NCBI RefSeq assembly: GCF_003711105.1
Contig: NZ_CP023865.1
Coordinates: forward strand, 4,055,001-4,119,000
Direction of reading: 5' to 3'
Length of the DNA stretch: 64,000 nucleotides
DNA from: Actinoplanes teichomyceticus ATCC 31121
GTDB taxonomy: Bacteria > Actinomycetota > Actinomycetes > Mycobacteriales > Micromonosporaceae
Shown here one piece after another: positions 1 through 64,000 of the stretch. A model generated the notes under the pieces. It worked only from the letters and a program-made list of their open reading frames with translations. It was not told where the DNA came from and searched no databases. The translations under genes and the position numbers were made by a program. Position 1 is the stretch's first letter; every line of letters starts with the position of its first letter.

Positions 1-97
1 CATCCCCGACGGCGCCGACCCCTGGACCACCCTCGCCGCCAGCGACGACCCCGCCGTCAGCGCCCTCGCCCGCTGGTGGACACCCGACCCCCGGTGA
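1..97 (+). CDS. C-terminal end of an unidentified protein (partial)
   Basis: An open frame enters from the left edge (first full codon at base 2) and stops at TGA 95-97, giving 31 residues that end in ARWWTPDPR. Codon use is typical of the neighbours, with G/C third positions. The fragment is too short to place in a family. The next gene begins 71 bases later on the same strand, so co-transcription is possible. Confidence 0.5.
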   Translation, partial: IPDGADPWTTLAASDDPAVSALARWWTPDPR

Positions 98-168
98 TCG
101 GCATCTCGCCCGCACCGCCCACGGATGACATCATGTGCGCGCACCGAACCACACCCCGGGAGCACACG

Positions 169-1545
169 ATGGCCGTCACCGGCACCCCGACACCCACCCC
201 CGCCGGTCGACGCGAACGCACCGGCTGGTACCTCTACGACTGGGCCAACTCGGCGTTCTCCACCACCGTCATCACCGTCTTCCTCGGCCCGTTCCTGACC
301 AGCGTCACCGAACAGGCCGCCGGCTGCGCCATCGACGCCGACGACTGCGACGCCGCCGTGCACCCGCTCGGCATCACCATCGCCGCCGGCTCCTACTTCC
401 CCTACCTGGTGTCCCTGTCGGTCCTGCTGACCGTCGTCGTCCTGCCCATCATGGGCGCCATCACCGACCGCGCCCCCCGCAAGAAACCCCTGCTGGCCGG
501 CGCCGCCTTCCTCGGCGCCGCCGCCACCGTCGCGATGGTCTTCGTCACCGGCGAACGCTACCTGCTCGGCGGCGCGCTCTTTCTGATCGCCAACATCGCC
601 TTCGGCGCCTCCATCGTCGTCTACCACTCCTTCCTGCCCCAACTGACCGGCCCCGACGACCGCGACCGCGTCTCCAGCCTCGGCTGGGGCATCGGCTACC
701 TCGGCGGCGGCATCCTGCTGCTGCTCAACCTCATCGCCGTCACCACCCTCAGCCAGCACGACAACCCGCAACGCACCCTCGACCTGGCCCGCTACGCCAT
801 CGTCTCCGCCGGCATCTGGTGGGCCGGCTTCACCCTGCTACCGCTGCTCTGGCTGCGCGAACACCCCGGCGCACACAGCAGCAACACCCGCGGCAACGTA
901 CTCACCGACGGCTTCCGCCAACTACGGCACACCCTCACCGCCCTGCGCGCCTACCCGCTCACCCTCGCCTTCCTCGGCGCCTACCTGATCTACAACGACG
1001 GCATCCAGACGATCATCTCGCTGGCCAGCCAATTCGGCACCGAAGAACTCCACCTCGACCAATCCACCCTGATCATCACGATCCTCATCGTGCAATTCCT
1101 CGCCTTCGGCGGCGCCCTGCTGCTCGGCGCGCTCGCCCGACGCATCGGCGCCCGCAACACCATCCTGATCAGCCTCGCCCTCTGGCTCGCCGTCGTCACC
1201 GCCGCATTCTGGCTACCCGCCCGCGCCCCCGTACCGTTCATGCTGCTGGGCGCCGGCATCGGCCTGGTCATGGGCGGCAGCCAGGCCCTCAGCCGCAGCC
1301 TGTTCTCCCAACTCATCCCGCACGGCCGCGAAGGCGAGTACTACGGCTTCTACGAAATCAGCGACAAAGGCACCAGCTGGCTCGGCCCACTCTTCTTCGG
1401 CCTGATCTTCCAACTCACCGGCAGCTACCGCCTCGGCATCATCTCCCTGATCATCTTCTTCGTCACCGGCGCCGCCCTGCTCGCCCTGGTCCCCCTGCGG
1501 CGCGCCATCACCGCCGCCGGCAACACCCCACCGAAGCTGATCTGA
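169..1545 (+). CDS. MFS transporter, Atg22-like/UMF1 family
   Basis: Predicted 458-residue inner-membrane permease. Near the N-terminus (about residues 20-27) it has YDWANSAF, the hallmark of the Atg22-like (UMF1) branch of the major facilitator superfamily. About twelve hydrophobic segments follow, with an MFS-type loop (GAITDRAPRKKPLL) between early helices. The family includes yeast vacuolar amino-acid effluxers; bacterial substrates are mostly unknown, so none is assigned. I chose ATG 169 because GGGAG lies 8 bases upstream and the extra 31 residues of the longer frame look non-coding. The GntR gene overlaps the stop codon by one base (TGATG), so the two are translationally coupled. Confidence 0.9.
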   Translation: MAVTGTPTPTPAGRRERTGWYLYDWANSAFSTTVITVFLGPFLTSVTEQAAGCAIDADDCDAAVHPLGITIAAGSYFPYLVSLSVLLTVVVLPIMGAITDRAPRKKPLLAGAAFLGAAATVAMVFVTGERYLLGGALFLIANIAFGASIVVYHSFLPQLTGPDDRDRVSSLGWGIGYLGGGILLLLNLIAVTTLSQHDNPQRTLDLARYAIVSAGIWWAGFTLLPLLWLREHPGAHSSNTRGNVLTDGFRQLRHTLTALRAYPLTLAFLGAYLIYNDGIQTIISLASQFGTEELHLDQSTLIITILIVQFLAFGGALLLGALARRIGARNTILISLALWLAVVTAAFWLPARAPVPFMLLGAGIGLVMGGSQALSRSLFSQLIPHGREGEYYGFYEISDKGTSWLGPLFFGLIFQLTGSYRLGIISLIIFFVTGAALLALVPLRRAITAAGNTPPKLI

Positions 1546-1907
1546 TGAACATCACCATCGACCCCACCTCCCCGACCGCCCCCTACGAACAGATCCGGCT
1601 GCAGATCGCCGCCCTCGCCGCCGACGGCACCCTGCCCGCCGGCACCAAACTCCCCCCGGTCCGCCACCTCGCCACCGACCTCGGCGTGGCCGCCAACACC
1701 GTCGCCCGCGCCTACAGAGAACTCGAACAAGCCGGCCTCGTCGACACCCGCGGCCGCCTCGGCACCGTCATCACCGCCCGCGCCACCGGCACCTCCCAGC
1801 GCGCCCAGCAAGCCGCCACCGCCTACGCCGCAACCACCCGAGCCCTCGGCATCCCACCCGAGACCGCGCTCGCCCTGGTCAAAGCCGCCCTCGACGCCGC
1901 CACCTGA
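1545..1907 (+). CDS. GntR-family regulator, short YtrA type
   Basis: A 120-residue protein with an N-terminal winged helix-turn-helix (about residues 8-72; KLPPVRHLATDLGVAANTVA is the classic GntR recognition helix). Only a short helical C-terminal tail of about 45 residues follows. This size is typical of the YtrA subfamily, which lacks a large ligand domain and often controls a transporter in its own operon. The start overlaps the stop of the Atg22-like transporter, so that transporter is its probable target. No operator could be read upstream of the pair. Confidence 0.9.
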   Translation: MNITIDPTSPTAPYEQIRLQIAALAADGTLPAGTKLPPVRHLATDLGVAANTVARAYRELEQAGLVDTRGRLGTVITARATGTSQRAQQAATAYAATTRALGIPPETALALVKAALDAAT

Positions 1908-1978
1908 ACCACCACCGCTCCCGGCACGGCCGGCACGCCGACAACCGCGCCGCACCGGGCAACGCCGCGGGCACCGGC

Positions 1979-2521
1979 CTACCGCGGCCCCGCCACGATC
2001 GGCTTACGCATCCGCACCAGCGGCACCGGCACTCCCCCGGCATCGTCGTGCAGCCGCTCGACCGGCACGAAACCCGCCGCGCGATAGAGCGGCTCACCCG
2101 AGAGCGTCGCCATCAACTCCAGCACGGTGAACCCCTCCGCCGCGGCCGCCGCCTCGCTCAGCGACAGGATCAGGCGCCCGACACCCCGGCGCGCGAAGTC
2201 CGGATGGGTGTACATCGCCCGTACCTTCGCGGGGTCCTGGCCCGGTTGCAGCAGCGCCGCGTCGCGGCCGGCCGAATGGTCGCCGCCGTAGAGCGTCGCC
2301 CGGCGGCTCCAGCCGCCGCATCCGGCGATCCGGCCGCCGGACTCCACGACGAAATACGTACGGTCGTCGACCAGCGCCGTGTCCAGCCCCATGATGGCCC
2401 GGCTCGACGCGATCTGCCGCCGGTCCAGGAAGTCCTTCTGCAGTTCCGCGATCGCGGCGTCGATCAGCGCCAGCAACGCGGGCAGGTCCGCTCGTGTCGC
2501 GAACCGGTGGGTGAACGTCAT
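1979..2521 (-). CDS. GNAT-family N-acetyltransferase
   Basis: A 180-residue single-domain GNAT. The acetyl-CoA binding segment is MYTHPDFARRGVGRLIL (about residues 103-119, pattern R-x-x-G-x-G/R), followed by the usual beta-bulge and C-terminal YRAAGF motif near residue 150. The substrate cannot be told from sequence. The gene is monocistronic, convergent with the GntR regulator, and its start lies only 77 bases from the left end of the Tn3-family element, so its upstream control region may have been separated by that insertion. Confidence 0.88.
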   Translation of the reverse strand: MTFTHRFATRADLPALLALIDAAIAELQKDFLDRRQIASSRAIMGLDTALVDDRTYFVVESGGRIAGCGGWSRRATLYGGDHSAGRDAALLQPGQDPAKVRAMYTHPDFARRGVGRLILSLSEAAAAAEGFTVLELMATLSGEPLYRAAGFVPVERLHDDAGGVPVPLVRMRKPIVAGPR

Positions 2522-2598
2522 CGCGGCTCCGATCCGTCCCGGGCCGCACGCGCGGTCCGTCTCATGGATGCGGCCACCGCCATAATGGCACCGCGGTA

Positions 2599-2636
2599 GG
2601 GGCCGCCCGTAGTTTTCAGACCAAGAACAACGCTGA
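2599..2636 (+). repeat. Left terminal inverted repeat of the Tn3-family element
   Basis: The 38 bases start with GGGG, the usual outermost bases of Tn3-family ends, and contain AGACCAAGAACAACG, which recurs inverted at the right end. Length and 5' GGGG match the canonical family repeat. Confidence 0.85.
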
Positions 2637-2697
2637 GGATTGAGGGTTGACCATGCTCTGATCAGGGCCGTAGCGTCCCGTCCCGTTTCGATGGTCG

Positions 2698-3184
2698 ATG
2701 CTCAGGTGGTGGTGTTGTGGCGACCCCACCGACCTGCCGGTCTTCGAGCACGCCACCGACACCCACGGCGCCACCCTGGCGAACTTCGCCCTGTTCGACC
2801 TGGTCGGCAAACAACTGTCCCCGCGGATCCGCGACCTCGGGAAGATCACCCTGTACCGGACCAGGCCGCGTGCCGACGTCCTGGACCGGTACCCACGCGC
2901 CGGCGAAGGGGCGCTGCGGCGCCGTCACCACGAGCAGCAGACCGAACAGATGTCTGGCCACCAACGCGATCGTCTGCTGGTCTACCGAGTACCACGGGCT
3001 CGGCGTGGCCACCCTGCGCCGGACCGGCCGCCAGGTCGATGACGAGGTCCTGGCGCACATCTGGCCGGCCCACCACGAGAACGTGCACTTTTACGGCACG
3101 CACTCCGTCGACATCGACGGCGAACTCGCCCAGCTCGACACCGACGGCTACCGGCCGTTGCGGGTCGCGAGGGTGCCGTCATGA
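2698..3184 (+). pseudogene. tnpA: Tn3-family transposase remnant (C-terminal pieces)
   Basis: Two pieces of a DDE Tn3 transposase can be read in different frames. The first (from about 2734) holds ATDTHGATLANFALFDLVGK and PRIRDLGKITLYR, the conserved region before the last catalytic residues. The second (from about 2957 to the TGA at 3182) holds NAIVCWSTEYHG and HENVHFYGTHSVD, the extreme C-terminus of the family. The intact protein is about 1000 residues; roughly 85 percent is missing and there is an internal deletion plus frame change. The fragment reads inward from the left repeat, whereas tnpA usually ends next to a terminal repeat, which suggests rearrangement. Its stop overlaps the stop of the convergent WYL gene. 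Confidence 0.85.
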
Positions 3185-4159
3185 TCGCGGGCGGCCTGTT
3201 GTGGTGCGGGTGAAGCGGCGGGCGAGGTGCACGAAGGCGTCGGTCAGTTCGTCGGGGCCGATGACCTCGATGTCGGCGTCGTAGCGGGCGATGGTGGCGG
3301 CGAGGCTGGTCCAGGACCAGGATCCCTGGGTGAGCCGGCAGCGGTCGGGGGTGATCGGTTCGACGACGCCGTCGCGGGTGTAGAGGGCCACGGTGGCGGC
3401 CGGCAGGTCCAGCAGCACCGTGCCCTGGCACGGCCAGTTCCCCGAGGCGTCCCCGGACCCGCGGAAGACGCCGGTGACGTACGTGGCGACGTCGGTGGCA
3501 GGCAGCGCCCGGGGCTGGAAGCGTGGCCCGTGGGGGGTGCGCGGATTGATCCGGTCGATGCGGAAGGTGCGCCAGTCGTTGCGGTCGAGGTCCCAGGCGA
3601 TGAGGTACCACCGTCCGTCCCAGGTGACGACGTGGTGTGGTTCGGTGCGGCGCGGGGGTTTCGTGTCGTCGGAGCCGTAGTCGAATCGCAGGATTTCCTG
3701 GGCGCGTGCGGCGGCGCTGACGGTGAGCAGTACGCCGGTGTCGACCGGGGCGGCCGGCCGTGTGGTGGGCCGCTGCACGGCGGTGACGTCGAGTGCGGCG
3801 ATGCGGTGCCGTAGCCGGGAGGGCATCACCTGGCGGATGGTGTTCAGCGCCCGTTCGGCGGCTTCGGCGAGCCCGCTGCCGAGGGTGGTGGCGGTGGTCT
3901 GCAGCGCGATGGTGAGCGCCACGGCCTGGTCGTCGTCGAACAGCAGCGGGGGCAGTTCGGTGCCGGCGCCGAGCCGGTAGCCGCCGTCCGGGCCTTTGAC
4001 CGCGGCGATGGGGTAGCCGAGCTCGCGCAGCCGGTCGACGTCGCGGCGCACGGTGCGCAGGCTGATGTCCAGGCGGTCGGCCAGGACGGTGCCGGACCAG
4101 TCCCGGCGGGTCTGCAGCAACGACAGCAGGGCCAGCAGGCGGGCAGACGTTTTCGGCAT
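3179..4159 (-). CDS. WYL-domain HTH transcriptional regulator (DeoR/YafY type)
   Basis: A 326-residue regulator. The N-terminal winged HTH (residues 1-60) reads VLADRLDISLRTVRRDVDRL. A WYL domain follows at about 140-220 (GRWYLIAWDLDRNDWRTFRIDRI), then the C-terminal WCX extension. WYL domains commonly sense small ligands or nucleic acids; this HTH-WYL layout is a one-component regulator. I chose ATG 4159 because the downstream frame begins directly with the HTH. The gene is divergent from the DUF1761-VOC-AKR genes across a 133-base region holding a perfect inverted repeat, the probable operator for both directions. It is cargo of the Tn3-family element. Confidence 0.92.
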   Translation of the reverse strand: MPKTSARLLALLSLLQTRRDWSGTVLADRLDISLRTVRRDVDRLRELGYPIAAVKGPDGGYRLGAGTELPPLLFDDDQAVALTIALQTTATTLGSGLAEAAERALNTIRQVMPSRLRHRIAALDVTAVQRPTTRPAAPVDTGVLLTVSAAARAQEILRFDYGSDDTKPPRRTEPHHVVTWDGRWYLIAWDLDRNDWRTFRIDRINPRTPHGPRFQPRALPATDVATYVTGVFRGSGDASGNWPCQGTVLLDLPAATVALYTRDGVVEPITPDRCRLTQGSWSWTSLAATIARYDADIEVIGPDELTDAFVHLARRFTRTTTGRPRS

Positions 4160-4173
4160 GAACCTGATTCTGT

Positions 4174-4208
4174 CAGCAGTAGGTGTCACTCCCTGGCACC
4201 TACTGCTG
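4174..4208. promoter_or_regulatory. Probable WYL-regulator operator (perfect 12-bp inverted repeat)
   Basis: CAGCAGTAGGTG (4174-4185) is repeated as its exact reverse complement at 4197-4208, with an 11-base spacer. Within it, AGGTGTCA and TGGCACCT form the kind of palindrome seen upstream of YafY-like WYL regulators. It sits 15 bases before the WYL start codon and 85 bases before the DUF1761 gene, well placed to control both. Confidence 0.8.
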
Positions 4209-4292
4209 CGAATCTTGCTCTCGAGCCGGTCGAGCACGGTGCTCGGGTGGACGCCGTGACCGCTCATCCCTCTTTGACGTACGGAGAAACAC

Positions 4293-4706
4293 ATGTTCGA
4301 TGTTCTGGGCGATCTCAACTGGCTCGGGATCCTGGTCGGCTTTATCGCCCTGACCCTGCTCGGCGGCCTCTGGTTCGCGGCCCTGTTCCCCCAGGCGTAC
4401 AACCGGTCCCTCGGCCGTGACCCCGGCGCGAAGGCGCCCTCGACGCCGCTGTTCCTCGCCGGGCCGCCGCTGACCAGCCTGATCATCACGGTCACCAGCG
4501 CGATCCTGTTCGCCGCGCTGAACATCGACACCTACCGCGACGCGCTGGTGTTCGGCCTGATCATCGGCGTCGGGTACCTCACCGCCAACACGGTCACCAT
4601 CGCCATCAACCCCAACTTCCCGCGACCGCTGCTCTACGCGGCGATCTCCGGCAGTTACAACATCGTCGGCAGCCTGATCGTCAGCACCGTCCTGCTGGCC
4701 ATCTGA
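4293..4706 (+). CDS. DUF1761 family membrane protein
   Basis: A 137-residue protein with four hydrophobic segments (about 8-30, 52-75, 82-103 and 112-136). The N-terminal NWLGILVGFIALTLLGGLWF and the following FPQAYNRSLG match the DUF1761 family of small integral membrane proteins of unknown function. CGGAGAAAC ends close to the ATG as a ribosome site. First gene of the divergent cargo group, followed by VOC and aldo/keto reductase genes; it is probably induced when the WYL protein releases the operator. Confidence 0.88.
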   Translation: MFDVLGDLNWLGILVGFIALTLLGGLWFAALFPQAYNRSLGRDPGAKAPSTPLFLAGPPLTSLIITVTSAILFAALNIDTYRDALVFGLIIGVGYLTANTVTIAINPNFPRPLLYAAISGSYNIVGSLIVSTVLLAI

Positions 4707-4827
4707 GAGCCCTCGGCCGGGTCCATCGATCCGGCCCCACGATCACCGTGCTCTGGTTACCGCACTTGAGGATCAACCACCCCATTTCAGGCCGATCCGG
4801 CCGAGAACCATCACCAAGGAGTCCCGC

Positions 4828-5289
4828 ATGGCCATCACCACCACCACGCACCTGAACTTCCGCGGCGATGCCCGCGCGGCGCTGGAGTTCTACCAGTCCG
4901 TCTTCGGCGGCCACCTCACCGTCGTCGCGTACGGCGACTTCGGTATGCCCAAGGAGCTCCCGGACGCCGACAAGGTCGTCTTCGGTCAGGTCACCGCCGA
5001 CAACGGGTTCAGCATCATGGCCTACGACGTGCCCAGCCAGGCACCCGCCGCGGCCGCGCCGGCTGGAACGACCCGCGAGCACGGCATGACGCTGACCGGC
5101 GAGCGGTTCTTCGTCTCCGTGCGTGGTGAGACCGCCGACGAGGTCCGCGCGCTGTGGGACAAGCTCGCCGACGGCGCCGAGATCATCGAGAAGTTCGGCC
5201 CCTCGCAGTGGGCGCCCGGCTTCGGGATGCTCACCGACCGGTTCGGCGTCACCTGGGTCCTCGACGTCGCCGTGGCCTACGCCGGCTGA
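4828..5289 (+). CDS. PhnB-like VOC (glyoxalase/bleomycin resistance fold) protein
   Basis: A 153-residue protein of the PhnB/YjdN type of the vicinal oxygen chelate superfamily. It begins with HLNFRGDARAALEFYQSVFG, the typical opening of this group, and ends with GFGMLTDRFGVTWVLDVA, the second beta-alpha-beta half. Some relatives bind metal and act on activated substrates; most are uncharacterised, so no reaction is claimed. AAGGAG 7 bases before the ATG is a strong ribosome site. The gene lies between DUF1761 and the aldo/keto reductase in the same orientation. Confidence 0.9.
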   Translation: MAITTTTHLNFRGDARAALEFYQSVFGGHLTVVAYGDFGMPKELPDADKVVFGQVTADNGFSIMAYDVPSQAPAAAAPAGTTREHGMTLTGERFFVSVRGETADEVRALWDKLADGAEIIEKFGPSQWAPGFGMLTDRFGVTWVLDVAVAYAG

Positions 5290-5365
5290 CCCACCCCACC
5301 CCGGTCCGGGGCGGCCCAGCCGTCCGCCCCGGACCACCCCCCACCGGCAAAGGACAAATAGTCAC

Positions 5366-6400
5366 ATGCGCATGCGCCCCCTCGGCCGCACCGGCATCCA
5401 GGTCAGCCCCTACTGCCTGGGCACCATGATGTTCGCCCCGTTCGGCAACCCCGATCCCGACGACTGCGCCAGGATCATCCACCGGGCCCTCGACGCCGGT
5501 ATCAACTTCATCGACACCGCCGACGTCTACGGCGGCGAGGGCGAGACCGAACGCATCGTCGGCACAGCCCTCAAAGGCCGCCGCGACGACGTCGTGCTCG
5601 CCACCAAGTTCAACGGCGCCATGGGCGCCGATGCGAACCGGCGCGGCAACTCCCGCCGCTGGATCGTCACCGCGCTGGAGGACTCCCTGCGGCGCCTCGG
5701 CGTCGACCACATCGACCTCTACCAGGTCCATCACCCGGAACCCGGCACCGACATCGAGGAGACCCTCGCCGCCCTGACCGACCTGATGCGGGCCGGCAAG
5801 ATCCGCGCAATCGGCCACTCCAGCATGCCGGCCGCCGAGATCGTGGAAGCCCAATGGACCTCCGAACGCCGGGGGCTGGCACGGTTCCGCACCGAACAGC
5901 CCACCTACTCGATCCTCAACCGCGGCATCGAACGTGACGTGCTGCCCGTCTGCGAACGCTACGGGATGGGCGTACTGACCTGGAGCCCTCTGGCGTCGGG
6001 CCTGCTCACCGGCCGCTTCCGTGCCGGCCGCGAACAGCCTTCGGCCGGGCGGATGCACTGGGTGCCCAACCACATGACCGACCCCCGCAACCACGAGGCC
6101 GTCGAACGACTCGTCCCGATCGCCGAGGACGCCGGCCTGTCCCTCACCCACCTGGCCGTGGCCTTCGTCATCAGCCACCCCGCCGTCACCTCGGCGATCA
6201 TCGGCCCGCGCACCATGGCCCACCTCGACGACCTGCTCGCCGGCGCCGGCGCCACCCTCGACGACGACACCCTCGACCGCATCGACGAGGTCGTCGCACC
6301 CGGCGTCGACCCGGGCACCCTCGACATCGCGTACACCCCACCCGCCCTCACCCAGACCGGCCTGCGCCGCCGCCCCGCTGACGACCGCGCCGCGGTGTGA
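5366..6400 (+). CDS. Aldo/keto reductase
   Basis: A 344-residue NADPH-dependent oxidoreductase of the AKR superfamily. The catalytic tetrad is readable: Asp50 and Tyr55 in INFIDTADVYGGEGE, Lys81 in VLATKF, and His122 in YQVHHPE. The C-terminal cofactor segment AIIGPRTMAHLDDLL (about residue 280) is present. Such enzymes reduce aldehydes or ketones; the substrate is not predictable. ATG 5366 follows AAAGGAC; ATG 5372 is an alternative. Last gene of the cargo set and followed by a strong hairpin. With the WYL regulator and VOC protein it suggests an inducible response to reactive carbonyl or electrophilic compounds (inference). Confidence 0.92.
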   Translation: MRMRPLGRTGIQVSPYCLGTMMFAPFGNPDPDDCARIIHRALDAGINFIDTADVYGGEGETERIVGTALKGRRDDVVLATKFNGAMGADANRRGNSRRWIVTALEDSLRRLGVDHIDLYQVHHPEPGTDIEETLAALTDLMRAGKIRAIGHSSMPAAEIVEAQWTSERRGLARFRTEQPTYSILNRGIERDVLPVCERYGMGVLTWSPLASGLLTGRFRAGREQPSAGRMHWVPNHMTDPRNHEAVERLVPIAEDAGLSLTHLAVAFVISHPAVTSAIIGPRTMAHLDDLLAGAGATLDDDTLDRIDEVVAPGVDPGTLDIAYTPPALTQTGLRRRPADDRAAV

Positions 6401-6410
6401 ACACCCACCA

Positions 6411-6444
6411 CACAATGGACCGTTCGCATAAACGGTCCATTGTG
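6411..6444. terminator. Perfect 14-bp inverted repeat after the aldo/keto reductase
   Basis: CACAATGGACCGTT (6411-6424) and its exact reverse complement (6431-6444) flank the 6-base loop CGCATA, starting 10 bases after the reductase stop codon. No T-run follows, so a terminator is likely but not certain. Its position at the edge of the resolvase region also allows a resolvase or integration host role. Confidence 0.6.
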
Positions 6445-6487
6445 AGAGCAAGTTGATGATCCAGCCCCTGAACCGCGGTTTCGGACC

Positions 6488-6583
6488 GGTTTTGTTCTCA
6501 AAACCCGTTCTCACGCAAGCGCGCCGTGAGGGGGTTCTGAGAAATGTTTGTGCAAGCATCTGGGGATGGTCGTCGATGAGAAC
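6488..6583. other. Candidate resolution (res) site of the Tn3-family element
   Basis: The 230-base stretch before the resolvase gene has no gene of its own, is less GC-rich than its surroundings and carries several related short repeats. These are GGTTTTG-TTCT-CAAAACC (6488-6505), GTTCTCA (6495 and 6508), GTTCTGAGAA (6535) and the inverted TGAGAAC (6577-6583). Tn3-family resolvases bind three inverted-repeat subsites in exactly this position. The assignment rests on location and repeats only. Confidence 0.45.
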
Positions 6584-6679
6584 CGTGAATCCGACTCGCG
6601 TGATGCCGGATAAGTCGAGCGGCATCCGTGCCCGCGGTGTCAGGCGCAGCCCGGGTCGCCGTGCCGGTCCCGGTCCGGC

Positions 6680-7619
6680 GTGGTTGCGTCCTCGTACCAC
6701 ACCGGCCGGTTCACCAAGGTCGGCCGGCTGGGCAAAGCGCTGCGGGTACTGACCCCGGCCGACCGCGGGCCCGGACAGCCCTGGCGGCCGGGCACGCCGC
6801 CGCCGACGCCCCTGCCCCCGGACACCCCGGCGGCAGACATCCGGATCGGGTACGCCCGATGCAGCACCCTGACCCAGGAACTCCAGTCACAGCTGGACGC
6901 ACTCGCCGCGCACGGCATCCCCCGCGACAAGATCTTCTCCGAGAAGATTGCCACCCGAATGCGGGTCCGGCCGCAGTTCGAGGCCGCCCTCGCGCTGGCC
7001 CGCGAGATCAAGGCCCACGCCCCGCACTGCCGGGTCATCTTCACCGTCAACGAGATGAAACGCCTCGGCCGCGACGCCGCCGAACTCACCGCCCTCGCCG
7101 ACCACCTCGTCGCCCACGGCCTGGTCCTGGAGATGCTCGCCGGCCCGCTGCCCGGCATCTACGACCCGACCGGGCCGGATCCTGTTCGCGTTCTTCGCCG
7201 CCCTGGCCGAGACCGAACGCGACAACATTCGCGAAGGCACCCTCGAAGGCCTCGACGCCGCCGCCCGCCAAGGTAAGCACGGCGGCCGGCCCCCGGTCAT
7301 CACCGACGACATGCTGCACACCGTGCTGCGCCGCCGCGCCAACGGCGAAACCGTCGAGAAGATCCAGCCCGACCTGGTCATCCCGACCGGCAAGCGCAAG
7401 GGCCGCAACCCGAGCGTGGCCAGCATCTACCGCGCGCTCGCCGCGCACGAGAAAGCCCAGGCCTACCCGGACGCCGTCGAGCAGGCCCACGCCGAGCACG
7501 CGCAACGCGCGGACGGCCTTCCGGTGATCGTCCGCCCACAGCCCGCCGGTGTGCTCCACCAGATCGACCCCGAGCTGGCCGCCCGGATCCAAGGCCGCCC
7601 TCTCAACCGGCTCGAGTAG
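6680..7619 (+). pseudogene. tnpR: Tn3-type serine resolvase/invertase, frameshifted
   Basis: From about 6836 the frame reads IRIGYARCSTLTQELQSQLD, with the catalytic serine in YARCST, then KIFSEK and FTVNEMKRLGRDAAEL, all typical of the resolvase catalytic domain. After YDPTG (near 7172) the reading continues one frame later as GRILFAFFAALAETERDNI, followed by the DNA-binding end (GGRPPVITDDMLHTVLRRR). A single inserted base therefore interrupts an otherwise well-conserved gene. GTG 6680 gives an N-terminal extension of about 50 residues before the catalytic core; the true start is uncertain. The function would have been cointegrate resolution at the upstream res-like region. A sequencing error at the shift cannot be excluded. 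Confidence 0.82.
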
Positions 7620-7737
7620 CCGCGTGAGCCTCCGGTCGCGCATCCCACATGCCGGAACGACGAGAAACCGGGGAGTGGACGCCCGGCGGCCCACCTTCTT
7701 CAGGCGATCGCTCCAGGTCCCGGCCTAGATCAACTGC

Positions 7738-7775
7738 TCAACGTTGTTCTTGGTCTGGAAACTACGGGTGGGCCG
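7738..7775 (-). repeat. Right terminal inverted repeat of the Tn3-family element
   Basis: Read on the minus strand, 33 of 38 bases match the left repeat, including an unbroken AGACCAAGAACAACG. The outermost bases have diverged: the canonical GGGG is CGGC here. Confidence 0.85.
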
Positions 7776-7882
7776 GTAGCGGCCGGCGACGCGGTCCGGG
7801 GCGCCATCGCGCACGAGAAAGGTTTCGGGTTGTCGGCGAAGCCGTCCTTCGGCGGTTGTCGGTGCGGCTTGCCGCACCGCCT

Positions 7883-7906
7883 CTAAGCCATCCTAGGATT
7901 CTAGGA
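7883..7906 (+). promoter_or_regulatory. CCTAGGA-type element upstream of the alpha/beta hydrolase
   Basis: A 24-base stretch containing CATCCTAGGATTCTAGGA is nearly identical (22 of 24 bases) to 36279-36302. TCCTAGGA is itself a palindrome and TAGGAT fits an actinobacterial -10 hexamer, so it may be an operator overlapping a promoter. It is preceded by a small perfect hairpin (7860-7879, CGGTGCGG-CTTG-CCGCACCG), which could end transcription arriving from the transposon. Confidence 0.45.
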
Positions 7907-8021
7907 ATGGAGGTGTCCGGATCGGCGCGTGAGAGCTGACCGACACGACGGGACCCGCGCACGCGAGGCCGGCCGGGAAATAGCCGCGACGCACGTCGAT
8001 CGCGACGATACGGTGCTGGCC

Positions 8022-8885
8022 ATGCCGCACACGCACCAGCGCTTCGTGTCCTCCGGCCCGCTGCGGCTGTGGACCGAACGAATCGGCGACCCCGCCCACC
8101 CGCCCCTGCTGCTGATCATGGGTGCGTCCGCGCAGGGCATCACCTGTCCGGACCCGCTGATCGCCCGGCTCGTCGCCCGCGGCGTCCAGGTGATCCGCTT
8201 CGACCACCGGGACACCGGCCGATCGAGCACCGTCGACTTCGACACCCATCCGTACGCGATCGCCGACCTGGCCGCCGACTGCCTGGCCGTGCTGGACGGC
8301 TACGGGCTAGCCGCCGCGCACGTGGCCGGCTTCTCCATGGGCGGCATGATCGCGCAGTGGCTGGCCGTGCACGCGAGCGCCCGGGTGCGCTCGCTGACCG
8401 TGCTGACCAGCACCCTCATGGGCCACCGCTCCGGACCCGCGCGCGCCGGACAGCCGCCCGCCCCCGGCGACCTGCCACCGCCGGAGCCCGCCTTCCTCGC
8501 CCATCTGGCCGCCGGCATGCCGCCGGGCGTGGAGTCCGACGTGGCACTGTTCCGCCTCTTCAACGGACCGGTCCGCCCGTTCGACGAGGCCGCCGCCCGC
8601 GCGATGCTGGAACGGGCATGGTCGCGGGCCACCGATCCGGCCGCGGCCGCCAACCACCACCGGGCCGGCCACACCTTCGCCCCGGACCGGCTCGCCCCGC
8701 TGTCGTCGATCACCGCCCCGACCACGATCGTGCACGGCGACCACGACCCGGTCTTCCCGCTCGCTCACGGCGAGGCCCTGGCCGCCGCCATCCCCGGCGC
8801 GCGCCTGCACGTCGTACCCGGAATGGGGCACGTCTTATTCTCCCCCGGGCTTGCCGAGCAGGTCGCCGACCTGATCCGGCTGTGA
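8022..8885 (+). CDS. Alpha/beta-fold hydrolase
   Basis: A 287-residue alpha/beta hydrolase. It shows the oxyanion region LLLIMGASAQG, the strand-turn VIRFDHRDTGRSS, the nucleophile elbow GFSMGGM (Ser near residue 105), the acid in VHGDHDPVFP, and the catalytic His in GMGHVLFSPG near the C-terminus. It resembles the aclacinomycin-methylesterase/haloperoxidase-like group acting on esters; the substrate is unknown. ATG 8022 is chosen since the 31 residues in front look non-coding, but no clear ribosome site precedes it. The conserved CCTAGGA element lies about 115 bases upstream. The gene is monocistronic. Confidence 0.88.
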   Translation: MPHTHQRFVSSGPLRLWTERIGDPAHPPLLLIMGASAQGITCPDPLIARLVARGVQVIRFDHRDTGRSSTVDFDTHPYAIADLAADCLAVLDGYGLAAAHVAGFSMGGMIAQWLAVHASARVRSLTVLTSTLMGHRSGPARAGQPPAPGDLPPPEPAFLAHLAAGMPPGVESDVALFRLFNGPVRPFDEAAARAMLERAWSRATDPAAAANHHRAGHTFAPDRLAPLSSITAPTTIVHGDHDPVFPLAHGEALAAAIPGARLHVVPGMGHVLFSPGLAEQVADLIRL

Positions 8886-9012
8886 GACGCCCGGCGGCGC
8901 CGCCCGCCGAGCGTGGAGCAGCCGTGTGACGATCCGCGCGCGCCGGCCGACGGGTCCGGAGCTCGCCGGCCCGCACCGGTTCTCGATGCGACCGGTCGTG
9001 ACACCGGTGCGG

Positions 9013-9327
9013 TCAGTGGGCGTACTTCAATCCCACCACGCCGCCCACCACCAGCAGCAAACACAGAATCCGCAGCAGCGAGGCGTTCTCGCCGAGCGCG
9101 ACCATCCCCACCACCGCGGTGCCGACCGCGCCGATGCCGACCCACACCGCATAGCCGGTGCCGACCGGGATCGTCCGCAACGAATACCCCAGACCCAGCA
9201 TGCTCAGCGTCAACGCCACCCCGAAGATCACCGTGGGGAGGGGGCGGGAGAAACCGGCGCTGCGATCCAGGGCGATCGCCCAGGCCGCCTCGAGCAGACC
9301 GGAGACGACGAGCACGGTCCAGGCCAT
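9013..9327 (-). CDS. sugE: SMR-family exporter, SugE/Gdx type (guanidinium exporter)
   Basis: A 104-residue protein with four transmembrane helices. It has the SMR glutamate in GLLEAAWAIALDRS (Glu13) and the SugE/Gdx signature PVGTGYAVWVGIGAVGTAVV in helix 3. Members of this branch exchange guanidinium for protons, unlike the polyaromatic-cation EmrE branch. The preceding guanidine-III riboswitch independently supports guanidinium as the substrate. It acts in the cytoplasmic membrane as a dimer. GGGGTGAG ahead of the ATG serves as ribosome site and adjoins the aptamer, so translation control is likely. Confidence 0.93.
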   Translation of the reverse strand: MAWTVLVVSGLLEAAWAIALDRSAGFSRPLPTVIFGVALTLSMLGLGYSLRTIPVGTGYAVWVGIGAVGTAVVGMVALGENASLLRILCLLLVVGGVVGLKYAH

Positions 9328-9345
9328 GACAACTCACCCCACCAG

Positions 9346-9388
9346 GCGGTCGTCTTGTCAGGCCGGGTACGACACGCAACTCGTCCGG
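9346..9388 (-). promoter_or_regulatory. Guanidine-III riboswitch aptamer upstream of sugE
   Basis: Read on the minus strand, the roughly 43 bases just upstream of sugE contain, in order, CCGGACGAG, TACCCGG and GACAAGACG. These are the conserved blocks of the compact guanidine-III (mini-ykkC-related) pseudoknot aptamer. They end about 18 bases before the start codon and lead directly into the GGTGGGGTGAG ribosome site. Ligand-dependent exposure of that site is the known mode for this class. The downstream gene belongs to the guanidinium exporter family, the classic partner of this riboswitch. Confidence 0.88.
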
Positions 9389-9594
9389 GGCAACCGCACC
9401 GCGGCGCCGCTCCCACGCTAGCACCGCCGGCAGCCGTGCCCCGCTCCCGCGACGTGCCCGAGCGGGGACGGCGAAGAGGCACACCGCGCACAGCCATGCC
9501 CGCCGGGGCAGACGGCCGCGATCGGCGACAATGCTCACGCCGGTCCCGCCGCGGATGGATCGGCCCACCCCGGACATGCCATCATGGCCCGCCT

Positions 9595-10359
9595 ATGAGT
9601 ACGTCTACTACCTGGCGGCCGCCGCTGCTGTGGCGGCTGCTGCTCGCCCTCTCCCCCTGGGTGGTTCTCCCGATCTGCCGGCTGCGGGTGATCGGCCAGG
9701 TGCCGGCCGAGCTGCGTACCGGGCCGATCATCCTGGCCGCCAACCACGTCAGCCCGGTCGACCCGCTGATCATGGTCGCTGCCTGCCACCGGGCCGGCCT
9801 CGCTCCCCGCATCATGATCACCGGCGGGCTGTTCGACGCCCCGATCGTCGGCGCCGCCCTGCGCGCCTGCGGACACATCCGCGTCGACCGCGGCACCGCC
9901 CGGGTCGCCGACGCCCTCCCGGCCGCCGCCCAGGCGCTCAAGGACGGCGCCGCCGTCCTGCTCTACCCCGAGGGCCGCATCGGCCTCGACCCCTGGATGT
10001 GGCCGGAACGCGGAAAGACCGGCGTCGCCCGGATGGCCGCCATGTCCGGCGCGCCGGTCCTGCCGGTCGCGCAGTGGGGAGCGCACGCCGTGCTGCCCTA
10101 CGAGGCTCCGAAGAACATCGGCCGCGCCCTGCTGCGCGCGCTGCTGCGCCGCCCGGTGGTCAAGGTCGGCTTCGGCGTCCCGGTCGACCTGACCGCGGTC
10201 ACCGGGACACCCGGCGCCCAGGCGATGCGCGCCACCCGGCTGATCATGGACGGGATCGACGCGGCGCTCGCGCCGCTGCGCGCCGACGAGATGCGGACCC
10301 CCAAGTACGTCGACAGGTCCCGGCCCGCCGACATGTCCAGGGTCCGCCCCCGCCCCTGA
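9595..10359 (+). CDS. 1-acyl-sn-glycerol-3-phosphate acyltransferase-like protein
   Basis: A 254-residue PlsC-type acyltransferase. An N-terminal hydrophobic segment (about 12-28) anchors it to the membrane. The catalytic HX4D motif is NHVSPVD (His51, Asp56); the second block is YPEGRIGLDPW (near residue 125) and the third is VLPVAQWG. It would transfer acyl chains from acyl-CoA/ACP to a lysophospholipid or a related acceptor. No good ribosome site is visible. Neighbours do not suggest a pathway, so housekeeping lipid synthesis or remodelling is the default reading. Confidence 0.88.
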   Translation: MSTSTTWRPPLLWRLLLALSPWVVLPICRLRVIGQVPAELRTGPIILAANHVSPVDPLIMVAACHRAGLAPRIMITGGLFDAPIVGAALRACGHIRVDRGTARVADALPAAAQALKDGAAVLLYPEGRIGLDPWMWPERGKTGVARMAAMSGAPVLPVAQWGAHAVLPYEAPKNIGRALLRALLRRPVVKVGFGVPVDLTAVTGTPGAQAMRATRLIMDGIDAALAPLRADEMRTPKYVDRSRPADMSRVRPRP

Positions 10360-10498
10360 TCACCGCCGCGCCCCGGCCCGCCGCCCGGATCGGGGGGATA
10401 CTCGCCGCCGCGCCCGCACGGTCTCGCCCCGGCGCTGACCGGCGGTTGCGGTACCCGGCCCGGCGGGCGGCCGGGCGCGCGACCGGCGCGGATCCGGC

Positions 10499-10900
10499 TC
10501 AGCACCGATACGGCGAGATGGCCCAATACGAGCCGATGCCGACAGCGAACTGGCGCGGTCCGACCACGTCCGGGCCGGCACGCTCCCACGGGGCGCTGCG
10601 AGTCCCGCGGATCCGGACCTGCGCGCAGTAGCCGTCACCGATCCAGACGCCGGTCCCGTGGTCCCAGTGCCACATGTCCTCCGTGGTCCGCCCGGGCGGG
10701 AGCAGCCCGTCGTACAGTCCCTGATCGGCCTCCCACTCGTGGATGACGCCGATCTTGACATAGGTGTTGGTGTACTGCGGCGCGTTGAGAATGTAGTTGT
10801 CGCTCGCCGCGAGTGCCGGAGCCGCCCCCGACATGGTCGCCACGGCGACGGCCGCTCCGACGGCGGCCAGGCGGGTGGTCATGGCGCGTCTGCCGAGCAT
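10499..10900 (-). CDS. Small secreted protein, unknown function
   Basis: A 133-residue protein with an N-terminal signal peptide: a basic start, then AVGAAVAVATMSGAAPALA with probable cleavage after ALA near residue 32. The mature part (about 100 residues) is rich in Trp, Tyr and Gly (EWEADQGLYDGLLPPG, MWHWDHGTGVWIGDGYC) and has two cysteines that could form a disulphide. No family recognised. It is followed on the same strand by no further gene and preceded by another small secreted protein; the two may be a functional pair. ATG 10882 (MTTRLAAVG) is an alternative start. Confidence 0.7.
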   Translation of the reverse strand: MLGRRAMTTRLAAVGAAVAVATMSGAAPALAASDNYILNAPQYTNTYVKIGVIHEWEADQGLYDGLLPPGRTTEDMWHWDHGTGVWIGDGYCAQVRIRGTRSAPWERAGPDVVGPRQFAVGIGSYWAISPYRC

Positions 10901-10964
10901 CTCTCTCCCTGCGATGAGACCCGGGCGGCACGGTGAGCGGTGCCGTACGCCGGGATACCGGTCG

Positions 10965-11405
10965 TCAGAACAACGTGATGCATTGCTGCACGGCGTCGTG
11001 GCAGAAGCGGATGTGCTTCACGGGGTAGTAGATGTCGTGGTGGCCGGCGTCTCCCACATAGCCGTCCGGATCGCGGTAGGCGATCGCCCGGCCGGTGTCG
11101 GGACTCTCGTCCGGATAGACGGCGAGGAAGGCGCCGCGCTGCTGGTACTTGTCCGCGACGATGAGGTGCCGGTGGATCCGGCCCGCCGTCGAGATGGGCT
11201 TGCCGCCGTCCACGATGATCCGCTCCGAACCGAGCCAGACCGAACCGCTGCACAGCTCCGCGCCGTAGGGCGGTGTGCTGGTCGGGCAGGTCGCCGCCGA
11301 GGCCGGGGTGGCCGCGACGACGACGGCGGCGCCACCGCCGAGCAGAGCGACAAGCGTGCCGCGCAGCACGCGACGTAACGGTTGCCGGGCGAGACCTGAT
11401 GGCAT
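10965..11405 (-). CDS. Small secreted protein, unknown function
   Basis: A 146-residue protein with a clear export signal: RRVLRG, then the hydrophobic LVALLGGGAAVVVAATPASA with cleavage after ASA near residue 37. GGAGG five bases before the ATG is an ideal ribosome site. The mature domain of about 108 residues has four cysteines (two near the N-terminus, two in CHDAVQQC), suggesting two disulphides, and an aromatic stretch GHHDIYYPVKHI. No family recognised. It lies 64 bases upstream of the other small secreted gene on the same strand, so an operon is plausible. Confidence 0.72.
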   Translation of the reverse strand: MPSGLARQPLRRVLRGTLVALLGGGAAVVVAATPASAATCPTSTPPYGAELCSGSVWLGSERIIVDGGKPISTAGRIHRHLIVADKYQQRGAFLAVYPDESPDTGRAIAYRDPDGYVGDAGHHDIYYPVKHIRFCHDAVQQCITLF

Positions 11406-11769
11406 GTGATCCTCCGGGTAGCCAGGGCGCCGGAGCCGGCGCCACCGTCTGGGTCGGATCTCATTGCAGCGCAGCCGGTCTTACCGATGCCTTACCGCCC
11501 GTGGCGCGCCGGCGGCGGCGATCGCGGCGGCGCCCGGTCCGGCCGGGCCACCCGCCCGCCGCGTCCGGGACATCCCTGATCCGGTCGTACCAGGTCACCA
11601 CCGATGACCCCGGAAAAGCGGCCCCTTCCTGCCCCGACCGGCGTCCATGATGGACCCCCGGATCGTCTCCGGGTCAGATCGTCCTGGCGGAGGGTTCGGC
11701 CGCGGCGCGCGCCGCGCAGGATCGCAGGCAGGCCGCGCGTCCGGGCGCGGCATCGAGAAGGGAGACCGC
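11406..11769. other. Divergent intergenic region
   Basis: The 364 bases between the two divergent exported-protein genes contain no supported gene. The only sites I can point to are the ribosome sites at both ends. No inverted repeat longer than 7 bp or clear -35/-10 pair was recognised. Confidence 0.4.
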
Positions 11770-12888
11770 GTGCGTATCCGACGGATCACCGCCGTGCTGG
11801 CGCTCACCGCCCTGTCCCTGGTGGTGGCCGCCCCGGCCACCGCCGCGACGCCGGCCCGCGCCACCCCGGCCGGGCACGGCGACCTGCGCCGCGACCTCGG
11901 CGCGATCGTGGACGCCGGGGCGACCGCCGCGCTGGCCGAGGTCGCCGATCGGTCCGGCACCCGGCGCGCCGCCGCCGGCGTCGCACAGCTGGGCCGGCCG
12001 GCGCCCGCGCCGACCGGCGGGCGGTTCCGGATCGGCAGTGTCAGCAAGACCTTCCTGGCCACGGTGATCTTGCAGCTGGAGGCGGAACGGCGGCTGCGTC
12101 TGGACGACACGGTGCAGCGCTGGCTGCCCGGCGTGGTTCCCGGCGGGGACCGGATCACGCTGCGGCAGCTGCTGAACCACACCAGCGGCCTGTACGACTA
12201 CACCGACGCCCTGGACCTGTCGCCGCAGGGCTGGCTGGCGCAGCGCTTCCGCTCCTGGGAGCCGGCGGAGCTGGTGGCGCTGGCGACCGCTCAGCCACCG
12301 CTGTTCGCCCCGGGAACCGACTGGTCGTACTCGAACACCAACTACGTGCTGCTCGGCATGGTCGTCGAGACGGTGACCGGCAACGACCACGCCGCCGAGA
12401 TCCAGCGCCGGATCATCGGGCCGCTGGGCCTGCGGCAGACCGAGTCGCCCGGCGAGAAGGCGTCGATCACCGGTCCGCACGCGCACGGCTACCTGCCGGT
12501 CGGGCCGCAGGGCGCGCAGAAACCGGTCGACGTGACCCGGATGAACCCCAGTGTCGCCGACGCGGCCGGCGACATGATCTCCAGCACCGCGGACCTGAAC
12601 ACCTTCTTCGCCGCGCTGCTGGGTGGCCGGTTGCTGCCGCCCGCCCAGCTGGCCGCGATGACCACCATGGTGCCGGGCCACGACTACGGCCTCGGCCTGG
12701 AGCGCACCCCGCTGTCGTGCGGGGTGACCCTCTACGGCCACGGCGGCGGAATCTTCGGGTACGCCACCGGCAGCTTCCACACCCGCGACGGCAGCCGCCG
12801 GCTGAGCCTGTCGATCAACCCGTACCAGGGCGACTTCGACCCGGCCCTCGAGACGCTGATCGACCGGGTGTTCTGCCCGGCCGGCTGA
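11770..12888 (+). CDS. Secreted serine hydrolase, beta-lactamase/D-Ala-D-Ala carboxypeptidase family
   Basis: A 372-residue class C beta-lactamase-like enzyme. A signal peptide (residues 1-26, MRIRRITAVLALTALS then AxA cleavage) directs export. The three active-site motifs are present: SVSK (Ser90, Lys93), YSN (Tyr187-Asn189) and HGGG (His324-Gly326) in place of KTG. Such proteins act on peptidoglycan D-Ala-D-Ala or on esters; HGG in the third motif is usual for the DD-peptidase/esterase branch, so beta-lactam resistance should not be assumed. GTG 11770 is chosen because AAGGGAG lies 5 bases upstream and the signal peptide begins exactly there. Confidence 0.9.
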   Translation: MRIRRITAVLALTALSLVVAAPATAATPARATPAGHGDLRRDLGAIVDAGATAALAEVADRSGTRRAAAGVAQLGRPAPAPTGGRFRIGSVSKTFLATVILQLEAERRLRLDDTVQRWLPGVVPGGDRITLRQLLNHTSGLYDYTDALDLSPQGWLAQRFRSWEPAELVALATAQPPLFAPGTDWSYSNTNYVLLGMVVETVTGNDHAAEIQRRIIGPLGLRQTESPGEKASITGPHAHGYLPVGPQGAQKPVDVTRMNPSVADAAGDMISSTADLNTFFAALLGGRLLPPAQLAAMTTMVPGHDYGLGLERTPLSCGVTLYGHGGGIFGYATGSFHTRDGSRRLSLSINPYQGDFDPALETLIDRVFCPAG

Positions 12889-12890
12889 CC

Positions 12891-13215
12891 CTACCCGGGC
12901 CGCAGCCGCTTCTGCGGCAGCACGACCGGATGCCGGCCGCCGGGGCCGGCATCCGGGGGCGGCAGCTCACCGACGACCGTGTACCCGGCCGTCCGGTAAC
13001 ACTCACGCAACCGCCGGTTGCCGCCCACCCGGTCCAGCCGGCTCAGGTCCCGGCCGGCGGCGCTGCGGCGTTCCGTCTCGGCCAGCATCCGGCGGCCGGT
13101 GCCCGGCGCAGCGGCGGTGGTGTATGCGGCGGTGTTGCCGTCGACGCCGCTCTCACCGTCCGCGCACGTCGCCGCCGGTTCGCCGCCGACAAGGGCGACG
13201 ACCTGATCCTCCGCG
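12891..13215 (-). pseudogene. GNAT acetyltransferase remnant
   Basis: The end of this minus-strand frame, LSRLDRVGGNRRLRECYRTA followed by GYTVVGELPPP, matches the C-terminal half of a GNAT domain. Upstream, EDQVVALVGGEPAATC looks like the first strands. The acetyl-CoA loop is missing: after AAYTTAAAPGTGRRMLAETE there is no R-x-x-G-x-G. About 100 residues survive of a normal 160-180. I read this as a deleted gene; no start codon with a ribosome site is visible. Confidence 0.55.
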
Positions 13216-13290
13216 TGACTGTCGACACCGGTTGAACGGCGTTTCCGACACCGCTTGATCGTCGGCAGGTTCGGTGTCCGCGCGTGGTGA

Positions 13291-13575
13291 CACCACACCG
13301 GCCTGCCCGACGCAGATACCCGCGCCCGGCAGCTGCGGCTGTTCCTCGACGGATACGAGCTGCCCAGGGCTGATCGGCAAGCAGTGGTCGGCAGAATGAT
13401 CGAGTTCGCGATCCGGGACTGTTCCGCCGAGGCGGTTCAGGCCGGAACCACTCCGGACTCGACCGACCCGGCACCGTTGTGGGCGCTGGCCTGGCGAGCC
13501 CGTGCCGCCGGTTGGATGATCCGCCACCGCACCCTGCTCGAGCAGGCCATCACGGCCCAGCAAGAGCACGGCCGG
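13291..13575 (+). pseudogene. APH/choline-kinase-like phosphotransferase, 3' fragment
   Basis: The frame after the TGA at 13288-13290 reads LRLFLDGYELPRADRQAVV, MIEFAIRDCSAEAVQAG, then WALAWRARAAGWMIRHR. This is the C-terminal helical lobe of an aminoglycoside-phosphotransferase-family protein, about 95 residues long. The kinase core with HGD and the Mg-binding Asp is absent. The preserved downstream hairpin at 13570-13603 fits its original terminator. The flanking GNAT and IstB remnants indicate that rearrangement or insertion-sequence activity removed the 5' part. Confidence 0.6.
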
Positions 13576-13607
13576 GGCCGTCGATACGTCGACGGCCCCG
13601 GCCTGTT
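13570..13607 (+). terminator. Rho-independent-type terminator after the phosphotransferase fragment
   Basis: GGCCGGGGCCGTCGA (13570-13584) pairs perfectly with 13589-13603 across the loop TACG and is followed by TGTTT. The 15-bp arms and short T-rich tail make this a strong hairpin terminator. Confidence 0.8.
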
Positions 13608-13627
13608 TCGGTCATCGCTTCCTGGAA

Positions 13628-14058
13628 CACAGGCCTCGACAACGAAGAGTCGCCGCCTTCCCTCGCGACAACGCCCTGCGGACGTTCGACTTCGCCGCCG
13701 ACCCGGACGTCGACCCCGCCGCCGTCCACACCCTCGCCACCTGCGATGGGGTCAAAGCGATTGCCGCTCCGCCTGATCGGTGACTCCGGCACCGGCACGT
13801 CGCACCTGCTCATCACGCTGGGCACCGAAGCCGCGATGGCCGGCCACCGAGTCCGCTACGTCCTGGCCACCGAACTCGTCGACGAGCTTGTCCAAGCCGC
13901 CGCTGAGAAGATGCCGGCCACGACGTCGTGTCGACCCTTTGCACATCGGTGACTTGGATATGGAATTTGATCGGCGCGGCGCCGAGCTGCTCTTCCAGGC
14001 TCTGACCGAACGCGAGGAGAAAGCCTCCGTCGCCACAGCTTCCAACGGCGGGACTTGA
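13628..14058 (+). pseudogene. istB: IS21-family helper ATPase (IstB) remnant
   Basis: Three frame-shifted pieces of an IstB-like AAA ATPase lie in order. First RRVAAFPRDNALRTFDFAAD and DVDPAAVHTLATCDGVK; then LRLIGDSGTGTSHLLITLG with a degenerate Walker A (GDSGTGTS instead of GDSGTGKS), followed by AAMAGHRVRYVLATELVDEL; and last DRRGAELLFQALTEREEKAS. At least two frameshifts, the lost Walker lysine and early truncation after VATASNGGT make it non-functional. No IstA transposase or terminal repeats are seen, so only a scrap of the insertion sequence remains. Confidence 0.85.
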
Positions 14059-14114
14059 ACCCGACGTCGGGTGAGGTCATAGCGTTCACGGCGTACCCGG
14101 AAAGGGGGTTTCTG

Positions 14115-14702
14115 GTGGGCAACCCGCGTCGGTGGCGCGTCGGGGAGCTGGCACGCGCGACGCGGGTGACGGTCCGGGCGCTGCATCACTACGACCGGCT
14201 CGGCCTGCTCGTGCCGTCGGCCCGCACCGCGGGCGGCCACCGCTGCTACACCGGCGACGACGTGCGCAGACTGCACGTCATCCTGGCGTTGCGCGGGTTC
14301 GGGCTGAGCCTGGCGCAGATCCGCGACACGCTCGGCACGGCGACCGGCGACCCGGTGGGGTTGCTGCGCCGCCAACTGGCCGAGGTGGACGAGCGGATCC
14401 GGCGCGGGACACGCCTGCGGGGACGCCTGCTCGGGGTGCTCGGCGCGCTCGAAGGCATGACCGAGCCGTCGACGTCGGAATTCCTGCGATTGATCGAGGA
14501 GATGGTCACGATGGACCAGCCACTCACCCCGGAACAGCTCGCCGCGATGCAGCGCGCCCGGGCGGAGTTCGCCGCGTCGCTGCCCCCGGAGGAGCTGGCC
14601 GAGCGGGGACGGCGGCGGGCCGCGGCCCTGGCGGCGATGACGCCGGAGCAGGTCGAGGCCATGCAGGCGCAGCGCGCCCGCTACCTGCCGCAGCCCGGCT
14701 GA
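14115..14702 (+). CDS. MerR-family regulator (TipA-like)
   Basis: A 195-residue regulator. The N-terminal winged HTH WRVGELARATRVTVRALHHYDRLGLL (residues 7-32) and HRCYTGDDVRRLHVI are classic MerR. A dimerisation helix (QLAEVDERIRRGTRLRGRLL) follows, then a C-terminal region of about 80 residues rich in Glu/Ala/Met that resembles the effector end of TipA-type proteins. There is no cysteine pattern for metal sensing. GTG 14115 is preceded by AAAGGGGG. The target is unknown, since the following 800 bases hold no gene. Confidence 0.88.
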   Translation: MGNPRRWRVGELARATRVTVRALHHYDRLGLLVPSARTAGGHRCYTGDDVRRLHVILALRGFGLSLAQIRDTLGTATGDPVGLLRRQLAEVDERIRRGTRLRGRLLGVLGALEGMTEPSTSEFLRLIEEMVTMDQPLTPEQLAAMQRARAEFAASLPPEELAERGRRRAAALAAMTPEQVEAMQAQRARYLPQPG

Positions 14703-14707
14703 CGGCG

Positions 14708-14751
14708 GTCGGGGCCGGTTGTCCGGGAGCGCCCGGTAGGTCGGCCCCGAC
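14708..14751 (+). terminator. Terminator of the MerR gene
   Basis: GTCGGGGCCG (14708-14717) pairs with CGGCCCCGAC (14742-14751). The loop contains a second hairpin, CCGGG-AGCG-CCCGG. It starts 6 bases after the stop codon. Confidence 0.65.
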
Positions 14752-14834
14752 ACCGGTCGTCGCGCGGTGGCCACGGTGCGGAATGGCATCACGCCCCGCG
14801 GCGCCCTCGCGACGTCACAGCCGCTGCCGAGGAG

Positions 14835-14972
14835 GGCACCGCGACGTGGGCGAGCGGAACACCACGGCGCGGCACAGGAAGGCACCGCGACGGGGACGAG
14901 CAGAGCACCACGACGCGGCCGGGGAGGGCACCGCGGCCGGGGCGAGCAGAGCACCGCGGCGTGGCGAGCGGT
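14835..14972. repeat. 46-bp tandem repeat, three copies
   Basis: Units start at 14835, 14881 and 14927. Each begins GGCACCGCG and contains CGAGC(A/G)GA(A/G)CACC(A/G)CG. The repeat sits in an otherwise gene-free stretch (14703-15527), which also holds a 19-bp-arm inverted repeat (15194-15238) and a 23-bp repeat of GCAGGCACGGTCCC (15421 and 15444, with a partial third copy). Confidence 0.8.
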
Positions 14973-15193
14973 ACATCGTGGCCGGGCGGCTGGAGCGGCG
15001 CCGACGGTCCTCGGCGAGCCGCACGGCGCCGGGCCGGATCCGTTCACCGGCCGGCAGTCCCGACACGGCTGTTCCGCCCGGCCCCGGGTGACGGCGGAAC
15101 GCCGCCGGTGCGCCCCGGTCCCCCGGACGGGGTGGCCCGGGCGGGTGAACCTGGCGGCGGGCCGGACACCGAGGCCGAGCATGGCCCCTGCCC

Positions 15194-15238
15194 CTGGACG
15201 GCACCACCAGCGGCGCGTTCGCTGGTGGTGCCGTCCAG
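15194..15238. repeat. Perfect 19-bp inverted repeat in a gene-free region
   Basis: CTGGACGGCACCACCAGCG (15194-15212) is repeated exactly inverted at 15220-15238 around the loop GCGCGTT. No gene ends nearby on either strand: the closest is ohr, whose stop is 290 bases away. It could be a distal terminator, a structured RNA or the relic of a mobile element end. Its function is unassigned. Confidence 0.75.
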
Positions 15239-15527
15239 GTGCGGGTCGCCGACCTGGGCCGGCAGGGCCGCAGGCCGCCTCCGGGGTCGAGCGGGAACAC
15301 AACGCCGCACGAGCTAACGGGAAAGTAGCGGTTCACCGTTAGGAGGTCCAGGGCCACCGCGCGACGGGCCACGGCCGGGCGGCACCGGCACGCCGCGCGC
15401 ACGGAGAGCACGGAGACGGCGCAGGCACGGTCCCACAGAGGGCGCAGGCACGGTCCCGGAGACAGCACGGTCCCGCAGACGGCGCCAGCCCGGAACCGGC
15501 GCGGTTGCGGGCCGGCGCGACAGCGGC

Positions 15528-15950
15528 TCAGGCGAGGGTGAGCTGGACCTCGACGTTGCCGCGGGTGGCGTTCGAGTACGGGCAGAGCTGGTGGGCGGCC
15601 TCGAGGAGGGCCTGCGCCTGCTCCTCGGGCAGGCCGGGCAGCTCGGCCTCGATGGCCACCGACAGGCCGAAGCCGCCGCTGGGCAGCTGGCCGATGCCGA
15701 CGTCGACGGTGATCGCGGTGTCGGTGACGGTGACCTTCTGCAGGCTGGCGACCCGCTTGAGGGCGCTGTGGAAGCAGGCCGCGTACCCGGCGGCGAACAG
15801 CTGCTCGGGGTTGGTCAGCGCGCCGCCGGGGCCGCCCAGCTCCTTCGGGACGGCCAGATCGAAGTCGAGGACGCCGTCGCTGGAGCGCACGTGGCCGCTG
15901 CGGCCGTCGCCGGTGGCGGTCGCGGACGCGGTGTAGATCGGGGTGGTCAT
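15528..15950 (-). CDS. ohr: Organic hydroperoxide resistance protein Ohr
   Basis: A 140-residue OsmC/Ohr-family thiol peroxidase. The two catalytic cysteines are in FAAGYAACFHSAL (Cys59) and HQLCPYSNATRGN (Cys123); NPEQLFAAGYAACF is the Ohr fingerprint. It reduces organic hydroperoxides in the cytoplasm, using lipoylated proteins in characterised members. It lies 27 bases downstream of the MarR/OhrR gene on the same strand, the usual ohrR-ohr arrangement, and should be induced with it when OhrR is oxidised. Confidence 0.95.
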   Translation of the reverse strand: MTTPIYTASATATGDGRSGHVRSSDGVLDFDLAVPKELGGPGGALTNPEQLFAAGYAACFHSALKRVASLQKVTVTDTAITVDVGIGQLPSGGFGLSVAIEAELPGLPEEQAQALLEAAHQLCPYSNATRGNVEVQLTLA

Positions 15951-15977
15951 GTGGGTGCCCTTTCGCGGTGTGGTGGC

Positions 15978-16394
15978 TCAGCCGCGGGCGCGGATGAGCA
16001 GGTGGTGCAGTTGGTGGAGCTCGTCGACGGTGAGGTTCACCGAGCAGAGCAGGGCCGGGGTGAGGTCGCCGATCTCGTCACGCAGCCGCACGCCGGTCTC
16101 GGTGAGAGCGACCAGGACGGTGCGCTCGTCGTCGGCGCCGCGGGCGCGGGTCAGCAGGCCCTGCGCCTCGAGGCGCTTCAGCAGCGGGGACAGGGTGCCG
16201 CTGTCGAGGCGCAGGGTGCGCCCGAGGTCACGCACCGTGGTGGGGCCGTCGTGCCACAGCACGCGCAGCACCAGGTATTGCGGATAGGTCAGGCCGTGCG
16301 GGTCGAGCAGTGGCCGGTACACCGCGGTCATCGCGCGGCTGGCCGCATAAAGCTGGAAGCAGATCATCTCGTCCAGTGCCGTGCTCTCCCGCAT
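15978..16394 (-). CDS. ohrR: MarR-family peroxide sensor OhrR
   Basis: A 138-residue MarR regulator. ICFQLYAASRAM near the N-terminus carries Cys12, the sensing cysteine of OhrR. The winged helix follows (TTVRDLGRTLRLDSGTLSPL and the DDERTVLV wing). OhrR represses ohr and releases DNA once Cys is oxidised by organic hydroperoxides. ATG 16394 is chosen because the conserved region begins there. The upstream A/T-rich palindromes at 16411-16446 are the likely operator. Confidence 0.93.
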   Translation of the reverse strand: MRESTALDEMICFQLYAASRAMTAVYRPLLDPHGLTYPQYLVLRVLWHDGPTTVRDLGRTLRLDSGTLSPLLKRLEAQGLLTRARGADDERTVLVALTETGVRLRDEIGDLTPALLCSVNLTVDELHQLHHLLIRARG

Positions 16395-16410
16395 GAGCTG
16401 AACGGTAGCC

Positions 16411-16446
16411 CACAATTGAGTTGTGAACAATTGGTTGTGCGCAACT
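16411..16446. promoter_or_regulatory. Probable OhrR operator
   Basis: An unusually A/T-rich patch for this genome contains overlapping dyads: CACAATTGAGTTGTG (16411-16425), ACAATTGGTTGT (16427-16438) and TTGTGCGCAA (16435-16444). It starts 17 bases before the OhrR start codon, as expected for autoregulation. The divergent GNAT gene, 42 bases away, could share it. Confidence 0.6.
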
Positions 16447-16487
16447 GATCGGTGGCGTGGGCCACCACGGCGTGTGATCATCGCGGA

Positions 16488-17030
16488 ATGCCGGCCATCC
16501 GATTCGTGAAGCTCTCCCCCGCCGCGCTGACCGCCCTCGTCGCGGGCGACCTGGACGCCGCCGGCCGGGCCGCCGGGATCACGCTGAGCCAGTACCTGCT
16601 CGACGAGAGCTGGCTGTGGCGGATCCGGCTCGACGACATCCGGCGCAACCCCGAGGCCGCCGACTGGATCGCCCGCGCCGCGGTCGCCGAGCCCGAGCAC
16701 ATCGTCGTCGGGCACGGTGGCTTCCACGGTCCGCCCGACGCCGACGGCATCGTCGAGGTCGCCTACTCGGTCGACCCCGCCCACCGCCGCCGCGGCTACG
16801 CCAAGGCCATGCTGCGGGCGCTGCTGGAACGCGCCGACGCCGACCCCCGCATCACCGCGGTGCGGGCCAGCATCCGGCCGGACAACACCGGCTCGCGCGC
16901 CACCATCAAAGGCTTCGGCTTCCAGAAGATCGGCGAGCAGTGGGACGCCGAGGACGGGCTGGAGGACGTCTTCCTCCGTACCAAGCGCCACCGCGCCTGG
17001 CGCGGCGTGCTGCGCACCGCCGGACGGTGA
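16488..17030 (+). CDS. GNAT-family N-acetyltransferase
   Basis: A 180-residue acetyltransferase related to the RimJ/RimL-like group. The acetyl-CoA loop is VDPAHRRRGYAKAML (about residues 97-111, R-R-x-G-Y/x-A), followed by ITAVRASIRPDNTGSRATIK and the GFQKIGEQWDAEDG tail. It is divergent from ohrR with 93 bases between the starts. The substrate is unknown. Confidence 0.88.
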   Translation: MPAIRFVKLSPAALTALVAGDLDAAGRAAGITLSQYLLDESWLWRIRLDDIRRNPEAADWIARAAVAEPEHIVVGHGGFHGPPDADGIVEVAYSVDPAHRRRGYAKAMLRALLERADADPRITAVRASIRPDNTGSRATIKGFGFQKIGEQWDAEDGLEDVFLRTKRHRAWRGVLRTAGR

Positions 17031-17229
17031 CCGTCACCCGGCCTTCTTGAGCGGACGCAGGCGCGCACCGTCGCTGCCTCACATCCGGTCGAGCCGCGGA
17101 CGTGCCCGATGCGGGCGACGACGGTTGGCCATGACGTCGGCGAGCTGGTAGGGCGATTTTCGTGATACCCGCGCGGCATTCTTCGACTTTCGCCGGGTCT
17201 CGGCCGAAGGCTGGACTGCCAAGAAAGAC

Positions 17230-17515
17230 GGCTCTGGCACAGAAACGGTGGCCGGGCGACCCCTCGCCCGACAGTCCCCGCACAGGCCACCCAGTGCTCC
17301 TGCCTCGCCGCGGCGATCACGGTCCGGCGGAGCCGGACCGTGCGTCGATTCCAGGCTCGGCACGCCGGCGAGCGAAACACCATCGACGTCCGAGCCGCCG
17401 CCGGTAGCCGGTCACCGCAGACCGGGCACCGCCGCGGCGGCTCCGGCGCCGAGCCACCAGCGGTGCCGGTCGGCGGCGGACCAGCGACAGCCACCCCGGT
17501 TACCGCGCTTCGCAC
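17230..17515 (-). pseudogene. Possible remnant of a zinc-ribbon protein
   Basis: The minus-strand frame contains RRCPVCGDRLP and SPACRAWNRRTVRL, spaced as in a CxxC-(15-20)-xxC zinc ribbon found in small actinobacterial proteins, though the second half reads RSPAC where CSPAC is usual. The frame then runs on without further recognisable sequence into the GNAT gene. Apart from this, the 525 bases between the GNAT and SnoaL genes show nothing I can assign. Low confidence. Confidence 0.3.
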
Positions 17516-17555
17516 CGCTCATCCCCGCGAGTTCGGGCACATGAGCCCACGTCAC

Positions 17556-17972
17556 TCAGCCGGCGTTGAAGGCCTTGTCGACGGTGAGCGTGTCTTCGTA
17601 GAGGTGCAGGCGGGTGATCCGGCCGTCCTCGACCGTCAGATGGATGGCCGCCGGCGTGGTGAACTCCTTGCCGGTGGCCGCGACGGTGTGCGTCCAGACC
17701 GCCAGCAGGATGGCATCATCGCCGTCGGCGATGATGCCCTTCAGGTCGACCACGCTGCGGCCGGGCACGAAGTGCGGCCACATCGTGGTGAAGTACGGTG
17801 CGACCTCCTCCCGGCGGGTACGGCGCCCGGTCCACGACACCGTGTCGCTGCCGGGGACGTACCAATCGATCTTCTGGGCGAAGAGTTCCTGGATGCCGTC
17901 GGGGTCCTGCTTGCCGAGGCGCTGTACGAACTCTTCGGCCACATTCCGCGTGATCTGCGTGTTCGTCGTCAT
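17556..17972 (-). CDS. SnoaL-like/NTF2-fold protein
   Basis: A 138-residue single-domain NTF2-like protein. The opening helix (VAEEFVQRLGKQDPDGIQEL) and IDWYVPGSD are typical of the SnoaL-like ketosteroid-isomerase group, as are the strands TPAAIHLTVEDGRITRLHLY. Members are cyclases, isomerases or ligand binders; no catalytic assignment is made. Its promoter region carries GTAAC-N7-GTTAC, the same palindrome as that in front of the adjacent Rrf2 gene, so it is probably the regulated target of that protein. Confidence 0.87.
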   Translation of the reverse strand: MTTNTQITRNVAEEFVQRLGKQDPDGIQELFAQKIDWYVPGSDTVSWTGRRTRREEVAPYFTTMWPHFVPGRSVVDLKGIIADGDDAILLAVWTHTVAATGKEFTTPAAIHLTVEDGRITRLHLYEDTLTVDKAFNAG

Positions 17973-17998
17973 CGTTGTCGTCCTTCACTTCGATCGCT

Positions 17999-18021
17999 GA
18001 TGTAACAGATCCAGTTACATC
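17999..18021. promoter_or_regulatory. Probable Rrf2 operator in front of the SnoaL-like gene
   Basis: GATGTAAC (17999-18006) and GTTACATC (18014-18021) form a perfect 8-bp dyad with a 7-base spacer, 27 bases upstream of the SnoaL-like start codon. The core GTAAC-N7-GTTAC is identical in layout to the dyad upstream of the Rrf2 gene. Confidence 0.75.
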
Positions 18022-18060
18022 GGTGGGTGCAAAAAAGATGCCCCTCGACCCGGGGCAGGG

Positions 18061-18492
18061 TCAGGAGGCCTTCAGGATGTCCTGCAGGACATCCTGAAGC
18101 GTGGTGCTGGCGAGCTGCCTGCGCAGGGCGGCCTCCACGTCGTCGTAGACCGTGGTCAGAGCCGGTCCGATGCCGTGGCCCACGACGCATCCGGGGTTCG
18201 GTGTCGCGGGATGCATGGCGAAGACCGGCCCCGGCTCGATCGCTTGGTAGACGTCGAGCAAAGTGATGGCTGCCAGGTCCCGGCCGAGCATCCAGCCCGC
18301 CCCGGCCCCGCGCCGGGACACGACCAGGCCGGCCTTGCTCAGCGTGGCGAGCAGGCGGCGGATCACCACCGGGTTGGTGTTGACGCTCGTCGCGATCTGC
18401 TCAGAGGTGGCGACCTCGTGGCCGCGCTGCTGATACAGACCGATCCAGGTCAGTGCATGTGTGGCGATGGTCAGTCTGCTGTTCGCGCTCAC
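18061..18492 (-). CDS. Rrf2-family transcriptional regulator (YwnA-like)
   Basis: A 143-residue Rrf2 protein. The winged helix reads TSEQIATSVNTNPVVIRRLL (about residues 29-48) with the wing GLVVSRRGAGAGWMLGRD. The C-terminal dimerisation helix contains PALTTVYDDVEAALRRQLAS. Only one cysteine (NPGCVVG) is present, so it lacks the three-cysteine Fe-S cluster site of IscR/NsrR and is more like the YwnA/CymR branch. GTG 18492 is preferred over GTG 18504 because AGGAGGGAGG is then properly spaced. The gene sits next to the SnoaL-like gene, with a shared operator motif. Confidence 0.9.
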   Translation of the reverse strand: MSANSRLTIATHALTWIGLYQQRGHEVATSEQIATSVNTNPVVIRRLLATLSKAGLVVSRRGAGAGWMLGRDLAAITLLDVYQAIEPGPVFAMHPATPNPGCVVGHGIGPALTTVYDDVEAALRRQLASTTLQDVLQDILKAS

Positions 18493-18510
18493 GGTGCCCT
18501 CCACCTCCCT

Positions 18511-18539
18511 CCTGTCGTAACAATATACGTTACGACAGG
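18511..18539. promoter_or_regulatory. Probable Rrf2 autoregulatory operator
   Basis: CCTGTCGTAAC (18511-18521) and its exact inverse GTTACGACAGG (18529-18539) flank a 7-base A/T spacer, AATATAC. It lies 19 bases upstream of the Rrf2 start codon and overlaps the ribosome site. Confidence 0.82.
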
Positions 18540-18627
18540 AGACGGCAATCGCCCCGCCGCCGCCGCGACCACGGACATCCCGCTTCGGCGGCTCATGGTG
18601 TCATCGAGCCGTGCGCAGGACCCGCGG

Positions 18628-19198
18628 CTATGTCATGGCCGCCGGTGACCCTGAGCAGGTCTCGCCGGCGTCGGTTCCGCCCGCCGTGGTGGTGTAGGTG
18701 ACCGGACGCAGGTCGGCGCCGGGAACGGTGAGGACGTCGCAGTCGAGGGTCAGTTCGCCGACCATCGGGGTGCTGGATGGTCTCGCGTTCGCTGGCGTGG
18801 GGCGGCCGCGGATACCGAGGTCCACAGGGCGGCGAAGAGCTCGGAGGTGTTCCGTAGGGCGATGACCAGGGTGTTGAGTCCAGCGTCGCCGGGGTAGCGG
18901 GTGACGGCGTCCTTGAGGTCGGCCACGATGGCGGCGGCCGCCGGCGAAGTGGGTGTTGTGCAGTGCCGGGTGCGCCGGGCCGTCGCCGAACAGGGCGCGG
19001 GCCAGTGCGCCGCGACCTGCGCGGACGGGTTGACCGCCCGGCCTTGCTCCAGCCGGAGGATGTAGTCGACCGACAGGCCGGTCAGCTGCGCCAGCTCTTC
19101 TCGCCGCAAGCCAGGGGTCCGGCGGTGATGCCGGCGTCGCTGGGCTGCAGCCGGTCACGCCACTGGCGCAGCAGGGTACCGAGACTCGCAGGATTCAT
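18628..19198 (-). pseudogene. XRE-family regulator with MmyB-like ligand domain, multiply frameshifted
   Basis: Homologous pieces alternate between frames. MNPASLGTLLRQWRDRLQPS is the N-terminus. RREELAQLTGLSVDYILRLE is the HTH. ALARALFGDG, AIVADLKDAVTRYPGDAGLN and the final VGELTLDCDVLTVPGADLRP belong to the MmyB-like ligand-binding domain. At least four frame changes are needed and the middle is shortened to about 190 codons where 280 are normal, so it is a decayed gene rather than an error. It would have been a DNA-binding regulator, usually divergent from an SDR oxidoreductase; a scrap of such an SDR lies immediately beyond its 5' end. Confidence 0.8.
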
Positions 19199-19339
19199 GC
19201 CTTCATGGTTGCCGAAGTCCAGCTCAGGAGCCTGGGTACTGCTGGTCCCACTGTCAGGCCGGGCACTGGTTGCCGCGCGCTCGCTGCCCCCATCCGGTGT
19301 CACGCCACGGCGGCGTAGCAACCGGATTCAGCAGCGACC

Positions 19340-19426
19340 ATGAAGCACACGATCGTCATGACCGGGGCCAGCCGCGGTATCGGCAATGTCGCCGCGGTTT
19401 CGTCGGTGACGCAGGCCTGCAGATGA
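19340..19426 (+). pseudogene. SDR oxidoreductase remnant (first 15 residues only)
   Basis: ATG 19340 begins MKHTIVMTGASRGIGNVAA, which contains the TGxxxGIG nucleotide-binding motif of short-chain dehydrogenases, then stops after 28 codons. The rest of the roughly 250-residue enzyme is absent. It is divergent from the decayed XRE regulator, the common genomic pairing of that regulator type, so both probably decayed together. Confidence 0.6.
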
Positions 19427-20197
19427 CTAACGGTCGAGCCGCACCACCAGCGGCCGGTGATCGGAGACCGGCGGGTGCGGGGTACGGACCTGGACCACCC
19501 GCCCCAGCGGTGCCCGCCCGCGCGGATCGGCCAGCACGTGATCGAGCTGGGTACGCGGCGACGGGCTCGGGAACGTCGCCGCGCGCGCCAGCGGCCGCCA
19601 GCCGGTGAACGCCCGCGCCGGGCCGGCCGGCATGTTCAGGTCACCGAGCAGGATCCGCGGGGCGGGCAGCGCGCGCAGCGCCCGCACCGCGTGCCGCAGC
19701 TGGCGCACGTTCCAGCCGGGCACGAACGACAGGTGCGTGGTGCCGACGCTCAGCAGCCCGTGCGGGGTCTGCAGCACGGCGGCCAGCATCACCCGCGGCT
19801 CGTCCTTGAGCAGCAGCACGCCTTCGCCGGTGACCACCGGCGAGCGGATCGGCGCGGCCGGCAGCTGGGTGATCTGCCAGCGCTGCACCGGGTAGCGGCT
19901 GACCAGGGCGATCCCGTACTGCGGGTGGGAGACGTCGGCCTCGGCGTGCCAGGGGTGCCAGATGTGTCCGGGGGTGCCGACGACCGCGGCGGCGAAGCGG
20001 TGCACCGGCGCGCCCAGCGCCTCGGCGGCCAGCGCGGTCAGGTCCAGGTGCCCCGAACGCGGCTGGGCCCGGTCGACCTCCTGCAGGCCCAGCACGTCGG
20101 CGTCGAGGTCGGCGACGGCGGCCCGGACCCGGTCGGCGTGGACGGTGTTGTCGGACAGCGATCTGCCGTGCAGCAGGTTGAACGTGGCCAGGCGCAC
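19427..20197 (-). CDS. Endonuclease/exonuclease/phosphatase-family hydrolase
   Basis: A 256-residue EEP-superfamily metal-dependent phosphoesterase. The fold's motifs are in order: TFNLLHG (Asn7), LGLQEVDRAQ (catalytic Glu, about 39), TTHLSFVPG, LLGDLNMPAG (Asp/Asn) and the terminal VSDHRPLVV (Asp-His). It could act on nucleic acid, sphingolipid or inositol phosphates; the lack of a signal peptide argues for a cytoplasmic enzyme. Its stop codon abuts the SDR remnant. The promoter faces the 30-residue membrane peptide operon. Confidence 0.88.
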   Translation of the reverse strand: MRLATFNLLHGRSLSDNTVHADRVRAAVADLDADVLGLQEVDRAQPRSGHLDLTALAAEALGAPVHRFAAAVVGTPGHIWHPWHAEADVSHPQYGIALVSRYPVQRWQITQLPAAPIRSPVVTGEGVLLLKDEPRVMLAAVLQTPHGLLSVGTTHLSFVPGWNVRQLRHAVRALRALPAPRILLGDLNMPAGPARAFTGWRPLARAATFPSPSPRTQLDHVLADPRGRAPLGRVVQVRTPHPPVSDHRPLVVRLDR

Positions 20198-20305
20198 ACG
20201 CCGACCCTAGTCGTCCACGGCGGCGGGCCCGGCACCCGGTCCGCCCGGCGTGAGCGGCTGTGTAGCCTCGACCCGCACCGCCGGGGCGATCAACGGGGAG
20301 AGTCG

Positions 20306-20398
20306 ATGTTCACCAAAGCGCTCTGCTGCACAATGATGATCTTCGTGGTGGGCGCGATGCTCGGGATCTGGCTGCAGCGCCAGCGCGGCCGCCGGTGA
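20306..20398 (+). CDS. 30-residue single-helix membrane microprotein
   Basis: ATG 20306, preceded by GGGGAGAG, encodes a short basic start (MFTKALCC), one transmembrane helix (TMMIFVVGAMLGIWL) and a basic tail (QRQRGRR). The TGA overlaps the GTG of the TSUP permease gene (GTGA), so translation is coupled. The ribosome site, the overlap and the positive-inside tail argue that it is real. A role as an accessory peptide of the permease is an inference; it could also act simply as a translational leader. Confidence 0.6.
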   Translation: MFTKALCCTMMIFVVGAMLGIWLQRQRGRR

Positions 20399-21159
20399 TC
20401 GCCACGCTGCTGATCGCGGCCGCCGCGGCCGGCTGGGTCGACGCGGTCGTCGGCGGCGGCGGTCTGCTGCTGCTGCCCGCCCTGATGGTCGCCGCCCCGC
20501 AACTGCCGTTACCGACCGCCCTGGGCACCAACAAACTCGCCGCGATCTGCGGCACCGGCACCGCCGCGGTGACCTACGCCCGCCGCACCCGGATCGACTG
20601 GGCGGTCGCCGGCCCGTCGGCCGCGCTCGCGATGCTCTGCGCCGGCTGCGGCGCCGCGCTGGCCGGGGCGATCCCGGCCGGCGCCTACCGGCCGGTCGTG
20701 CTGCTGGTGCTGATCGCGGTCGCGGTCTTCGTGACCGTGCGCCCGGCCATGGGCCTGGCCGAGCACCCGGAGAAACGCACCACGCTGCGCCGGGGCCTGG
20801 CGGTCGCGGCCGCCGGCGGGGTGGTCGCCGCCTACGACGGGCTGATCGGGCCGGGCACCGGCACGTTCCTGGTGCTGGTGTTCACCACGATCGTCGGCGC
20901 CGACTTCGTGCACGGATCGGCGATGGCGAAACTGGTCAACACCGGCACCAACCTGGGCGCGCTGATCGTGTTCGCCGCCACCGGGCACGTGCACTGGCTG
21001 CTGGGCGCGGGCATGGCGGTCTGCAACATCGCCGGCGCGGTGGCCGGCGCCCGGATGGCGCTGCGGCGCGGCTCCGGCTTCGTCCGCGTGGTGCTGCTGC
21101 TCGTGGTGCTCGCCCTGATCATCAAGCTCGGCGTCGATCAGATAAGAATGGCCGGATGA
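20395..21159 (+). CDS. TSUP-family (TauE/SafE) anion permease
   Basis: A 254-residue membrane protein with eight predicted helices in two homologous halves. The first half has WVDAVVGGGGLLLLPAL and LGTNKLAAICGTGTAAV; the second repeats the pattern as AYDGLIGPGTGTFLVL and GSAMAKLVNTGTNLGALIVF. These duplicated G-rich motifs define the sulfite/sulfonate exporter TSUP family (former DUF81). The substrate is likely a sulfur-containing organic anion, but this is not certain. It overlaps the upstream microprotein gene and the downstream UPF0303 gene by 4 bases each, forming a tight operon. Confidence 0.93.
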   Translation: MIATLLIAAAAAGWVDAVVGGGGLLLLPALMVAAPQLPLPTALGTNKLAAICGTGTAAVTYARRTRIDWAVAGPSAALAMLCAGCGAALAGAIPAGAYRPVVLLVLIAVAVFVTVRPAMGLAEHPEKRTTLRRGLAVAAAGGVVAAYDGLIGPGTGTFLVLVFTTIVGADFVHGSAMAKLVNTGTNLGALIVFAATGHVHWLLGAGMAVCNIAGAVAGARMALRRGSGFVRVVLLLVVLALIIKLGVDQIRMAG

Positions 21160-21641
21160 GCGACGACGAGTTGCAGACCCTGATCGCCGAGGTGGAAGAG
21201 CAGGAACGCCGCCTGGTCTTCCCCCGCTTCGACGAGGCCGACGCGTGGGCCCTCGGCTGCCTGCTGGTCAATCTGGCCACCGAGCGGAACCTGCCGGTCG
21301 CGGTGGACATCCGCCGCGGGCAGCAGCAGCTGTTCCACGCCGGCCTGCCCGGCTCCACCGCCGACAACGACACCTGGATCGAGCGCAAGGTGCGCGTCGT
21401 CTACCGGTTCGCCAGTTCCTCGTACCTGGTGGGGCGCCGGCTCGCGGCCAAGGGCCGGGAGCTGGACGCGGCCATGGGCGTCGACCCGGCCCGCTTCGCC
21501 GCGCACGGCGGCGCCTTCCCGATCCGGGTGCCCGGCGTCGGGGTGGTCGGCGCCGTGACCGTCTCCGGGCTGCCGCAGGCCGAGGACCACGCGCTGGTGG
21601 TCGAGGCGGTGGAGACGTTCCTGGCCGCCGACGACGAGTGA
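21156..21641 (+). CDS. UPF0303/HbpS-like heme-degrading-domain protein
   Basis: A 161-residue protein of the GlcG/HbpS-like fold, UPF0303 subgroup. It has RLVFPRFDEADAWALGCLLV near the N-terminus, a central VDIRRGQQQLFHAGLPGS and the C-terminal VPGVGVVGAVTVSGLPQAED. Related proteins bind or degrade heme or act as accessory sensors; the residues responsible cannot be verified here. The start overlaps the TSUP stop (ATGA). Co-translation with an anion exporter gives no clear common pathway. Confidence 0.85.
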   Translation: MSDDELQTLIAEVEEQERRLVFPRFDEADAWALGCLLVNLATERNLPVAVDIRRGQQQLFHAGLPGSTADNDTWIERKVRVVYRFASSSYLVGRRLAAKGRELDAAMGVDPARFAAHGGAFPIRVPGVGVVGAVTVSGLPQAEDHALVVEAVETFLAADDE

Positions 21642-21699
21642 CTCTGCCCTGAGCAGATCCGTTTGGGGCCGGGCCGGGCGCTGCGGCAGGCTCGGCCGC

Positions 21700-22662
21700 A
21701 TGCGGATCCTGATCCTGGGCGGCAGCGGCTTCGTCGGCCGCGCGCTGGCCGACGAGGCCCTCGCGGCCGGGCACCTCGTCACAGTGTTCAACCGCGGCCA
21801 CCGTGCCCCGGTGCCCGGCACCCGGCTGCTGGTCGGCGACCGGCTCGCCGACGGCGGCCTCGACGCGCTGCGCAGCGGCACGTGGGACGCCGTGGTCGAC
21901 ACCTGGTCGGCGCAGGCCGACGCGGTCGGCGCGGCCGCCGCGCTGCTCGCCGGCCGCGCCGGCCATCTGACGTACGTCTCCAGCCGCTCGGTCTACCGCT
22001 GGCTCGCCCCGGGTCCGCTGACCGAGCACGCCCCGCTGACCGCGGCCGACGACCCCGGTTACGGCGGGGACAAGCTGCGCGCCGAGCACGCGACCGCCGC
22101 GTTCGGCGGCCCGGTGCTGCTGGCCCGGGCGGGGCTGATCCTCGGCCCGTACGAGGACGTCGGCCGCCTGCCGTGGTGGCTGCGCCGCCTGCGCCGCGGC
22201 GGCCCCACCCTGGCGCCCGGGCCGCGCGAGCTGCCCCTGCAGTACGTCGACGCCCGCGACCTGGCCCGGTTCATCCTGGCCAACACCGGCCTGGACGACG
22301 CCGTCAACGTGGTCAGCGAACCCGGCCACACCACGATGGGCGAGCTGCTGGAGACCGCCAACCGGGTCACCGGCGGCCACGCGCGGCTGTGCTGGACCGA
22401 CCCGCAGCAGATCGTGGCCGCCGGCGTGCAGCCGTGGACGGACCTGCCGATCTGGTTCCCGCCGGGTGAGGTCCACGACTTCATGCACCGCGCCGACGTG
22501 AGCCGGGCGCTGGCGGCCGGGCTGCGCTGCCGCCCGGTCGCCGAGACGGTCGCGGACACCTGGGCGTGGCTGACCTCGCTGCCCGGGGCCGCCCCGCAGC
22601 GCGCCGACCGGCCGACGGTCGGCCTCGACCCGGCCGTGGAGGAGACACTGCTGCCGGCCTGA
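21700..22662 (+). CDS. NAD(P)-dependent epimerase/dehydratase (extended SDR)
   Basis: A 320-residue extended short-chain dehydrogenase. It opens with the Rossmann motif MRILILGGSGFVGRALADEA (GxxGxxG) and shows VVDTWSAQ, then YVSSRSVYRWLAPG, whose Tyr replaces the usual YxxxK arrangement; GYGGDKLRAEHA supplies Tyr and Lys in the canonical spacing. LILGPYEDVGRLPWW and LQYVDARDLARF are typical of the mRNA-binding/NAD-epimerase-like atypical SDRs of actinomycetes. The substrate is unknown. Confidence 0.88.
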   Translation: MRILILGGSGFVGRALADEALAAGHLVTVFNRGHRAPVPGTRLLVGDRLADGGLDALRSGTWDAVVDTWSAQADAVGAAAALLAGRAGHLTYVSSRSVYRWLAPGPLTEHAPLTAADDPGYGGDKLRAEHATAAFGGPVLLARAGLILGPYEDVGRLPWWLRRLRRGGPTLAPGPRELPLQYVDARDLARFILANTGLDDAVNVVSEPGHTTMGELLETANRVTGGHARLCWTDPQQIVAAGVQPWTDLPIWFPPGEVHDFMHRADVSRALAAGLRCRPVAETVADTWAWLTSLPGAAPQRADRPTVGLDPAVEETLLPA

Positions 22663-22688
22663 GCCGCCGCGTGCCCGCCACGCTCACC

Positions 22689-22798
22689 GGGCGCGCGCCC
22701 GCGGGCACGCCACGGTCGCAGGGCGCGCGCCCGCGGGCACGCCACGGTCGCAGGGCGCGCGCCCGCGGGCACGCCACGGTCAGAGGGCGCGCGCCGCG
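22689..22798. repeat. 32-bp tandem repeat, three copies plus a partial fourth
   Basis: Units start at 22689, 22721, 22753 and (partial) 22785. The core is GGGCGCGCGCCCGCGGGC followed by ACGCCACGGTC. GGGCGCGCGCCC within the unit is self-complementary, so each copy can fold. The array lies between two convergent genes and its last copy runs into the end of the FAD oxidoreductase gene. Confidence 0.85.
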
Positions 22799-24450
22799 TG
22801 CCGGCCCGCGGCGCGGCCGCTGAACAGGCAGCCGCCGAGGAAGGTGCCCTCCAGGGCGTTGTAGCCGTGCGCCCCGCCGCCGCCGAACCCGGCGACCTCC
22901 CCGGCCGCGTACAGGCCGGGCAGCACCTGCCCGTCCGCGCCGAGCACCCGCGAGTCCAGGTCGGTCTGGATGCCGCCGAGCGTCTTACGGGTCAGGATGT
23001 GCAGCCGCACGCCGATCAGCGGGCCGGCGGCCGGGTCCAGGATGCGGTGCGGGACCGAGGTACGCCCGATCCGGTCGCCGATGTACCGGCGCGAGTTGTG
23101 GATCCCCTGCACCTGCGCGTCCTTGGTGACCCGGTTGGTCAGCTGCCGGTCACGGGCCTCGATCTGCGCGCGCATGTGCGCCGCGTCCAGCAGCGGCGTG
23201 CCGGTCAGCCGGTTCATCCCGGCGACCAGCTCCTCCAGCGTGCCGGCCACCACGAAGTCCGCCCCGCGCCGGGTGAACGCCTCCACCGGCGCGGGCGCGC
23301 CCTTGCCGAACAGCCGCTGCCGGGCGAACGCCCGGCGATCCTTCGCGGTCACGTCCGGGTTCTGCTCCGAACCGGACAGCGCGAACTCCTTCTCGATCAT
23401 CGTCTGGGTCAGCACGAACCACGAGTGGTCGTGCCCGGCCAGCTCCGGGCTCGTGCGCAGGTAGCGCAACGTGCCCAGGGTGTCGTAGCTGGGGTAGTAC
23501 GGCTGCGGCAGCCGCCGGCCGAGCGCGTCGAACCACATCGGCGAGGGCGCGGACAGGATCCGGATGCCGTGCCCGGGCCAGATCGGGTCGAAGTTGCGCA
23601 CCCCCTCGGTGTAGTGCCACATCCGGTCACGGTTGACCAGGCGCGCCCCGGCATCCTCGGCGATCGTGAGCATCCGCCCGTCGACGTACGCCGGCACCCC
23701 GGTGACCATCGTGCGCGGGGCGGTCCCGAGCCGCTGCGGCCAGTACCGCCGGACCAGGTCGTGGTTGGCCCCGATGCCGCCGGTCGTGACGATCACGGCC
23801 TGGGCCCGTGCCTCGAAGTCGCCGACCTCCTCCCGGCTGGAGGCGACCCCGCGCGCAGCGTCGTCGCCGGCCAGCACCTTTCCGCGTACGCCGACCACCG
23901 CCCCGCCCTCGACCAGCAGCTCGTCGACCCGGTGCCGGTGCCGCAACCGCAGCAGCCCGGCGTCCGCGGCCCGGTGCGCGGACGCGGCGAACGGCTGCAC
24001 CACCCCGGTGCCGGTGCCCCAGGTGATGTGGAAGCGCGGCACCGAGTTGCCGTGCCCACCGGCGCGCAGGTCACCACGCTCGGCCCAGCCGGCGAACGGC
24101 AGCCAGCTCAGCCCCAGCCCGGCCAGCCAGGAGCGCTTCTCCCCGGCGGCGAACTCGACGTACGCCCGGGCCCAGCGCACCGCCCACGCGTCCTCGTCGT
24201 CGAGCCGGTCGAAGCCGGCGCTGCCGCACCAGTCGCTCCAGGCCAGCTCGACGCTGTCGCGGATCCGGGCGCGCCGCTGCTCGGGGCTGTCGACGAAGAA
24301 CAGCCCGCCGAACGACCACCACGCCTGCCCGCCGAGGTTGGCGGCGTTCTCCTGGTCCAGCAGCACGACCCGGCGCCCCGCGCCGGTCAGCTCGTGTGCC
24401 GCGGCCAGACCGGCCAGGCCGGCGCCGACCACGATGACGTCCGCGTCCAC
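22780..24450 (-). CDS. FAD-binding dehydrogenase (fumarate reductase/3-ketosteroid dehydrogenase-like)
   Basis: A 556-residue flavoprotein. The N-terminus DVIVVGAGLAGLAAAHELTG binds the ADP part of FAD, and the end GLYAAGEVAGFGGGGAHGYN with LEGTFLGGCLFSGRAAG closes the FAD site. The middle part carries the substrate domain of the FAD_binding_2 family. Members reduce or desaturate organic acids and steroids; the reaction cannot be fixed from sequence. GTG 24450 follows GGGGGAGCG. It is divergent from the siderophore operon with a 231-base gap in which I saw no iron-box palindrome. Confidence 0.88.
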   Translation of the reverse strand: MDADVIVVGAGLAGLAAAHELTGAGRRVVLLDQENAANLGGQAWWSFGGLFFVDSPEQRRARIRDSVELAWSDWCGSAGFDRLDDEDAWAVRWARAYVEFAAGEKRSWLAGLGLSWLPFAGWAERGDLRAGGHGNSVPRFHITWGTGTGVVQPFAASAHRAADAGLLRLRHRHRVDELLVEGGAVVGVRGKVLAGDDAARGVASSREEVGDFEARAQAVIVTTGGIGANHDLVRRYWPQRLGTAPRTMVTGVPAYVDGRMLTIAEDAGARLVNRDRMWHYTEGVRNFDPIWPGHGIRILSAPSPMWFDALGRRLPQPYYPSYDTLGTLRYLRTSPELAGHDHSWFVLTQTMIEKEFALSGSEQNPDVTAKDRRAFARQRLFGKGAPAPVEAFTRRGADFVVAGTLEELVAGMNRLTGTPLLDAAHMRAQIEARDRQLTNRVTKDAQVQGIHNSRRYIGDRIGRTSVPHRILDPAAGPLIGVRLHILTRKTLGGIQTDLDSRVLGADGQVLPGLYAAGEVAGFGGGGAHGYNALEGTFLGGCLFSGRAAGRHAARAL

Positions 24451-24681
24451 CGCGCTCCCCCGCTCCGTCCAGGGCAGTGACCCGCGCCACCGCGATACGC
24501 GAATGTATCGGACCCATCACCGGAAGGAAAAGATCCGCGCAGGTCGCCGCCGCGGCGCTACCCTGCCCACCGCGCCACCGGCAGGCGCGGACGGATCCGG
24601 CCCGCGCGCTCCGGATGTGTCCTCGCTCGCCGTGCCACGCCCCGCAGGGACACCCCGGCCCGGCCCGGCGACAATGAGAGG

Positions 24682-26070
24682 GTGCCGCAGCCGACCCCCA
24701 CCGCCGACCCGGCCCAGACCCGCGCAGACCTCGAAAACATCCGGCCTGACCTGGTCGAACGCTACGACGCGGCACTACCGGGAGCCCGCGCCGCGGTGCT
24801 GGGCCGGCTCCGGCTGGCACTCGCCCGCGAACCCCTGCCCGCCGCCGCGCACGCCGACCCGGACACCGCCGGCGACCCGGTCGAGCTGGCCGCCACGCTG
24901 TGGCCCGGCACCACGCTGGTCACCGAGATCGCCAACAGCGTCGCCAACCTGGCCCTGGCCCGCGCCGCTCGCGCACAGCCGCCGCGGCGACCCGCCATCG
25001 GCGACCCGGACGGGCTCGGCCAGATCGAACAGCTGCTCGTCGACGGCCACCCGCTGCACCCGTGCTGCCGCACCCGCACCGGGATGACCGTCGCCGACGT
25101 GCTCGCCTACGCCCCCGAGCACCGGCCGGTGATCCGGCTGCGCCGGCTGCGCGTGCCCGCCGGGCGCTGGCACGGCGGCGCGCAGCCGATCCTCTACGCC
25201 CACCCGTGGCAGGCCGCCCGGCTGCTGCGCGAGTACCCGTGGCTGACCGACGCCGGGCCGACCCGGCCGGTGCGGCCGCTGATGTCGCTGCGCACCGTCG
25301 CCCCGGTCAGCGGCGGCCCGCACATCAAGACCGCGATGGACGTGCAGATGACCTCGGCGGTACGCACCGTCTCCCCGGCCGCGGTGCACAACGGGCCGAT
25401 CCTGTCCGACGCGCTCACCCGGCTCACCGCCGACCTGCCGATCGACATCCTCGCCGAGACCTCCGCCGGCGCGGTGATCACCGAGCACGGGCCGGACCGG
25501 CGCCTGGCCCACCTCGTCCGGCAGGCGCCGCGGCTCGCACCCGGCGAGCAGGCCGTACCCCTGGGGGTCTTCGCGACGCACTTCCTGGACACCGTCGGCG
25601 ACCCGTACCGGTGGCTGGCCGACCTGACCGCGGTCCTGTTCGCGCCGCTGGCCACCGTGCTCGACCGCGGCGTCGCGCTGGAGGCGCACGGGCAGAACAC
25701 CCTGGTCGTGCTGCGCGGGCAACGACCGGTGCGGACCCTCTACCGCGACCTCGGCGGCGTGCGCGTGCACCGCAGGCTCGGCCTCGACCTGCACGGCGAC
25801 CTGCTCACCGACGACCCGGCCGTGCTGCGCGTCAAACTCGCCGCGGCCGCGCTCGGCGCCGTCGCCGGCCAGCTCGTCGGCGCCCTCGCCGAGCACCACG
25901 GCGCGGAACCGGACCGCCTCTGGGCGATCATCGCCGGCGGGCTGCGCGGCATCCCGCAACTGTTGACCGAACCTCTGCCGATCAAGGCGACCACCGCCAT
26001 GCGCCTCGCCGCCGACCCGCTCGACGACATCTGGACCCACCAGCCCAACCCAATGGCGGTGCACGCATGA
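24682..26070 (+). CDS. IucA/IucC-family siderophore synthetase (first)
   Basis: A 462-residue NIS synthetase. Family motifs are present: GHPLHPCCRTRTGM (about 124-137), IKTAMDVQMTSAVRTVSPAA with NGP (about 214-238), ALEAHGQNTLVV (the H-x-QN motif, about 333-344) and a C-terminal FhuF-like helical region. NIS synthetases use ATP to adenylate a carboxylate such as citrate and join it to an amine or alcohol. At 462 residues it is at the short end of the family, whose members often run to 580-620. GTG 24682 lacks a properly spaced ribosome site; leaderless translation is possible. First gene of a three-gene overlapping operon. Confidence 0.93.
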   Translation: MPQPTPTADPAQTRADLENIRPDLVERYDAALPGARAAVLGRLRLALAREPLPAAAHADPDTAGDPVELAATLWPGTTLVTEIANSVANLALARAARAQPPRRPAIGDPDGLGQIEQLLVDGHPLHPCCRTRTGMTVADVLAYAPEHRPVIRLRRLRVPAGRWHGGAQPILYAHPWQAARLLREYPWLTDAGPTRPVRPLMSLRTVAPVSGGPHIKTAMDVQMTSAVRTVSPAAVHNGPILSDALTRLTADLPIDILAETSAGAVITEHGPDRRLAHLVRQAPRLAPGEQAVPLGVFATHFLDTVGDPYRWLADLTAVLFAPLATVLDRGVALEAHGQNTLVVLRGQRPVRTLYRDLGGVRVHRRLGLDLHGDLLTDDPAVLRVKLAAAALGAVAGQLVGALAEHHGAEPDRLWAIIAGGLRGIPQLLTEPLPIKATTAMRLAADPLDDIWTHQPNPMAVHA

Positions 26071-27626
26071 CCTCCAGCCTGACCAGCGGCCGGCTCGCCG
26101 CGGCGGCCGCGCACACCCAGGCCGCGCTGGCCGTGCACGCGCCGCACCTGCTCGCCGGTTTCCTGCACCATCTGCCGCACGCCGCGGACACCGTCGGCAC
26201 CCGGCTGCGCGGCGCGCTGGCCCGCGAAGGGCTGTCCAGCGGCGACGAACGCGACGCCACCCGGCACGCGTTCCACCGCTACGAGTACGCCCACTCCGGG
26301 GTGACCGACCCGGTGGACCTGCTCACCGGCATCGACGCGCCGGCGTTCGCCGCGGAACTGCGCAACGCCGTGATCAACCTGGCGGTCGCGCTGGCCCGGC
26401 CCGGCCCGACCGGCGGCGGCGACGCCGACGAATCCGCCATCGCCGGGGAACGACTGGCCATCGCCGGGCACAACCTGCACCCCTGCGGACGTACCCGGCT
26501 CGGCTGGGACACCTGCGACGTGCTGGAACACGATCTGGAGTCCGGACACACCCGGATCCGGTTCATCGCCGTGCGCGATGACGCGCACCTCGGCGACGAC
26601 CTCGGCGATCAATTACGCGACCTGTATCCCGGCCTGCCCGATCCCGGCCCCGGCTACCGCCTGCAACCGGTGCACGCCTGGCAACACCGGCTGGCCACCG
26701 GCCGCTACCGGCACCTGTTCACCGACGGCACCCTGCGCGAACTCGACGGCCACCTCGACGCGGTGCCGACCGCCGCGCTGCGCACCCTGCTGCTGCCCCC
26801 CGGCGCCGACGGCGCCCGCCGCTACCTCAAGGTGTCGCTGGACATCCAGATCACCTCGACGCGGCGCAGCATCAGCGTCGCCAGCACCCGCAACGGCCCC
26901 GCGATCTCCGCGCTGCTGCGCCGCCTGGCCACCGACGAACCGTCGCTGCTGCTGATGGCCGAAACCGCCGGCGCCGCCGTGCCGGCCGGCTCCGGCCGCG
27001 ACCTGTCCGCCATCCTGCGCGACGGGCTCACCGGCCGCCTGCACGACGGCGAGGAGGCCATCGCGGGCAGCGCCCTGCCCTACCGGCTGCCCGACCTGGT
27101 CCACCGGCACGGCGGCGACCCGGCCGCCTGGCTGCACGACTACGCCCGGCTGCTGCTGCCGCCGCTGCTGCGCCTGGCCGTGCACGGCGTCGGCCTGGAG
27201 GCGCACCTGCAGAACTGCCTGCCCACCTTCGTCGACGGCCGCCCGCACCGGCTCGCCCTGCGCGACTTCGCCGGCCTGCGCCTGCACCTGCCCCGGCTGG
27301 CCGCCGCCGGGCACCACGTCGAGCTGTGGCCCGGCAGCGTCGTCGGCACCGGCGACCCGGACGTCATGCGCGCCAAGCTCGGCTACACCGCCTTCCAGGC
27401 CCACCTCGGCGAGATCGTCCTGCGGCTGGGCACCGACGAACGCGCCGCCTGGCGCATCGTCCGCGACGTGGTCGACGAAACCTACGCCACGCTGCCGGGC
27501 CCCGACGCCCGCGCCGACCACGCCGCGTTCACCGCCCCGACCGTCCCGCACAAGGCGCTGGTCCGGATGCGGCTGACCGGCGCCGGCGACATCTACCTGC
27601 CGGTGCCGAACCCGCTGCATGGCTGA
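26067..27626 (+). CDS. IucA/IucC-family siderophore synthetase (second)
   Basis: A 519-residue NIS synthetase paralogous to its upstream neighbour. It shows GHNLHPCGRTRLGW, KVSLDIQITSTRRSISVAS with NGP, and LEAHLQNCLPTF. ATG 26067 overlaps the previous stop (ATGA). Two synthetases in series are needed for siderophores built by two condensations on citrate (as in staphyloferrin, vibrioferrin or aerobactin-like pathways). Which class (A, B or C) each belongs to cannot be judged without alignment. Confidence 0.93.
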   Translation: MTSSLTSGRLAAAAAHTQAALAVHAPHLLAGFLHHLPHAADTVGTRLRGALAREGLSSGDERDATRHAFHRYEYAHSGVTDPVDLLTGIDAPAFAAELRNAVINLAVALARPGPTGGGDADESAIAGERLAIAGHNLHPCGRTRLGWDTCDVLEHDLESGHTRIRFIAVRDDAHLGDDLGDQLRDLYPGLPDPGPGYRLQPVHAWQHRLATGRYRHLFTDGTLRELDGHLDAVPTAALRTLLLPPGADGARRYLKVSLDIQITSTRRSISVASTRNGPAISALLRRLATDEPSLLLMAETAGAAVPAGSGRDLSAILRDGLTGRLHDGEEAIAGSALPYRLPDLVHRHGGDPAAWLHDYARLLLPPLLRLAVHGVGLEAHLQNCLPTFVDGRPHRLALRDFAGLRLHLPRLAAAGHHVELWPGSVVGTGDPDVMRAKLGYTAFQAHLGEIVLRLGTDERAAWRIVRDVVDETYATLPGPDARADHAAFTAPTVPHKALVRMRLTGAGDIYLPVPNPLHG

Positions 27627-28755
27627 GATCCCCGCGCACGTCGCCCGGGCGCTGCGGCGCCTGCCGGCGCCGGCCTGCGCCTACGTCTACGACACCGCCG
27701 CGCTGCGCGCCCGGGCCGAGCGGCTGCGCGCCGCCCTGCCGCAGCGGACCACCCTGCTGTACGCGGTGAAGGCCAACGGGCACCCGGACGTGGTACGCAC
27801 CCTCGCCGCGGCCTGCGACGGGCTGGAGGTGGCCTCCGGCGGCGAACTGCAGCTGGCCGTCGCCGCCGGCGCGCGCCGCATCGCCTTCGGCGGCCCCGCC
27901 AAGACCGACGCCGAGCTGGCCGCCGCCGTACGCGCCGGCGCGCTGCTCAACGTGGAAAGCCTGTTCGAGGCGCAGCGGCTCGCCGGGCTCGGCCTGCGCG
28001 CCGACATCTGCCTGCGCGTCAACCGCGCCGCCGTGGCCGTCACCGGCAGCCACGCGATGACCGGCACGCCCACCCCGTTCGGCATCGACGAGAACCAGCT
28101 CGCCACGGTGCTGGCCGCGATCCCGGACAGCCTCACCGTGATCGGCTTCCACCTGCACGCGGTCTCCAACAACCTCGACGGCGCGGCGCACGCCGCGTTC
28201 CTGACCGACGCGATCGGCTGGTCCCGGCAGACCGCCGCCCGGCACGGCCTGCACCTGCGCGTCGTCAACGCCGGCGGCGGCCTCGGCGTCGACTACACCG
28301 GCGAGGCGAGCGCCGACGTCACCCCGCTGTCGCGGGTCGCCGTGCCCGAGGGCGTGGAACTGATCCTGGAACCGGGCCGCTACCTGGCCGCCGACGCCGG
28401 GCACTACGCCGCCGAGGTGATCGACCTCAAGAGCACACACGGGCGCACCTTCGCGGTGCTGCGCGGCGGCACCCACCACTTCCGGCTCCCGGCCGCGTGG
28501 GGATACAGCCACCCCTTCACCATCCTGCCCGTCGACACCTGGCAGCGCCCCTACCCACGGCCACAGGTCACCGACACCCCCGTCGACGCCGTCGGTGAGC
28601 TGTGCACCCCCCGCGACGTACTCACCCGCGGCCAGCACGTGACCCGGCTACGCGCCGGTGACCTGCTGGTGTTCGCCCGCACCGGCGCGTACGGCTGGGA
28701 CATCTCCCACCACGACTTCCTGCGCCACCCGGCCCCCGACTTCCTGATCCTGTGA
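27619..28755 (+). CDS. PLP-dependent type III decarboxylase (diaminopimelate/ornithine type) of the siderophore operon
   Basis: A 378-residue fold-type III decarboxylase. The PLP lysine is in LLYAVKANGHPD (near residue 51). VASGGELQLA, the His in GFHLHAVSNN, the phosphate-binding NAGGGLGVDY, EPGRYLAADAG and the active-site Cys in GELCTPRDVL are all present. It overlaps the second synthetase by 8 bases. In staphyloferrin B and vibrioferrin pathways a similar enzyme (SbnH, PvsE) decarboxylates an intermediate or supplies the diamine or ethanolamine unit. By analogy it provides or trims the amine component here. Last gene of the operon. Confidence 0.92.
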   Translation: MAEIPAHVARALRRLPAPACAYVYDTAALRARAERLRAALPQRTTLLYAVKANGHPDVVRTLAAACDGLEVASGGELQLAVAAGARRIAFGGPAKTDAELAAAVRAGALLNVESLFEAQRLAGLGLRADICLRVNRAAVAVTGSHAMTGTPTPFGIDENQLATVLAAIPDSLTVIGFHLHAVSNNLDGAAHAAFLTDAIGWSRQTAARHGLHLRVVNAGGGLGVDYTGEASADVTPLSRVAVPEGVELILEPGRYLAADAGHYAAEVIDLKSTHGRTFAVLRGGTHHFRLPAAWGYSHPFTILPVDTWQRPYPRPQVTDTPVDAVGELCTPRDVLTRGQHVTRLRAGDLLVFARTGAYGWDISHHDFLRHPAPDFLIL

Positions 28756-28806
28756 CGCCGGGGTGGGCCGGCCCCGCACCACGCGGGCCGGCCCACCCCG
28801 GCGTCA
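28753..28806. terminator. Bidirectional terminator with perfect 22-bp arms
   Basis: Bases 28753-28774, beginning inside the decarboxylase stop codon, pair without mismatch with 28785-28806 around the loop CGCACCACGC. It separates the siderophore operon from the convergent secreted-protein gene and can stop transcription from both sides. Confidence 0.9.
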
Positions 28807-28817
28807 CCGCGGCACGC

Positions 28818-31800
28818 TCAACCGACCGCCACCGCCCGGGCGGTGGTGATGCCCTGCACGACCCGCTCCACCGCCGGAATGCCCTCCTGGTAGCCCGGAT
28901 CGCCGGCCAGCCGCACGCTGGCCGCCTCCAGCCGCGCCCGGACCCCGGCCGAACGGCCGGCGGCGATGGCGGTCAGGCACTTCTCCACCGGATCACCGGG
29001 CCCGCTGCGCGCGCACGGCACGACCGAGGCGGGAATCTCGATCACCCGGTCGTTCAGCACGCAACGGTCGGTCACCTCGGGCTTGCAGTACGCGTCCCGC
29101 GCCCGCAGCAGCGGCCCGCTGACATCGGCCCGCCGGTGGTCCGACGGGATCCGCTCGGCGCCCAGCACCCCCATCGCCAGCAACTCGTCCTGCTGCAGGG
29201 TGCGCGCGAAACCGAGCCGGGTGTACACCTCGACCAGCCGGGCCGCCGTGCTCAGCCGGCTGTTGAGCTGGAACAGCGCGCCGTCGGTGGCGCGCAGCTC
29301 GGACACGACGTTCTGGTAGTACCTGCCGGCCTGGCCGTACACCCAGTCGCGCACCCAGCCCTTGACCGTCGCGTCGTTGGCCACGTAGCCGGCACTCTGC
29401 TCGAACGAGGTCCGGTAGGTGCCGCTCCACCTGCCCAGCGGCTCGGTCAGCGGCGTGGTCCACGACTTGCGCGAATCACCGGGCGGGTAGATCTGCGCGA
29501 TCTTGCCGTACGGGAACACCCTGGTCCAGCTGCGCACCACGTCCGGCGTCCGGCCGTTCCAGTCCAGCTGCACCTCGAACGTCACGCTCAGATCGGCGTA
29601 GCGGGCATACGGCTTGTTCGCCGGCGGCTCCTCGGGCTCCTGCACATTGACCCAGCTCGCCCGGTAGCACACCCGCATGCCGGTGTCGGGCCGGGCGTAC
29701 GCGCCGACGTACACCTCCTGCGGGATGTCCAGCACCCGGACCGTCGACGGCCGCGACAACGCCGGGTGGTTACCGGCCGTGCCGCACGGCGCGATGCTCG
29801 CCGGCTCGGCGGCCGGCCGGTTCGGCACCGGCTGATCCGGCTGCCCGAACAGGTCGTACTGCTCACGACCCGGGCCGTGGACGCCGGCCTGCATCTCCCG
29901 CAACCGGGCGCCCAGCGCGGCCGCGGCGGCCTCGTAGTCATCCAGCAGCCTGGTGAACAGCGGGTTCAGCCGCGGCTGCGTACCGGCCGGCCGTGGCTCG
30001 CTGAACGTACGCACCAGGTTCTGGATGTCGGTGCCGGAACCGGCCACCGCCCGCCACTCCGCATCCCACACCCGGCCGGCGTGCGCCGGGTTCTGGGCCG
30101 ACAGCAGCTGGTAGCCGTCGGCGGCGGTCAGCCACGCCTCCACATCACCGACCAGCGGCCGGGCCACCGCGCTGCCCAGCAGCCGGTCGCCGTACTGACG
30201 CAGGAACGAGATGGCGCCGTGGTAACGATAGGTGTCCAGGGTCAGATGCAGATCCGGCGCCGGCCTGGCCGGATCCGGATCGATCAACGGCGCCACGAAC
30301 ATCGGCCGCCTGCTGCCCGTCACCGCGTGCAGTTGCAGGCTGTTGGCCGCATCCGCGTACTTGTCGTAGGACAGCTCCACCCCGGTACGGGCCCGGTGGT
30401 GCACAGTCGCGTTGATGATCTCCTGCACCTGGAACATGGCATTCGCCCGGTCGTTCTCGAACAGCGCCTTGCCCCAGAAGTCCACCCGCTCGGTGAGCGC
30501 GGCCAGCGCCACGGTGATCTGGCGCAACTGGTCACTGGTCGCGTCGTGCAACTGCAGCAGCGTCTCGAACTGCTTCAACATCGCCGTGTAGATGCCGTTG
30601 AGCGCGGTGTCGACCCGCTTGAACCGCTCCTCCATCGTCGTCGCCAGCGCGCCCACCTGCTGGCGCAACTCACCCAGCTGGTCCAGAATCTGCTGCTCCG
30701 GGGTCTGCTGACCGCTGAAGAGCGGGACCAGCGCGCCGATCGCGCCGAGCACGTTGCCGGTCATGGTCAGCGTGCTCATCGAGGTCAGCGCCGCGGCCAG
30801 ACCCTTGCCGGCGATGCTGGGCAGCCAGGTGTTGAGGGCGCCGGCCACCTGCACCGCGGCCCGCCCGGCCCCGGCGACGACCTGACCGGCCCGGGCGTCG
30901 GCGAAACCCACCACCTTGCCGAGCAGCTCCGCCACCGTACCGGCCCGGTCGATCCACACCTGCCGCTGCGCGGCCTGCGCCTTGGCCTGGTCGAGGACCG
31001 CCTGCGTCGGGTTGGCGCCCTGCACCGGGAACCGGGCGTTGAGATCCGCCAGCGTCTGATTGGTGGCGGCCACCTGGGCGTTGACGTCAGCCAGCAGCTG
31101 ACGCAACGCCTCGTCACCCTGGTCCAGGAACGCCGCCCGGTCATCCGCCTTCTGCAGCAGCGCCCGCACGTCGGCGTACCCGGTCAGGACCGGATCGTCG
31201 AGCAACGACTCGGTGCCGGTACGCGGATCGACACCGATGCTCGCGGCGAACCGGCCGGTGAAGACCGTGGCGAACACGTCGTCGGCGGCGGCCAGCGTGG
31301 CCACCGTCGTGAACACCTGCTCCTGCACCGGATACACCTGCGCCCACACGGAACTGGCCAGCTGCGCGGCAGCGATCTCGTCGACGGCCTGCGCCGCCCC
31401 GCTCTGCGGGGTGCCGATGACCAGCTCGGCGAGCTGGCGCATCAGCGGCGCACCCGTGCTCGGCTGCGGCGCCTTGGCGGTGACCGCCAGCATCCGCACC
31501 ACGAACTCGTACGCCGGGCGCTGCATGTCCTGCGCGGTGAGCTGACTGTCGTACCACGCGTCGACCGCCGTGGCACGGTCGGTCAGCTGCTGGGCCGTGG
31601 CCTCCGGATGCAGCTGCCGGTGAGCGGCCAGATCCGCGCCCAGCATCACCTGCCGCAACCCGGCCGTGCCGTGGACCCGGCTGCCCGCGCTGGCGGCGAA
31701 CAACCGGTGATGCAGCACGGTCGCGTCGATCACCACCGCGCCGCCGGCCCGCGCGGCCGGCGCGGCCACGGTCACCCCGGTCGCCGCGCACACCGCGACC

Positions 31801-31847
31801 AGGGCCGCCGCGAACGGCCGCCGCCATCGCTGTCTCGGTTGGAACAT
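28818..31847 (-). CDS. Large secreted helical protein, unknown function
   Basis: A 1009-residue protein with an N-terminal export signal (RRPFAAALVAVCAATGVTVA then AARAG, cleavage near 34). Residues about 40-330 are Ala/Gln-rich helices. At about 340-385 is a hydrophobic stretch (WLPSIAGKGLAAALTSM, then NVLGAIGALVPLFSG), followed by a coiled coil (QQILDQLGELRQQVGALATT, then MEERFKRVDTALNGIYTAM). The C-terminal half is more globular with several cysteines. This helical-hairpin-plus-coiled-coil pattern recalls the N-terminal parts of alpha-helical pore-forming proteins, but no family is firmly recognised. It is monocistronic and divergent from a two-component system. Confidence 0.75.
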   Translation of the reverse strand: MFQPRQRWRRPFAAALVAVCAATGVTVAAPAARAGGAVVIDATVLHHRLFAASAGSRVHGTAGLRQVMLGADLAAHRQLHPEATAQQLTDRATAVDAWYDSQLTAQDMQRPAYEFVVRMLAVTAKAPQPSTGAPLMRQLAELVIGTPQSGAAQAVDEIAAAQLASSVWAQVYPVQEQVFTTVATLAAADDVFATVFTGRFAASIGVDPRTGTESLLDDPVLTGYADVRALLQKADDRAAFLDQGDEALRQLLADVNAQVAATNQTLADLNARFPVQGANPTQAVLDQAKAQAAQRQVWIDRAGTVAELLGKVVGFADARAGQVVAGAGRAAVQVAGALNTWLPSIAGKGLAAALTSMSTLTMTGNVLGAIGALVPLFSGQQTPEQQILDQLGELRQQVGALATTMEERFKRVDTALNGIYTAMLKQFETLLQLHDATSDQLRQITVALAALTERVDFWGKALFENDRANAMFQVQEIINATVHHRARTGVELSYDKYADAANSLQLHAVTGSRRPMFVAPLIDPDPARPAPDLHLTLDTYRYHGAISFLRQYGDRLLGSAVARPLVGDVEAWLTAADGYQLLSAQNPAHAGRVWDAEWRAVAGSGTDIQNLVRTFSEPRPAGTQPRLNPLFTRLLDDYEAAAAALGARLREMQAGVHGPGREQYDLFGQPDQPVPNRPAAEPASIAPCGTAGNHPALSRPSTVRVLDIPQEVYVGAYARPDTGMRVCYRASWVNVQEPEEPPANKPYARYADLSVTFEVQLDWNGRTPDVVRSWTRVFPYGKIAQIYPPGDSRKSWTTPLTEPLGRWSGTYRTSFEQSAGYVANDATVKGWVRDWVYGQAGRYYQNVVSELRATDGALFQLNSRLSTAARLVEVYTRLGFARTLQQDELLAMGVLGAERIPSDHRRADVSGPLLRARDAYCKPEVTDRCVLNDRVIEIPASVVPCARSGPGDPVEKCLTAIAAGRSAGVRARLEAASVRLAGDPGYQEGIPAVERVVQGITTARAVAVG

Positions 31848-32062
31848 GCTCCCTCACTCCTCCCGCCGTCCCCGGACGCCGGCCCCCGCCGATGCCACAC
31901 CGGTCCGGCCCGACCAGGCTCGCCGGGGGCCCCGCCCAGACGGCAGGGACCGGTGTCCCGGCCCGGCCGGGACACCGCGGTCGGGTTCACGACAGCGCCC
32001 CGCCCGCACAGCCCGGGAAACTGCCGGATCCCTGACGGTTTCCGGCCCGGGACCGATCTACC

Positions 32063-32081
32063 GTGATCGTCGATCGATCAC
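32063..32081. promoter_or_regulatory. Inverted repeat upstream of the histidine kinase gene
   Basis: GTGATCG (32063-32069) and CGATCAC (32075-32081) form a perfect 7-bp dyad with a 5-base spacer, 38 bases before the kinase ATG. It lies in the 272-base region shared with the divergent secreted-protein gene and could be the response-regulator binding site. No other site was recognised in that region. Confidence 0.4.
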
Positions 32082-32119
32082 CGGGACGGCCGGTGCGGCA
32101 CGGCCGGCGGGGAGGGCAC

Positions 32120-34156
32120 ATGCGTCCAGGCAGCCACGCACAGGCGCCGGCCACACCCGGGCGCTCCGGCCCGATCGCGGCCTGGGCACTGCTGACACTG
32201 ACCGGCACCCTCGGCGCGGCCGCCGTCACCGGCGCCGCCCTGGCCCGCCCGGCCTGGCAACCGACCCTGCTGTACGCCCTCGTCGACCTCACCGACGGCC
32301 TGGTGTACGGCGCCATCGGCTGGCTGCTGCTGCGGCGCGGCACCCACCCGGCCGGCTGGATCGTCGCGGCCGCCGGCGCCGGCGGCACGGTGGCCGCGGC
32401 CGCGACGAGCTGGGCGCTGCTCGCGCAACGGTGGCCACACTGCTGGGCCCCGCCACAGGCGCTCAGCGCCGCCGGATGGGCCTGGCTGCCCGGCTTCTAC
32501 GCGTTCATGGTGGTGCTGCCGTGGCTGCTGCCGGCCGGCGCGACCAGCCGCACCGCCCGGACCGCGGTCGCCGCCGGCACGGCCTTCATCGCCATCGCCG
32601 AGATCTGCGTACTGACCGCTCCCGCCCCGTACGGGCTGCTGCCGCTCGACGACCCCGGGCTGCGCGCCCTGCGCCGGCTGGTGCTGCCCTGGGTGGAGCC
32701 GGTGCTGGTGCTGCTGTGCCTGGCCGCCGCCGCCGGAGTGCACCTGCGCCGCCGCGTCGCGCCGGCCACCCAGCGCCCCGGACTGGGCTGGCTGACGATC
32801 GGGCTGATCCTGCTGGCCCTGGCGTTCGTACCGCTGGCGGCACGATGGATCCGGCCGCAACCGCTGCTGCCGGCCACCGTCCCGCCGCTGCTGATGCTCG
32901 CCGCCCAGACCTGCTACCCCGCCGCGGTGCTGGTGGTGGTGCTCCGCCAGCAACTGTGGGGCATCACCCTGACCGTCCGCCGTACGATCGTCTGGGGTCT
33001 GCTGACGGCACTGGCCGTCGCCGGATACCTGAGCACCGTCACCCTGCTCGGCACCCTCGTGCCCGCCGGACAGTCCCAGGTGCTCTGCACCGCCCTGCTC
33101 GCCGCCGCGTTCGCGCCGCTCCGGCACTGGGTCCAGCGCCGCGTCGACGTCCTGGTGCACGGCCAGCCCGCCGGACCGGTCATCCGGCAGGTCGGCGACC
33201 GGCTGCGCGGCGCGCAGCGAGGCGCCGACGTGCTGCACGCGGTCGCCGGGGCGATCCGCAGCTCACTGCGGCTGCAGCAGGTCACCATCACCACCGACGA
33301 CGCCGCGCTGAGCGTACGCAGCGGCACCGGCGCCGGCGGCCGGCCGGTATCGGTGCCACTGCGGGTACGCGGCCGCGAGGTCGGCCGGCTACAGGTGTGG
33401 CCACCGGCCGGCGAGCGGCTCGACGGCCGCGGCGCGGAAGTGCTCGCCGACCTCTCCCCCGTCGTCGCCGCCCTCACCGACCTCGCCACCACCCACCACC
33501 ACCTGGCCCAGGCCCGCCAGGACGTCGCCCGCGCCCGCGACGAGGAACGCCGCCGGCTGCGCCGGGACCTGCACGACGGGCTCAGCCCCGCGCTCAGCGG
33601 CGCCGGCCTCGCCCTGTCCGCCGCCGGCAACCTGCTGGCCCCGCACCGCCACCTGCCCGGCGTCGCCGACGCCGCCGCACTGCTCACCCATGTCACCGCC
33701 GACCTCACCCGGCACGGCGACGACGTCCGCACCCTGGCCCGCGACCTGCTGCCACCGATGCTCGACGAAGGCGCCCTGCTCGCCGCCCTGCACCGGCTGC
33801 GCGAGCGCTACGCCGCCGCCGGACTCACGGTCGACGTGGTCGGCTGCGCCGCCACCCTGTCCGAGGACACCGCCACCGCGATCTACGGCATCGTCGCGGA
33901 GGCCCTGCACAACGTGCACCGGCACGCACACGCCCGGCACTGCGTCGTCCGCGTGCAGGCCACCGCCGCCGAACTGGAGGTCACCGTGATCGACCGCGGC
34001 ATCGGCGCCGGCGCCGCCCGCCCCGGCCTCGGCACCCGCTCGATGCGCGAACGCGCCCACGGCATCGGCGCCGACCTGACCGTCGGACCGGCCACCGACC
34101 ACCCCGGCCGACCCGGCACCCGGGTACGGCTGACCGTGCCGCTGGCGCCGGCGTGA
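32120..34156 (+). CDS. NarL-type sensor histidine kinase
   Basis: A 678-residue membrane kinase. About eight hydrophobic segments fill residues 15-340. A GAF-like linker follows, then the HisKA_3 dimerisation domain DEERRRLRRDLHDGLSPALS with the phospho-acceptor His485. The HATPase domain is at about 580-675 (VAEALHNVHRHAHARH for the N box, VIDRGIGAG and GLGTRSMRERA for the G boxes). The sensor part has no known ligand fold. ATG 32120 follows GGGGAGGG. The response regulator overlaps by 4 bases (GTGA). The divergent neighbour, a large secreted protein, is the natural candidate target. Confidence 0.93.
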   Translation: MRPGSHAQAPATPGRSGPIAAWALLTLTGTLGAAAVTGAALARPAWQPTLLYALVDLTDGLVYGAIGWLLLRRGTHPAGWIVAAAGAGGTVAAAATSWALLAQRWPHCWAPPQALSAAGWAWLPGFYAFMVVLPWLLPAGATSRTARTAVAAGTAFIAIAEICVLTAPAPYGLLPLDDPGLRALRRLVLPWVEPVLVLLCLAAAAGVHLRRRVAPATQRPGLGWLTIGLILLALAFVPLAARWIRPQPLLPATVPPLLMLAAQTCYPAAVLVVVLRQQLWGITLTVRRTIVWGLLTALAVAGYLSTVTLLGTLVPAGQSQVLCTALLAAAFAPLRHWVQRRVDVLVHGQPAGPVIRQVGDRLRGAQRGADVLHAVAGAIRSSLRLQQVTITTDDAALSVRSGTGAGGRPVSVPLRVRGREVGRLQVWPPAGERLDGRGAEVLADLSPVVAALTDLATTHHHLAQARQDVARARDEERRRLRRDLHDGLSPALSGAGLALSAAGNLLAPHRHLPGVADAAALLTHVTADLTRHGDDVRTLARDLLPPMLDEGALLAALHRLRERYAAAGLTVDVVGCAATLSEDTATAIYGIVAEALHNVHRHAHARHCVVRVQATAAELEVTVIDRGIGAGAARPGLGTRSMRERAHGIGADLTVGPATDHPGRPGTRVRLTVPLAPA

Positions 34157-34824
34157 CCGCCCGGCCGGTGCGGGTCGCCGTCGTCGACGACCATCCCGTC
34201 TTCCGCTTCGGCATGGCGGCGCTGCTGCGTACCCTGCCCGGAACCGAGCTGGTCGGCGAAGCCACCGACCGCCGCGCCGCGACAGCCCTGGTCGCCGCGC
34301 AACGGCCCGACGTGGTCCTGATGGACCTGCACCTGGGCGCCGAGTCGGGCCAGGCGGCCACCGCGGCCATCCGCCGCGAACACCCGGAGGTGGCCGTACT
34401 GGTCATCACCGCCTTCGACGACGAAATGCACGTGCTCGGCGCACTGCGCGCCGGCGCGGCCGGCTACCTGCTCAAGAGCGCGGGCGCCGAGGAGATCGAA
34501 CGGGCCATCCACGCCGTCGCCAACGGCGAGCTCCTGCTCGGCCGCGCCGTCGCCGGCCGCGCGCTGGACGCGCTGCACCGCCCGGATCCGGCCGCGTCCG
34601 CCTTCCCCCAGCTCACCGAGCGCGAACGGGAGGTGCTCGACCAGGTGGCGCGCGGACTGGACAACGCCACGGTGGCCCGACGGCTGGCGCTGAGCCCGAA
34701 GACGGTCCGCAACCACGTCTCCAGCGTGCTGCTCAAACTGCAGGTGAGCAGCCGCGGCCAGGCCATCGTGGCGGCCCGGGAGGCCGGGCTCGGCGTGGAC
34801 CGGGCGGGGACGCACCGGGGGTGA
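34153..34824 (+). CDS. NarL/FixJ-type response regulator
   Basis: A 223-residue regulator. The receiver domain (1-120) has the acidic pair in VAVVDDHPVFR, phospho-acceptor Asp58 in VVLMDLHLG, Thr in LVITAFDD and Lys in GYLLKSAG. The LuxR-type HTH (about 152-212) reads LTEREREVLDQVARGLDNAT and LSPKTVRNHVSSVLLKL. The GTG start overlaps the kinase stop, so the pair is co-translated. A weak hairpin (CGCCCC-N7-GGGGCG, about 34833-34852) follows the stop codon. Confidence 0.95.
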   Translation: MTARPVRVAVVDDHPVFRFGMAALLRTLPGTELVGEATDRRAATALVAAQRPDVVLMDLHLGAESGQAATAAIRREHPEVAVLVITAFDDEMHVLGALRAGAAGYLLKSAGAEEIERAIHAVANGELLLGRAVAGRALDALHRPDPAASAFPQLTEREREVLDQVARGLDNATVARRLALSPKTVRNHVSSVLLKLQVSSRGQAIVAAREAGLGVDRAGTHRG

Positions 34825-34948
34825 TCCGGGCGGCGCCCCGGCCACTGGGGCGTCTACCGGCCCGGCGTTGATCGGATGTGCCAGAGTCGTGGCGGGCCGC
34901 CGCGATCCAGCTCGGGCCGGCGCCCCGGAGAGCCGGGGGGAAACAACC

Positions 34949-35662
34949 ATGGACGACGCGACACCGCAGCGGCGGCCCGCCGCGGTCACCCCCGACAGCG
35001 GGCCGGCCGCGGGAGGCGCCGAGGCGGCCGGCGGACCGGCACCGGTCACGGCGACGAATGCGGCACTCGGCCTGCTCGCTCTGGTGGTGACCGCAGCCGG
35101 CCTCCACCTCGCGGCGACGCAGGCCGACACGACGGCGACCACGGTGCTCGCCGGGGCGGCGGCCGGCACGGGCACGCTCGCGGTGGCGGCCGCCGTGCTC
35201 GGGACGGTACGCGCGCTCACCTCACGACCGGGCACGGCGAGCACGACGGCGGCCGGCGCGCTCAGCGTGATCGGGCTGATCCTGGTCACGGTGACCGGCC
35301 TGATCGCGGCGAATGCGCAACCGGGCACGGGTGTGCCGGGGCGCCCGCAGACGAACGTCGCGCTGAGCGGAGGCCCCGGCGCCTGGACGCTCACGATCCG
35401 GGTGAGCACCCCCGGCCTGACCGCCGGCGAGGTGATGGACGCGAAGCTGGTCGGCTTCGACACCGAGGGCCGCGAGCTCACCCTCGGCCGGACGCTGACT
35501 CCGGCCGACCGGCACGGCGTCGCCACCACGACCCTGACCACGGCCCCGCTCGACGACGCGGGCGCCAGGCTCGACGTCACGGTGGCGGGCCAGGACTGCA
35601 TCCAGCAGCTGCCGCTCACCGACGCCACCCCGATCATGCCGATGACCTGCCAGGCGGCGTAA
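34949..35662 (+). CDS. Membrane protein with extracytoplasmic domain, unknown function
   Basis: A 237-residue protein: a Pro/Ala/Gly-rich cytoplasmic start (1-32), three hydrophobic segments (about 33-55, 62-85 and 100-120), then a domain of about 115 residues (NVALSGGPGAWTLTIRVSTP onward) that looks like an all-beta, immunoglobulin-like module with two cysteines (DCIQQL and TCQAA). No family recognised. ATG 34949 is preceded by GGGGGGAAAC. It follows the two-component genes at a distance of 124 bases and may belong to the same regulon. Confidence 0.7.
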   Translation: MDDATPQRRPAAVTPDSGPAAGGAEAAGGPAPVTATNAALGLLALVVTAAGLHLAATQADTTATTVLAGAAAGTGTLAVAAAVLGTVRALTSRPGTASTTAAGALSVIGLILVTVTGLIAANAQPGTGVPGRPQTNVALSGGPGAWTLTIRVSTPGLTAGEVMDAKLVGFDTEGRELTLGRTLTPADRHGVATTTLTTAPLDDAGARLDVTVAGQDCIQQLPLTDATPIMPMTCQAA

Positions 35663-35715
35663 CCGCACGCCCGCCCGGACATCAGCGGCGGTCGCCGACT
35701 GCGCGGGGCGGCGGC

Positions 35716-36238
35716 TCACCCTCCACGACTCCGGTCACGCAGCGACCGCCGCATGATCAGCGTCGCGGGGACGCCTTCGGCAACCACCGCCGCGGTACGC
35801 CGGTCGACCGGCCGCCAGTGACGATCATGATGCCGCACGACGGTGTAGCCGAGCGCCTCGTAGAGGGTGATCGCTCCGGCCTCGCCGGCGTCCACGTCCA
35901 GGGTCATCTGCCGCGCGCCGCGACCGTGGGCGACGTTCTCGGCGGCGCGCACCAGGGCCCGGCCGATGCCCGCGCGCCGGGACACCGCGGCGACGTGCAG
36001 TCCGTAGAGCCAGAGATGCGGGGGGGTCGCAGCCACCGACCAAACGGATGCTCGCCACGCCCACGATCCGGCCGGACAGCACGGCGGCGTACATGGTGTC
36101 CTCGCCGAGTCCGGCCGCACGCAGGCGCGCTTGCGCCCGCTGCGCGGAAGCGGCCAGCGGGGTGACGGGCGCCGGATCAGATGCCACGACCGGTGGGATC
36201 GATACATCGTCGGCTCGGATCGACGAATCGACGGCCAT
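35716..36238 (-). pseudogene. GNAT acetyltransferase interrupted by a frameshift in a G7 run
   Basis: From ATG 36238 the frame reads AVDSSIRADD... to MYAAVLSGRIVGVASIRLVG, the first GNAT strands. The reading then changes frame at seven consecutive G bases (36020-36026 on the plus strand) and continues as LWLYGLHVAAVSRRAGIGRA (the acetyl-CoA loop), ending ITLYEALGYTVV. Both halves together give a normal domain of about 173 residues. The only defect is a one-base change in a homopolymer, so it may be a recent mutation, phase variation or a base-calling error. The CCTAGGA element at 36279-36302 is its likely promoter region. Confidence 0.75.
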
Positions 36239-36278
36239 GCCGTTGCGATGCCAGGTGCCGTGCGTCACCGCACCACCC

Positions 36279-36302
36279 CTAAGGCATCCTAGGAATCTAG
36301 GA
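36279..36302. promoter_or_regulatory. CCTAGGA-type element between GNAT gene and repeat array
   Basis: CATCCTAGGAATCTAGGA (36285-36302) and the six bases before it match the element at 7883-7906 in 22 of 24 positions and in the same strand orientation. On the minus strand it lies 41-64 bases upstream of the GNAT start codon. Confidence 0.45.
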
Positions 36303-36433
36303 GGCGACGGTGGTCGGCGGGAGCGGGCCGCGGTCCGGCCGGAAGTCCAGCCGGACCGGGACAGTTGCGCGGTGCGCCGCACTCAGCCCATTCCAGCGGG
36401 GCAGCCGGGACCCGGCCGGTCCCGGTCCGGCGG

Positions 36434-36640
36434 TGCCGCCGGCAACCGTCGGTCCGGCGGGTGCGGCTGGACCGTTCGGTCCCGGCCGCCGGGGCAGCCG
36501 GCACCCGGTCGGTCTCGGTCCGGCGGGTGCGGCTGGACCGTTCGGTCCCGGCCGCCGGGGCAGCCGGCACCCGGTCGGTCTCGGTCCGGCGGGTGCGGCT
36601 GGACCGTTCGGTCCCGGCCGCCGGGACTCGGCCGGTTCTC
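36434..36640. repeat. 66-bp tandem repeat, two to three copies
   Basis: GTGCGGCTGGACCGTTCGGT occurs at 36461, 36527 and 36593, so the period is 66 bases. The units also contain CCGGCCGCCGGGGCAGCCGG and GGTCTCGGTCCGGCGG. Because 66 is divisible by three, every frame stays open across it and produces misleading long reading frames. The stretch 36303-36790 shows no other feature apart from the ribosome site of the next gene. Confidence 0.85.
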
Positions 36641-36790
36641 TGGACCCGACGGTCCCACGCACACGCTGGGACCGATCGGTCCGGACCGCGCGGTCCCGGA
36701 CGGGAGTCGGGCCGGCCGTTGCCGGAACCGGCGGTCCGGACCGGCCCGACTATGGTGACCATCCACTGCAGAACGGACCGAGGAGTCCCG

Positions 36791-38233
36791 GTGACCGCCC
36801 TGGCAACGCTCACGATCTCGACCCTCGACCCGACCGCCGGCCTCGACGACCTGGAACCACTGCGCGACCTCGTCGGCGACGCGCGGGTCGTCGGCATCGG
36901 CGAGTCGGCGCACGACGTGCGGGAGTACCAGCAATTGCGTTTCCGCCTCACCCGCTTCCTGGTGGAGCGCATGGGCTTCACCACGCTCGCCCTGGAGTCC
37001 GGTTTCGCCGAGGGCCTGCTGGTGGACCGGTGGGTCCGGGACGCGCCCGGCGCGGCCGGCACGGTCGACGAGATCGCCGGGCGGGGCCTGACCTACGGAT
37101 TCGGCCGCTCCCCCGAGACGCGGCGGCTGCTGAGCTGGCTGCGCCGGCAGCACCGGGAGGGGCGGCGGGTGCGGTTCGCGGGGCTCGACCTGCCGGCCGA
37201 CCTGGGCTCGCTGCTGCCCGCGCTGGAGATCGTGGCGGGCCACCTCGAGGTCGACCCGGCGGCGCGGGAGATCATCGATCAGATCCGGACGTACGCCGAG
37301 GCCTGGGCTCGGCCGCACACCCTTGCGGCGGCCCGGGCGTACGCGGAAACCCCGGCGGCGGACCGGGACGCGCTGACGGTCCTGCTGGCCGAGCTGTCCA
37401 CGCGGGTCGACGCCCTGCGGCCGATCCACGCCCGGCAAGCCGCGGCCCCCGGGCACGCGGACACCGCGGTCCGGCACGACGAGAGGCACGCGGACACCGC
37501 GGTCCGGCACGACAAGGCGCACACGGACACCGCGGTCCGGCACGACAAGGCGCACACCGACGCCGTAGTCCGGCACGACAAGGCGCACACGGACACCGCG
37601 GTCCGGCACGACGAGAGGCACGCGGACACCCCCGTCCGGCACGACGAGGCGCGCGGCGACGGCGTGGCCTGGCACGAGGCGGCAGCCACCGCGCGGCACG
37701 CGCTGCGCCTCGCCGTCCTGCTGGACCAGATGCTGCGCGCCCAGCTCGCCGCGGCGCAGGGCTCGACGGCGCACGCGGTGGTCAACGTCCGCGACGCCGC
37801 GATGGCCGAGACCGCCGCCCATCTGCTGCGGGACGGGCAGCGCATGGTGATCTCCGCGGCCAACAACCACCTGCAGCGCATCCCGATCGATCTGGGCGAT
37901 TCATCTGTTGCCGTGCTGGGTGGCCACCTGGCCACCGGCCTCGGCGACGGGTACCTGTCGATCGCGGTCACCTGCGGCGGGGGCCGGACGCCGACGAGGC
38001 GGCCGGCGCCGGGCACCGAGCGCGGCGTGCAGGTGCTGACCGTCGACCTGGCCGCCCCGGCGCCGGGCAGCGTGGAGGCGTTGCTCGGCGGCGACCGGCC
38101 GGGGATCACCGATCTGCGGCCGTTGCGGGGCGTGCCCGGCGGGCCGCGGCGGTACCGCAACCTGGACGGCTACCTCGACGTGCCGGTCGCGGACGCGTTC
38201 GACCTGGTCGCCGTCGTGCCCCGGCTGCAGTGA
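36791..38233 (+). CDS. Erythromycin esterase-family protein with an internal repeat insert
   Basis: A 480-residue protein of the Ere/SucC-like esterase family. The family start is clear: VVGIGESAHDVREYQQLRFR (Glu38, His41) and FTTLALESGFAEG (Glu69). RFAGLDLPADLGSLLP, the helix with NVRDAAMAETAAHLL and VISAANNHLQRIP complete the domain. EreB-type enzymes open macrolide lactones; many actinobacterial members have unknown substrates, so resistance is only possible. Residues 222-287 hold six copies of an 11-residue repeat (H-A/T-D-T-A-V-R-H-D-x-x) absent from the family. GTG 36791 is used because AGGAG lies 6 bases upstream. Confidence 0.85.
   Translation: MTALATLTISTLDPTAGLDDLEPLRDLVGDARVVGIGESAHDVREYQQLRFRLTRFLVERMGFTTLALESGFAEGLLVDRWVRDAPGAAGTVDEIAGRGLTYGFGRSPETRRLLSWLRRQHREGRRVRFAGLDLPADLGSLLPALEIVAGHLEVDPAAREIIDQIRTYAEAWARPHTLAAARAYAETPAADRDALTVLLAELSTRVDALRPIHARQAAAPGHADTAVRHDERHADTAVRHDKAHTDTAVRHDKAHTDAVVRHDKAHTDTAVRHDERHADTPVRHDEARGDGVAWHEAAATARHALRLAVLLDQMLRAQLAAAQGSTAHAVVNVRDAAMAETAAHLLRDGQRMVISAANNHLQRIPIDLGDSSVAVLGGHLATGLGDGYLSIAVTCGGGRTPTRRPAPGTERGVQVLTVDLAAPAPGSVEALLGGDRPGITDLRPLRGVPGGPRRYRNLDGYLDVPVADAFDLVAVVPRLQ
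37454..37651 (+). repeat. 33-bp in-frame tandem repeat, six copies
   Basis: Units start at 37454, 37487, 37520, 37553, 37586 and 37619. The core is GACACCGCGGTCCGGCACGA, coding D-T-A-V-R-H-D. Period 33 keeps the frame. Copies differ by few bases (for example GAGAGG versus AAGGCG), so expansion is recent. Confidence 0.93.
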
Positions 38234-38268
38234 CGCATCCGGCCGGCCCGGGCGGCCCCGGGCGGCGG

Positions 38269-38625
38269 TCAGGCGCCGGTGACGCAGAACTCGTTGCCGG
38301 CCGGATCCTGCAGGACCACCCAGCCGCCGTCCGGGCTCCGGTGGTCGGCCAGCAGCGTCGCGCCGGCCGCCAGCAGCCGCTCCACCTCCGCGTCCCGGCC
38401 CAGGTCCGGTGACCGCAGGCAGACGTGGACGCGGTTCTTCAGCTGTTTGGACTCGGGCACGGCCTGGAAGTACAGGCGGGGGCCGCCGGGTGGCTCGATG
38501 ACCACCTCCGGGTCGCCGGGGGTGCACTGCGGGTGGATCGGGTGGCCGACCACCTCGCTCCAGAACACCGCGAGCACGTACGGGTCGGCGCAGTCGAAGG
38601 AGACGTTCCGGATGAAAGAGGTCAT
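38269..38625 (-). CDS. VOC-family protein (glyoxalase-like domain)
   Basis: A 118-residue single-domain VOC protein of the Glyoxalase_6 type. It starts SFIRNVSFDCADPYVLAVFW and ends GGWVVLQDPAGNEFCVTGA. RLYFQAVPESKQLKNRVHVC with the His after the strand is typical for this actinobacterial group. No substrate is assigned. Convergent with the erythromycin-esterase-like gene; the LysR gene follows upstream on the same strand with a gap of 53 bases. Confidence 0.9.
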   Translation of the reverse strand: MTSFIRNVSFDCADPYVLAVFWSEVVGHPIHPQCTPGDPEVVIEPPGGPRLYFQAVPESKQLKNRVHVCLRSPDLGRDAEVERLLAAGATLLADHRSPDGGWVVLQDPAGNEFCVTGA

Positions 38626-38678
38626 CGCCGTACGATAGTCCGGCCGGCCGGGACGTTCCGGGCGCGTGGTACGCGCGG

Positions 38679-39560
38679 TCACGTGCAGCGGGCGACGATC
38701 TCGGCGACCCGGTGGACCGCGGGCGACGTCTCCCCCGCCCGGGTCGCCAGCGCCAGCCGCACCGTGGGCGGCGCGGTCAGCGGCACGTAGGCGACGCCGG
38801 CCAGCGCGAGGCTGCGCACCGGTTCCGGGACCAGGGCGACGCCCAGTCCGGCGGCGACGAACACGACCAGGGTGGCGGTCTCGCCGACCTCCATCAGCGA
38901 GGCCGGTTGGAAACCGGCCGCGGCGCAGGCCGCCAGGACGTGCTCGTGGATCGACGAGCGGTGCCCGGAGAAGTGCGTGACGAACGGCTCGGTCGCCAGC
39001 TCGGCCAGGTCGATCCGGTCGCGGCCGGCGAGCCGGTGCCGGTCGGGCAGCACCGCGATCAGCGGCTCGGCGCGCAGCACCCGCAGCTCGATCTCCGGCC
39101 GGGTGACGCCGTCGGGGCGCAGCACGGCCAGGTCGTACGCGCCGTCGAGCAGGCCGGTCAGCAGGGCCGGGCTGAGCAGCTCGCCGTGCAGGTCGAGCCG
39201 GACGGCGGGCAGCAGGCGGCGCACCTCGCGGGCGGCCTGGGGCAGCAGATCGTACGTCGCGGTGCCGATGAAACCGGCCGCGACCCGCCCGGCCCGCCCG
39301 GACGCGAGCAACGCCATGTCGGCCGAGGCCCGGCCGAGCGAGCCGAGCACGGCGCGCGCGTGCTCGGCGAAACGGCGCCCGGCCTCGGTCAGCTCGACCC
39401 GGCGGGTGGTGCGGCTGACCAGTTCCACCCCGAACTCCCGCTCCAGCTGCTTGACCTGCTGGGACAGGGCCGGCTGGGCGATGTGCAGGCGCGCCGCGGC
39501 CCGGCCGAAGTGCCGTTCCTCGGCGAGCGCCGCGAAGGAGCGCAGGTGGCGCAGATCCAT
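38679..39560 (-). CDS. LysR-type transcriptional regulator of the pca genes
   Basis: A 293-residue LTTR. The N-terminal HTH is LRSFAALAEERHFGRAAARL with IAQPALSQQVKQLEREFGVE. The periplasmic-binding-like effector domain extends from about residue 90. It is divergent from pcaF across 71 bases that contain a T/A-rich dyad typical of LTTR boxes. By position it is the activator of pcaFIJ, likely responding to a pathway intermediate such as beta-ketoadipate or muconate, as for CatR/PcaQ-type proteins (inference). Confidence 0.92.
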   Translation of the reverse strand: MDLRHLRSFAALAEERHFGRAAARLHIAQPALSQQVKQLEREFGVELVSRTTRRVELTEAGRRFAEHARAVLGSLGRASADMALLASGRAGRVAAGFIGTATYDLLPQAAREVRRLLPAVRLDLHGELLSPALLTGLLDGAYDLAVLRPDGVTRPEIELRVLRAEPLIAVLPDRHRLAGRDRIDLAELATEPFVTHFSGHRSSIHEHVLAACAAAGFQPASLMEVGETATLVVFVAAGLGVALVPEPVRSLALAGVAYVPLTAPPTVRLALATRAGETSPAVHRVAEIVARCT

Positions 39561-39581
39561 GCTCGCAGGTTATCAATCCGT

Positions 39582-39608
39582 ACCGATTCAGTATTGGAGT
39601 CAATCGGT
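39582..39608. promoter_or_regulatory. Probable LysR-type operator between lysR and pcaF
   Basis: ACCGATT (39582-39588) and AATCGGT (39602-39608) form a perfect 7-bp dyad with a 13-base spacer, in an A/T-richer patch 24 bases before the thiolase start. LTTR sites have this interrupted-palindrome form. Confidence 0.6.
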
Positions 39609-39631
39609 TCCGGCGGCCTACGGTGAGGGGC

Positions 39632-40809
<1,178 letters not shown>

Positions 40810-40813
<4 letters not shown>

Positions 40814-41469
40814 GCGTGCGGATCTGCGCCGGCGCCGCCGAGGCGGTGGCCGGGATCCGGGACGGGTCCACCGTCCTGATCGGGGGTTTCGGGATGGCCG
40901 GGATGCCGGTGCGGCTTCTCGACGCGCTCATCGAGCAGGGAGCCGGCGATCTCACGGTGGTCTCGAACAACGCCGGCAACGGCGACACCGGGCTGGCCGC
41001 GCTGCTGGCCGCCGGCCGGGTCCGCAAGGTGATCTGCTCCTTCCCCCGGCAGCCCGACTCGTGGGTGTTCGACGGGCTGTACCGGGCCGGGCGGATCGAG
41101 CTCGAACTGGTGCCGCAGGGCACCCTGGCCGAGCGGATGCGCGCGGCCGGGGCCGGCATCGGCGCGTTCTACACCCGCACCGGCGCGGGGACGCCGCTGG
41201 CCGAGGGCAGGGAGACCCGCAAGATCGACGGGCGGACCCATGTCCTGGAGTACCCGATCAAGGGTGACGTCGCGCTGATCGGCGCCCACCGGTCGGACCG
41301 GATGGGCAACCTGGTCTACCGCAAGACCGCCCGCAACTTCGGGCCGGTGATGGCGACCGCGGCCGACCTGGTCGTCGCCCAGGTCGGCGCGATCGTCGAG
41401 ACCGGCGCCCTGGACCCGGAGGTGATCGTGACGCCGGGCATCTACGTCGACCGGGTGGTGGCGGTATGA
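40810..41469 (+). CDS. pcaI: 3-oxoadipate CoA-transferase subunit A
   Basis: A 219-residue alpha subunit of a family I CoA-transferase. VLIGGFGMAGMPVRLLDALI is the glycine-rich start, with LTVVSNNAGNGDTGLAALLA and SFPRQPDS after it. Partnered with subunit B it moves CoA from succinyl-CoA to beta-ketoadipate. The same fold serves acetoacetate transferases (AtoD), but linkage to a PcaF-type thiolase favours beta-ketoadipate. The GTG start overlaps the pcaF stop; pcaJ overlaps its end. Confidence 0.88.
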
Positions 41470-42101
41470 GCCTGACCAGGCACGAGATGGCCGCGCTGGT
41501 GGCCCGGGACATCGCCCCCGGGTCGTACGTCAATCTCGGGATCGGACTGCCCACCCTGGTCGCCGACCATCTGCCCGCCGACGCCGGCATCGTGCTGCAC
41601 ACCGAGAACGGGATGCTGCACATGGGTCCGGCCGCGACCGGCGACCGGGTCGACCCGGATCTGATCAACGCGGGCAAGGTCCCGGTCACCGAGCTGCCCG
41701 GCTCGGCGTACTTCCACCACGCCGACTCGTTCGCGATGATGCGCGGCGGCCACCTGGACGTGTGCGTGCTCGGGGCGTTCCAGGTGTCGGCGGCCGGCGA
41801 CCTGGCCAACTGGCACACCGGCGAGCCGGACGCGATCCCGGCGGTCGGCGGGGCGATGGATCTGGCGGCCGGGGCCCGCAGCGTGTACGTGATGATGACC
41901 CTGTTCACCCGGGACGGCACGCCGAAGCTGGTGCCGTCGTGCACCTACCCGCTGACCGGTCCGGGCTGCGTGGACCGGGTGTACACGGACGTGGCCACGT
42001 TCGTCATCACCGGCGCGGGCGTCGTGGTCCGCCAGACGCACGGCGTCTCCTTCGACGAGCTGGCCGCACGCCTCGCGGTGCCGCTGCGCCGGGGCTGGTG
42101 A
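41466..42101 (+). CDS. pcaJ: 3-oxoadipate CoA-transferase subunit B
   Basis: A 211-residue beta subunit. VNLGIGLPTLVADHL is the oxyanion-hole region, and LHTENGMLHMGP carries the catalytic Glu47 that forms the glutamyl-CoA thioester. FHHADSFAMMRGGHLDV and CTYPLTGPGCVDRVYTD are family-typical. It starts 4 bases inside pcaI. No aromatic-ring cleavage genes are in the window, so the upper pathway must be encoded elsewhere. Confidence 0.9.
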   Translation: MSLTRHEMAALVARDIAPGSYVNLGIGLPTLVADHLPADAGIVLHTENGMLHMGPAATGDRVDPDLINAGKVPVTELPGSAYFHHADSFAMMRGGHLDVCVLGAFQVSAAGDLANWHTGEPDAIPAVGGAMDLAAGARSVYVMMTLFTRDGTPKLVPSCTYPLTGPGCVDRVYTDVATFVITGAGVVVRQTHGVSFDELAARLAVPLRRGW

Positions 42102-42266
42102 CGAACCGGCGCGGCGCCGCGGCCGTACGGTCAGGGTGTCCGGGCCGATCGGTCACTCCTGCCCGACGTCCCCGCCGTCGTGCCGCCGAACGTCCGCCCC
42201 TCTGGGATCGGGAGTGATACGCCTGGCCCAGCGGAAACTGACCGATCGGACTTTCGGGGGGACACG

Positions 42267-42890
42267 ATGGGCACACGGCGCAGGACCGGTGCGGCGCTTC
42301 GCGCGCTGGCCACGGTCATGGTGGGCATCGCGGCGACGACCGCGCCGGTCGCGGCCTCGCCCGCGTACGCCGGCGAGGGCAGCTATCACTGCGGCATCCT
42401 GGTCTACGGCGCGATCGAGGACCGGTATCTGCAGGCCGGCGCGCAGAACGGCCCGCTGGGCTGCCCCAACGGCACCGAGACGGACGCGGCCGGCGGCGGG
42501 CGGTGGGAGTCGTTCCGGGGCGGCGACATCTACTGGCATCCGCGGACCGGCGCGCACATCGTCTGGGGCGCGATCCGCGACAAGTGGACCCAGTACGGCC
42601 GGGAGCGCGGCTACGGCTTCCCGCTCACCGACGAGCTGACCACCCCGGACGGCGTCGGCCGCTACAACCACTTCGAACGCGGCTCGATCTACTGGACGCC
42701 GGCGACCGGCGCGCACACCGTCTACGGCGGGATCCGCGAACGGTGGGCGGCGATGGGCTGGGAGCGCAGCTGCCTGCGCTATCCGGTGTCGGACGAGACG
42801 GACACCCCGGGCGGTGGCGGCCGGTACCAGATGTTCCAGGGCGGCTCGATGTACTGGACCCCGGCCGGCGGCGCCCAGCCCACCTGCTGA
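42267..42890 (+). CDS. Secreted LGFP-repeat protein
   Basis: A 207-residue exported protein: a basic start and hydrophobic stretch (ALRALATVMVGIAATTAPVA) with cleavage after AYA near residue 36, then three LGFP-like repeats of about 54 residues. Each has the pattern (I/V)xxxIxxxWxxxGxxxGxxGxPxxxE followed by F-x-x-G-x-(I/M)-Y-W-x-P-x-x-G-A. LGFP modules are thought to bind the cell wall; this protein consists only of them. GGGGGGAC precedes ATG 42267. Confidence 0.88.
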   Translation: MGTRRRTGAALRALATVMVGIAATTAPVAASPAYAGEGSYHCGILVYGAIEDRYLQAGAQNGPLGCPNGTETDAAGGGRWESFRGGDIYWHPRTGAHIVWGAIRDKWTQYGRERGYGFPLTDELTTPDGVGRYNHFERGSIYWTPATGAHTVYGGIRERWAAMGWERSCLRYPVSDETDTPGGGGRYQMFQGGSMYWTPAGGAQPTC

Positions 42891-42992
42891 GCGCCGCGGC
42901 CGGCGCCGGACGCGCCGCAGAGGATCATCTGCCGGGCGGCGGCCGGGTGTCCGTGGGCGATTACCGTCCGGGCCGGCGGGTAAGCGGCTCGC

Positions 42993-43730
42993 ATGAGGAT
43001 GATCCCGTTGCTCGGTGCTGGTGTGGCGGCGGCCGCCGCCGTGCGCCTGGCCCGCTCGCGCCGGCAGCGCTCGCTGCACCCGCTCGGCTGCTCGCTGACC
43101 GGCGAGCTGCAGGTGTGGGGCTGCCCCGGCCCGGTCGGCTCGGAGCTGATCGACCGGCCGGCCCGGCACCGGGTGACCGTCCGGCTGTCCAAGGGGCTGG
43201 GCACCCGGGGCGGCCGGGCCGACGTGCGCGGGGTCGCCGTCCGGGTGCCCGGGCCGGGCCGTCCGACGGATCTGCTGCTGTCCACGGTGGCCGCCGGGCG
43301 CTGGGGCCGCCGGGTGCCGATGCCGCGCCGCACGTTCGACACGACGTACGGTTCGATCACCGCGTACCGGGCCGGCGGCGCGAAGCTGTACCTGCTGGCC
43401 GGCCCGGACCCGGCCGGCGCGCCGCTGGGCCGCACCCTGGAGTCGGTGACCGACGCGGCCGGCCGGGGCGGGGCCGGCCTGCTGCTGCACGTCGTGCGCG
43501 GCGGCCGGGTGCAGCCGTTCGGCCGGCTGTCGCTGGACGGCGTGCTGTCCCCGCGGCGGGACGCGGCGCTGGCCTTCGACCCGATCCGCAACGCGTCGGC
43601 CGACCTGCACCCGACCGGCCGCCTGCACGGCGCCCGCGCCCTGGCCTACCGGGCCAGCCAGCGCTGGCGGGGCGTCACGCCGCCGCCGCGGAACCCGGCC
43701 GCCGTCGAGCGGACGGCCGCGAACCGCTGA
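42993..43730 (+). CDS. Catalase-superfamily-like protein, probably not a true catalase
   Basis: A 245-residue protein. After a short hydrophobic start it shows the order seen in the catalase-like fold: RHRVTVRLSKGLGTRGGRAD, GVAVRVPGPGRPTDLLLSTV, RTFDTTYGSITAYRAGG, then a C-terminal LHPTGRLHGARALAYRAS. The catalytic His-Asn pair and the RxxxY heme-ligand motif of true catalases are not visible, and the length is about half of theirs. Its role is unknown. I regard the fold assignment as tentative. Confidence 0.5.
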   Translation: MRMIPLLGAGVAAAAAVRLARSRRQRSLHPLGCSLTGELQVWGCPGPVGSELIDRPARHRVTVRLSKGLGTRGGRADVRGVAVRVPGPGRPTDLLLSTVAAGRWGRRVPMPRRTFDTTYGSITAYRAGGAKLYLLAGPDPAGAPLGRTLESVTDAAGRGGAGLLLHVVRGGRVQPFGRLSLDGVLSPRRDAALAFDPIRNASADLHPTGRLHGARALAYRASQRWRGVTPPPRNPAAVERTAANR

Positions 43731-43744
43731 CCTCGGCGCCCGGG

Positions 43745-44314
43745 TCAGCCCTCGGGCGCGCTCCCGGCGAAGATCGGCCGGCCGTCGATGCTGACGCCGT
43801 TCTTCACCCGGCGATATTCCGCGAGGTCCGCGTCGGTGCGCCGCTCGTGCGACCGGATCAGCAGGTCCCGGTCACCCTGGTAGGACATCAGCGGCACCGC
43901 GTAGCCGCAGGAGTCGCTGACCCGCTCGACCGCGACGTCGATCACCGCCCGCACGCCGTGGGTGTCCGGCGGCGCGTCGAACAGCCGCCGCAGCTCGGCG
44001 TGCTCCGGCGCGGTGACCGGCACCGCGCGGCCGTGGCCGTGCAGCCGGACGATGTTCGGCGGCCCACCGAAGGCGCAGAACATCAGGGTGATCCGCCCGT
44101 TCTCGCTCAGGTGGGCGATCGTCTCCGCGCCGCTGCCGTGGTAATCCAGATAGGCGACCCGGTGCTCGCCGAGCACCGCGAAGGTACCGGCCATGCCCTT
44201 GGGCGAGACGTTGACGTGCCCGCCCGGCCCGCTGGGCGCGGTGGCCACGAAGAACATCGGCTGCGCCTCGATGAAGCTCCGCAACCGCCCATCGATCCGT
44301 TCGTATACCTTCAT
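43745..44314 (-). CDS. Pyridoxamine 5'-phosphate oxidase-fold flavin/heme-binding protein
   Basis: A 189-residue split-barrel protein. SFIEAQPMFFVATAPSGPGG and VNVSPKGMAGTFAVLGEHRV, then YLDYHGSGAETIAHL and ITLMFCAFGGPPNIVRLHG, match the PNPOx-like family whose members bind FMN, F420 or heme. The exact cofactor cannot be told. ATG 44314 is chosen; the region in front is repetitive and non-coding. Convergent with the catalase-like gene. Confidence 0.88.
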   Translation of the reverse strand: MKVYERIDGRLRSFIEAQPMFFVATAPSGPGGHVNVSPKGMAGTFAVLGEHRVAYLDYHGSGAETIAHLSENGRITLMFCAFGGPPNIVRLHGHGRAVPVTAPEHAELRRLFDAPPDTHGVRAVIDVAVERVSDSCGYAVPLMSYQGDRDLLIRSHERRTDADLAEYRRVKNGVSIDGRPIFAGSAPEG

Positions 44315-44403
44315 AAGCCGTATCCTGCCCCCTCGGCGGCACGGCGTCGAAGCCGGTTCCCGGCATGCGGTTTCTCCCGGCGCGCGCCGGGCCGGGCAGC
44401 GCC

Positions 44404-44499
44404 CGCGCACGTGTTCGCACGCCGCCCCGCACCCCGGGCGAGCGCCTGGGCCGCGCACGTGTTCGCACGCCGCGCCGCACCCCGGGCGAGCCCCTAAGC
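44404..44499. repeat. 48-bp direct repeat, two copies
   Basis: CGCGCACGTGTTCGCACGCC starts at 44404 and again at 44452, each followed by GCACCCCGGGCGAGC. It fills most of the 215 bases between the PNPOx-like and GGDEF genes and shows that the longer open frame through it is not coding. Confidence 0.85.
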
Positions 44500-44529
44500 C
44501 GCCGCCCCACCCTGCCGATCTGGAGCGGA

Positions 44530-45549
44530 GTGAGCTGGTACGTGCGGCGCATCCTGGCGAACTCGCGCGCCGACAACGCGGCCGTGGTCAGCGGCTTCAC
44601 CGTCGGCCTGTTCTTCACGCTGTGCGGGCTGTACACGTTCGTGACCATCCTGCTGCCCACCCCGCCCGGCTTCCGGCCCGGCGCGGTGTTCCTGATCGGG
44701 CTGACCGGGGTCGGGTGCGGGCTGACCGCGATGGCGCTGCCGTGGGCCCGGATACCGCGCCTCGTCCGGCTGGCGATCGCGCCCTCGGCCATGTCGCTCA
44801 TCGCGCTGCACAACGTCGCCGCGGGCAACGACGCGTTCCGGTACGGCATGTTCTTCTTCCTGGTGTTCCTCTGGCTCGGCCTGTGCGAGCCGCGCGGCAC
44901 CAGCCTGAAGATGAGCCCGTACCTGGCGGCCGCCTATCTGACGCCGTTGATCGCCGAGGGCGCGACCGGCTCCGACCTGGCGTCGATCAGCTACACGCTG
45001 CCGCTGTATCTCACCGTCGGCGAGGTGCTGGCCTGGCGCACCGAGCGGGTGCGCCGGCTGCAGAACCGGCTGCGGCAACTGGCCGAGCACGACTCGCTGA
45101 CCGGCCTGCCCAACCGCGCGGTGTTCACCAGCGCCCTGCGGGCGCACTGCGCGACGCCCGATCCGGTCGCCGTCCTCTTCCTCGACCTGGACGGCTTCAA
45201 ACAGATCAACGACCGCCTGGGCCACGCCGCCGGCGACGACGTGCTGGTCAAGGTAGCCGGGGCGCTGCGCGGGCACACCCGTGCGGGGTACGGCGATCTG
45301 CCGTGCCGCCTGGCCGGTGACGAGTTCGTCCTGCTGCTGCCCGGCACCGACCTGGACGCCGCGCACACCGTCGCCGGCCAGCTCGTGCAGCGACTGGGCC
45401 AGCTGCGCGCGGCCGACGGCAGGCCGATCCGCGGCAGCGTCGGGGTGGCCGGCGGCCGCGGCATGGACGCCGAGCGGCTGCTCGCCACCGCGGACCAGGC
45501 GATGTACGCCGCCAAGCAGGCGAAAGCCGCCGGTCGCACGGTCGCCTAG
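44530..45549 (+). CDS. Membrane-bound diguanylate cyclase (GGDEF domain)
   Basis: A 339-residue protein: six hydrophobic segments (about 18-165), then a GGDEF domain starting at AEHDSLTGLPNRAVFTSALR. The substrate and metal motif FLDLDGFKQINDRLGHAAGD is intact. The signature loop is AGDEF (262-266) instead of GGDEF; A at the first position is tolerated in many active cyclases. The C-terminal ADQAMYAAKQ motif is present. It would make c-di-GMP at the membrane. GTG 44530 is chosen since the preceding frame is a tandem repeat. Confidence 0.85.
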   Translation: MSWYVRRILANSRADNAAVVSGFTVGLFFTLCGLYTFVTILLPTPPGFRPGAVFLIGLTGVGCGLTAMALPWARIPRLVRLAIAPSAMSLIALHNVAAGNDAFRYGMFFFLVFLWLGLCEPRGTSLKMSPYLAAAYLTPLIAEGATGSDLASISYTLPLYLTVGEVLAWRTERVRRLQNRLRQLAEHDSLTGLPNRAVFTSALRAHCATPDPVAVLFLDLDGFKQINDRLGHAAGDDVLVKVAGALRGHTRAGYGDLPCRLAGDEFVLLLPGTDLDAAHTVAGQLVQRLGQLRAADGRPIRGSVGVAGGRGMDAERLLATADQAMYAAKQAKAAGRTVA

Positions 45550-45570
45550 ACCACCGGCACCCGGTCCGGC

Positions 45571-47856
45571 TCAGGCCGCGGCGATCCGGCACTGCTGCGC
45601 GAGCAGGGTGGTGATCTGCGCGGCCTCCATCGGCCGGCCCAGGTGGTAGCCCTGTCCGACGGTGTAGCCCAGCCGCAGCAGCCGCCGTGCCTGCTCCTCG
45701 TTCTCGATGCCCTCGGCGATCGTGTCCAGGCCCAGGGCGTCCGCGAGCTGCACCACCGCCCGGGCCACGGCCTGCCGGGCGGTGGTCGCCGCCGTGCCGG
45801 GCTCGCCCAGCTCGATGCCGTCGACGAACGACTTGTCGAGTTTCACCAGGGCGACCGGGAAGGCCCGCAGCAGGCTCAGCGACGACTCGCCGGTGCCGAA
45901 GTCGTCCAGCGCCAGCCGCACGCCCATCGCGTGCACCTCCTGCAGCACCCGGGACACCTGCTTGCCGCGCAGCACCGCGGACTCGGTCAGCTCCAGCACC
46001 AGGCGGTCGGCCGGCAGGCCGCTGTCGTGCAGCGCCGCGCGTACGTCCGCGACGAAATCCGGGTCGTGCAGTTGCCGCACCGAGACGTTGGGCCCGGCCT
46101 TGCCCAGCGCGTCCGGGCCGAACTCGGCGAGCCAGGCCGCCGCCTGCCGGCAGGTCTCGCGCAGCACGAAGCGGCCCAGCGGCACGATCAGGCCGGTGCG
46201 CTCGGCCGCCGGGATGAACTCGGCCGGCGACACCAGGCCGCGCTCCGGGTGCTGCCAGCGGACCAGCGCCTCGACGCCGACCAGCCGGCGCTCCGCCAGG
46301 TCGACCAGGGGCTGGTAGACCAGGCGGAACTCGCCGGCGTCCAGGGCCCGGCGCAGGTCGCCGCCGACCTGGGCGTCGGCGAACACCGACCGCTCCATGC
46401 CGTCGGCGTAGCGCACCCAGTTGCCCTTGCCGCGCTGCTTGGCGGTGTACAGCGCGACGTCGGCCTCACGCAGCAGGGCGCTCGCCGCGGTGCCGGCCGC
46501 CGCCGTGGCGATCCCGGCGCTGGCGTGCACCAGCAGCTGGTGCGCGCTGATCGGCGCGTCGAACGCGCGCACGATCCGCTGCGCCATCGCGTCGCCGGGC
46601 CCGGCCGGCCCGGTCATCAGCACCGCGAACTCGTCGCCGCCGAGACGCACCACCCGGCCGTCGCCGCCGACCGCGCCGCACAGCGTCTCGGCGAACGCGA
46701 CCAGCAGCTGGTCGCCGATGTCGTGGCCGAGCGAGTCGTTGACGGTCTTGAAGTCGTCCAGGTCGACCAGCAGCACGGTGGCGTCGCCGCAGGGCAGGGC
46801 CGCATCCAGCCACTCCCGGAACAGGGCACGGTTCGCCAGGCCGGTCAGCGCGTCGTGGGTGGCCTCGTAGCGCAGCCGCCGCTCGGATTCCTGCCGCTCG
46901 ACCAGCAGCCGGGTGTTGTCCCGCATCACCACGTACTGCCGGACCATGACCAGGGTGATGACCGCGATCGCCACCACCGCCACCGGCAGCGGCGGCGTGC
47001 CGGACGGGCGCAGCAGCATGTCCACCACCGGCGCCTGCACCGCGGCCACCGCCAGATACGGCAGCCAGGTGTTCGGCCGGCGCGGCGCGGCGCCGGTGGA
47101 GATCCACTGGCAGTGGGCGGCCGACGCGGCGAGCACCGGCACCACGGGCAGCACCAGGGCCTGCACCACGACCGGCCAGTCGGCGCTGCGCTGGCTGCCG
47201 AGCATCGCCACCACGGCCCCGGTCATCCCCATCGCCGCGAGCAACCGCACCGCGACCCGGTCGACCGGGCCGCCGTTGATGTACGAGACCTTGGTGATGC
47301 TGCCGGTCGCCAGCAGGAATGCCAGCAGGATGGTCAGCGTGAGCGGCACGTCCCGCGGGCCCCGCCCGTAGATCAGCGGGGCGAGTCCGAAGTGGTAGAG
47401 GACGGCGGCGCAGCCGAAGAAGGCGATGGCCCGGTCCAGCCACTGCCGGCGCAGCTCGTACCGGCTGGTGACGCCGAGCGGCACCCGGGCCACCGCGTAG
47501 ATGGCCGCCAGCACGCCGGCACAGATGGTGACGGTCGCGACGACCGGCATCGCCGGGTAGGCCGGGCTGCTGCGGAACGCCGCGACGGCCAGCGACCCGT
47601 ATCCGGCGGTCAGCAACAGGCAGGCGACCAGCAGTTGGCGCCAGAAGCGGCGGGCCGCCGGGGCCAACCGGATGCTGCGCAGCATGTCGACGACGGCGAG
47701 GGCGGCCGCCGCGGTGCCGGCCGGCATGAAGACGTACGCGACCGCCGTCGGGCCCGCCCCGGTGACCGACCACCAGGCGAACCAGAGCACCCCGAGCACC
47801 GCGATACCCACGGCGACGGCGAGATGCCGCCGCACCCCGCGGAAGACGTACCCCAT
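45571..47856 (-). CDS. Membrane-bound GGDEF-EAL protein (c-di-GMP synthesis/degradation)
   Basis: A 761-residue protein. Nine to ten hydrophobic segments cover residues 10-315. The GGDEF domain (about 335-495) has ATHDALTGLANRALFREWLD, LVDLDDFKTVNDSLGHDIGD and an intact RLGGDEFAVL. The EAL domain (about 510-755) has YQPLVDLAERRLVGVEALVR, RLALDDFGTGESSLSLL and KLDKSFVDGI, so both catalytic motifs look complete. Such hybrids can work in either direction. ATG 47856 is chosen; upstream sequence is repeat DNA. Convergent with the smaller GGDEF gene, with 21 bases between the stops. Confidence 0.92.
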   Translation of the reverse strand: MGYVFRGVRRHLAVAVGIAVLGVLWFAWWSVTGAGPTAVAYVFMPAGTAAAALAVVDMLRSIRLAPAARRFWRQLLVACLLLTAGYGSLAVAAFRSSPAYPAMPVVATVTICAGVLAAIYAVARVPLGVTSRYELRRQWLDRAIAFFGCAAVLYHFGLAPLIYGRGPRDVPLTLTILLAFLLATGSITKVSYINGGPVDRVAVRLLAAMGMTGAVVAMLGSQRSADWPVVVQALVLPVVPVLAASAAHCQWISTGAAPRRPNTWLPYLAVAAVQAPVVDMLLRPSGTPPLPVAVVAIAVITLVMVRQYVVMRDNTRLLVERQESERRLRYEATHDALTGLANRALFREWLDAALPCGDATVLLVDLDDFKTVNDSLGHDIGDQLLVAFAETLCGAVGGDGRVVRLGGDEFAVLMTGPAGPGDAMAQRIVRAFDAPISAHQLLVHASAGIATAAAGTAASALLREADVALYTAKQRGKGNWVRYADGMERSVFADAQVGGDLRRALDAGEFRLVYQPLVDLAERRLVGVEALVRWQHPERGLVSPAEFIPAAERTGLIVPLGRFVLRETCRQAAAWLAEFGPDALGKAGPNVSVRQLHDPDFVADVRAALHDSGLPADRLVLELTESAVLRGKQVSRVLQEVHAMGVRLALDDFGTGESSLSLLRAFPVALVKLDKSFVDGIELGEPGTAATTARQAVARAVVQLADALGLDTIAEGIENEEQARRLLRLGYTVGQGYHLGRPMEAAQITTLLAQQCRIAAA

Positions 47857-47947
47857 GCCGGATCTTTCGGCAGCCGTTCCACGATTCGTAGTACTTGTCC
47901 CGGGCGGCGCCCGGGAACACCACTGCCCGGTCGGCGCCGGTGGCCCC

Positions 47948-48178
47948 TGCCGGTCCGGCCGGGACCCGCAGCCGCCGGTCAATCCCCGGCCGGGCGATGG
48001 CGCCGTGCCGGTCCGGCCGGGACCCGCAGCCGCCGGTCAACCCCCGGCCGGGCGATGGCGCCGTGCCGGTCCGGCCGGGACCCGCAGCCGCCGGTCAACC
48101 CCCGGCCGGGCGATGGCGCCGTGCCGGTCCGGCCGGGACCCGCAGCCGCCGGTCAACCCCCGGCCGGGCGGCCGGTTC
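47948..48178. repeat. 58-bp tandem repeat, four copies
   Basis: Units start at 47948, 48006, 48064 and 48122. The core is TGCCGGTCCGGCCGGGACCC followed by GCAGCCGCCGGTCAA. Copies are nearly identical, only one base (T/C) differing in the first. The period is not a multiple of three. The last copy overlaps the C-terminal codons of the tautomerase gene. Confidence 0.92.
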
Positions 48179-48695
48179 CTTCGCGGCGCGGATCGGCCGT
48201 GCCCTGCCGGCCCCGCGCGGCCCGGCTGGCATCGATGCGGGCGGCCGCGAGCGCGCGGGCCCGCTCGGGGTCGTCGCCGGTGAGCCGGGCCAGGATGGTC
48301 GCGAGCGGGGTGATCCGCCCGCGCCCGCCCCAGTGCCCCTCGGGGATCTCGGTCGGGAAGACCCAGACCCGGCCGGGGTCGCGCGGCCAGGCGCCGTCCT
48401 CGGCGTCCAGGACGGCCTCGGTGACCTCGGCCACCACCGCCGCCCGGGCGGCCGCGTCGAGCTGGCCCTCCGGGACCGACGGCACCACCCGGTAGCGCGG
48501 CGCGTCGGCGGGCGACCCGCCGACGTGGACGGCGACCGGCCGGTGCACGAACGCCCACGAGACCGACCGGGTCACCGGGTCGTCCGGGTCGAAGCCCTCG
48601 TGCCGGATCAGGATCGCGGTGAGCCGATCGACCAGCGCCGCCTCCGCCTCGGGCGGCAGCGCCCCCTGCGGTACGTAGACGTCGAGCATGGGCAT
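48153..48695 (-). CDS. Tautomerase (4-oxalocrotonate tautomerase superfamily)
   Basis: A 180-residue protein that starts MPMLDVYVPQGALPPEAEAA. The Pro directly after Met is the catalytic base of this superfamily, so ATG 48695 is preferred to the ATG two codons later. VSWAFVHRPVAVHVGG and VWVFPTEIPEGHWGGRGR continue the two-repeat fold. The C-terminal 30 residues (RAARGRQGT onward) run into the 58-bp repeat and may be a recent extension. AGGAGG precedes the start. Divergent from an HxlR regulator, its likely controller. Confidence 0.85.
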   Translation of the reverse strand: MPMLDVYVPQGALPPEAEAALVDRLTAILIRHEGFDPDDPVTRSVSWAFVHRPVAVHVGGSPADAPRYRVVPSVPEGQLDAAARAAVVAEVTEAVLDAEDGAWPRDPGRVWVFPTEIPEGHWGGRGRITPLATILARLTGDDPERARALAAARIDASRAARGRQGTADPRREGTGRPAGG

Positions 48696-48708
48696 CGCAT
48701 CCTCCTGG

Positions 48709-48723
48709 GTTTAGTTTCTAAAC
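48709..48723. promoter_or_regulatory. Probable HxlR operator
   Basis: GTTTAG (48709-48714) and CTAAAC (48718-48723) form a perfect 6-bp dyad around TTT, in an A/T-rich patch between the divergent tautomerase and HxlR genes. Confidence 0.6.
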
Positions 48724-48785
48724 TCAGATCCGGAGCCTACGGACGCTGAGTAGAAGAAGTCAACCCAGGTGGTAGGGTCGGGCCC

Positions 48786-49256
48786 ATGAGCCAGCGGATC
48801 GATCCGGCGAACTGCTCGGTGGCGCGTGCCCTCGCCGTGGTCGGCGAGCGCTGGTCGCTGCTGATCGTCCGGGAGGCGCTGGACGGCGCCCGCCGGTTCG
48901 ACGAGTTCCAGACCCGCCTGGGGATCGCGCGCAACCTGCTGTCCACCCGGCTGGACACCCTGGTGGCCGCCGGGGTCCTGCACCGCGTCCCCTACCGGGA
49001 CCCGGGCAACCGCCGGCGTTTCGAATACCGGCTCACCGAGCGCGGCCAGGCCCTGCGCCCCACGCTGATCGCCCTGTTGCAGTGGGCCGACGACCACCTC
49101 CCGACGCCCGAGGGCCCCTCGGTCGTCGTCCGTCACCGTCCGGACTGCGAGGAACCGGTCCGGGTGGTGCTGGAGTGCGCCGCCGGTCACAGCCACCTCC
49201 CGCCGGAGGCCGTGCACCGGGCGCCCGGGCCCGGCGCCCGGTATCTGAACGCCTGA
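48786..49256 (+). CDS. HxlR-family transcriptional regulator
   Basis: A 156-residue winged-helix protein. CSVARALAVVGERWSLLIVR (Cys10 onward), FDEFQTRLGIARNLLSTRLD and the wing YRDPGNRRRFEYRLTERG are hallmark HxlR sequence. Many members sense electrophiles through the N-terminal Cys and control a divergent oxidoreductase or tautomerase gene, which fits the arrangement here. The C-terminal tail has two further cysteines. Confidence 0.93.
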   Translation: MSQRIDPANCSVARALAVVGERWSLLIVREALDGARRFDEFQTRLGIARNLLSTRLDTLVAAGVLHRVPYRDPGNRRRFEYRLTERGQALRPTLIALLQWADDHLPTPEGPSVVVRHRPDCEEPVRVVLECAAGHSHLPPEAVHRAPGPGARYLNA

Positions 49257-49350
49257 CGGCCCGGGCGCCGGCCGGCCCGGGCAGCGGCGGCGGGCTTCTA
49301 CACTGGCCGCGTCCTGGTGCGGCGTTTCGGGTTGAGGCGGTGGCAAGCCG

Positions 49351-49749
49351 GTGCGACACGGCAGATGGATCGGGCGCGCGGCGTTCGCGGTGATCGTCAT
49401 CGCGCTGGTCGGCTATCTCGTCCGGGTCGGGCTGGCGCGGGCCGACATGGTGGCCAGCAGCGTCGGGGCGGTCGTGGCCCTGGCCTCGCTCGGCGCGTCC
49501 TACCTGTTCCCCGCGCAGCCCAGCGCCCGTCCCGGCGCCGCCCGGGCCACCGGCGCGGGGGCCGTCGCGGTCGCCGCCGACAACGAGGGCGCGATCACCA
49601 CCGAGGTCTCCGGCACGGCCGCGACGGCCCCGGCGCCGCGACCGGCGCCGGGCGTGACCGCGGCCGGACCCGGATCCGTCGCGGTCGGCGGCGCGAACCG
49701 CGCCCCGATCCGCACCCGGGTCGCCCGCGACGACGGGGACGGGCGGTGA
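49351..49749 (+). CDS. Small membrane protein with two glycine-rich adaptor motifs, partner of the STAND ATPase
   Basis: A 132-residue protein with two hydrophobic helices (about 8-28 and 33-54) and an Ala/Pro-rich tail. The tail holds two copies of a 19-residue motif: GAGAVAVAADNEGAITTEV (68-86) and GPGSVAVGGANRAPIRTRV (106-124). The same motif is at the N-terminus of the next protein (residues 14-32). Sharing a short motif between a membrane protein and an NLR-like ATPase in one operon is the layout of effector-receptor pairs that signal by homotypic motif contact. GTG 49351 is the only in-frame start before the first helix; its ribosome site is poor. The next gene overlaps by 4 bases (GTGA). 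Confidence 0.72.
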   Translation: MRHGRWIGRAAFAVIVIALVGYLVRVGLARADMVASSVGAVVALASLGASYLFPAQPSARPGAARATGAGAVAVAADNEGAITTEVSGTAATAPAPRPAPGVTAAGPGSVAVGGANRAPIRTRVARDDGDGR

Positions 49750-52331
49750 GCTTCCGCAAGCCGGGGACCCAGGTCTCGGCCGGTGGCCTCGGCGCGATCG
49801 GCATCGGCGGCGACAACAGCGGCCCGCTGTTCACCAACGCCACGGTGGTGATCGCGCCGCGACAGGTGTCCTGGCCGGTCCGTGTCGGGCCGGTGCCACC
49901 GGCCGCGTCGGCGTTCCAGCCCCGGCAGGCGCTGCGCGAGCGGATCGAGACGGCCCGGCGGCACGGCGACGACGTCGTTCTCGGTCAGCCCGGCCCGGCG
50001 CGCCCGGCCACCCGGATCCTGGCCGGCGGAGGTGGCGTCGGCAAGACGCAGGTGGCCGCCTGGTTCGCCCGCGAGCACGCCACCGATCTCGTCGTGTGGG
50101 TCGCCGCCGTCTCCACCGATCACGTGATCACCGAGTACGCCCGCGCGGCCCGGCGGGTGGGCGCTCCCGGAGCCGACGGCGCCGATGCGGGCGCCGACGC
50201 CGCGGCGTTCCTCGACTGGCTGCGCGGCACCGACCGGAGCTGGCTGGTCGTGCTCGACGACATCGCCGACCCCGCGGACGTGACCGGGTGGTGGCCCCCG
50301 CAGCACCCGAACGGCTGGACGCTGGCCACCACGCGGCGCCGCGACGCCGCCCTGGCCTCCGCCTCCCGGCAGCGGATCGACGTCGACGTCTACGACCCGC
50401 AGGAGTCACAGGCGTACCTGACCCAGCGGCTCACCGAGGTGGGCCTGGCGCACCTGCTGGACGGCGACGTCGCCGGCCTCGCCCAGGCGCTGGGCCACCT
50501 GCCGCTGGCGCTGTCGCACGCCGCCGCCTACCTGATCAACGAGGAGGAGTCCTGCGGCGCCTACCTGGCCCGCTTCACCGGCGGCCGGGAACGGCTGGCC
50601 GAGCTGATGCCCGCCGACAGCGACCCGGACGACTACGGCCGGCCGGTGTCGGTGACCCTGCTGCTCGCACTGGAAGCCGCCGACCGGGCGTCCCCGGCCG
50701 GGCTCGCCCGGCCGGCCCTCGCGCTGGCCGCCCTTTGCGACCCCGCCGGACATCCCGAGACGCTCTGGCGCGCCGACGCCGTCGTCGACCACCTGACGAG
50801 CCTGCGCGGCGAGCCGGTCTCCGCCGACCAGGCGCACCGGGCGCTGCGGCTGCTGCACCGCTACGGGCTGCTGCACCACACCGGCGCCGACCCGGCCCGC
50901 TCGGTACGCATCCATGCGCTGACCGCCCGCGCCGCCCGCGAGACGATCGTCACGGATCCCGACCGACTGGCCAGAACCGTCGCCGACGCGCTCGTGGAGA
51001 TCTGGCCGGAGGACGACTACGGCGCCGACGACCTCGGCGAGGTGCTGCGGGCCAACGCCGGGCACCTGCAGGCCCTGGCCCCCGAGGCGCTCTGGGCGGA
51101 CGGCGTCCACGACCTGGTGCCCCTGATCGGCCTCAGCCTGTTCCGCGCCGGCCGGCACACCCCCGGCATCGCCCACTGGGAGGGGCTGGTCGAGCAGGCA
51201 CGAGCCCGGCTCGGCGACGAGCACATCGACACCCTGAGCGCCCGGGGCAACCTCGCCGGCGTCTACTGGCAGGCCGGGCGCACCGCCGACGCGATCGCGC
51301 TGCTGGAACGGGTCGCCGGCGACTGTGCCCGGCTGCTGGCCGCGGATCATCCGGCCGTGCTGGTCTACCGTTCGAATCTCGCCACCTCGTACCGTCAGGC
51401 CGGGCGATACGCCGAGGCGGTCGCCCTGCAGGAGCAGGTGATCGCCGAGTACCGGCGGCGGCCGGACACCGCGCCGGCGGACACCCTCGTCGCCCGGGCC
51501 AACCTCGGTGTCTCCTACGGGTACGCCGGGCGCACCGACGACGGCGTCCGGGTGCTGGAAGAGGTCGTGGCCGAGCGGGAACACCTGCTGGGCCCGACCC
51601 ACCCGGACACCCTCAAGGCCCGGGTGCACCTGGCCACCCTGTACCGGGACTCCGGACGCCTGGAGCGCGCCATCGCCATGCAGGAGGGCGTGCTCGCCGA
51701 GCAGGAGACCCGGCTGGGGGCCCGCCATCGGGAGACCGTCATCACCCGCTCGCAGCTGGGCACCTCGTACTGGCGGGCCGGGCGGCTCGGCGAGGCGATC
51801 GCGATCGAGGAGCAGGTGCTCGCCCAGCACGAGGAGCTGCTGGGCGCCGACCATCCGGCCACCCTGCTGGCCCGGGACAACCTCGCGGTGTCCTACGTCG
51901 GCGCCGGACTGACCGAGAAGGGCACCGCGCTGCTGCAGAAGGTGGCCGGCGACCGCACGCGGGTGCTCGGGCCCGCGCATCCCGACACTCTCACCACGCT
52001 GGGCAATCTGGCCAACGCGTACGCCACGGCGGGCCGCATCGCCGACGCCTTCCGACTGATCAGGATCGTCACCGCCGGGCGCGAACGGGTCCTGGGCCCG
52101 AAGCATCCACAGACGCTGACCGCCCGGGCCGAACTGGCCGCCTGCCACTGGCATCTGGGCCGCACGCCCCGCGCGACGGCTCTGCTGCGCAGGGTCGTCG
52201 CCGACCGCGAGGAGGTGCTCGGTCCCGGCCACGAGGACACCCGGCTCGCCAGAGCCTGCCTGCTCGCCTGGACCGGCGCGGAGGCGGCGTCCGGCTACCG
52301 CCCGCCGGCGGCCGGGCACCGGGGGCGCTGA
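49746..52331 (+). CDS. STAND/NB-ARC ATPase with tetratricopeptide repeats
   Basis: An 861-residue NLR-like protein. It starts with the glycine-rich motif GLGAIGIGGDNSGPLFTNA (14-32). The NTPase has Walker A GGGGVGKT (Lys100), Walker B SWLVVLDDI (Asp171-Asp172) and the NB-ARC helical part including GHLPLALSHAAAYL. From about 470 to 840 there are eight to nine TPR units of about 42 residues with the kinesin-light-chain pattern (for example HPDTLKARVHLATLYRDSGR). STAND proteins oligomerise when the repeat domain senses a trigger. The GTG start overlaps the small membrane protein gene, so both are produced together. The trigger is unknown. Confidence 0.9.
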   Translation: MSFRKPGTQVSAGGLGAIGIGGDNSGPLFTNATVVIAPRQVSWPVRVGPVPPAASAFQPRQALRERIETARRHGDDVVLGQPGPARPATRILAGGGGVGKTQVAAWFAREHATDLVVWVAAVSTDHVITEYARAARRVGAPGADGADAGADAAAFLDWLRGTDRSWLVVLDDIADPADVTGWWPPQHPNGWTLATTRRRDAALASASRQRIDVDVYDPQESQAYLTQRLTEVGLAHLLDGDVAGLAQALGHLPLALSHAAAYLINEEESCGAYLARFTGGRERLAELMPADSDPDDYGRPVSVTLLLALEAADRASPAGLARPALALAALCDPAGHPETLWRADAVVDHLTSLRGEPVSADQAHRALRLLHRYGLLHHTGADPARSVRIHALTARAARETIVTDPDRLARTVADALVEIWPEDDYGADDLGEVLRANAGHLQALAPEALWADGVHDLVPLIGLSLFRAGRHTPGIAHWEGLVEQARARLGDEHIDTLSARGNLAGVYWQAGRTADAIALLERVAGDCARLLAADHPAVLVYRSNLATSYRQAGRYAEAVALQEQVIAEYRRRPDTAPADTLVARANLGVSYGYAGRTDDGVRVLEEVVAEREHLLGPTHPDTLKARVHLATLYRDSGRLERAIAMQEGVLAEQETRLGARHRETVITRSQLGTSYWRAGRLGEAIAIEEQVLAQHEELLGADHPATLLARDNLAVSYVGAGLTEKGTALLQKVAGDRTRVLGPAHPDTLTTLGNLANAYATAGRIADAFRLIRIVTAGRERVLGPKHPQTLTARAELAACHWHLGRTPRATALLRRVVADREEVLGPGHEDTRLARACLLAWTGAEAASGYRPPAAGHRGR

Positions 52332-52443
52332 GACCGCCACCGGTCCGGGCGCTGCGCCGCGCCCCCGTGGTGGCTGCCGGGTGGGGTGACCGGGCCGCTG
52401 CGGCGGACCCGGCGAGGCGCCGGGACCGGCGTGGCCGGCCGGC

Positions 52444-53349
52444 TCACCGCAACGGGGAGGCGCGGCGGACCGCCGGGATCGGCGGGTGCAGCGGGCGGCG
52501 GCCGAAGCCGGGCAGCACCCGCTCGGTGACCAGCCGGCCGGCCGCCAGCTGGGCCGCGTACCGGCGGCGACGCTCGGCGAGGACCGCGGACAGCACCAGC
52601 CAGGGCGGCGTCCCGGCCGGCGGGGGTGGCGACACCCGGGCCTCGACCTCGGCGGCGAGCATCCGCTGCAGCGTGCCGAAGTGCGGCTCGCGCAGCTCCG
52701 GAGCGCGCGACAGGTACTGCCGGACCGCCCCGGCCAGCTCGTCGTCGATCGCCGACAGGTCCGCGGTCGCGGCCCACGCCTGCAGGTCGGCCGGCATCCC
52801 CGGGACGAAGCGGGACGGCGCCGGCCGCCGCTCGTGCACGACCAGGGTTCCGGCCGCGAGGTCGCCCAGCCGTCGCCCCCGGCCTGAGGCGATCATGGTG
52901 GTCAGGCTGCCGGCCCAGGTCACGAACGGCAGCAGCAGGCCCGGCCACTCCACCGTGAAGCCGACCAGGGCGCGGGTGAAGGCGTGCCGTACCCGGATCG
53001 GGCCGCCGTCCTCGCGGATTACCCGCAGGCCCATCGCGGCCTTGCCCGGGCTGCGGCCGTTGGTCCGGGTCTCGACGATCGTCGGGTAGGCCAGCAGCAC
53101 CAGCACGATCAGCACCCGCCACACCGTGCCGACCAGCGCGTCGTCCACCACCCGCTCCGGCAGGATCGCGACGGTCACGCCGGCCAGCAGCATCAGGCAG
53201 CCGCCGATCGCCGCCTGCACCAGGATGTCGATCAGCAGGGCGACCGCCCGGGAACCGAGCCGGGCCGGGCGCAGGTCGAGCGCCACGGCCTCCGCGGTGA
53301 CCAGGTCGCCCGCCCCACCGGGCGCGGCGGCGGGTACGGCAACGCTCAC
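52444..53349 (-). CDS. RDD-family membrane protein
   Basis: A 301-residue protein. The RDD domain spans about 20-180: RPARLGSRAVALLIDILVQA holds the R..D of the first helix, and TNGRSPGKAAMGLRVIREDG follows with helices after it. The C-terminal 120 residues are cytoplasmic. RDD proteins are small membrane proteins of uncertain role, often next to SpoIIM-like and MoxR/DUF58 genes, as here. The start is uncertain: GTG 53349 is used, GTG 53364 is possible, neither with a ribosome site. Divergent from the SpoIIM-like gene. Confidence 0.88.
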   Translation of the reverse strand: MSVAVPAAAPGGAGDLVTAEAVALDLRPARLGSRAVALLIDILVQAAIGGCLMLLAGVTVAILPERVVDDALVGTVWRVLIVLVLLAYPTIVETRTNGRSPGKAAMGLRVIREDGGPIRVRHAFTRALVGFTVEWPGLLLPFVTWAGSLTTMIASGRGRRLGDLAAGTLVVHERRPAPSRFVPGMPADLQAWAATADLSAIDDELAGAVRQYLSRAPELREPHFGTLQRMLAAEVEARVSPPPPAGTPPWLVLSAVLAERRRRYAAQLAAGRLVTERVLPGFGRRPLHPPIPAVRRASPLR

Positions 53350-53432
53350 CCGGACAGTGAACACCACCGGGCCCGGGCCGGGCACACCGCGTCGGCTACG
53401 CTCCGGGCAGACCGGACGGCGGGGGCGGCGCA

Positions 53433-54419
53433 ATGATGGATCTCGACGCGTACGTGACCGAGCGCGGCGGCGAGTGGCATCGGCTGGAGGTGCTGGCGAA
53501 CCGGCGTACGCTCGGTCCGGCCGACGCGGACGAGCTGGTGCTGCTCTACCAGCGGGCGGCCACCCACCTGTCGGTGCTGCGCAGCCGCAACCCGGATCCG
53601 GTGCTGCTGGCCGACCTGTCCCGGCTGGTGCTGGCCGGGCGCTCGGCGCTGCACCGCGGCCGCGGCGGGGGCTTCTGGCGTGCGGTCGCCGACTTCGCGG
53701 CGTACCGGCTGCCCGGCGCGCTGTACCGCACCCGCCGCTGGTGGCTGACGACCGGGGTGCTGCTGGTCGCGTGTGCCGCGGCGCTGATCCGGTACCTCGG
53801 CGCCCACCCCGAGGTGATCGCGCTGTTCGCCGGTGACGCGGAGGTCCAGCGGGTGGTGAGCCGTGACTTCGTCGGCTACTACAGCCGGTTCCGGGCGGAG
53901 AACTTCGCGTTGCAGGTGTGGACGAACAACGCTCTGCTCACCGCCCAGTGCCTGGCCTCCGGGGTGCTCGTGCTGCCGGTGTTCTACCTGCTCGCGCAGA
54001 ACCTGCTCAACACCGGCCTGGTCGGCGCGATGATGACCGGCGCGGGCGCCGGGGACACCTTCCTGATCTATCTCGCCCCGCACGGCCTGCTGGAGTTGAC
54101 CTGCCTGTTCGTCGGGGCCGGCGTGGGGCTGCGGCTGGGTTGGGCGTGGATCGCGCCGGGACCGCTGCGGACCCGGCGGCGGTCGCTGGTGGCCTGGGTG
54201 CGGGAGGGCATGGTGGTCGCGGCCGGGCTGGTGCCGGCGCTCGCGGTCGCCGGCGTGCTGGAGGCGTTCGTCACCCCGTCGGCGTTGCCGGCGGCGCTGC
54301 GGATCGGCATCGGCGCGCTGGCCTGGCTCGGCTTCCTGGCGTACGCGCTGGCCTGGGGCCGCATCGCGGACCGGCGCCGGCCGGCCGACCCGGACGGCGC
54401 CGACCTGCCGGCCGCCTGA
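53433..54419 (+). CDS. Stage II sporulation protein M (SpoIIM)-like membrane protein
   Basis: A 328-residue integral membrane protein (DUF95/SpoIIM). The cytoplasmic N-terminal helix bundle (RGGEWHRLEVLANRRTLGPA) is followed by several transmembrane helices and FALQVWTNNALLTAQCLASG, PVFYLLAQNLLNTGLVGAMM and APHGLLELTCLFVGAGVGLR, all diagnostic. The Bacillus relative helps septal peptidoglycan degradation in sporulation; actinobacterial versions in RDD-MoxR-DUF58 clusters have no proven role. Divergent from the RDD gene. Confidence 0.92.
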   Translation: MMDLDAYVTERGGEWHRLEVLANRRTLGPADADELVLLYQRAATHLSVLRSRNPDPVLLADLSRLVLAGRSALHRGRGGGFWRAVADFAAYRLPGALYRTRRWWLTTGVLLVACAAALIRYLGAHPEVIALFAGDAEVQRVVSRDFVGYYSRFRAENFALQVWTNNALLTAQCLASGVLVLPVFYLLAQNLLNTGLVGAMMTGAGAGDTFLIYLAPHGLLELTCLFVGAGVGLRLGWAWIAPGPLRTRRRSLVAWVREGMVVAAGLVPALAVAGVLEAFVTPSALPAALRIGIGALAWLGFLAYALAWGRIADRRRPADPDGADLPAA

Positions 54420-54466
54420 CCCGGCCGCGGTCGGCGGAACCGGCCGGCACGCGCGGACGCTGCGCC

Positions 54467-54588
54467 GGGCGGCCCGGCACCCGACCTCAGCGGGACGGTG
54501 CGGCACCCGACCTCAGCGGGACGGTGCGGCACCCGGGCCGCGCGGGACGGTGCGGCACCCGGGCCGCGCGGGACGGTGCGGCAGGCGA
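54467..54588. repeat. 26-bp tandem repeat, four full copies and a partial one
   Basis: GGGACGGTGCGGCACCCG starts at 54492, 54518, 54544 and (diverging) 54570, with a related partial copy at 54467. Two inner variants alternate: ACCTCAGC and GGCCGCGC. It fills the gap after the SpoIIM-like gene; the rest of 54420-54765 holds only the GH92 promoter region. Confidence 0.85.
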
Positions 54589-54692
54589 TCCGGTCATCGA
54601 CCCACGCCGCGGGGGCCGCCCGGGCCATCATGAACCGAGCGGCAACCGGCGCCACCGGATCCCGATGGCGGTGACCGGAGCCCCCCGGCCGG

Positions 54693-54752
54693 TTGACACA
54701 TCGAAGTACATCGAATGATGCTGTCTGCGACAAGCGTCTGACATCGATGTCA
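54693..54752 (+). promoter_or_regulatory. Promoter/operator region of the GH92 gene
   Basis: TTGACA (54693-54698) is a consensus -35 box, though no clear -10 follows at 17 bases. ACATCGA occurs at 54697 and 54708, and TGACATCGATGTCA (54739-54752) is a perfect 14-base palindrome with a central CG, 13 bases before the start codon. Such CG-centred palindromes are typical for LacI-type sugar regulators, a sensible control for a glycosidase. Confidence 0.5.
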
Positions 54753-54765
54753 TTCTGGGGGATGC

Positions 54766-57612
54766 GTGCTCCGATCTCGTACCGTCGCCATGCTCCTGAC
54801 CGTCGCCCTCACCGTGCCGATCGGCGCCACCGCGGCCCGGGCCGCGCCCCCGCCACTGGTCGACGATCCCGTCGCGTACGTCGATCCGTTCATCGGCACG
54901 ACCAACCTCGGCAACACCTACCCGGGCGCGGCCACCCCGTTCGGGATGCTGGCGTGGAGCCCGCAGACCTCCCGCGGCAACCAGTTCGCCACCCCGGCGC
55001 CCGGCGGCTACCAGTACACCGCGACCCGGATCCGGGGCCTGAGCCTGACCCACCTCAGCGGCGTCGGATGCTCCGGCGGCAACGGCGACATCCCGATCAT
55101 GCCGCAGGTCGGCGACATCACCACCTCGCCCACCGCCGACGCCACCGACGCCGTGTTCGCCAGCACGTTCTCGCACGCCAACGAGACGGCGCGGCCGGGC
55201 TACTACTCGGTACGGCTGGACAGCGGGGCCGCCGCCGAGCTGACCGTCACCGCGCGGACCGGCTTCGGGCGTTTCACCTTCCCCGCGGACCGGCCGGCCG
55301 GCCTGCTCTTCCGCACCTCCCTGTCGGAGACCGGCAGCGAGGCCGCGACCGTGCACCTGGACCCGGCCACCCGGACGGTCACCGGCTCGGTCAGCGCCGG
55401 CAACTTCTGCGGCCCGCAGAGCGCCGACAACAGCCACGCCTACTACACCCTGCACTTCGTCGCCGTCCTCGACCAGCCGTTCGCGGCCACCGGCACGTGG
55501 AAGGACGCCACGCTCACCCCGGGCGGCACCGACGAGAGCGGCGGCAGCGGGTACGGCGCGAACGGCCGGCCCCGCCCGGGCCGGGGCTCCGGCGGGTACG
55601 TCACCTTCGCGCCCGGCACCACCAGCGTCGGTATGCGCGTCGCGATCTCGTACGTGAGCCTGGACGGCGCCCGGGCCAACCTGGCCGCGGAGAGCGGCAA
55701 CCGTGGCTTCGACCGGATCGCGGCCGCCGCGCGGTCGGCGTGGACCGACCGGCTGCGCCGGATCGCGATCGGCGGCGGCACGCAGGCGCACCGCCGCACG
55801 TTCTACACCGCGCTGTACCACGCGCAGCTGGAACCGACCCTGACCAGCGATGTCACCGGCCGTTACCAGGGCGCCGACGGCGTCTGGCACGCGCTCGCCG
55901 GCAACCAGCGGGCCCAATACGGCACGTTCTCCGGCTGGGACGTCTACCGCGCGCAGGTGCAGTTGCTGGCCCTGCTCGACCCCGCGATGGCCGGCGACTT
56001 CGCCCAGTCGCTCTACAACTACGCCACCCAGCGCGACGGGGAGTGGGACCGCTGGCTGCTGATCCACGGCAAGACCGCGGTGATGTCCGGCGACCCGTCG
56101 GCGGCGGCCATCGCGGCGATGTACGCGTTCGGCGCCCGCGACTTCGACGTCGAGGGCGCGTTCCGCTCCCTGGTGCGGGCGGCCACCGTTCCCACCGCCA
56201 ACGACTCCAGCGACACCGGTTGCCCCGTCGAGTGCGTCGGCCAGCGCCCGTCCCTGGACCGGTACCTGCGGCTCGGCTACGTCCCGGCCGACGACTGCCA
56301 CTGCTGGGGCGCCGCCGCGGAGACCCTGGAGGACGCCGCCGCCGACTACGGGCTGTCCCGGCTCGCCGGCGCCCTCGGCGACCGGGAGAACCAGCAGAGG
56401 TTCCTGGACCGCTCGCATTATTGGCGCAACGTCTTCGACCCGGACGCCGAGGCCGACCCCGGCCTGGCACACAACATCCGGGAACGGATCACGACGGTCA
56501 CCGCGAGCGGCGAGAACCCGCCGGCCGAGGACCGGACCCGGGCCTTCGACGGCGACCGCGGCACCAAGTGGCTGACCTTCGCCCGCACCGGCTGGATCCA
56601 GGCGCGGCTGCGCGACCCGCAGACCGTCACGTCGTACGCGCTGACCTCGGGCAACGACGAACCGGGCCGGGACCCGGCGGACTGGGAGCTGCTGGGCAGC
56701 GACGACGGCGCCGGCTGGGAGGTGCTCGACGCGCGTGCCGGGCAGACCTTCGCCCGGCGCGGGCAGACCCTGCAGTTCACGGTGGCCGAGCCGAAGCCGC
56801 ACCGCTACTACCGCCTGAACGTCACCGCCAACGGCGGCGCGGACATCGTGCAGCTGGGCGAGCTGGAACTGGCCGACCCGGCGGTGCCCACCCCGGCCCC
56901 GCCGGACGGCCCGTTCACCGGCTGGATGCGCGACCGCTACGCCGACGGCTCCTGGGCGCCCGGCTTCAGCCCGTCCACCGGCGCCGGCTTCGTCGAGGGC
57001 AGCAGCGCCCAGTACACCTGGATGGTCTACTCCGACGTGCTCGGCCTGGCCGAGGCGATGGGCGGCACCGAGCGGGCGGCCCAGCGGCTGGACGCCTTCT
57101 TCCGCAAGCCCGACGGCTCGTTCGACCTGAGCGCCACGAGCAGCACCAGGTTCGACCCGACCAACGAGCCGGACATCCAGACCCCGTACCTCTACAACTA
57201 TCTCGGTCAGGCGTACAAGACGCAGGAGACGGTACGGGCGATCATCGACGGGCGGTGGGGCGACGGCACCGGCGGGATCCCCGGCAACGACGACGCCGGG
57301 ACGATGAGCGCCTGGTACGTCTTCTCCGCCCTGGGGATGTACCCGGCGGTGCCGACCCGGGCCGAGCTGATCCTGACCACGCCGCTGTTCCCGCGCGCGG
57401 TGGTACGCCTGGCCGGCGGCAGGTCGCTGACGATCGAGGCGCCCGGCGAGGGCCACTACGTCACGAGCCTGCGACTCGACGGCCGGAACCGCACGAAGGC
57501 CTGGCTGCCCGCCTCGGCCGTGCAGCACGGCGGTCGTCTGGTCTACACCCGGTCGGCCGTGCCGGACCGGGCGTGGGGTTCGGCGCCCGCGGACACGCCG
57601 CCGCAGAACTAG
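54766..57612 (+). CDS. Secreted GH92 alpha-mannosidase with an inserted F5/8C domain
   Basis: A 948-residue glycosidase with a signal peptide (MLLTVALTVPIGATAARA). GH92 signatures: VDPFIGTTNLGNTYPGA, THLSGVGCSGGNGDIPIMP, FSGWDVYRAQVQLL, TNEPDIQTPYLYNYLG (the Glu is the family's general acid) and GNDDAGTMSAWYVFSALG. The family consists of Ca-dependent exo-alpha-mannosidases acting on glycans. A discoidin-like module (about 566-703, with RAFDGDRGTKWLTF and HRYYRLNVTANGGADIVQLG) sits inside the catalytic domain, between NVFDP and GWMRDRYADGSW, which are adjacent in ordinary GH92 enzymes. GTG 54766 follows GGGGGA. Confidence 0.92.
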   Translation: MLRSRTVAMLLTVALTVPIGATAARAAPPPLVDDPVAYVDPFIGTTNLGNTYPGAATPFGMLAWSPQTSRGNQFATPAPGGYQYTATRIRGLSLTHLSGVGCSGGNGDIPIMPQVGDITTSPTADATDAVFASTFSHANETARPGYYSVRLDSGAAAELTVTARTGFGRFTFPADRPAGLLFRTSLSETGSEAATVHLDPATRTVTGSVSAGNFCGPQSADNSHAYYTLHFVAVLDQPFAATGTWKDATLTPGGTDESGGSGYGANGRPRPGRGSGGYVTFAPGTTSVGMRVAISYVSLDGARANLAAESGNRGFDRIAAAARSAWTDRLRRIAIGGGTQAHRRTFYTALYHAQLEPTLTSDVTGRYQGADGVWHALAGNQRAQYGTFSGWDVYRAQVQLLALLDPAMAGDFAQSLYNYATQRDGEWDRWLLIHGKTAVMSGDPSAAAIAAMYAFGARDFDVEGAFRSLVRAATVPTANDSSDTGCPVECVGQRPSLDRYLRLGYVPADDCHCWGAAAETLEDAAADYGLSRLAGALGDRENQQRFLDRSHYWRNVFDPDAEADPGLAHNIRERITTVTASGENPPAEDRTRAFDGDRGTKWLTFARTGWIQARLRDPQTVTSYALTSGNDEPGRDPADWELLGSDDGAGWEVLDARAGQTFARRGQTLQFTVAEPKPHRYYRLNVTANGGADIVQLGELELADPAVPTPAPPDGPFTGWMRDRYADGSWAPGFSPSTGAGFVEGSSAQYTWMVYSDVLGLAEAMGGTERAAQRLDAFFRKPDGSFDLSATSSTRFDPTNEPDIQTPYLYNYLGQAYKTQETVRAIIDGRWGDGTGGIPGNDDAGTMSAWYVFSALGMYPAVPTRAELILTTPLFPRAVVRLAGGRSLTIEAPGEGHYVTSLRLDGRNRTKAWLPASAVQHGGRLVYTRSAVPDRAWGSAPADTPPQN

Positions 57613-57614
57613 GA

Positions 57615-57662
57615 CCGGGCCGCGCGGGGCCGGTCCACGACGCCGGTCCCCGCGCGGCCCGG
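57615..57662. terminator. Terminator between the convergent GH92 and DUF58 genes
   Basis: CCGGGCCGCGCGGGG (57615-57629) pairs perfectly with 57648-57662; an inner CGG/CCG stem lies in the loop. It begins 3 bases after the GH92 stop codon and can serve both directions. Confidence 0.8.
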
Positions 57663-57670
57663 AGTGCGGG

Positions 57671-58983
57671 TCACAGCCGCCCGGAGGCTTTCAGCAGCAG
57701 GTAGAGATCGGCGACCCGGCCGGCGAACGTGTCCACCCCGGCGTCGACCACGCTGGCCCCGGACCGGCGCAGCACGTCGCGGACCCGGTCGCGCTCGGCC
57801 AGCACCCGCTCGGCCGCCGCGGCCGTGTGCACGTGCACGGCCCTCGGGTGCGGCGGCAGCGCGGCCAGCCGGGACACCGCCGGGTCGCGGACCCCGGCGA
57901 CGACCACCCGGTGCCGGGCGGCGAGCCGGGGCAGCACCGGCAGCAGCCCCTCGATCATCGGGGCGGTGTCCAACGCCGTGAAGATCACCACGAGGGAGCG
58001 TTTCCGGTCGCGGCGCAGCAGCTCCCGCGCCAGCACGGTGAAGTCGGTCTCGGCCAGGGCGGGCTCCAGCGAGGCCAGGGCGTCGATCAGCCGGGGCAGC
58101 CGGGCGCGGTGCCCGCCGCCCTCCACCCGGGCCCGCACCGCGGTGTCCAGCGCGAGCAGGTCGACCCGGTCGTCGGCGCGGTCGGCGAGCACGGCCAGCA
58201 GCAGCGCCGCGTCGATGGCGGCGTCCAGCCGAGGCGCGTCGCCGATCCGTACCGCCGAGGTGCGGCCGGTGTCCAGCACGCAGTACACCCGCCGGTCGCG
58301 TTCCGGGCGCCAGGTGCGCACCACCACGTCCTGGTGCCGGGCGCTGGCCCGCCAGTCGATCGAGCGGACGTCATCGCCCATCACGTACTCGCGCAGCACG
58401 TCGAACTCGGTGCCGTGCCCCCGGCCGCGGGCCACCACGCTGCCGTCGAGCACCCGCAGCCGGGCCAGCTTCTCCGGCAGGATCCGGCGGGACGGGAAGC
58501 GCGGCAGCACCCGCAGCGTCCACGGCGGGGTGACCGCCTCGTTCCAGTCGCGGCGGCGCTGCCGGTACGCCAACCCGAACGGCCCCATCGACCGCAGCGT
58601 CACCCGGACCGCGCGCCGGTCCCCGTGCCGGGTCGGCCGCAGCGTGGTGGTGACCGCCCGCTCGGCACCCGGCGCCAGGTCCAGCTCGTGGCGCAGCGGC
58701 CCGGCGCCGGCCGAGGGCACCCAGCTGTCACGCAGGTGCAGCCGGACCGCGCGCTCGGCGGTGTTGACGACGGTGAGCGTGGTGGTGGCGGCGCCGCCGA
58801 GCCACACCGTCCGGTCGCCGGCCCGGCGCAGCCGCAGCCCGTCCAGCGGACCGGCGACGAGCAGGTCGACCAGCGCCAGCGCGGCGGCGAGCACCAGCAC
58901 GGCGGCGAACGCCAGCCACGGCGCGCCCAGCAGCGCCGGCAGCGGCACGCCGGCCGCGAGCAGGACGGCGAAACGCCTGGTGA

Positions 58984-58987
<4 letters not shown>
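57671..58987 (-). CDS. DUF58 domain protein
   Basis: A 438-residue protein with two N-terminal transmembrane helices (about 8-45). The DUF58 core is VARGRGHGTEFDVLREYVMG followed by DDVRSIDWRASARH, and a von Willebrand A-like tail comes after (VYCVLDTGRTS as the MIDAS-like start). DUF58 proteins accompany MoxR AAA ATPases and are presumed to be assembled or activated by them. Last gene of an operon in which each gene overlaps the next by 4 bases. Confidence 0.92.
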
Positions 58988-59942
<955 letters not shown>

Positions 59943-59946
<4 letters not shown>

Positions 59947-61217
59947 GGCTGTTCTCCTTCGGTTCCGGTGATCTCGCGTACCAGGGCCCGCACGGCGACG
60001 GCCGCGGCGACCAGCTCGGCGTCGTCGCGCGGGGCGGGACCGGCGAGGATGCCGTGTACCTCGTCCGCGTCGCGCCCGGCCTGTTCGGCGATCCGGGCGA
60101 CGCCGGCGTCGGCCGGCAGCCCGAGGTGGACGGTCAGCCGCCGCCGGGCCCCGGCGCGCAGGATGTCCAGCGACGCGCCGCGGGCGCGGGCCCGCTGATA
60201 GAGCCGGGCGTGGCCGAGCATGGTCTCGTTGGCCGGCACCCGGGACGGCAGCGGCTCGGCGACCGGGGCGCCGAGCCGGCGCGCGGCCGCGGCGGCCAGC
60301 GCCAGCAGGGCCAGCGCGGCCAGGGCGAGGCTGGCCCACAGCGCCGCCGGGAACGCCTCGGCCAGCGGGTTCGGCTTCCGGGCCGCCGCCGGCGGCGGCG
60401 CGACCGGGCCGTCTCGGGTGTGCTCCGGGGTCCCGGCCGGCTGCGGCGGCCCGGTGGAGGCGCCGGTGCGCCGCGGGACCGGCCCGCTGGCGGTCGCCGA
60501 CGGGCTCGGCTCCGGGGGCGCCTCGCGCCGGTGCCGGTCGAGCCAGACGACCCGGCCGGTCCGCGCGAGCAGCCCGACCGCCAGCGCGGCGTTGCCGTGC
60601 TCGGCGATCCGGTCGTTGCGGAACGGGTCGGCGGCCCCGGCCACGGTGATCGTGACGCCGCCGGACGTGACGGTCACCAGCGCGCCGCCGTAGCACGTGG
60701 CCGCGCCGTCCGCGTCGTAGCGCCGCCACCGGACCGCGGCCGGCCCGGCTCCGGCGGCCACCTCGTCGGCGCAGCCCGGCTCGGCGACCGCGGTGGTCCA
60801 GCGGGTGTCGCGCAGCGCCACCGACCACCCGTCGAGCGCCCGCGCCGGGGGCGCCACCACGACCACCCGGGTGCCCGGGGGCAGCGCGCCGTACCGGCCC
60901 AGCGGGTCCAGGTCGATCAGGTCCGGGGTGGTGACGAACAGGGTGGCCGGGTCGCCGCCGCGCCACAGCGCGGTGACCGCGCCGGTGACGGTGGTCTGCC
61001 GGTCCACCGTCACGCCGCGTTCGCGCAGCCGCGCGGCCAGCCGGCCGGCGCCGACCCCGGCGTCGCTGAGCGGGGACAGGTACGCGGCGTCGGCCGGGTC
61101 GGGCCGCTGGCTCGCGTGCCCGATCAGGGTGGCGGTGAGCAGCGCGAGCAGGACCGCGAACGGCACGGCGACCCGCGGCCAGCGCCGGGCCCGGGCGTCG
61201 TCGCCGGTGGCCGTCAT
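59943..61217 (-). CDS. DUF4350 domain membrane protein
   Basis: A 424-residue protein: one N-terminal helix (VAVPFAVLLALLTATLIGHA), an extracytoplasmic DUF4350 domain (about 40-240, with YLSPLSDAGVGAGRLAARLR and DLIDLDPLGRYGALPPGTRV), a Pro/Ser-rich linker, a second helix (PAALWASLALAALALLALAA) and a cytoplasmic tail (NETMLGHARLYQRARARGAS). The domain resembles glutamine-amidotransferase-like folds without a known catalytic triad. Standard partner of MoxR-DUF58-DUF4129 in actinobacteria. Confidence 0.9.
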
Positions 61218-61852
61218 CGCCGCTCCCCCGGCTCGGGCCGGAGGGCGGCGCGCACCTCGGCGGTGAGCGTACGCATCCGGTCGTCGTGCCCGGCCGAGGC
61301 GGCCCGCCGGCCGTACCAGATCTCCGAGAAGATGCCGGCCGCGCCGGTCAGCGGCGAGCCGAGCGCGGGGCGGCGCGCGGCGGCGGCCGCGGTCAGTTCC
61401 AGCACGGTGGTGCCCGGCTGCGGGGCGATCACTCCGGCGCGGGTCAGGTCGGCGACGGTCTCGCGCAGCCGTTCCCGGATCGCCTCGGCGTAGCGGCCCT
61501 GCGCCGCGAGCCGGTCGGCCGGCGACATGCCGGGCTGCGCGGCCATCGGCGCGGCGGCCGCGGCGGGGCGCGGCGCCGCCTGCCCCGGTGCCGGCCGGCG
61601 CCGCCGCCGGGGCAGGCGGAACCGCAGGCGTACGCCGCGGAATCGGGGCCGGCGCCACCGCAGGCGTACGCCGCGCAACCGGGGCCGGGGCAGCCGGATC
61701 CGCGGCAGCCGCAGCCGGCGCGGGAGCCAGGCCGGGTACCAGTACCACAGGGCGGCCACCAGCCCGGTGAGCGCGATCAGGGCCAGCAGCACGGTCTGCG
61801 GCGCCACCCGGTCGAACAGCCGTCCGAGGAACTCGTCGTAGGCCCGGGTCAC
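61214..61852 (-). CDS. DUF4129 domain membrane protein with an arginine-rich stalk
   Basis: A 212-residue protein. One transmembrane helix (TVLLALIALTGLVAALWYWY) is followed by an Arg-Leu-Pro repeat stretch of about 40 residues (RLPRIRLPRPRLRGVRLRWR, with RPRFRGVRLRFRLP repeated after it). The C-terminal DUF4129 domain follows (LAAQGRYAEAIRERLRETVA, then GIFSEIWYGRRAA). The stalk is highly basic and visibly duplicated at DNA level. GTG 61852 overlaps the stop of the upstream membrane gene. Confidence 0.85.
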   Translation of the reverse strand: MTRAYDEFLGRLFDRVAPQTVLLALIALTGLVAALWYWYPAWLPRRLRLPRIRLPRPRLRGVRLRWRRPRFRGVRLRFRLPRRRRRPAPGQAAPRPAAAAAPMAAQPGMSPADRLAAQGRYAEAIRERLRETVADLTRAGVIAPQPGTTVLELTAAAAARRPALGSPLTGAAGIFSEIWYGRRAASAGHDDRMRTLTAEVRAALRPEPGERR

Positions 61853-62715
61853 CGCGCGACCACCAGGGCCGCCGCGTCGTCCCCGCCGTGCGCCCGGACG
61901 CGGCCGAGCAGGATGTCCAGGCCCTCGCCGCGGATCCGGGCGTCCACCAGCAGCACCGCGTCCAGGCAGGCCAGCGCGGCGTACGCGACGGTGTTCGCGG
62001 CCGCCCACGCGACCGGCACCGCCCAGTCCCGCCACGCCGCGCCGGAGTCCCCGGGCAGACCGGGCACCAGTTCGGCGACCGCCAGCCAGCCGGTGCCCAG
62101 CGCGAAGCGGATCGCCAGCCAGCTCAGGTAGCCGAGCAGCCGGATCCGGGCGACGCGCAGCCCGGCGCCGGCGCACAGCACGGCGGAGCGGCGCAGCGCG
62201 GCCAGCGGGCCGCGCACCCGGTCCATCGTCAGCACCGGCGTGACCGGCCCGGACAGCGCGACGAGCACGAGCAGCCCGGCCATGCCGAGGAACGCGGCCG
62301 GCCAGGCCAGCACGCCCAGCAGCAGCGCGACCGGGACGGTCGAGCACGGCCGGGTCCGTAGCCACAGTCGCCGGCCGTCGGCCGCGTGGCCGAGCAGGGC
62401 CGGGCCGGCGGCCGCTCCCGCGTACGCGCCGAGCAGGGCGACGATCCCGACCTCCAGCGCCAGGCCGGTCGCCACGGTCCGCCACCAGCCGCCGAGGTCG
62501 CCGGCCGGCAGGTAGAACGGCGGAAGCAGCCCGGAGCGCGTACGCAGGTGGGCCAGCAGCGCCTGCTCGGCCGCCGCCAGCAGCGCCGCGACCGGCAGCA
62601 GCGGCAGCGCGCGGCGCCGCAACAGGGTGATCGCGCTGTCCAGCGTCTCGCCCGCGGTGGTCGCCCGCAACGGCAGGATCGCCGGGGTCCGGTGCGATCC
62701 GGTCGGTGCGCGCAT
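61849..62715 (-). CDS. Polytopic membrane protein of the DUF4129-MoxR cluster
   Basis: A 288-residue protein with about six hydrophobic segments. It opens LPLRATTAGETLDSAITLLRR, a start seen in glycerophosphoryl-diester-phosphodiesterase-like membrane domains and DUF7544-type proteins encoded at the head of these clusters. No catalytic motif is seen. ATG 62715 has AGGA 8 bases upstream; ATG 62724 is an alternative. First gene of the five-gene, fully overlapping operon that ends with DUF58. Confidence 0.78.
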   Translation of the reverse strand: MRAPTGSHRTPAILPLRATTAGETLDSAITLLRRRALPLLPVAALLAAAEQALLAHLRTRSGLLPPFYLPAGDLGGWWRTVATGLALEVGIVALLGAYAGAAAGPALLGHAADGRRLWLRTRPCSTVPVALLLGVLAWPAAFLGMAGLLVLVALSGPVTPVLTMDRVRGPLAALRRSAVLCAGAGLRVARIRLLGYLSWLAIRFALGTGWLAVAELVPGLPGDSGAAWRDWAVPVAWAAANTVAYAALACLDAVLLVDARIRGEGLDILLGRVRAHGGDDAAALVVAR

Positions 62716-62781
62716 CCCGGGCATCCTAGAAGATCGCTGTCCGGGGGCGCCGCCCGCCCCGCGCGGTCCGCGACCCGCGCA

Positions 62782-62827
62782 CGGCGAAGCGGTGTGGGGC
62801 CGGTGACGCCGCCACACCGCTTCGCCG
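62782..62827 (-). terminator. Terminator after the xylanase gene
   Basis: CGGCGAAGCGGTGTGG (62782-62797) pairs perfectly with 62812-62827 around a 14-base loop. It begins 4 bases beyond the xylanase stop codon on the minus strand and separates it from the downstream membrane-protein operon. Confidence 0.85.
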
Positions 62828-62830
62828 CGG

Positions 62831-64000
<1,170 letters not shown>

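Follow-up and report, generated by a model that had tools for sequence, protein, structure and literature searches.

The systems closest to the locus reported here are the bacterial NLR amyloid signalosomes, with BASS1–10 motifs and Bell effectors, which have been proposed in actinobacteria (Dyrka et al. 2020, J Mol Biol, as described in PMC7889193, PMC8086366, PMC12261475 and PMC9815663). A BASS3 peptide from the Frankia protein ORT49035.1 forms amyloid (PMC8086366). In the HET-S/NWD2 system of Podospora anserina, HET-S carries two repeats, R1 and R2, and NWD2 carries a single repeat, R0, at its extreme N-terminus (PMC12881547, PMC7889193). In the HELLP/PNT1 system, PNT1 has an NB-ARC-TPR organization (PMC7889193). 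SLATT proteins are two-TM effectors of nucleotide-signal conflict systems and are predicted pore-formers (PMC7159879). At the level of titles and abstract openings, the literature gave no paper in which a bacterial amyloid-NLR pair has a two-TM protein as its effector, although one may be mentioned by Dyrka et al. 2020.

The window (the whole 64,000-nucleotide stretch of Actinoplanes teichomyceticus ATCC 31121 DNA that was analysed) contains two overlapping genes, and all features given here lie on the + strand. P0001 (49351..49749, GTG start) encodes a two-TM protein of 132 aa with two C-terminal copies of a 19-residue motif and is the proposed effector. P0002 (49746..52331, GTG start) encodes a STAND (NLR-like) ATPase of 861 aa with C-terminal TPRs and is the proposed receptor. 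The location and overlap that the earlier note had given for the pair were confirmed. The overlap is 4 nt long (GTGA, 49746..49749), from which we infer translational coupling. The P0001 open frame has a GC content of 0.79/0.67/0.94 at codon positions 1/2/3. A scan for sigma-70-type promoters and terminators found none, and neither protein matched the PADLOC phage-defence catalogue. As in the BASS/Bell signalosomes, the genes adjoin or overlap, the NLR bears the motif at its N-terminus and the effector at its C-terminus, the effector is small and membrane-associated, and the host is actinobacterial. The difference is in the effector, which in P0001 is a two-helix hairpin rather than a Bell domain.

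The predicted helices of P0001 (aa 4–26, 49360..49428, and aa 31–52, 49441..49506) are seen in both the AlphaFold2 model and the hydropathy profile; both precede the tail, which has no hydrophobic helix. The turn between them carries GLARADMVAS, a degenerate form of the signature GLDxADKxAS of an unnamed two-TM family to which P0001 belongs and which has matches in 224 of the 354 family genomes. The membrane gene is conserved at the protein level; the earlier note had named a lack of such conservation as grounds for giving up its reading. P0001 had no match in Pfam or PADLOC at E ≤ 1 and nothing above cut-off in NCBIfam, and a scan of named genomes gave no relative. Two of 15 family members matched a PHROGs ‘holin’ (E 0.002), and there were weak matches to Pfam CbtA/MFS; all of these were taken as generic transmembrane resemblance. 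P0001 resembles the SLATT proteins in being a small two-TM protein proposed as a pore-forming effector, but the Pfam SLATT models matched neither it nor 14 relatives, and SLATT proteins are activated by nucleotides whereas P0001 would be activated through its motif.

P0002 contains a Walker A motif, GGGGVGKT (aa 94–101, 50025..50048), a Walker B-like motif, LVVLDD (aa 167–172, 50244..50261), and a TPR region (about aa 461–838, 51126..52259), the proposed sensor, that matches Pfam TPR_10/TPR_12 and kinesin light chain TPRs. The Pfam TPR models score over their cut-offs. The NB-ARC model scores 17.3 bits and so misses its 23.5-bit cut-off, which a relative with 56% identity (L062, the same locus as L004) passes. 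On its sequence, P0002 is therefore a STAND/NLR-like protein, in the sense of an NB-ARC/NACHT-type P-loop NTPase with C-terminal repeats. A Pfam scan of P0002 revealed no further effector domain.

The motif (motif A) occurs three times, each copy being found both by pattern and by profile match: R1, GAGAVAVAADNEGAITTEV (P0001 aa 68–86, 49552..49608); R2, GPGSVAVGGANRAPIRTRV (P0001 aa 106–124, 49666..49722); and, on the receptor side, R0, GLGAIGIGGDNSGPLFTNA (P0002 aa 14–32, 49785..49841). R1, R2 and R0 all fit the gapless pattern set out in the earlier note. R1 and R2 are each identical to R0 at 7 of 19 residues, and their ungapped scores against R0 were reached by 0/20,000 residue shuffles of R0; the comparison of the whole P0001 tail with the whole P0002 N-terminus was weaker (8/5,000 shuffles). 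At the DNA level, only 35–39 of 57 bases are identical between copies, which rules out a recent tandem duplication as their origin. When the whole 8.29-Mb genome was searched with the motif profile (E ≤ 0.1), exactly R1, R2 and R0 were found, all three of which are in the profile. Across the 354 family genomes (E ≤ 1e-3), 37 of 39 matches were in STAND N-termini or two-TM tails, many of the 39 being themselves profile members. The possibility that the motif is equally frequent outside a STAND context, raised beforehand as a refutation, is therefore not what the profile search shows.

Copies were counted at each locus with a profile from which those of that locus had been removed (iE ≤ 0.1). 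Two copies were found in 14 of 16 effector tails and one copy in all 14 STAND N-termini; a database relative, P0028, has one copy by eye. This organization, two effector repeats of about 20 residues and one receptor repeat, is that of HET-S/NWD2. HET-S/NWD2 forms a beta-solenoid, and AlphaFold2 predicts two matching beta units in the P0001 tail, with three strands per repeat (pLDDT 84–93). No significant match came from PDB fold searches with two models, in which HELLF prion fibrils appeared at the level of noise (E 8.7), and the motif profile gave one chance match among PDB sequences. The systems differ in that no HeLo domain was found in P0001 (Pfam; two helices before the tail), and in that the HET-S receptor is NACHT/WD40 whereas P0002 has TPRs and a weak NB-ARC match. 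No sequence relation to HET-S/NWD2 emerged from searches of Pfam and of PDB sequences. The likeness of the 2:1 repeat count to HET-S/NWD2, and the motif exchange and fusions described below, were absent from the earlier note.

To examine pairing at related loci, we compared effector tails with STAND N-termini in a table of 79 loci, which excludes L076 and L077 and comprises 38 split pairs by rule, eight fusions and 33 loci that are neither. For the 38 split pairs, the tail-to-N-terminus score was 58.9 with own partners and 35.4 with others (z 11.1, 0/20,000 permutations). For the 21 non-redundant pairs, the values were 59.6 and 33.5 (z 8.7, 0/20,000 permutations). In controls, the tails of pairs scored 24.7 against the STAND core (24.1 when mismatched) and 27.3 when the partner's N-terminus was shuffled. 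Tails and N-termini, clustered blindly, gave concordant groups (ARI 0.42 at k = 6, 0/5,000), but we treat it as secondary to the permutation test because the k = 6 N-terminus clusters are partly driven by STAND sequence after the motif. The own partner ranked first in 11 of the 38 pairs and within the top three in 20; the low first-place count arises because other partners that share the motif kind have high scores too. There was no convincing match for L120 (own partner ranked 29th of 38) or L151 (own score 35, lower than the mean of 37.7 that it reaches with other partners), and in L066 the own partner ranked 14th.

At least five motif kinds are present among the 38 split pairs. These kinds appear to include HET-S-like two-repeat solenoids, SGDA/ANTG-rich motifs, QSVT/VxQV motifs and BASS3/RHIM motifs, among others. 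Pairing of the two genes recurs elsewhere and is motif-matched. The proposal of homotypic-motif signalling to a membrane effector, with which this work began, appears well supported by the comparison, because the motif is almost wholly confined to STAND N-termini and two-TM tails, the pairing is both recurrent and matched, and the membrane gene is conserved.

In eight of the 79 loci, the two-TM module and a P-loop protein are joined in one frame; a further such fusion, L077, outside the table, was identified by eye. No window-type motif was found in the eight two-TM/P-loop STAND-type fusions. Six were scanned with Pfam: five exceeded the NB-ARC or NACHT cut-off and L157 gave sub-threshold matches, and no other effector domain was present in the first 674–800 residues of the six. 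Two fusions, L002 and L005, rank among the closest P0002 relatives. Beside two other P0002 relatives, L003 and L006, the place of the two-TM module is occupied by Bell-like partners; that of L003, whose STAND protein is a close relative (57% identity), is motif-matched. Four Bell-like partners, presumed to be true Bell domains, were compared by hhalign. The alignment of the two-TM family gave a probability of 0.24% against these four, that is, no detectable relation. Although this kind of signalosome has already been proposed in actinobacteria (BASS/Bell), the proposed effector in the present case is a two-TM protein without detectable relation to the Bell-like partners seen.

For the 33 unpaired loci, a motif-matched STAND gene was found elsewhere nearby in six: L078, L119, L126, L140 and L164 by a two-strand search, and L072 by a motif search. 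The two-strand search was added after the first count and raised the number from 4/33 to 6/33. The other 27 loci had no matched STAND gene in the stretch read, some of these being cut by contig ends, and orphan or re-wired copies of the two-TM gene may therefore be common. In L064, L065 and L116, the neighbour that carries the motif is a second membrane protein instead of a STAND protein.

The observations are that P0001 and P0002 share a motif, that this motif is nearly restricted to pairs of this sort, that matched pairs swap one kind of motif for another, and that the two-helix module also occurs fused to P-loop STAND-type proteins. We consider P0001 and P0002 to be probably an effector/receptor pair, likely forming an NLR amyloid signalosome; the prediction is that the STAND ATPase activates a two-helix membrane effector. 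In such a system, the TPRs of P0002 would sense a trigger and the ATPase would oligomerize, gathering the single N-terminal R0 motifs; both steps follow known STAND behaviour. The gathered R0 motifs would then adopt a beta-arch/solenoid fold and template R1–R2 in the cytoplasmic tail of P0001, as suggested by structure prediction and by a BASS3 peptide, known from the literature, whose counterparts occur in sister effectors. Finally, clustering of the tails could assemble the two-helix hairpins, permeabilizing the membrane and killing or arresting the infected cell, a step for which the basis is position and architecture.

P0001 could instead be a membrane anchor or sensor that recruits the STAND protein through the common motif, with the output elsewhere and no role as executioner. 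The two-TM/STAND fusions would tether a STAND protein equally well, and the three loci at which the partner of the two-TM protein is itself a membrane protein fit such a role. We nevertheless regard it as unlikely: neither P0002 nor the scanned parts of the six fusions contain another effector domain, the module stands where Bell-like partners stand beside the P0002 relatives L003 and L006, and the repeats of the small protein are C-terminal, as in HET-S.

A second alternative concerns the motif itself, which could be a short non-amyloid beta-helix dimerization unit giving one-to-one pairing of receptor and effector, with no templated polymerization. The AlphaFold2 model of the P0001 tail is small, ordered and beta; motif A contains few Q and N residues; and no published amyloid evidence was found for motif A itself. 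Against this stand the 2:1 repeat count, as in HET-S/NWD2, and the interchange of motif A on the two-TM module with a motif of BASS3 type, the peptide of which is amyloid-forming. Compared with the ORT49035.1 peptide, five sister two-TM tails were each identical at 13–16 of 20–21 residues (0/2,000 shuffles each), the best at 16/21. This comparison was of sister tails with one published BASS3 peptide. Two of the five BASS3-like sisters lie near a motif-matched STAND gene (L078, 2/300 shuffles; L164, 0/300). The tails of L078, L139, L143, L159 and L164 carry RHIM/BASS3-like single motifs, a likeness to HELLP/PNT1 and the RHIM necrosome, which use PP/RHIM motifs (PMC7889193), with Pfam RHIM matches in sister tails below cut-off; the window motif A, unlike that of the necrosome, is not RHIM. 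A dimerization unit without polymerization is, in our judgement, distinctly improbable.

P0002 might also work in an FxSxx-COOH peptide system, as the name of its NCBIfam family suggests, with the small gene incidental. It shares a STAND-TPR family with the NCBIfam NF040586 FxSxx_TPR proteins by score (392.8 bits, cut-off 300), but there is no FxsB gene near P0002, the two over-cut-off FxsB radical-SAM genes of the genome being about 224 kb and 3.2 Mb distant, and an FxSxx system was rejected on this linkage. In addition, several of the nearest STAND relatives are accompanied by small motif-matched proteins (L003, L004, L006 and L009) or the fused module (L002 and L005). Automatic neighbour calling for 17 STAND relatives gave mostly wrong, antisense or unconvincing frames; only the clear cases L003, L004, L006, L009 and L015 and the known fusions L002 and L005 were kept. 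We give this explanation very little weight. Chance resemblance of glycine/alanine-rich linkers, for which the high GC content and the moderate excess of the window pair's whole-tail score over shuffles (8/5,000) might be cited, has almost no credibility given the permutation, held-out and genome-wide tests.

Returning to the signalosome reading, we lean towards a broader interpretation in which the two-helix hairpin is a second executioner class in bacterial amyloid-NLR immunity, plugged into no fewer than five motif codes that exclude one another, each matched by its own receptor, while the hairpin is replaceable by Bell-like effectors and able to lose its motif on fusion. The motif would then be an interchangeable plug deciding which receptor fires which effector. 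If this is true, it adds a new effector class to bacterial NLR signalling, one that Bell-based searches could miss. It would also provide a natural specificity experiment, with one membrane module serving different receptors through exchange of a motif of ∼20 residues or through outright fusion, and a bacterial parallel to the two-plus-one repeats of HET-S/NWD2. Because its parts are short enough to express (a protein of 132 aa and an N-terminus of 32 aa), direct tests of templating, of specificity and of killing through the membrane would become feasible in laboratory bacteria.

The two overlapping genes lie on the single contig (8,287,152 bases) of this genome, of which the window covers bases 4055001–4119000. 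P0001 (49351–49749, 132 amino acids) has two hydrophobic helices followed by a tail carrying two copies, R1 and R2, of a 19-residue motif. P0002 (49746–52331, 861 amino acids; a 4-nt overlap) comprises, in order, a third copy (R0), a P-loop ATPase (Walker A GGGGVGKT; also LVVLDD) and TPRs (Pfam TPR_10, 194.7 bits) that resemble those of kinesin light chain in a PDB match. P0001 had no match at E ≤ 1 in Pfam or PADLOC and only a sub-threshold match in NCBIfam. P0002 is classed as FxSxx_TPR by NCBIfam (392.8 bits, cut-off 300), with NB-ARC sub-threshold in Pfam (17.3 bits, cut-off 23.5), and the FxsB genes scoring above cut-off lie ∼224 kb and 3.2 Mb from the pair.

R0 is identical to R1 at 7 of 19 residues, and likewise to R2; none of 20,000 shuffles of R0 equalled either score. 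When the whole P0001 tail was compared with the whole P0002 N-terminus, 8 of 5,000 shuffles matched the score. A profile built from 24 motif copies gave three matches in the genome itself at E ≤ 0.1, every one at the P0001/P0002 locus. At this threshold 14 of the 67 same-genus genomes had a match (31 matches in total); we infer that this set is Actinoplanes-like because the nearest named relative of P0001 (62% identity) is from Actinoplanes sp. NPDC024001. The 21 same-genus matches at E ≤ 1e-3 comprised 13 two-TM tails, 7 STAND N-termini and one ambiguous case, a small frame directly 5′ of a STAND gene. Among the 10 weaker matches, one is the tail's second copy in the two-TM protein of G082; the others were taken as chance or ambiguous.

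Across the family, 15 of 354 genomes gave 39 matches at E ≤ 1e-3 (24 two-TM tails, 13 STAND N-termini and two ambiguous: the small frame named above and one in G357), many of these copies being themselves part of the profile. The matches outside the profile (G082, the STAND sides of G078 and G356, G275, G309, G314, G357, G363, G375, a second G065 locus and, from another family, G580) fell in the same two places, STAND N-terminus or two-TM tail, except the two ambiguous ones. Only the genome itself and G580 matched in the class sample of 296. Five two-TM tails found by motif (L190, L205, L210, L212, L213) each have two hydrophobic segments; in L205 and L190 the motif doublets sit on a different two-TM module without the GLDxADK signature. 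In L184 (G026:C1:3928943), a further protein that has two hydrophobic segments gave a marginal match (E 0.095) on its N-terminal side.

P0001 itself matched in 29 of the 67 same-genus genomes (E ≤ 0.01). An alignment restricted to the two-TM part, free of the motif, found matches at E ≤ 0.01 in 224 of the 354 family genomes, where the weak ones are perhaps chance transmembrane matches; at E ≤ 1e-6 it found them in 12 of the 296 class genomes. With the full alignment, a protein-database search, in which scoring was confined to the 7,995 candidates with the most words in common, found 44 proteins; none of the 44 has a precomputed Pfam domain, and their source names read ‘hypothetical’ or ‘uncharacterized’ save one labelled a membrane protein.

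We tabulated 79 loci, most of them high-ranking entries in a longer match list (80 stretches minus L076 and L077, plus the window), and all 79 encode two hydrophobic segments. A split pair was defined by a P-loop in the next same-strand frame of at least 450 amino acids, the truncated L145 also being kept. By this rule there were 38 split pairs including the window, 8 single-frame fusions of the two-TM module to a P-loop protein, and 33 loci that were neither. P-loop models (NB-ARC, NACHT, nSTAND, AAA_16 or related) were found in all 14 of the 38 partners scanned with Pfam over their first 700 residues, 6 exceeding the curated cut-off, and five of the six fusions scanned pass NB-ARC or NACHT. 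Of the 33 remaining loci, six have a STAND gene with a matching motif at another position close by (upstream in L072; 0–2 of 300 shuffles in L078, L119, L126, L140 and L164) and 27 have none within the stretch read. In three of the 33 (L064, L065 and L116) the next gene encodes another membrane protein with a matching motif, of type B and near its N-terminus, and a search found no P-loop; these are possibly three-part or re-wired systems. By eye, the gene following L134 (G193) shares a different motif with the two-TM protein (VHMNAEV/VHLHARV), and no P-loop was found there.

For the 38 split pairs, local alignment of tail to N-terminus gave a score of 58.9 when the partner was the true one, against 35.4 with other partners (z 11.1; 0 of 20,000 permutations). 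The 21 pairs whose small proteins are less than 50% identical gave 59.6 and 33.5 (z 8.7; 0 of 20,000). The same tails scored 24.7 against the STAND core (24.1 when mismatched) and 27.3 against their own shuffled N-terminus. The true partner ranked first in 11 of 38 cases and in the top three in 20, with L120, L151 and L066 matching poorly. Sequence comparison shows the pairing of receptor with effector.

By eye, the tails fall into kind A, that of the window (GxGSVAxGGDNxxxIxT), kind B ((S/T)GDAxAxxGGxANTG), the RHIM/BASS3-like kind C (GVQIGxxNTQHN), kind D (GQSVTxSxxGGxVxQVxGVxGxV) and rarer kinds (L136, L170, L015, L226/L227, L233/L234). L226/L227 and L233/L234, from other families of the class, are two-TM/P-loop pairs sharing other motifs by eye (QAGRDI-like; ISGGxFxxxVIQG). 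Four genomes hold two of the 38 pairs, the kinds differing by eye in G019, G170 and G272 and agreeing in G065. Two STAND N-termini appear by eye to carry tandem motifs, A and D in L187 (G065:C127) and RHIM-like then A in L214 (G375:C105), as if a single receptor could fire two effectors.

The closest STAND relatives of P0002 differ in their partners; the shuffle counts that follow are for tail against N-terminus. The two-TM module is fused in a single frame in L002 and L005 (53–55% identity to P0002) and separate in L004 (56%; type-B tail, 0 of 500 shuffles) and L009 (39%; RHIM-like tail, 3 of 500). L003 (57%; type-B tail, 0 of 500) and L006 (40%; another motif, 3 of 500) have Bell-like helical partners, which we take to be the published Bell domain. 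The two-TM alignment shows no relation to an alignment of Bell-like partners (hhalign probability 0.24%). No convincing partner was read for L007 or L008.

Downstream of the pair is a divergent gene pair, presumably RDD and SpoIIM-like. The RDD gene matched in 48 of the 67 same-genus genomes and adjoins the SpoIIM-like gene in the 29 relatives whose loci were read; neither P0001 nor P0002 matched within 1.5 kb either side of the RDD locus in these 29, so the P0001/P0002 pair is accessory. Tandem repeats also occur in the window: a near-perfect array at 47941–48170 (58 bp × 4.0, 98% matches), beside a gene we assume to be GGDEF/EAL-like, and GC-rich arrays at 36449–36625 (66 bp × 2.7, 100%), 37453–37652 and 54475–54583 (26 bp × 4.2).

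Five two-TM tails resemble the BASS3 peptide of Frankia ORT49035.1, with identities of 16/20 (L164), 16/21 (L143), 15/21 (L159) and 13/21 (L078 and L139), each reached by none of 2,000 shuffles. This peptide showed amyloid-like aggregation by ATR-FTIR and Congo red, according to PMC8086366. A STAND gene whose motif matches the tail lies close by in L078 (2 of 300 shuffles) and in L164 (0 of 300). Pfam RHIM matched six of eight RHIM-like effectors at E 0.0015–0.12, none reaching cut-off, and neither of two receptor N-termini. In L139, L143 and L159, neither a motif-matched STAND gene nor a P-loop frame was found in the stretches read, and the two-TM gene is followed by a frame we presume to be phytoene-desaturase-like.

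Copy numbers were counted with each locus's own copies held out of the profile. Two copies were found in 14 of 16 motif-A-positive tails and one copy in 14 of 14 STAND N-termini. The two exceptional tails carry one copy each: that of L210 has a degenerate first copy, and that of L140 is type-B-like. By eye, a database relative, P0028, also carries a single copy. P0001/P0002 resemble HET-S/NWD2 in having two effector repeats and one at the NLR N-terminus: according to PMC7889193 and PMC12881547, HET-S carries a pair of 21-residue repeats (R1-R2), and NWD2 has a single R0 at its extreme N-terminal end. The AlphaFold2 model of P0001 has helices at 4–26 and 31–52 and three strands per repeat at equivalent positions (64–67, 72–74 and 82–87; 102–105, 110–112 and 120–125). 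Ten-residue pLDDT means over residues 61–130 were 68–86 with a mixed alignment and 84–93 with a motif-A-only alignment.

Pairing of NLR and effector through a motif is a principle already known from BASS/Bell. The literature searched yielded no mention of the family of two-TM effectors, of its exchange of motifs or of its fusions; within that coverage, from which the original 2020 BASS/Bell paper is excepted, they appear to be new. By analogy with HET-S/NWD2, the pair most likely works through oligomerisation of the receptor P0002, after which clustered R0 is predicted to template R1-R2 and the two-helix hairpins would assemble and damage the membrane. The motif-A profile found no match in the first 200 residues past the module of the 8 fusions; motif-less fusions fit this mechanism best, because receptor and effector on one chain require no plug. 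We infer that the pair would act by membrane damage and may serve in defence.
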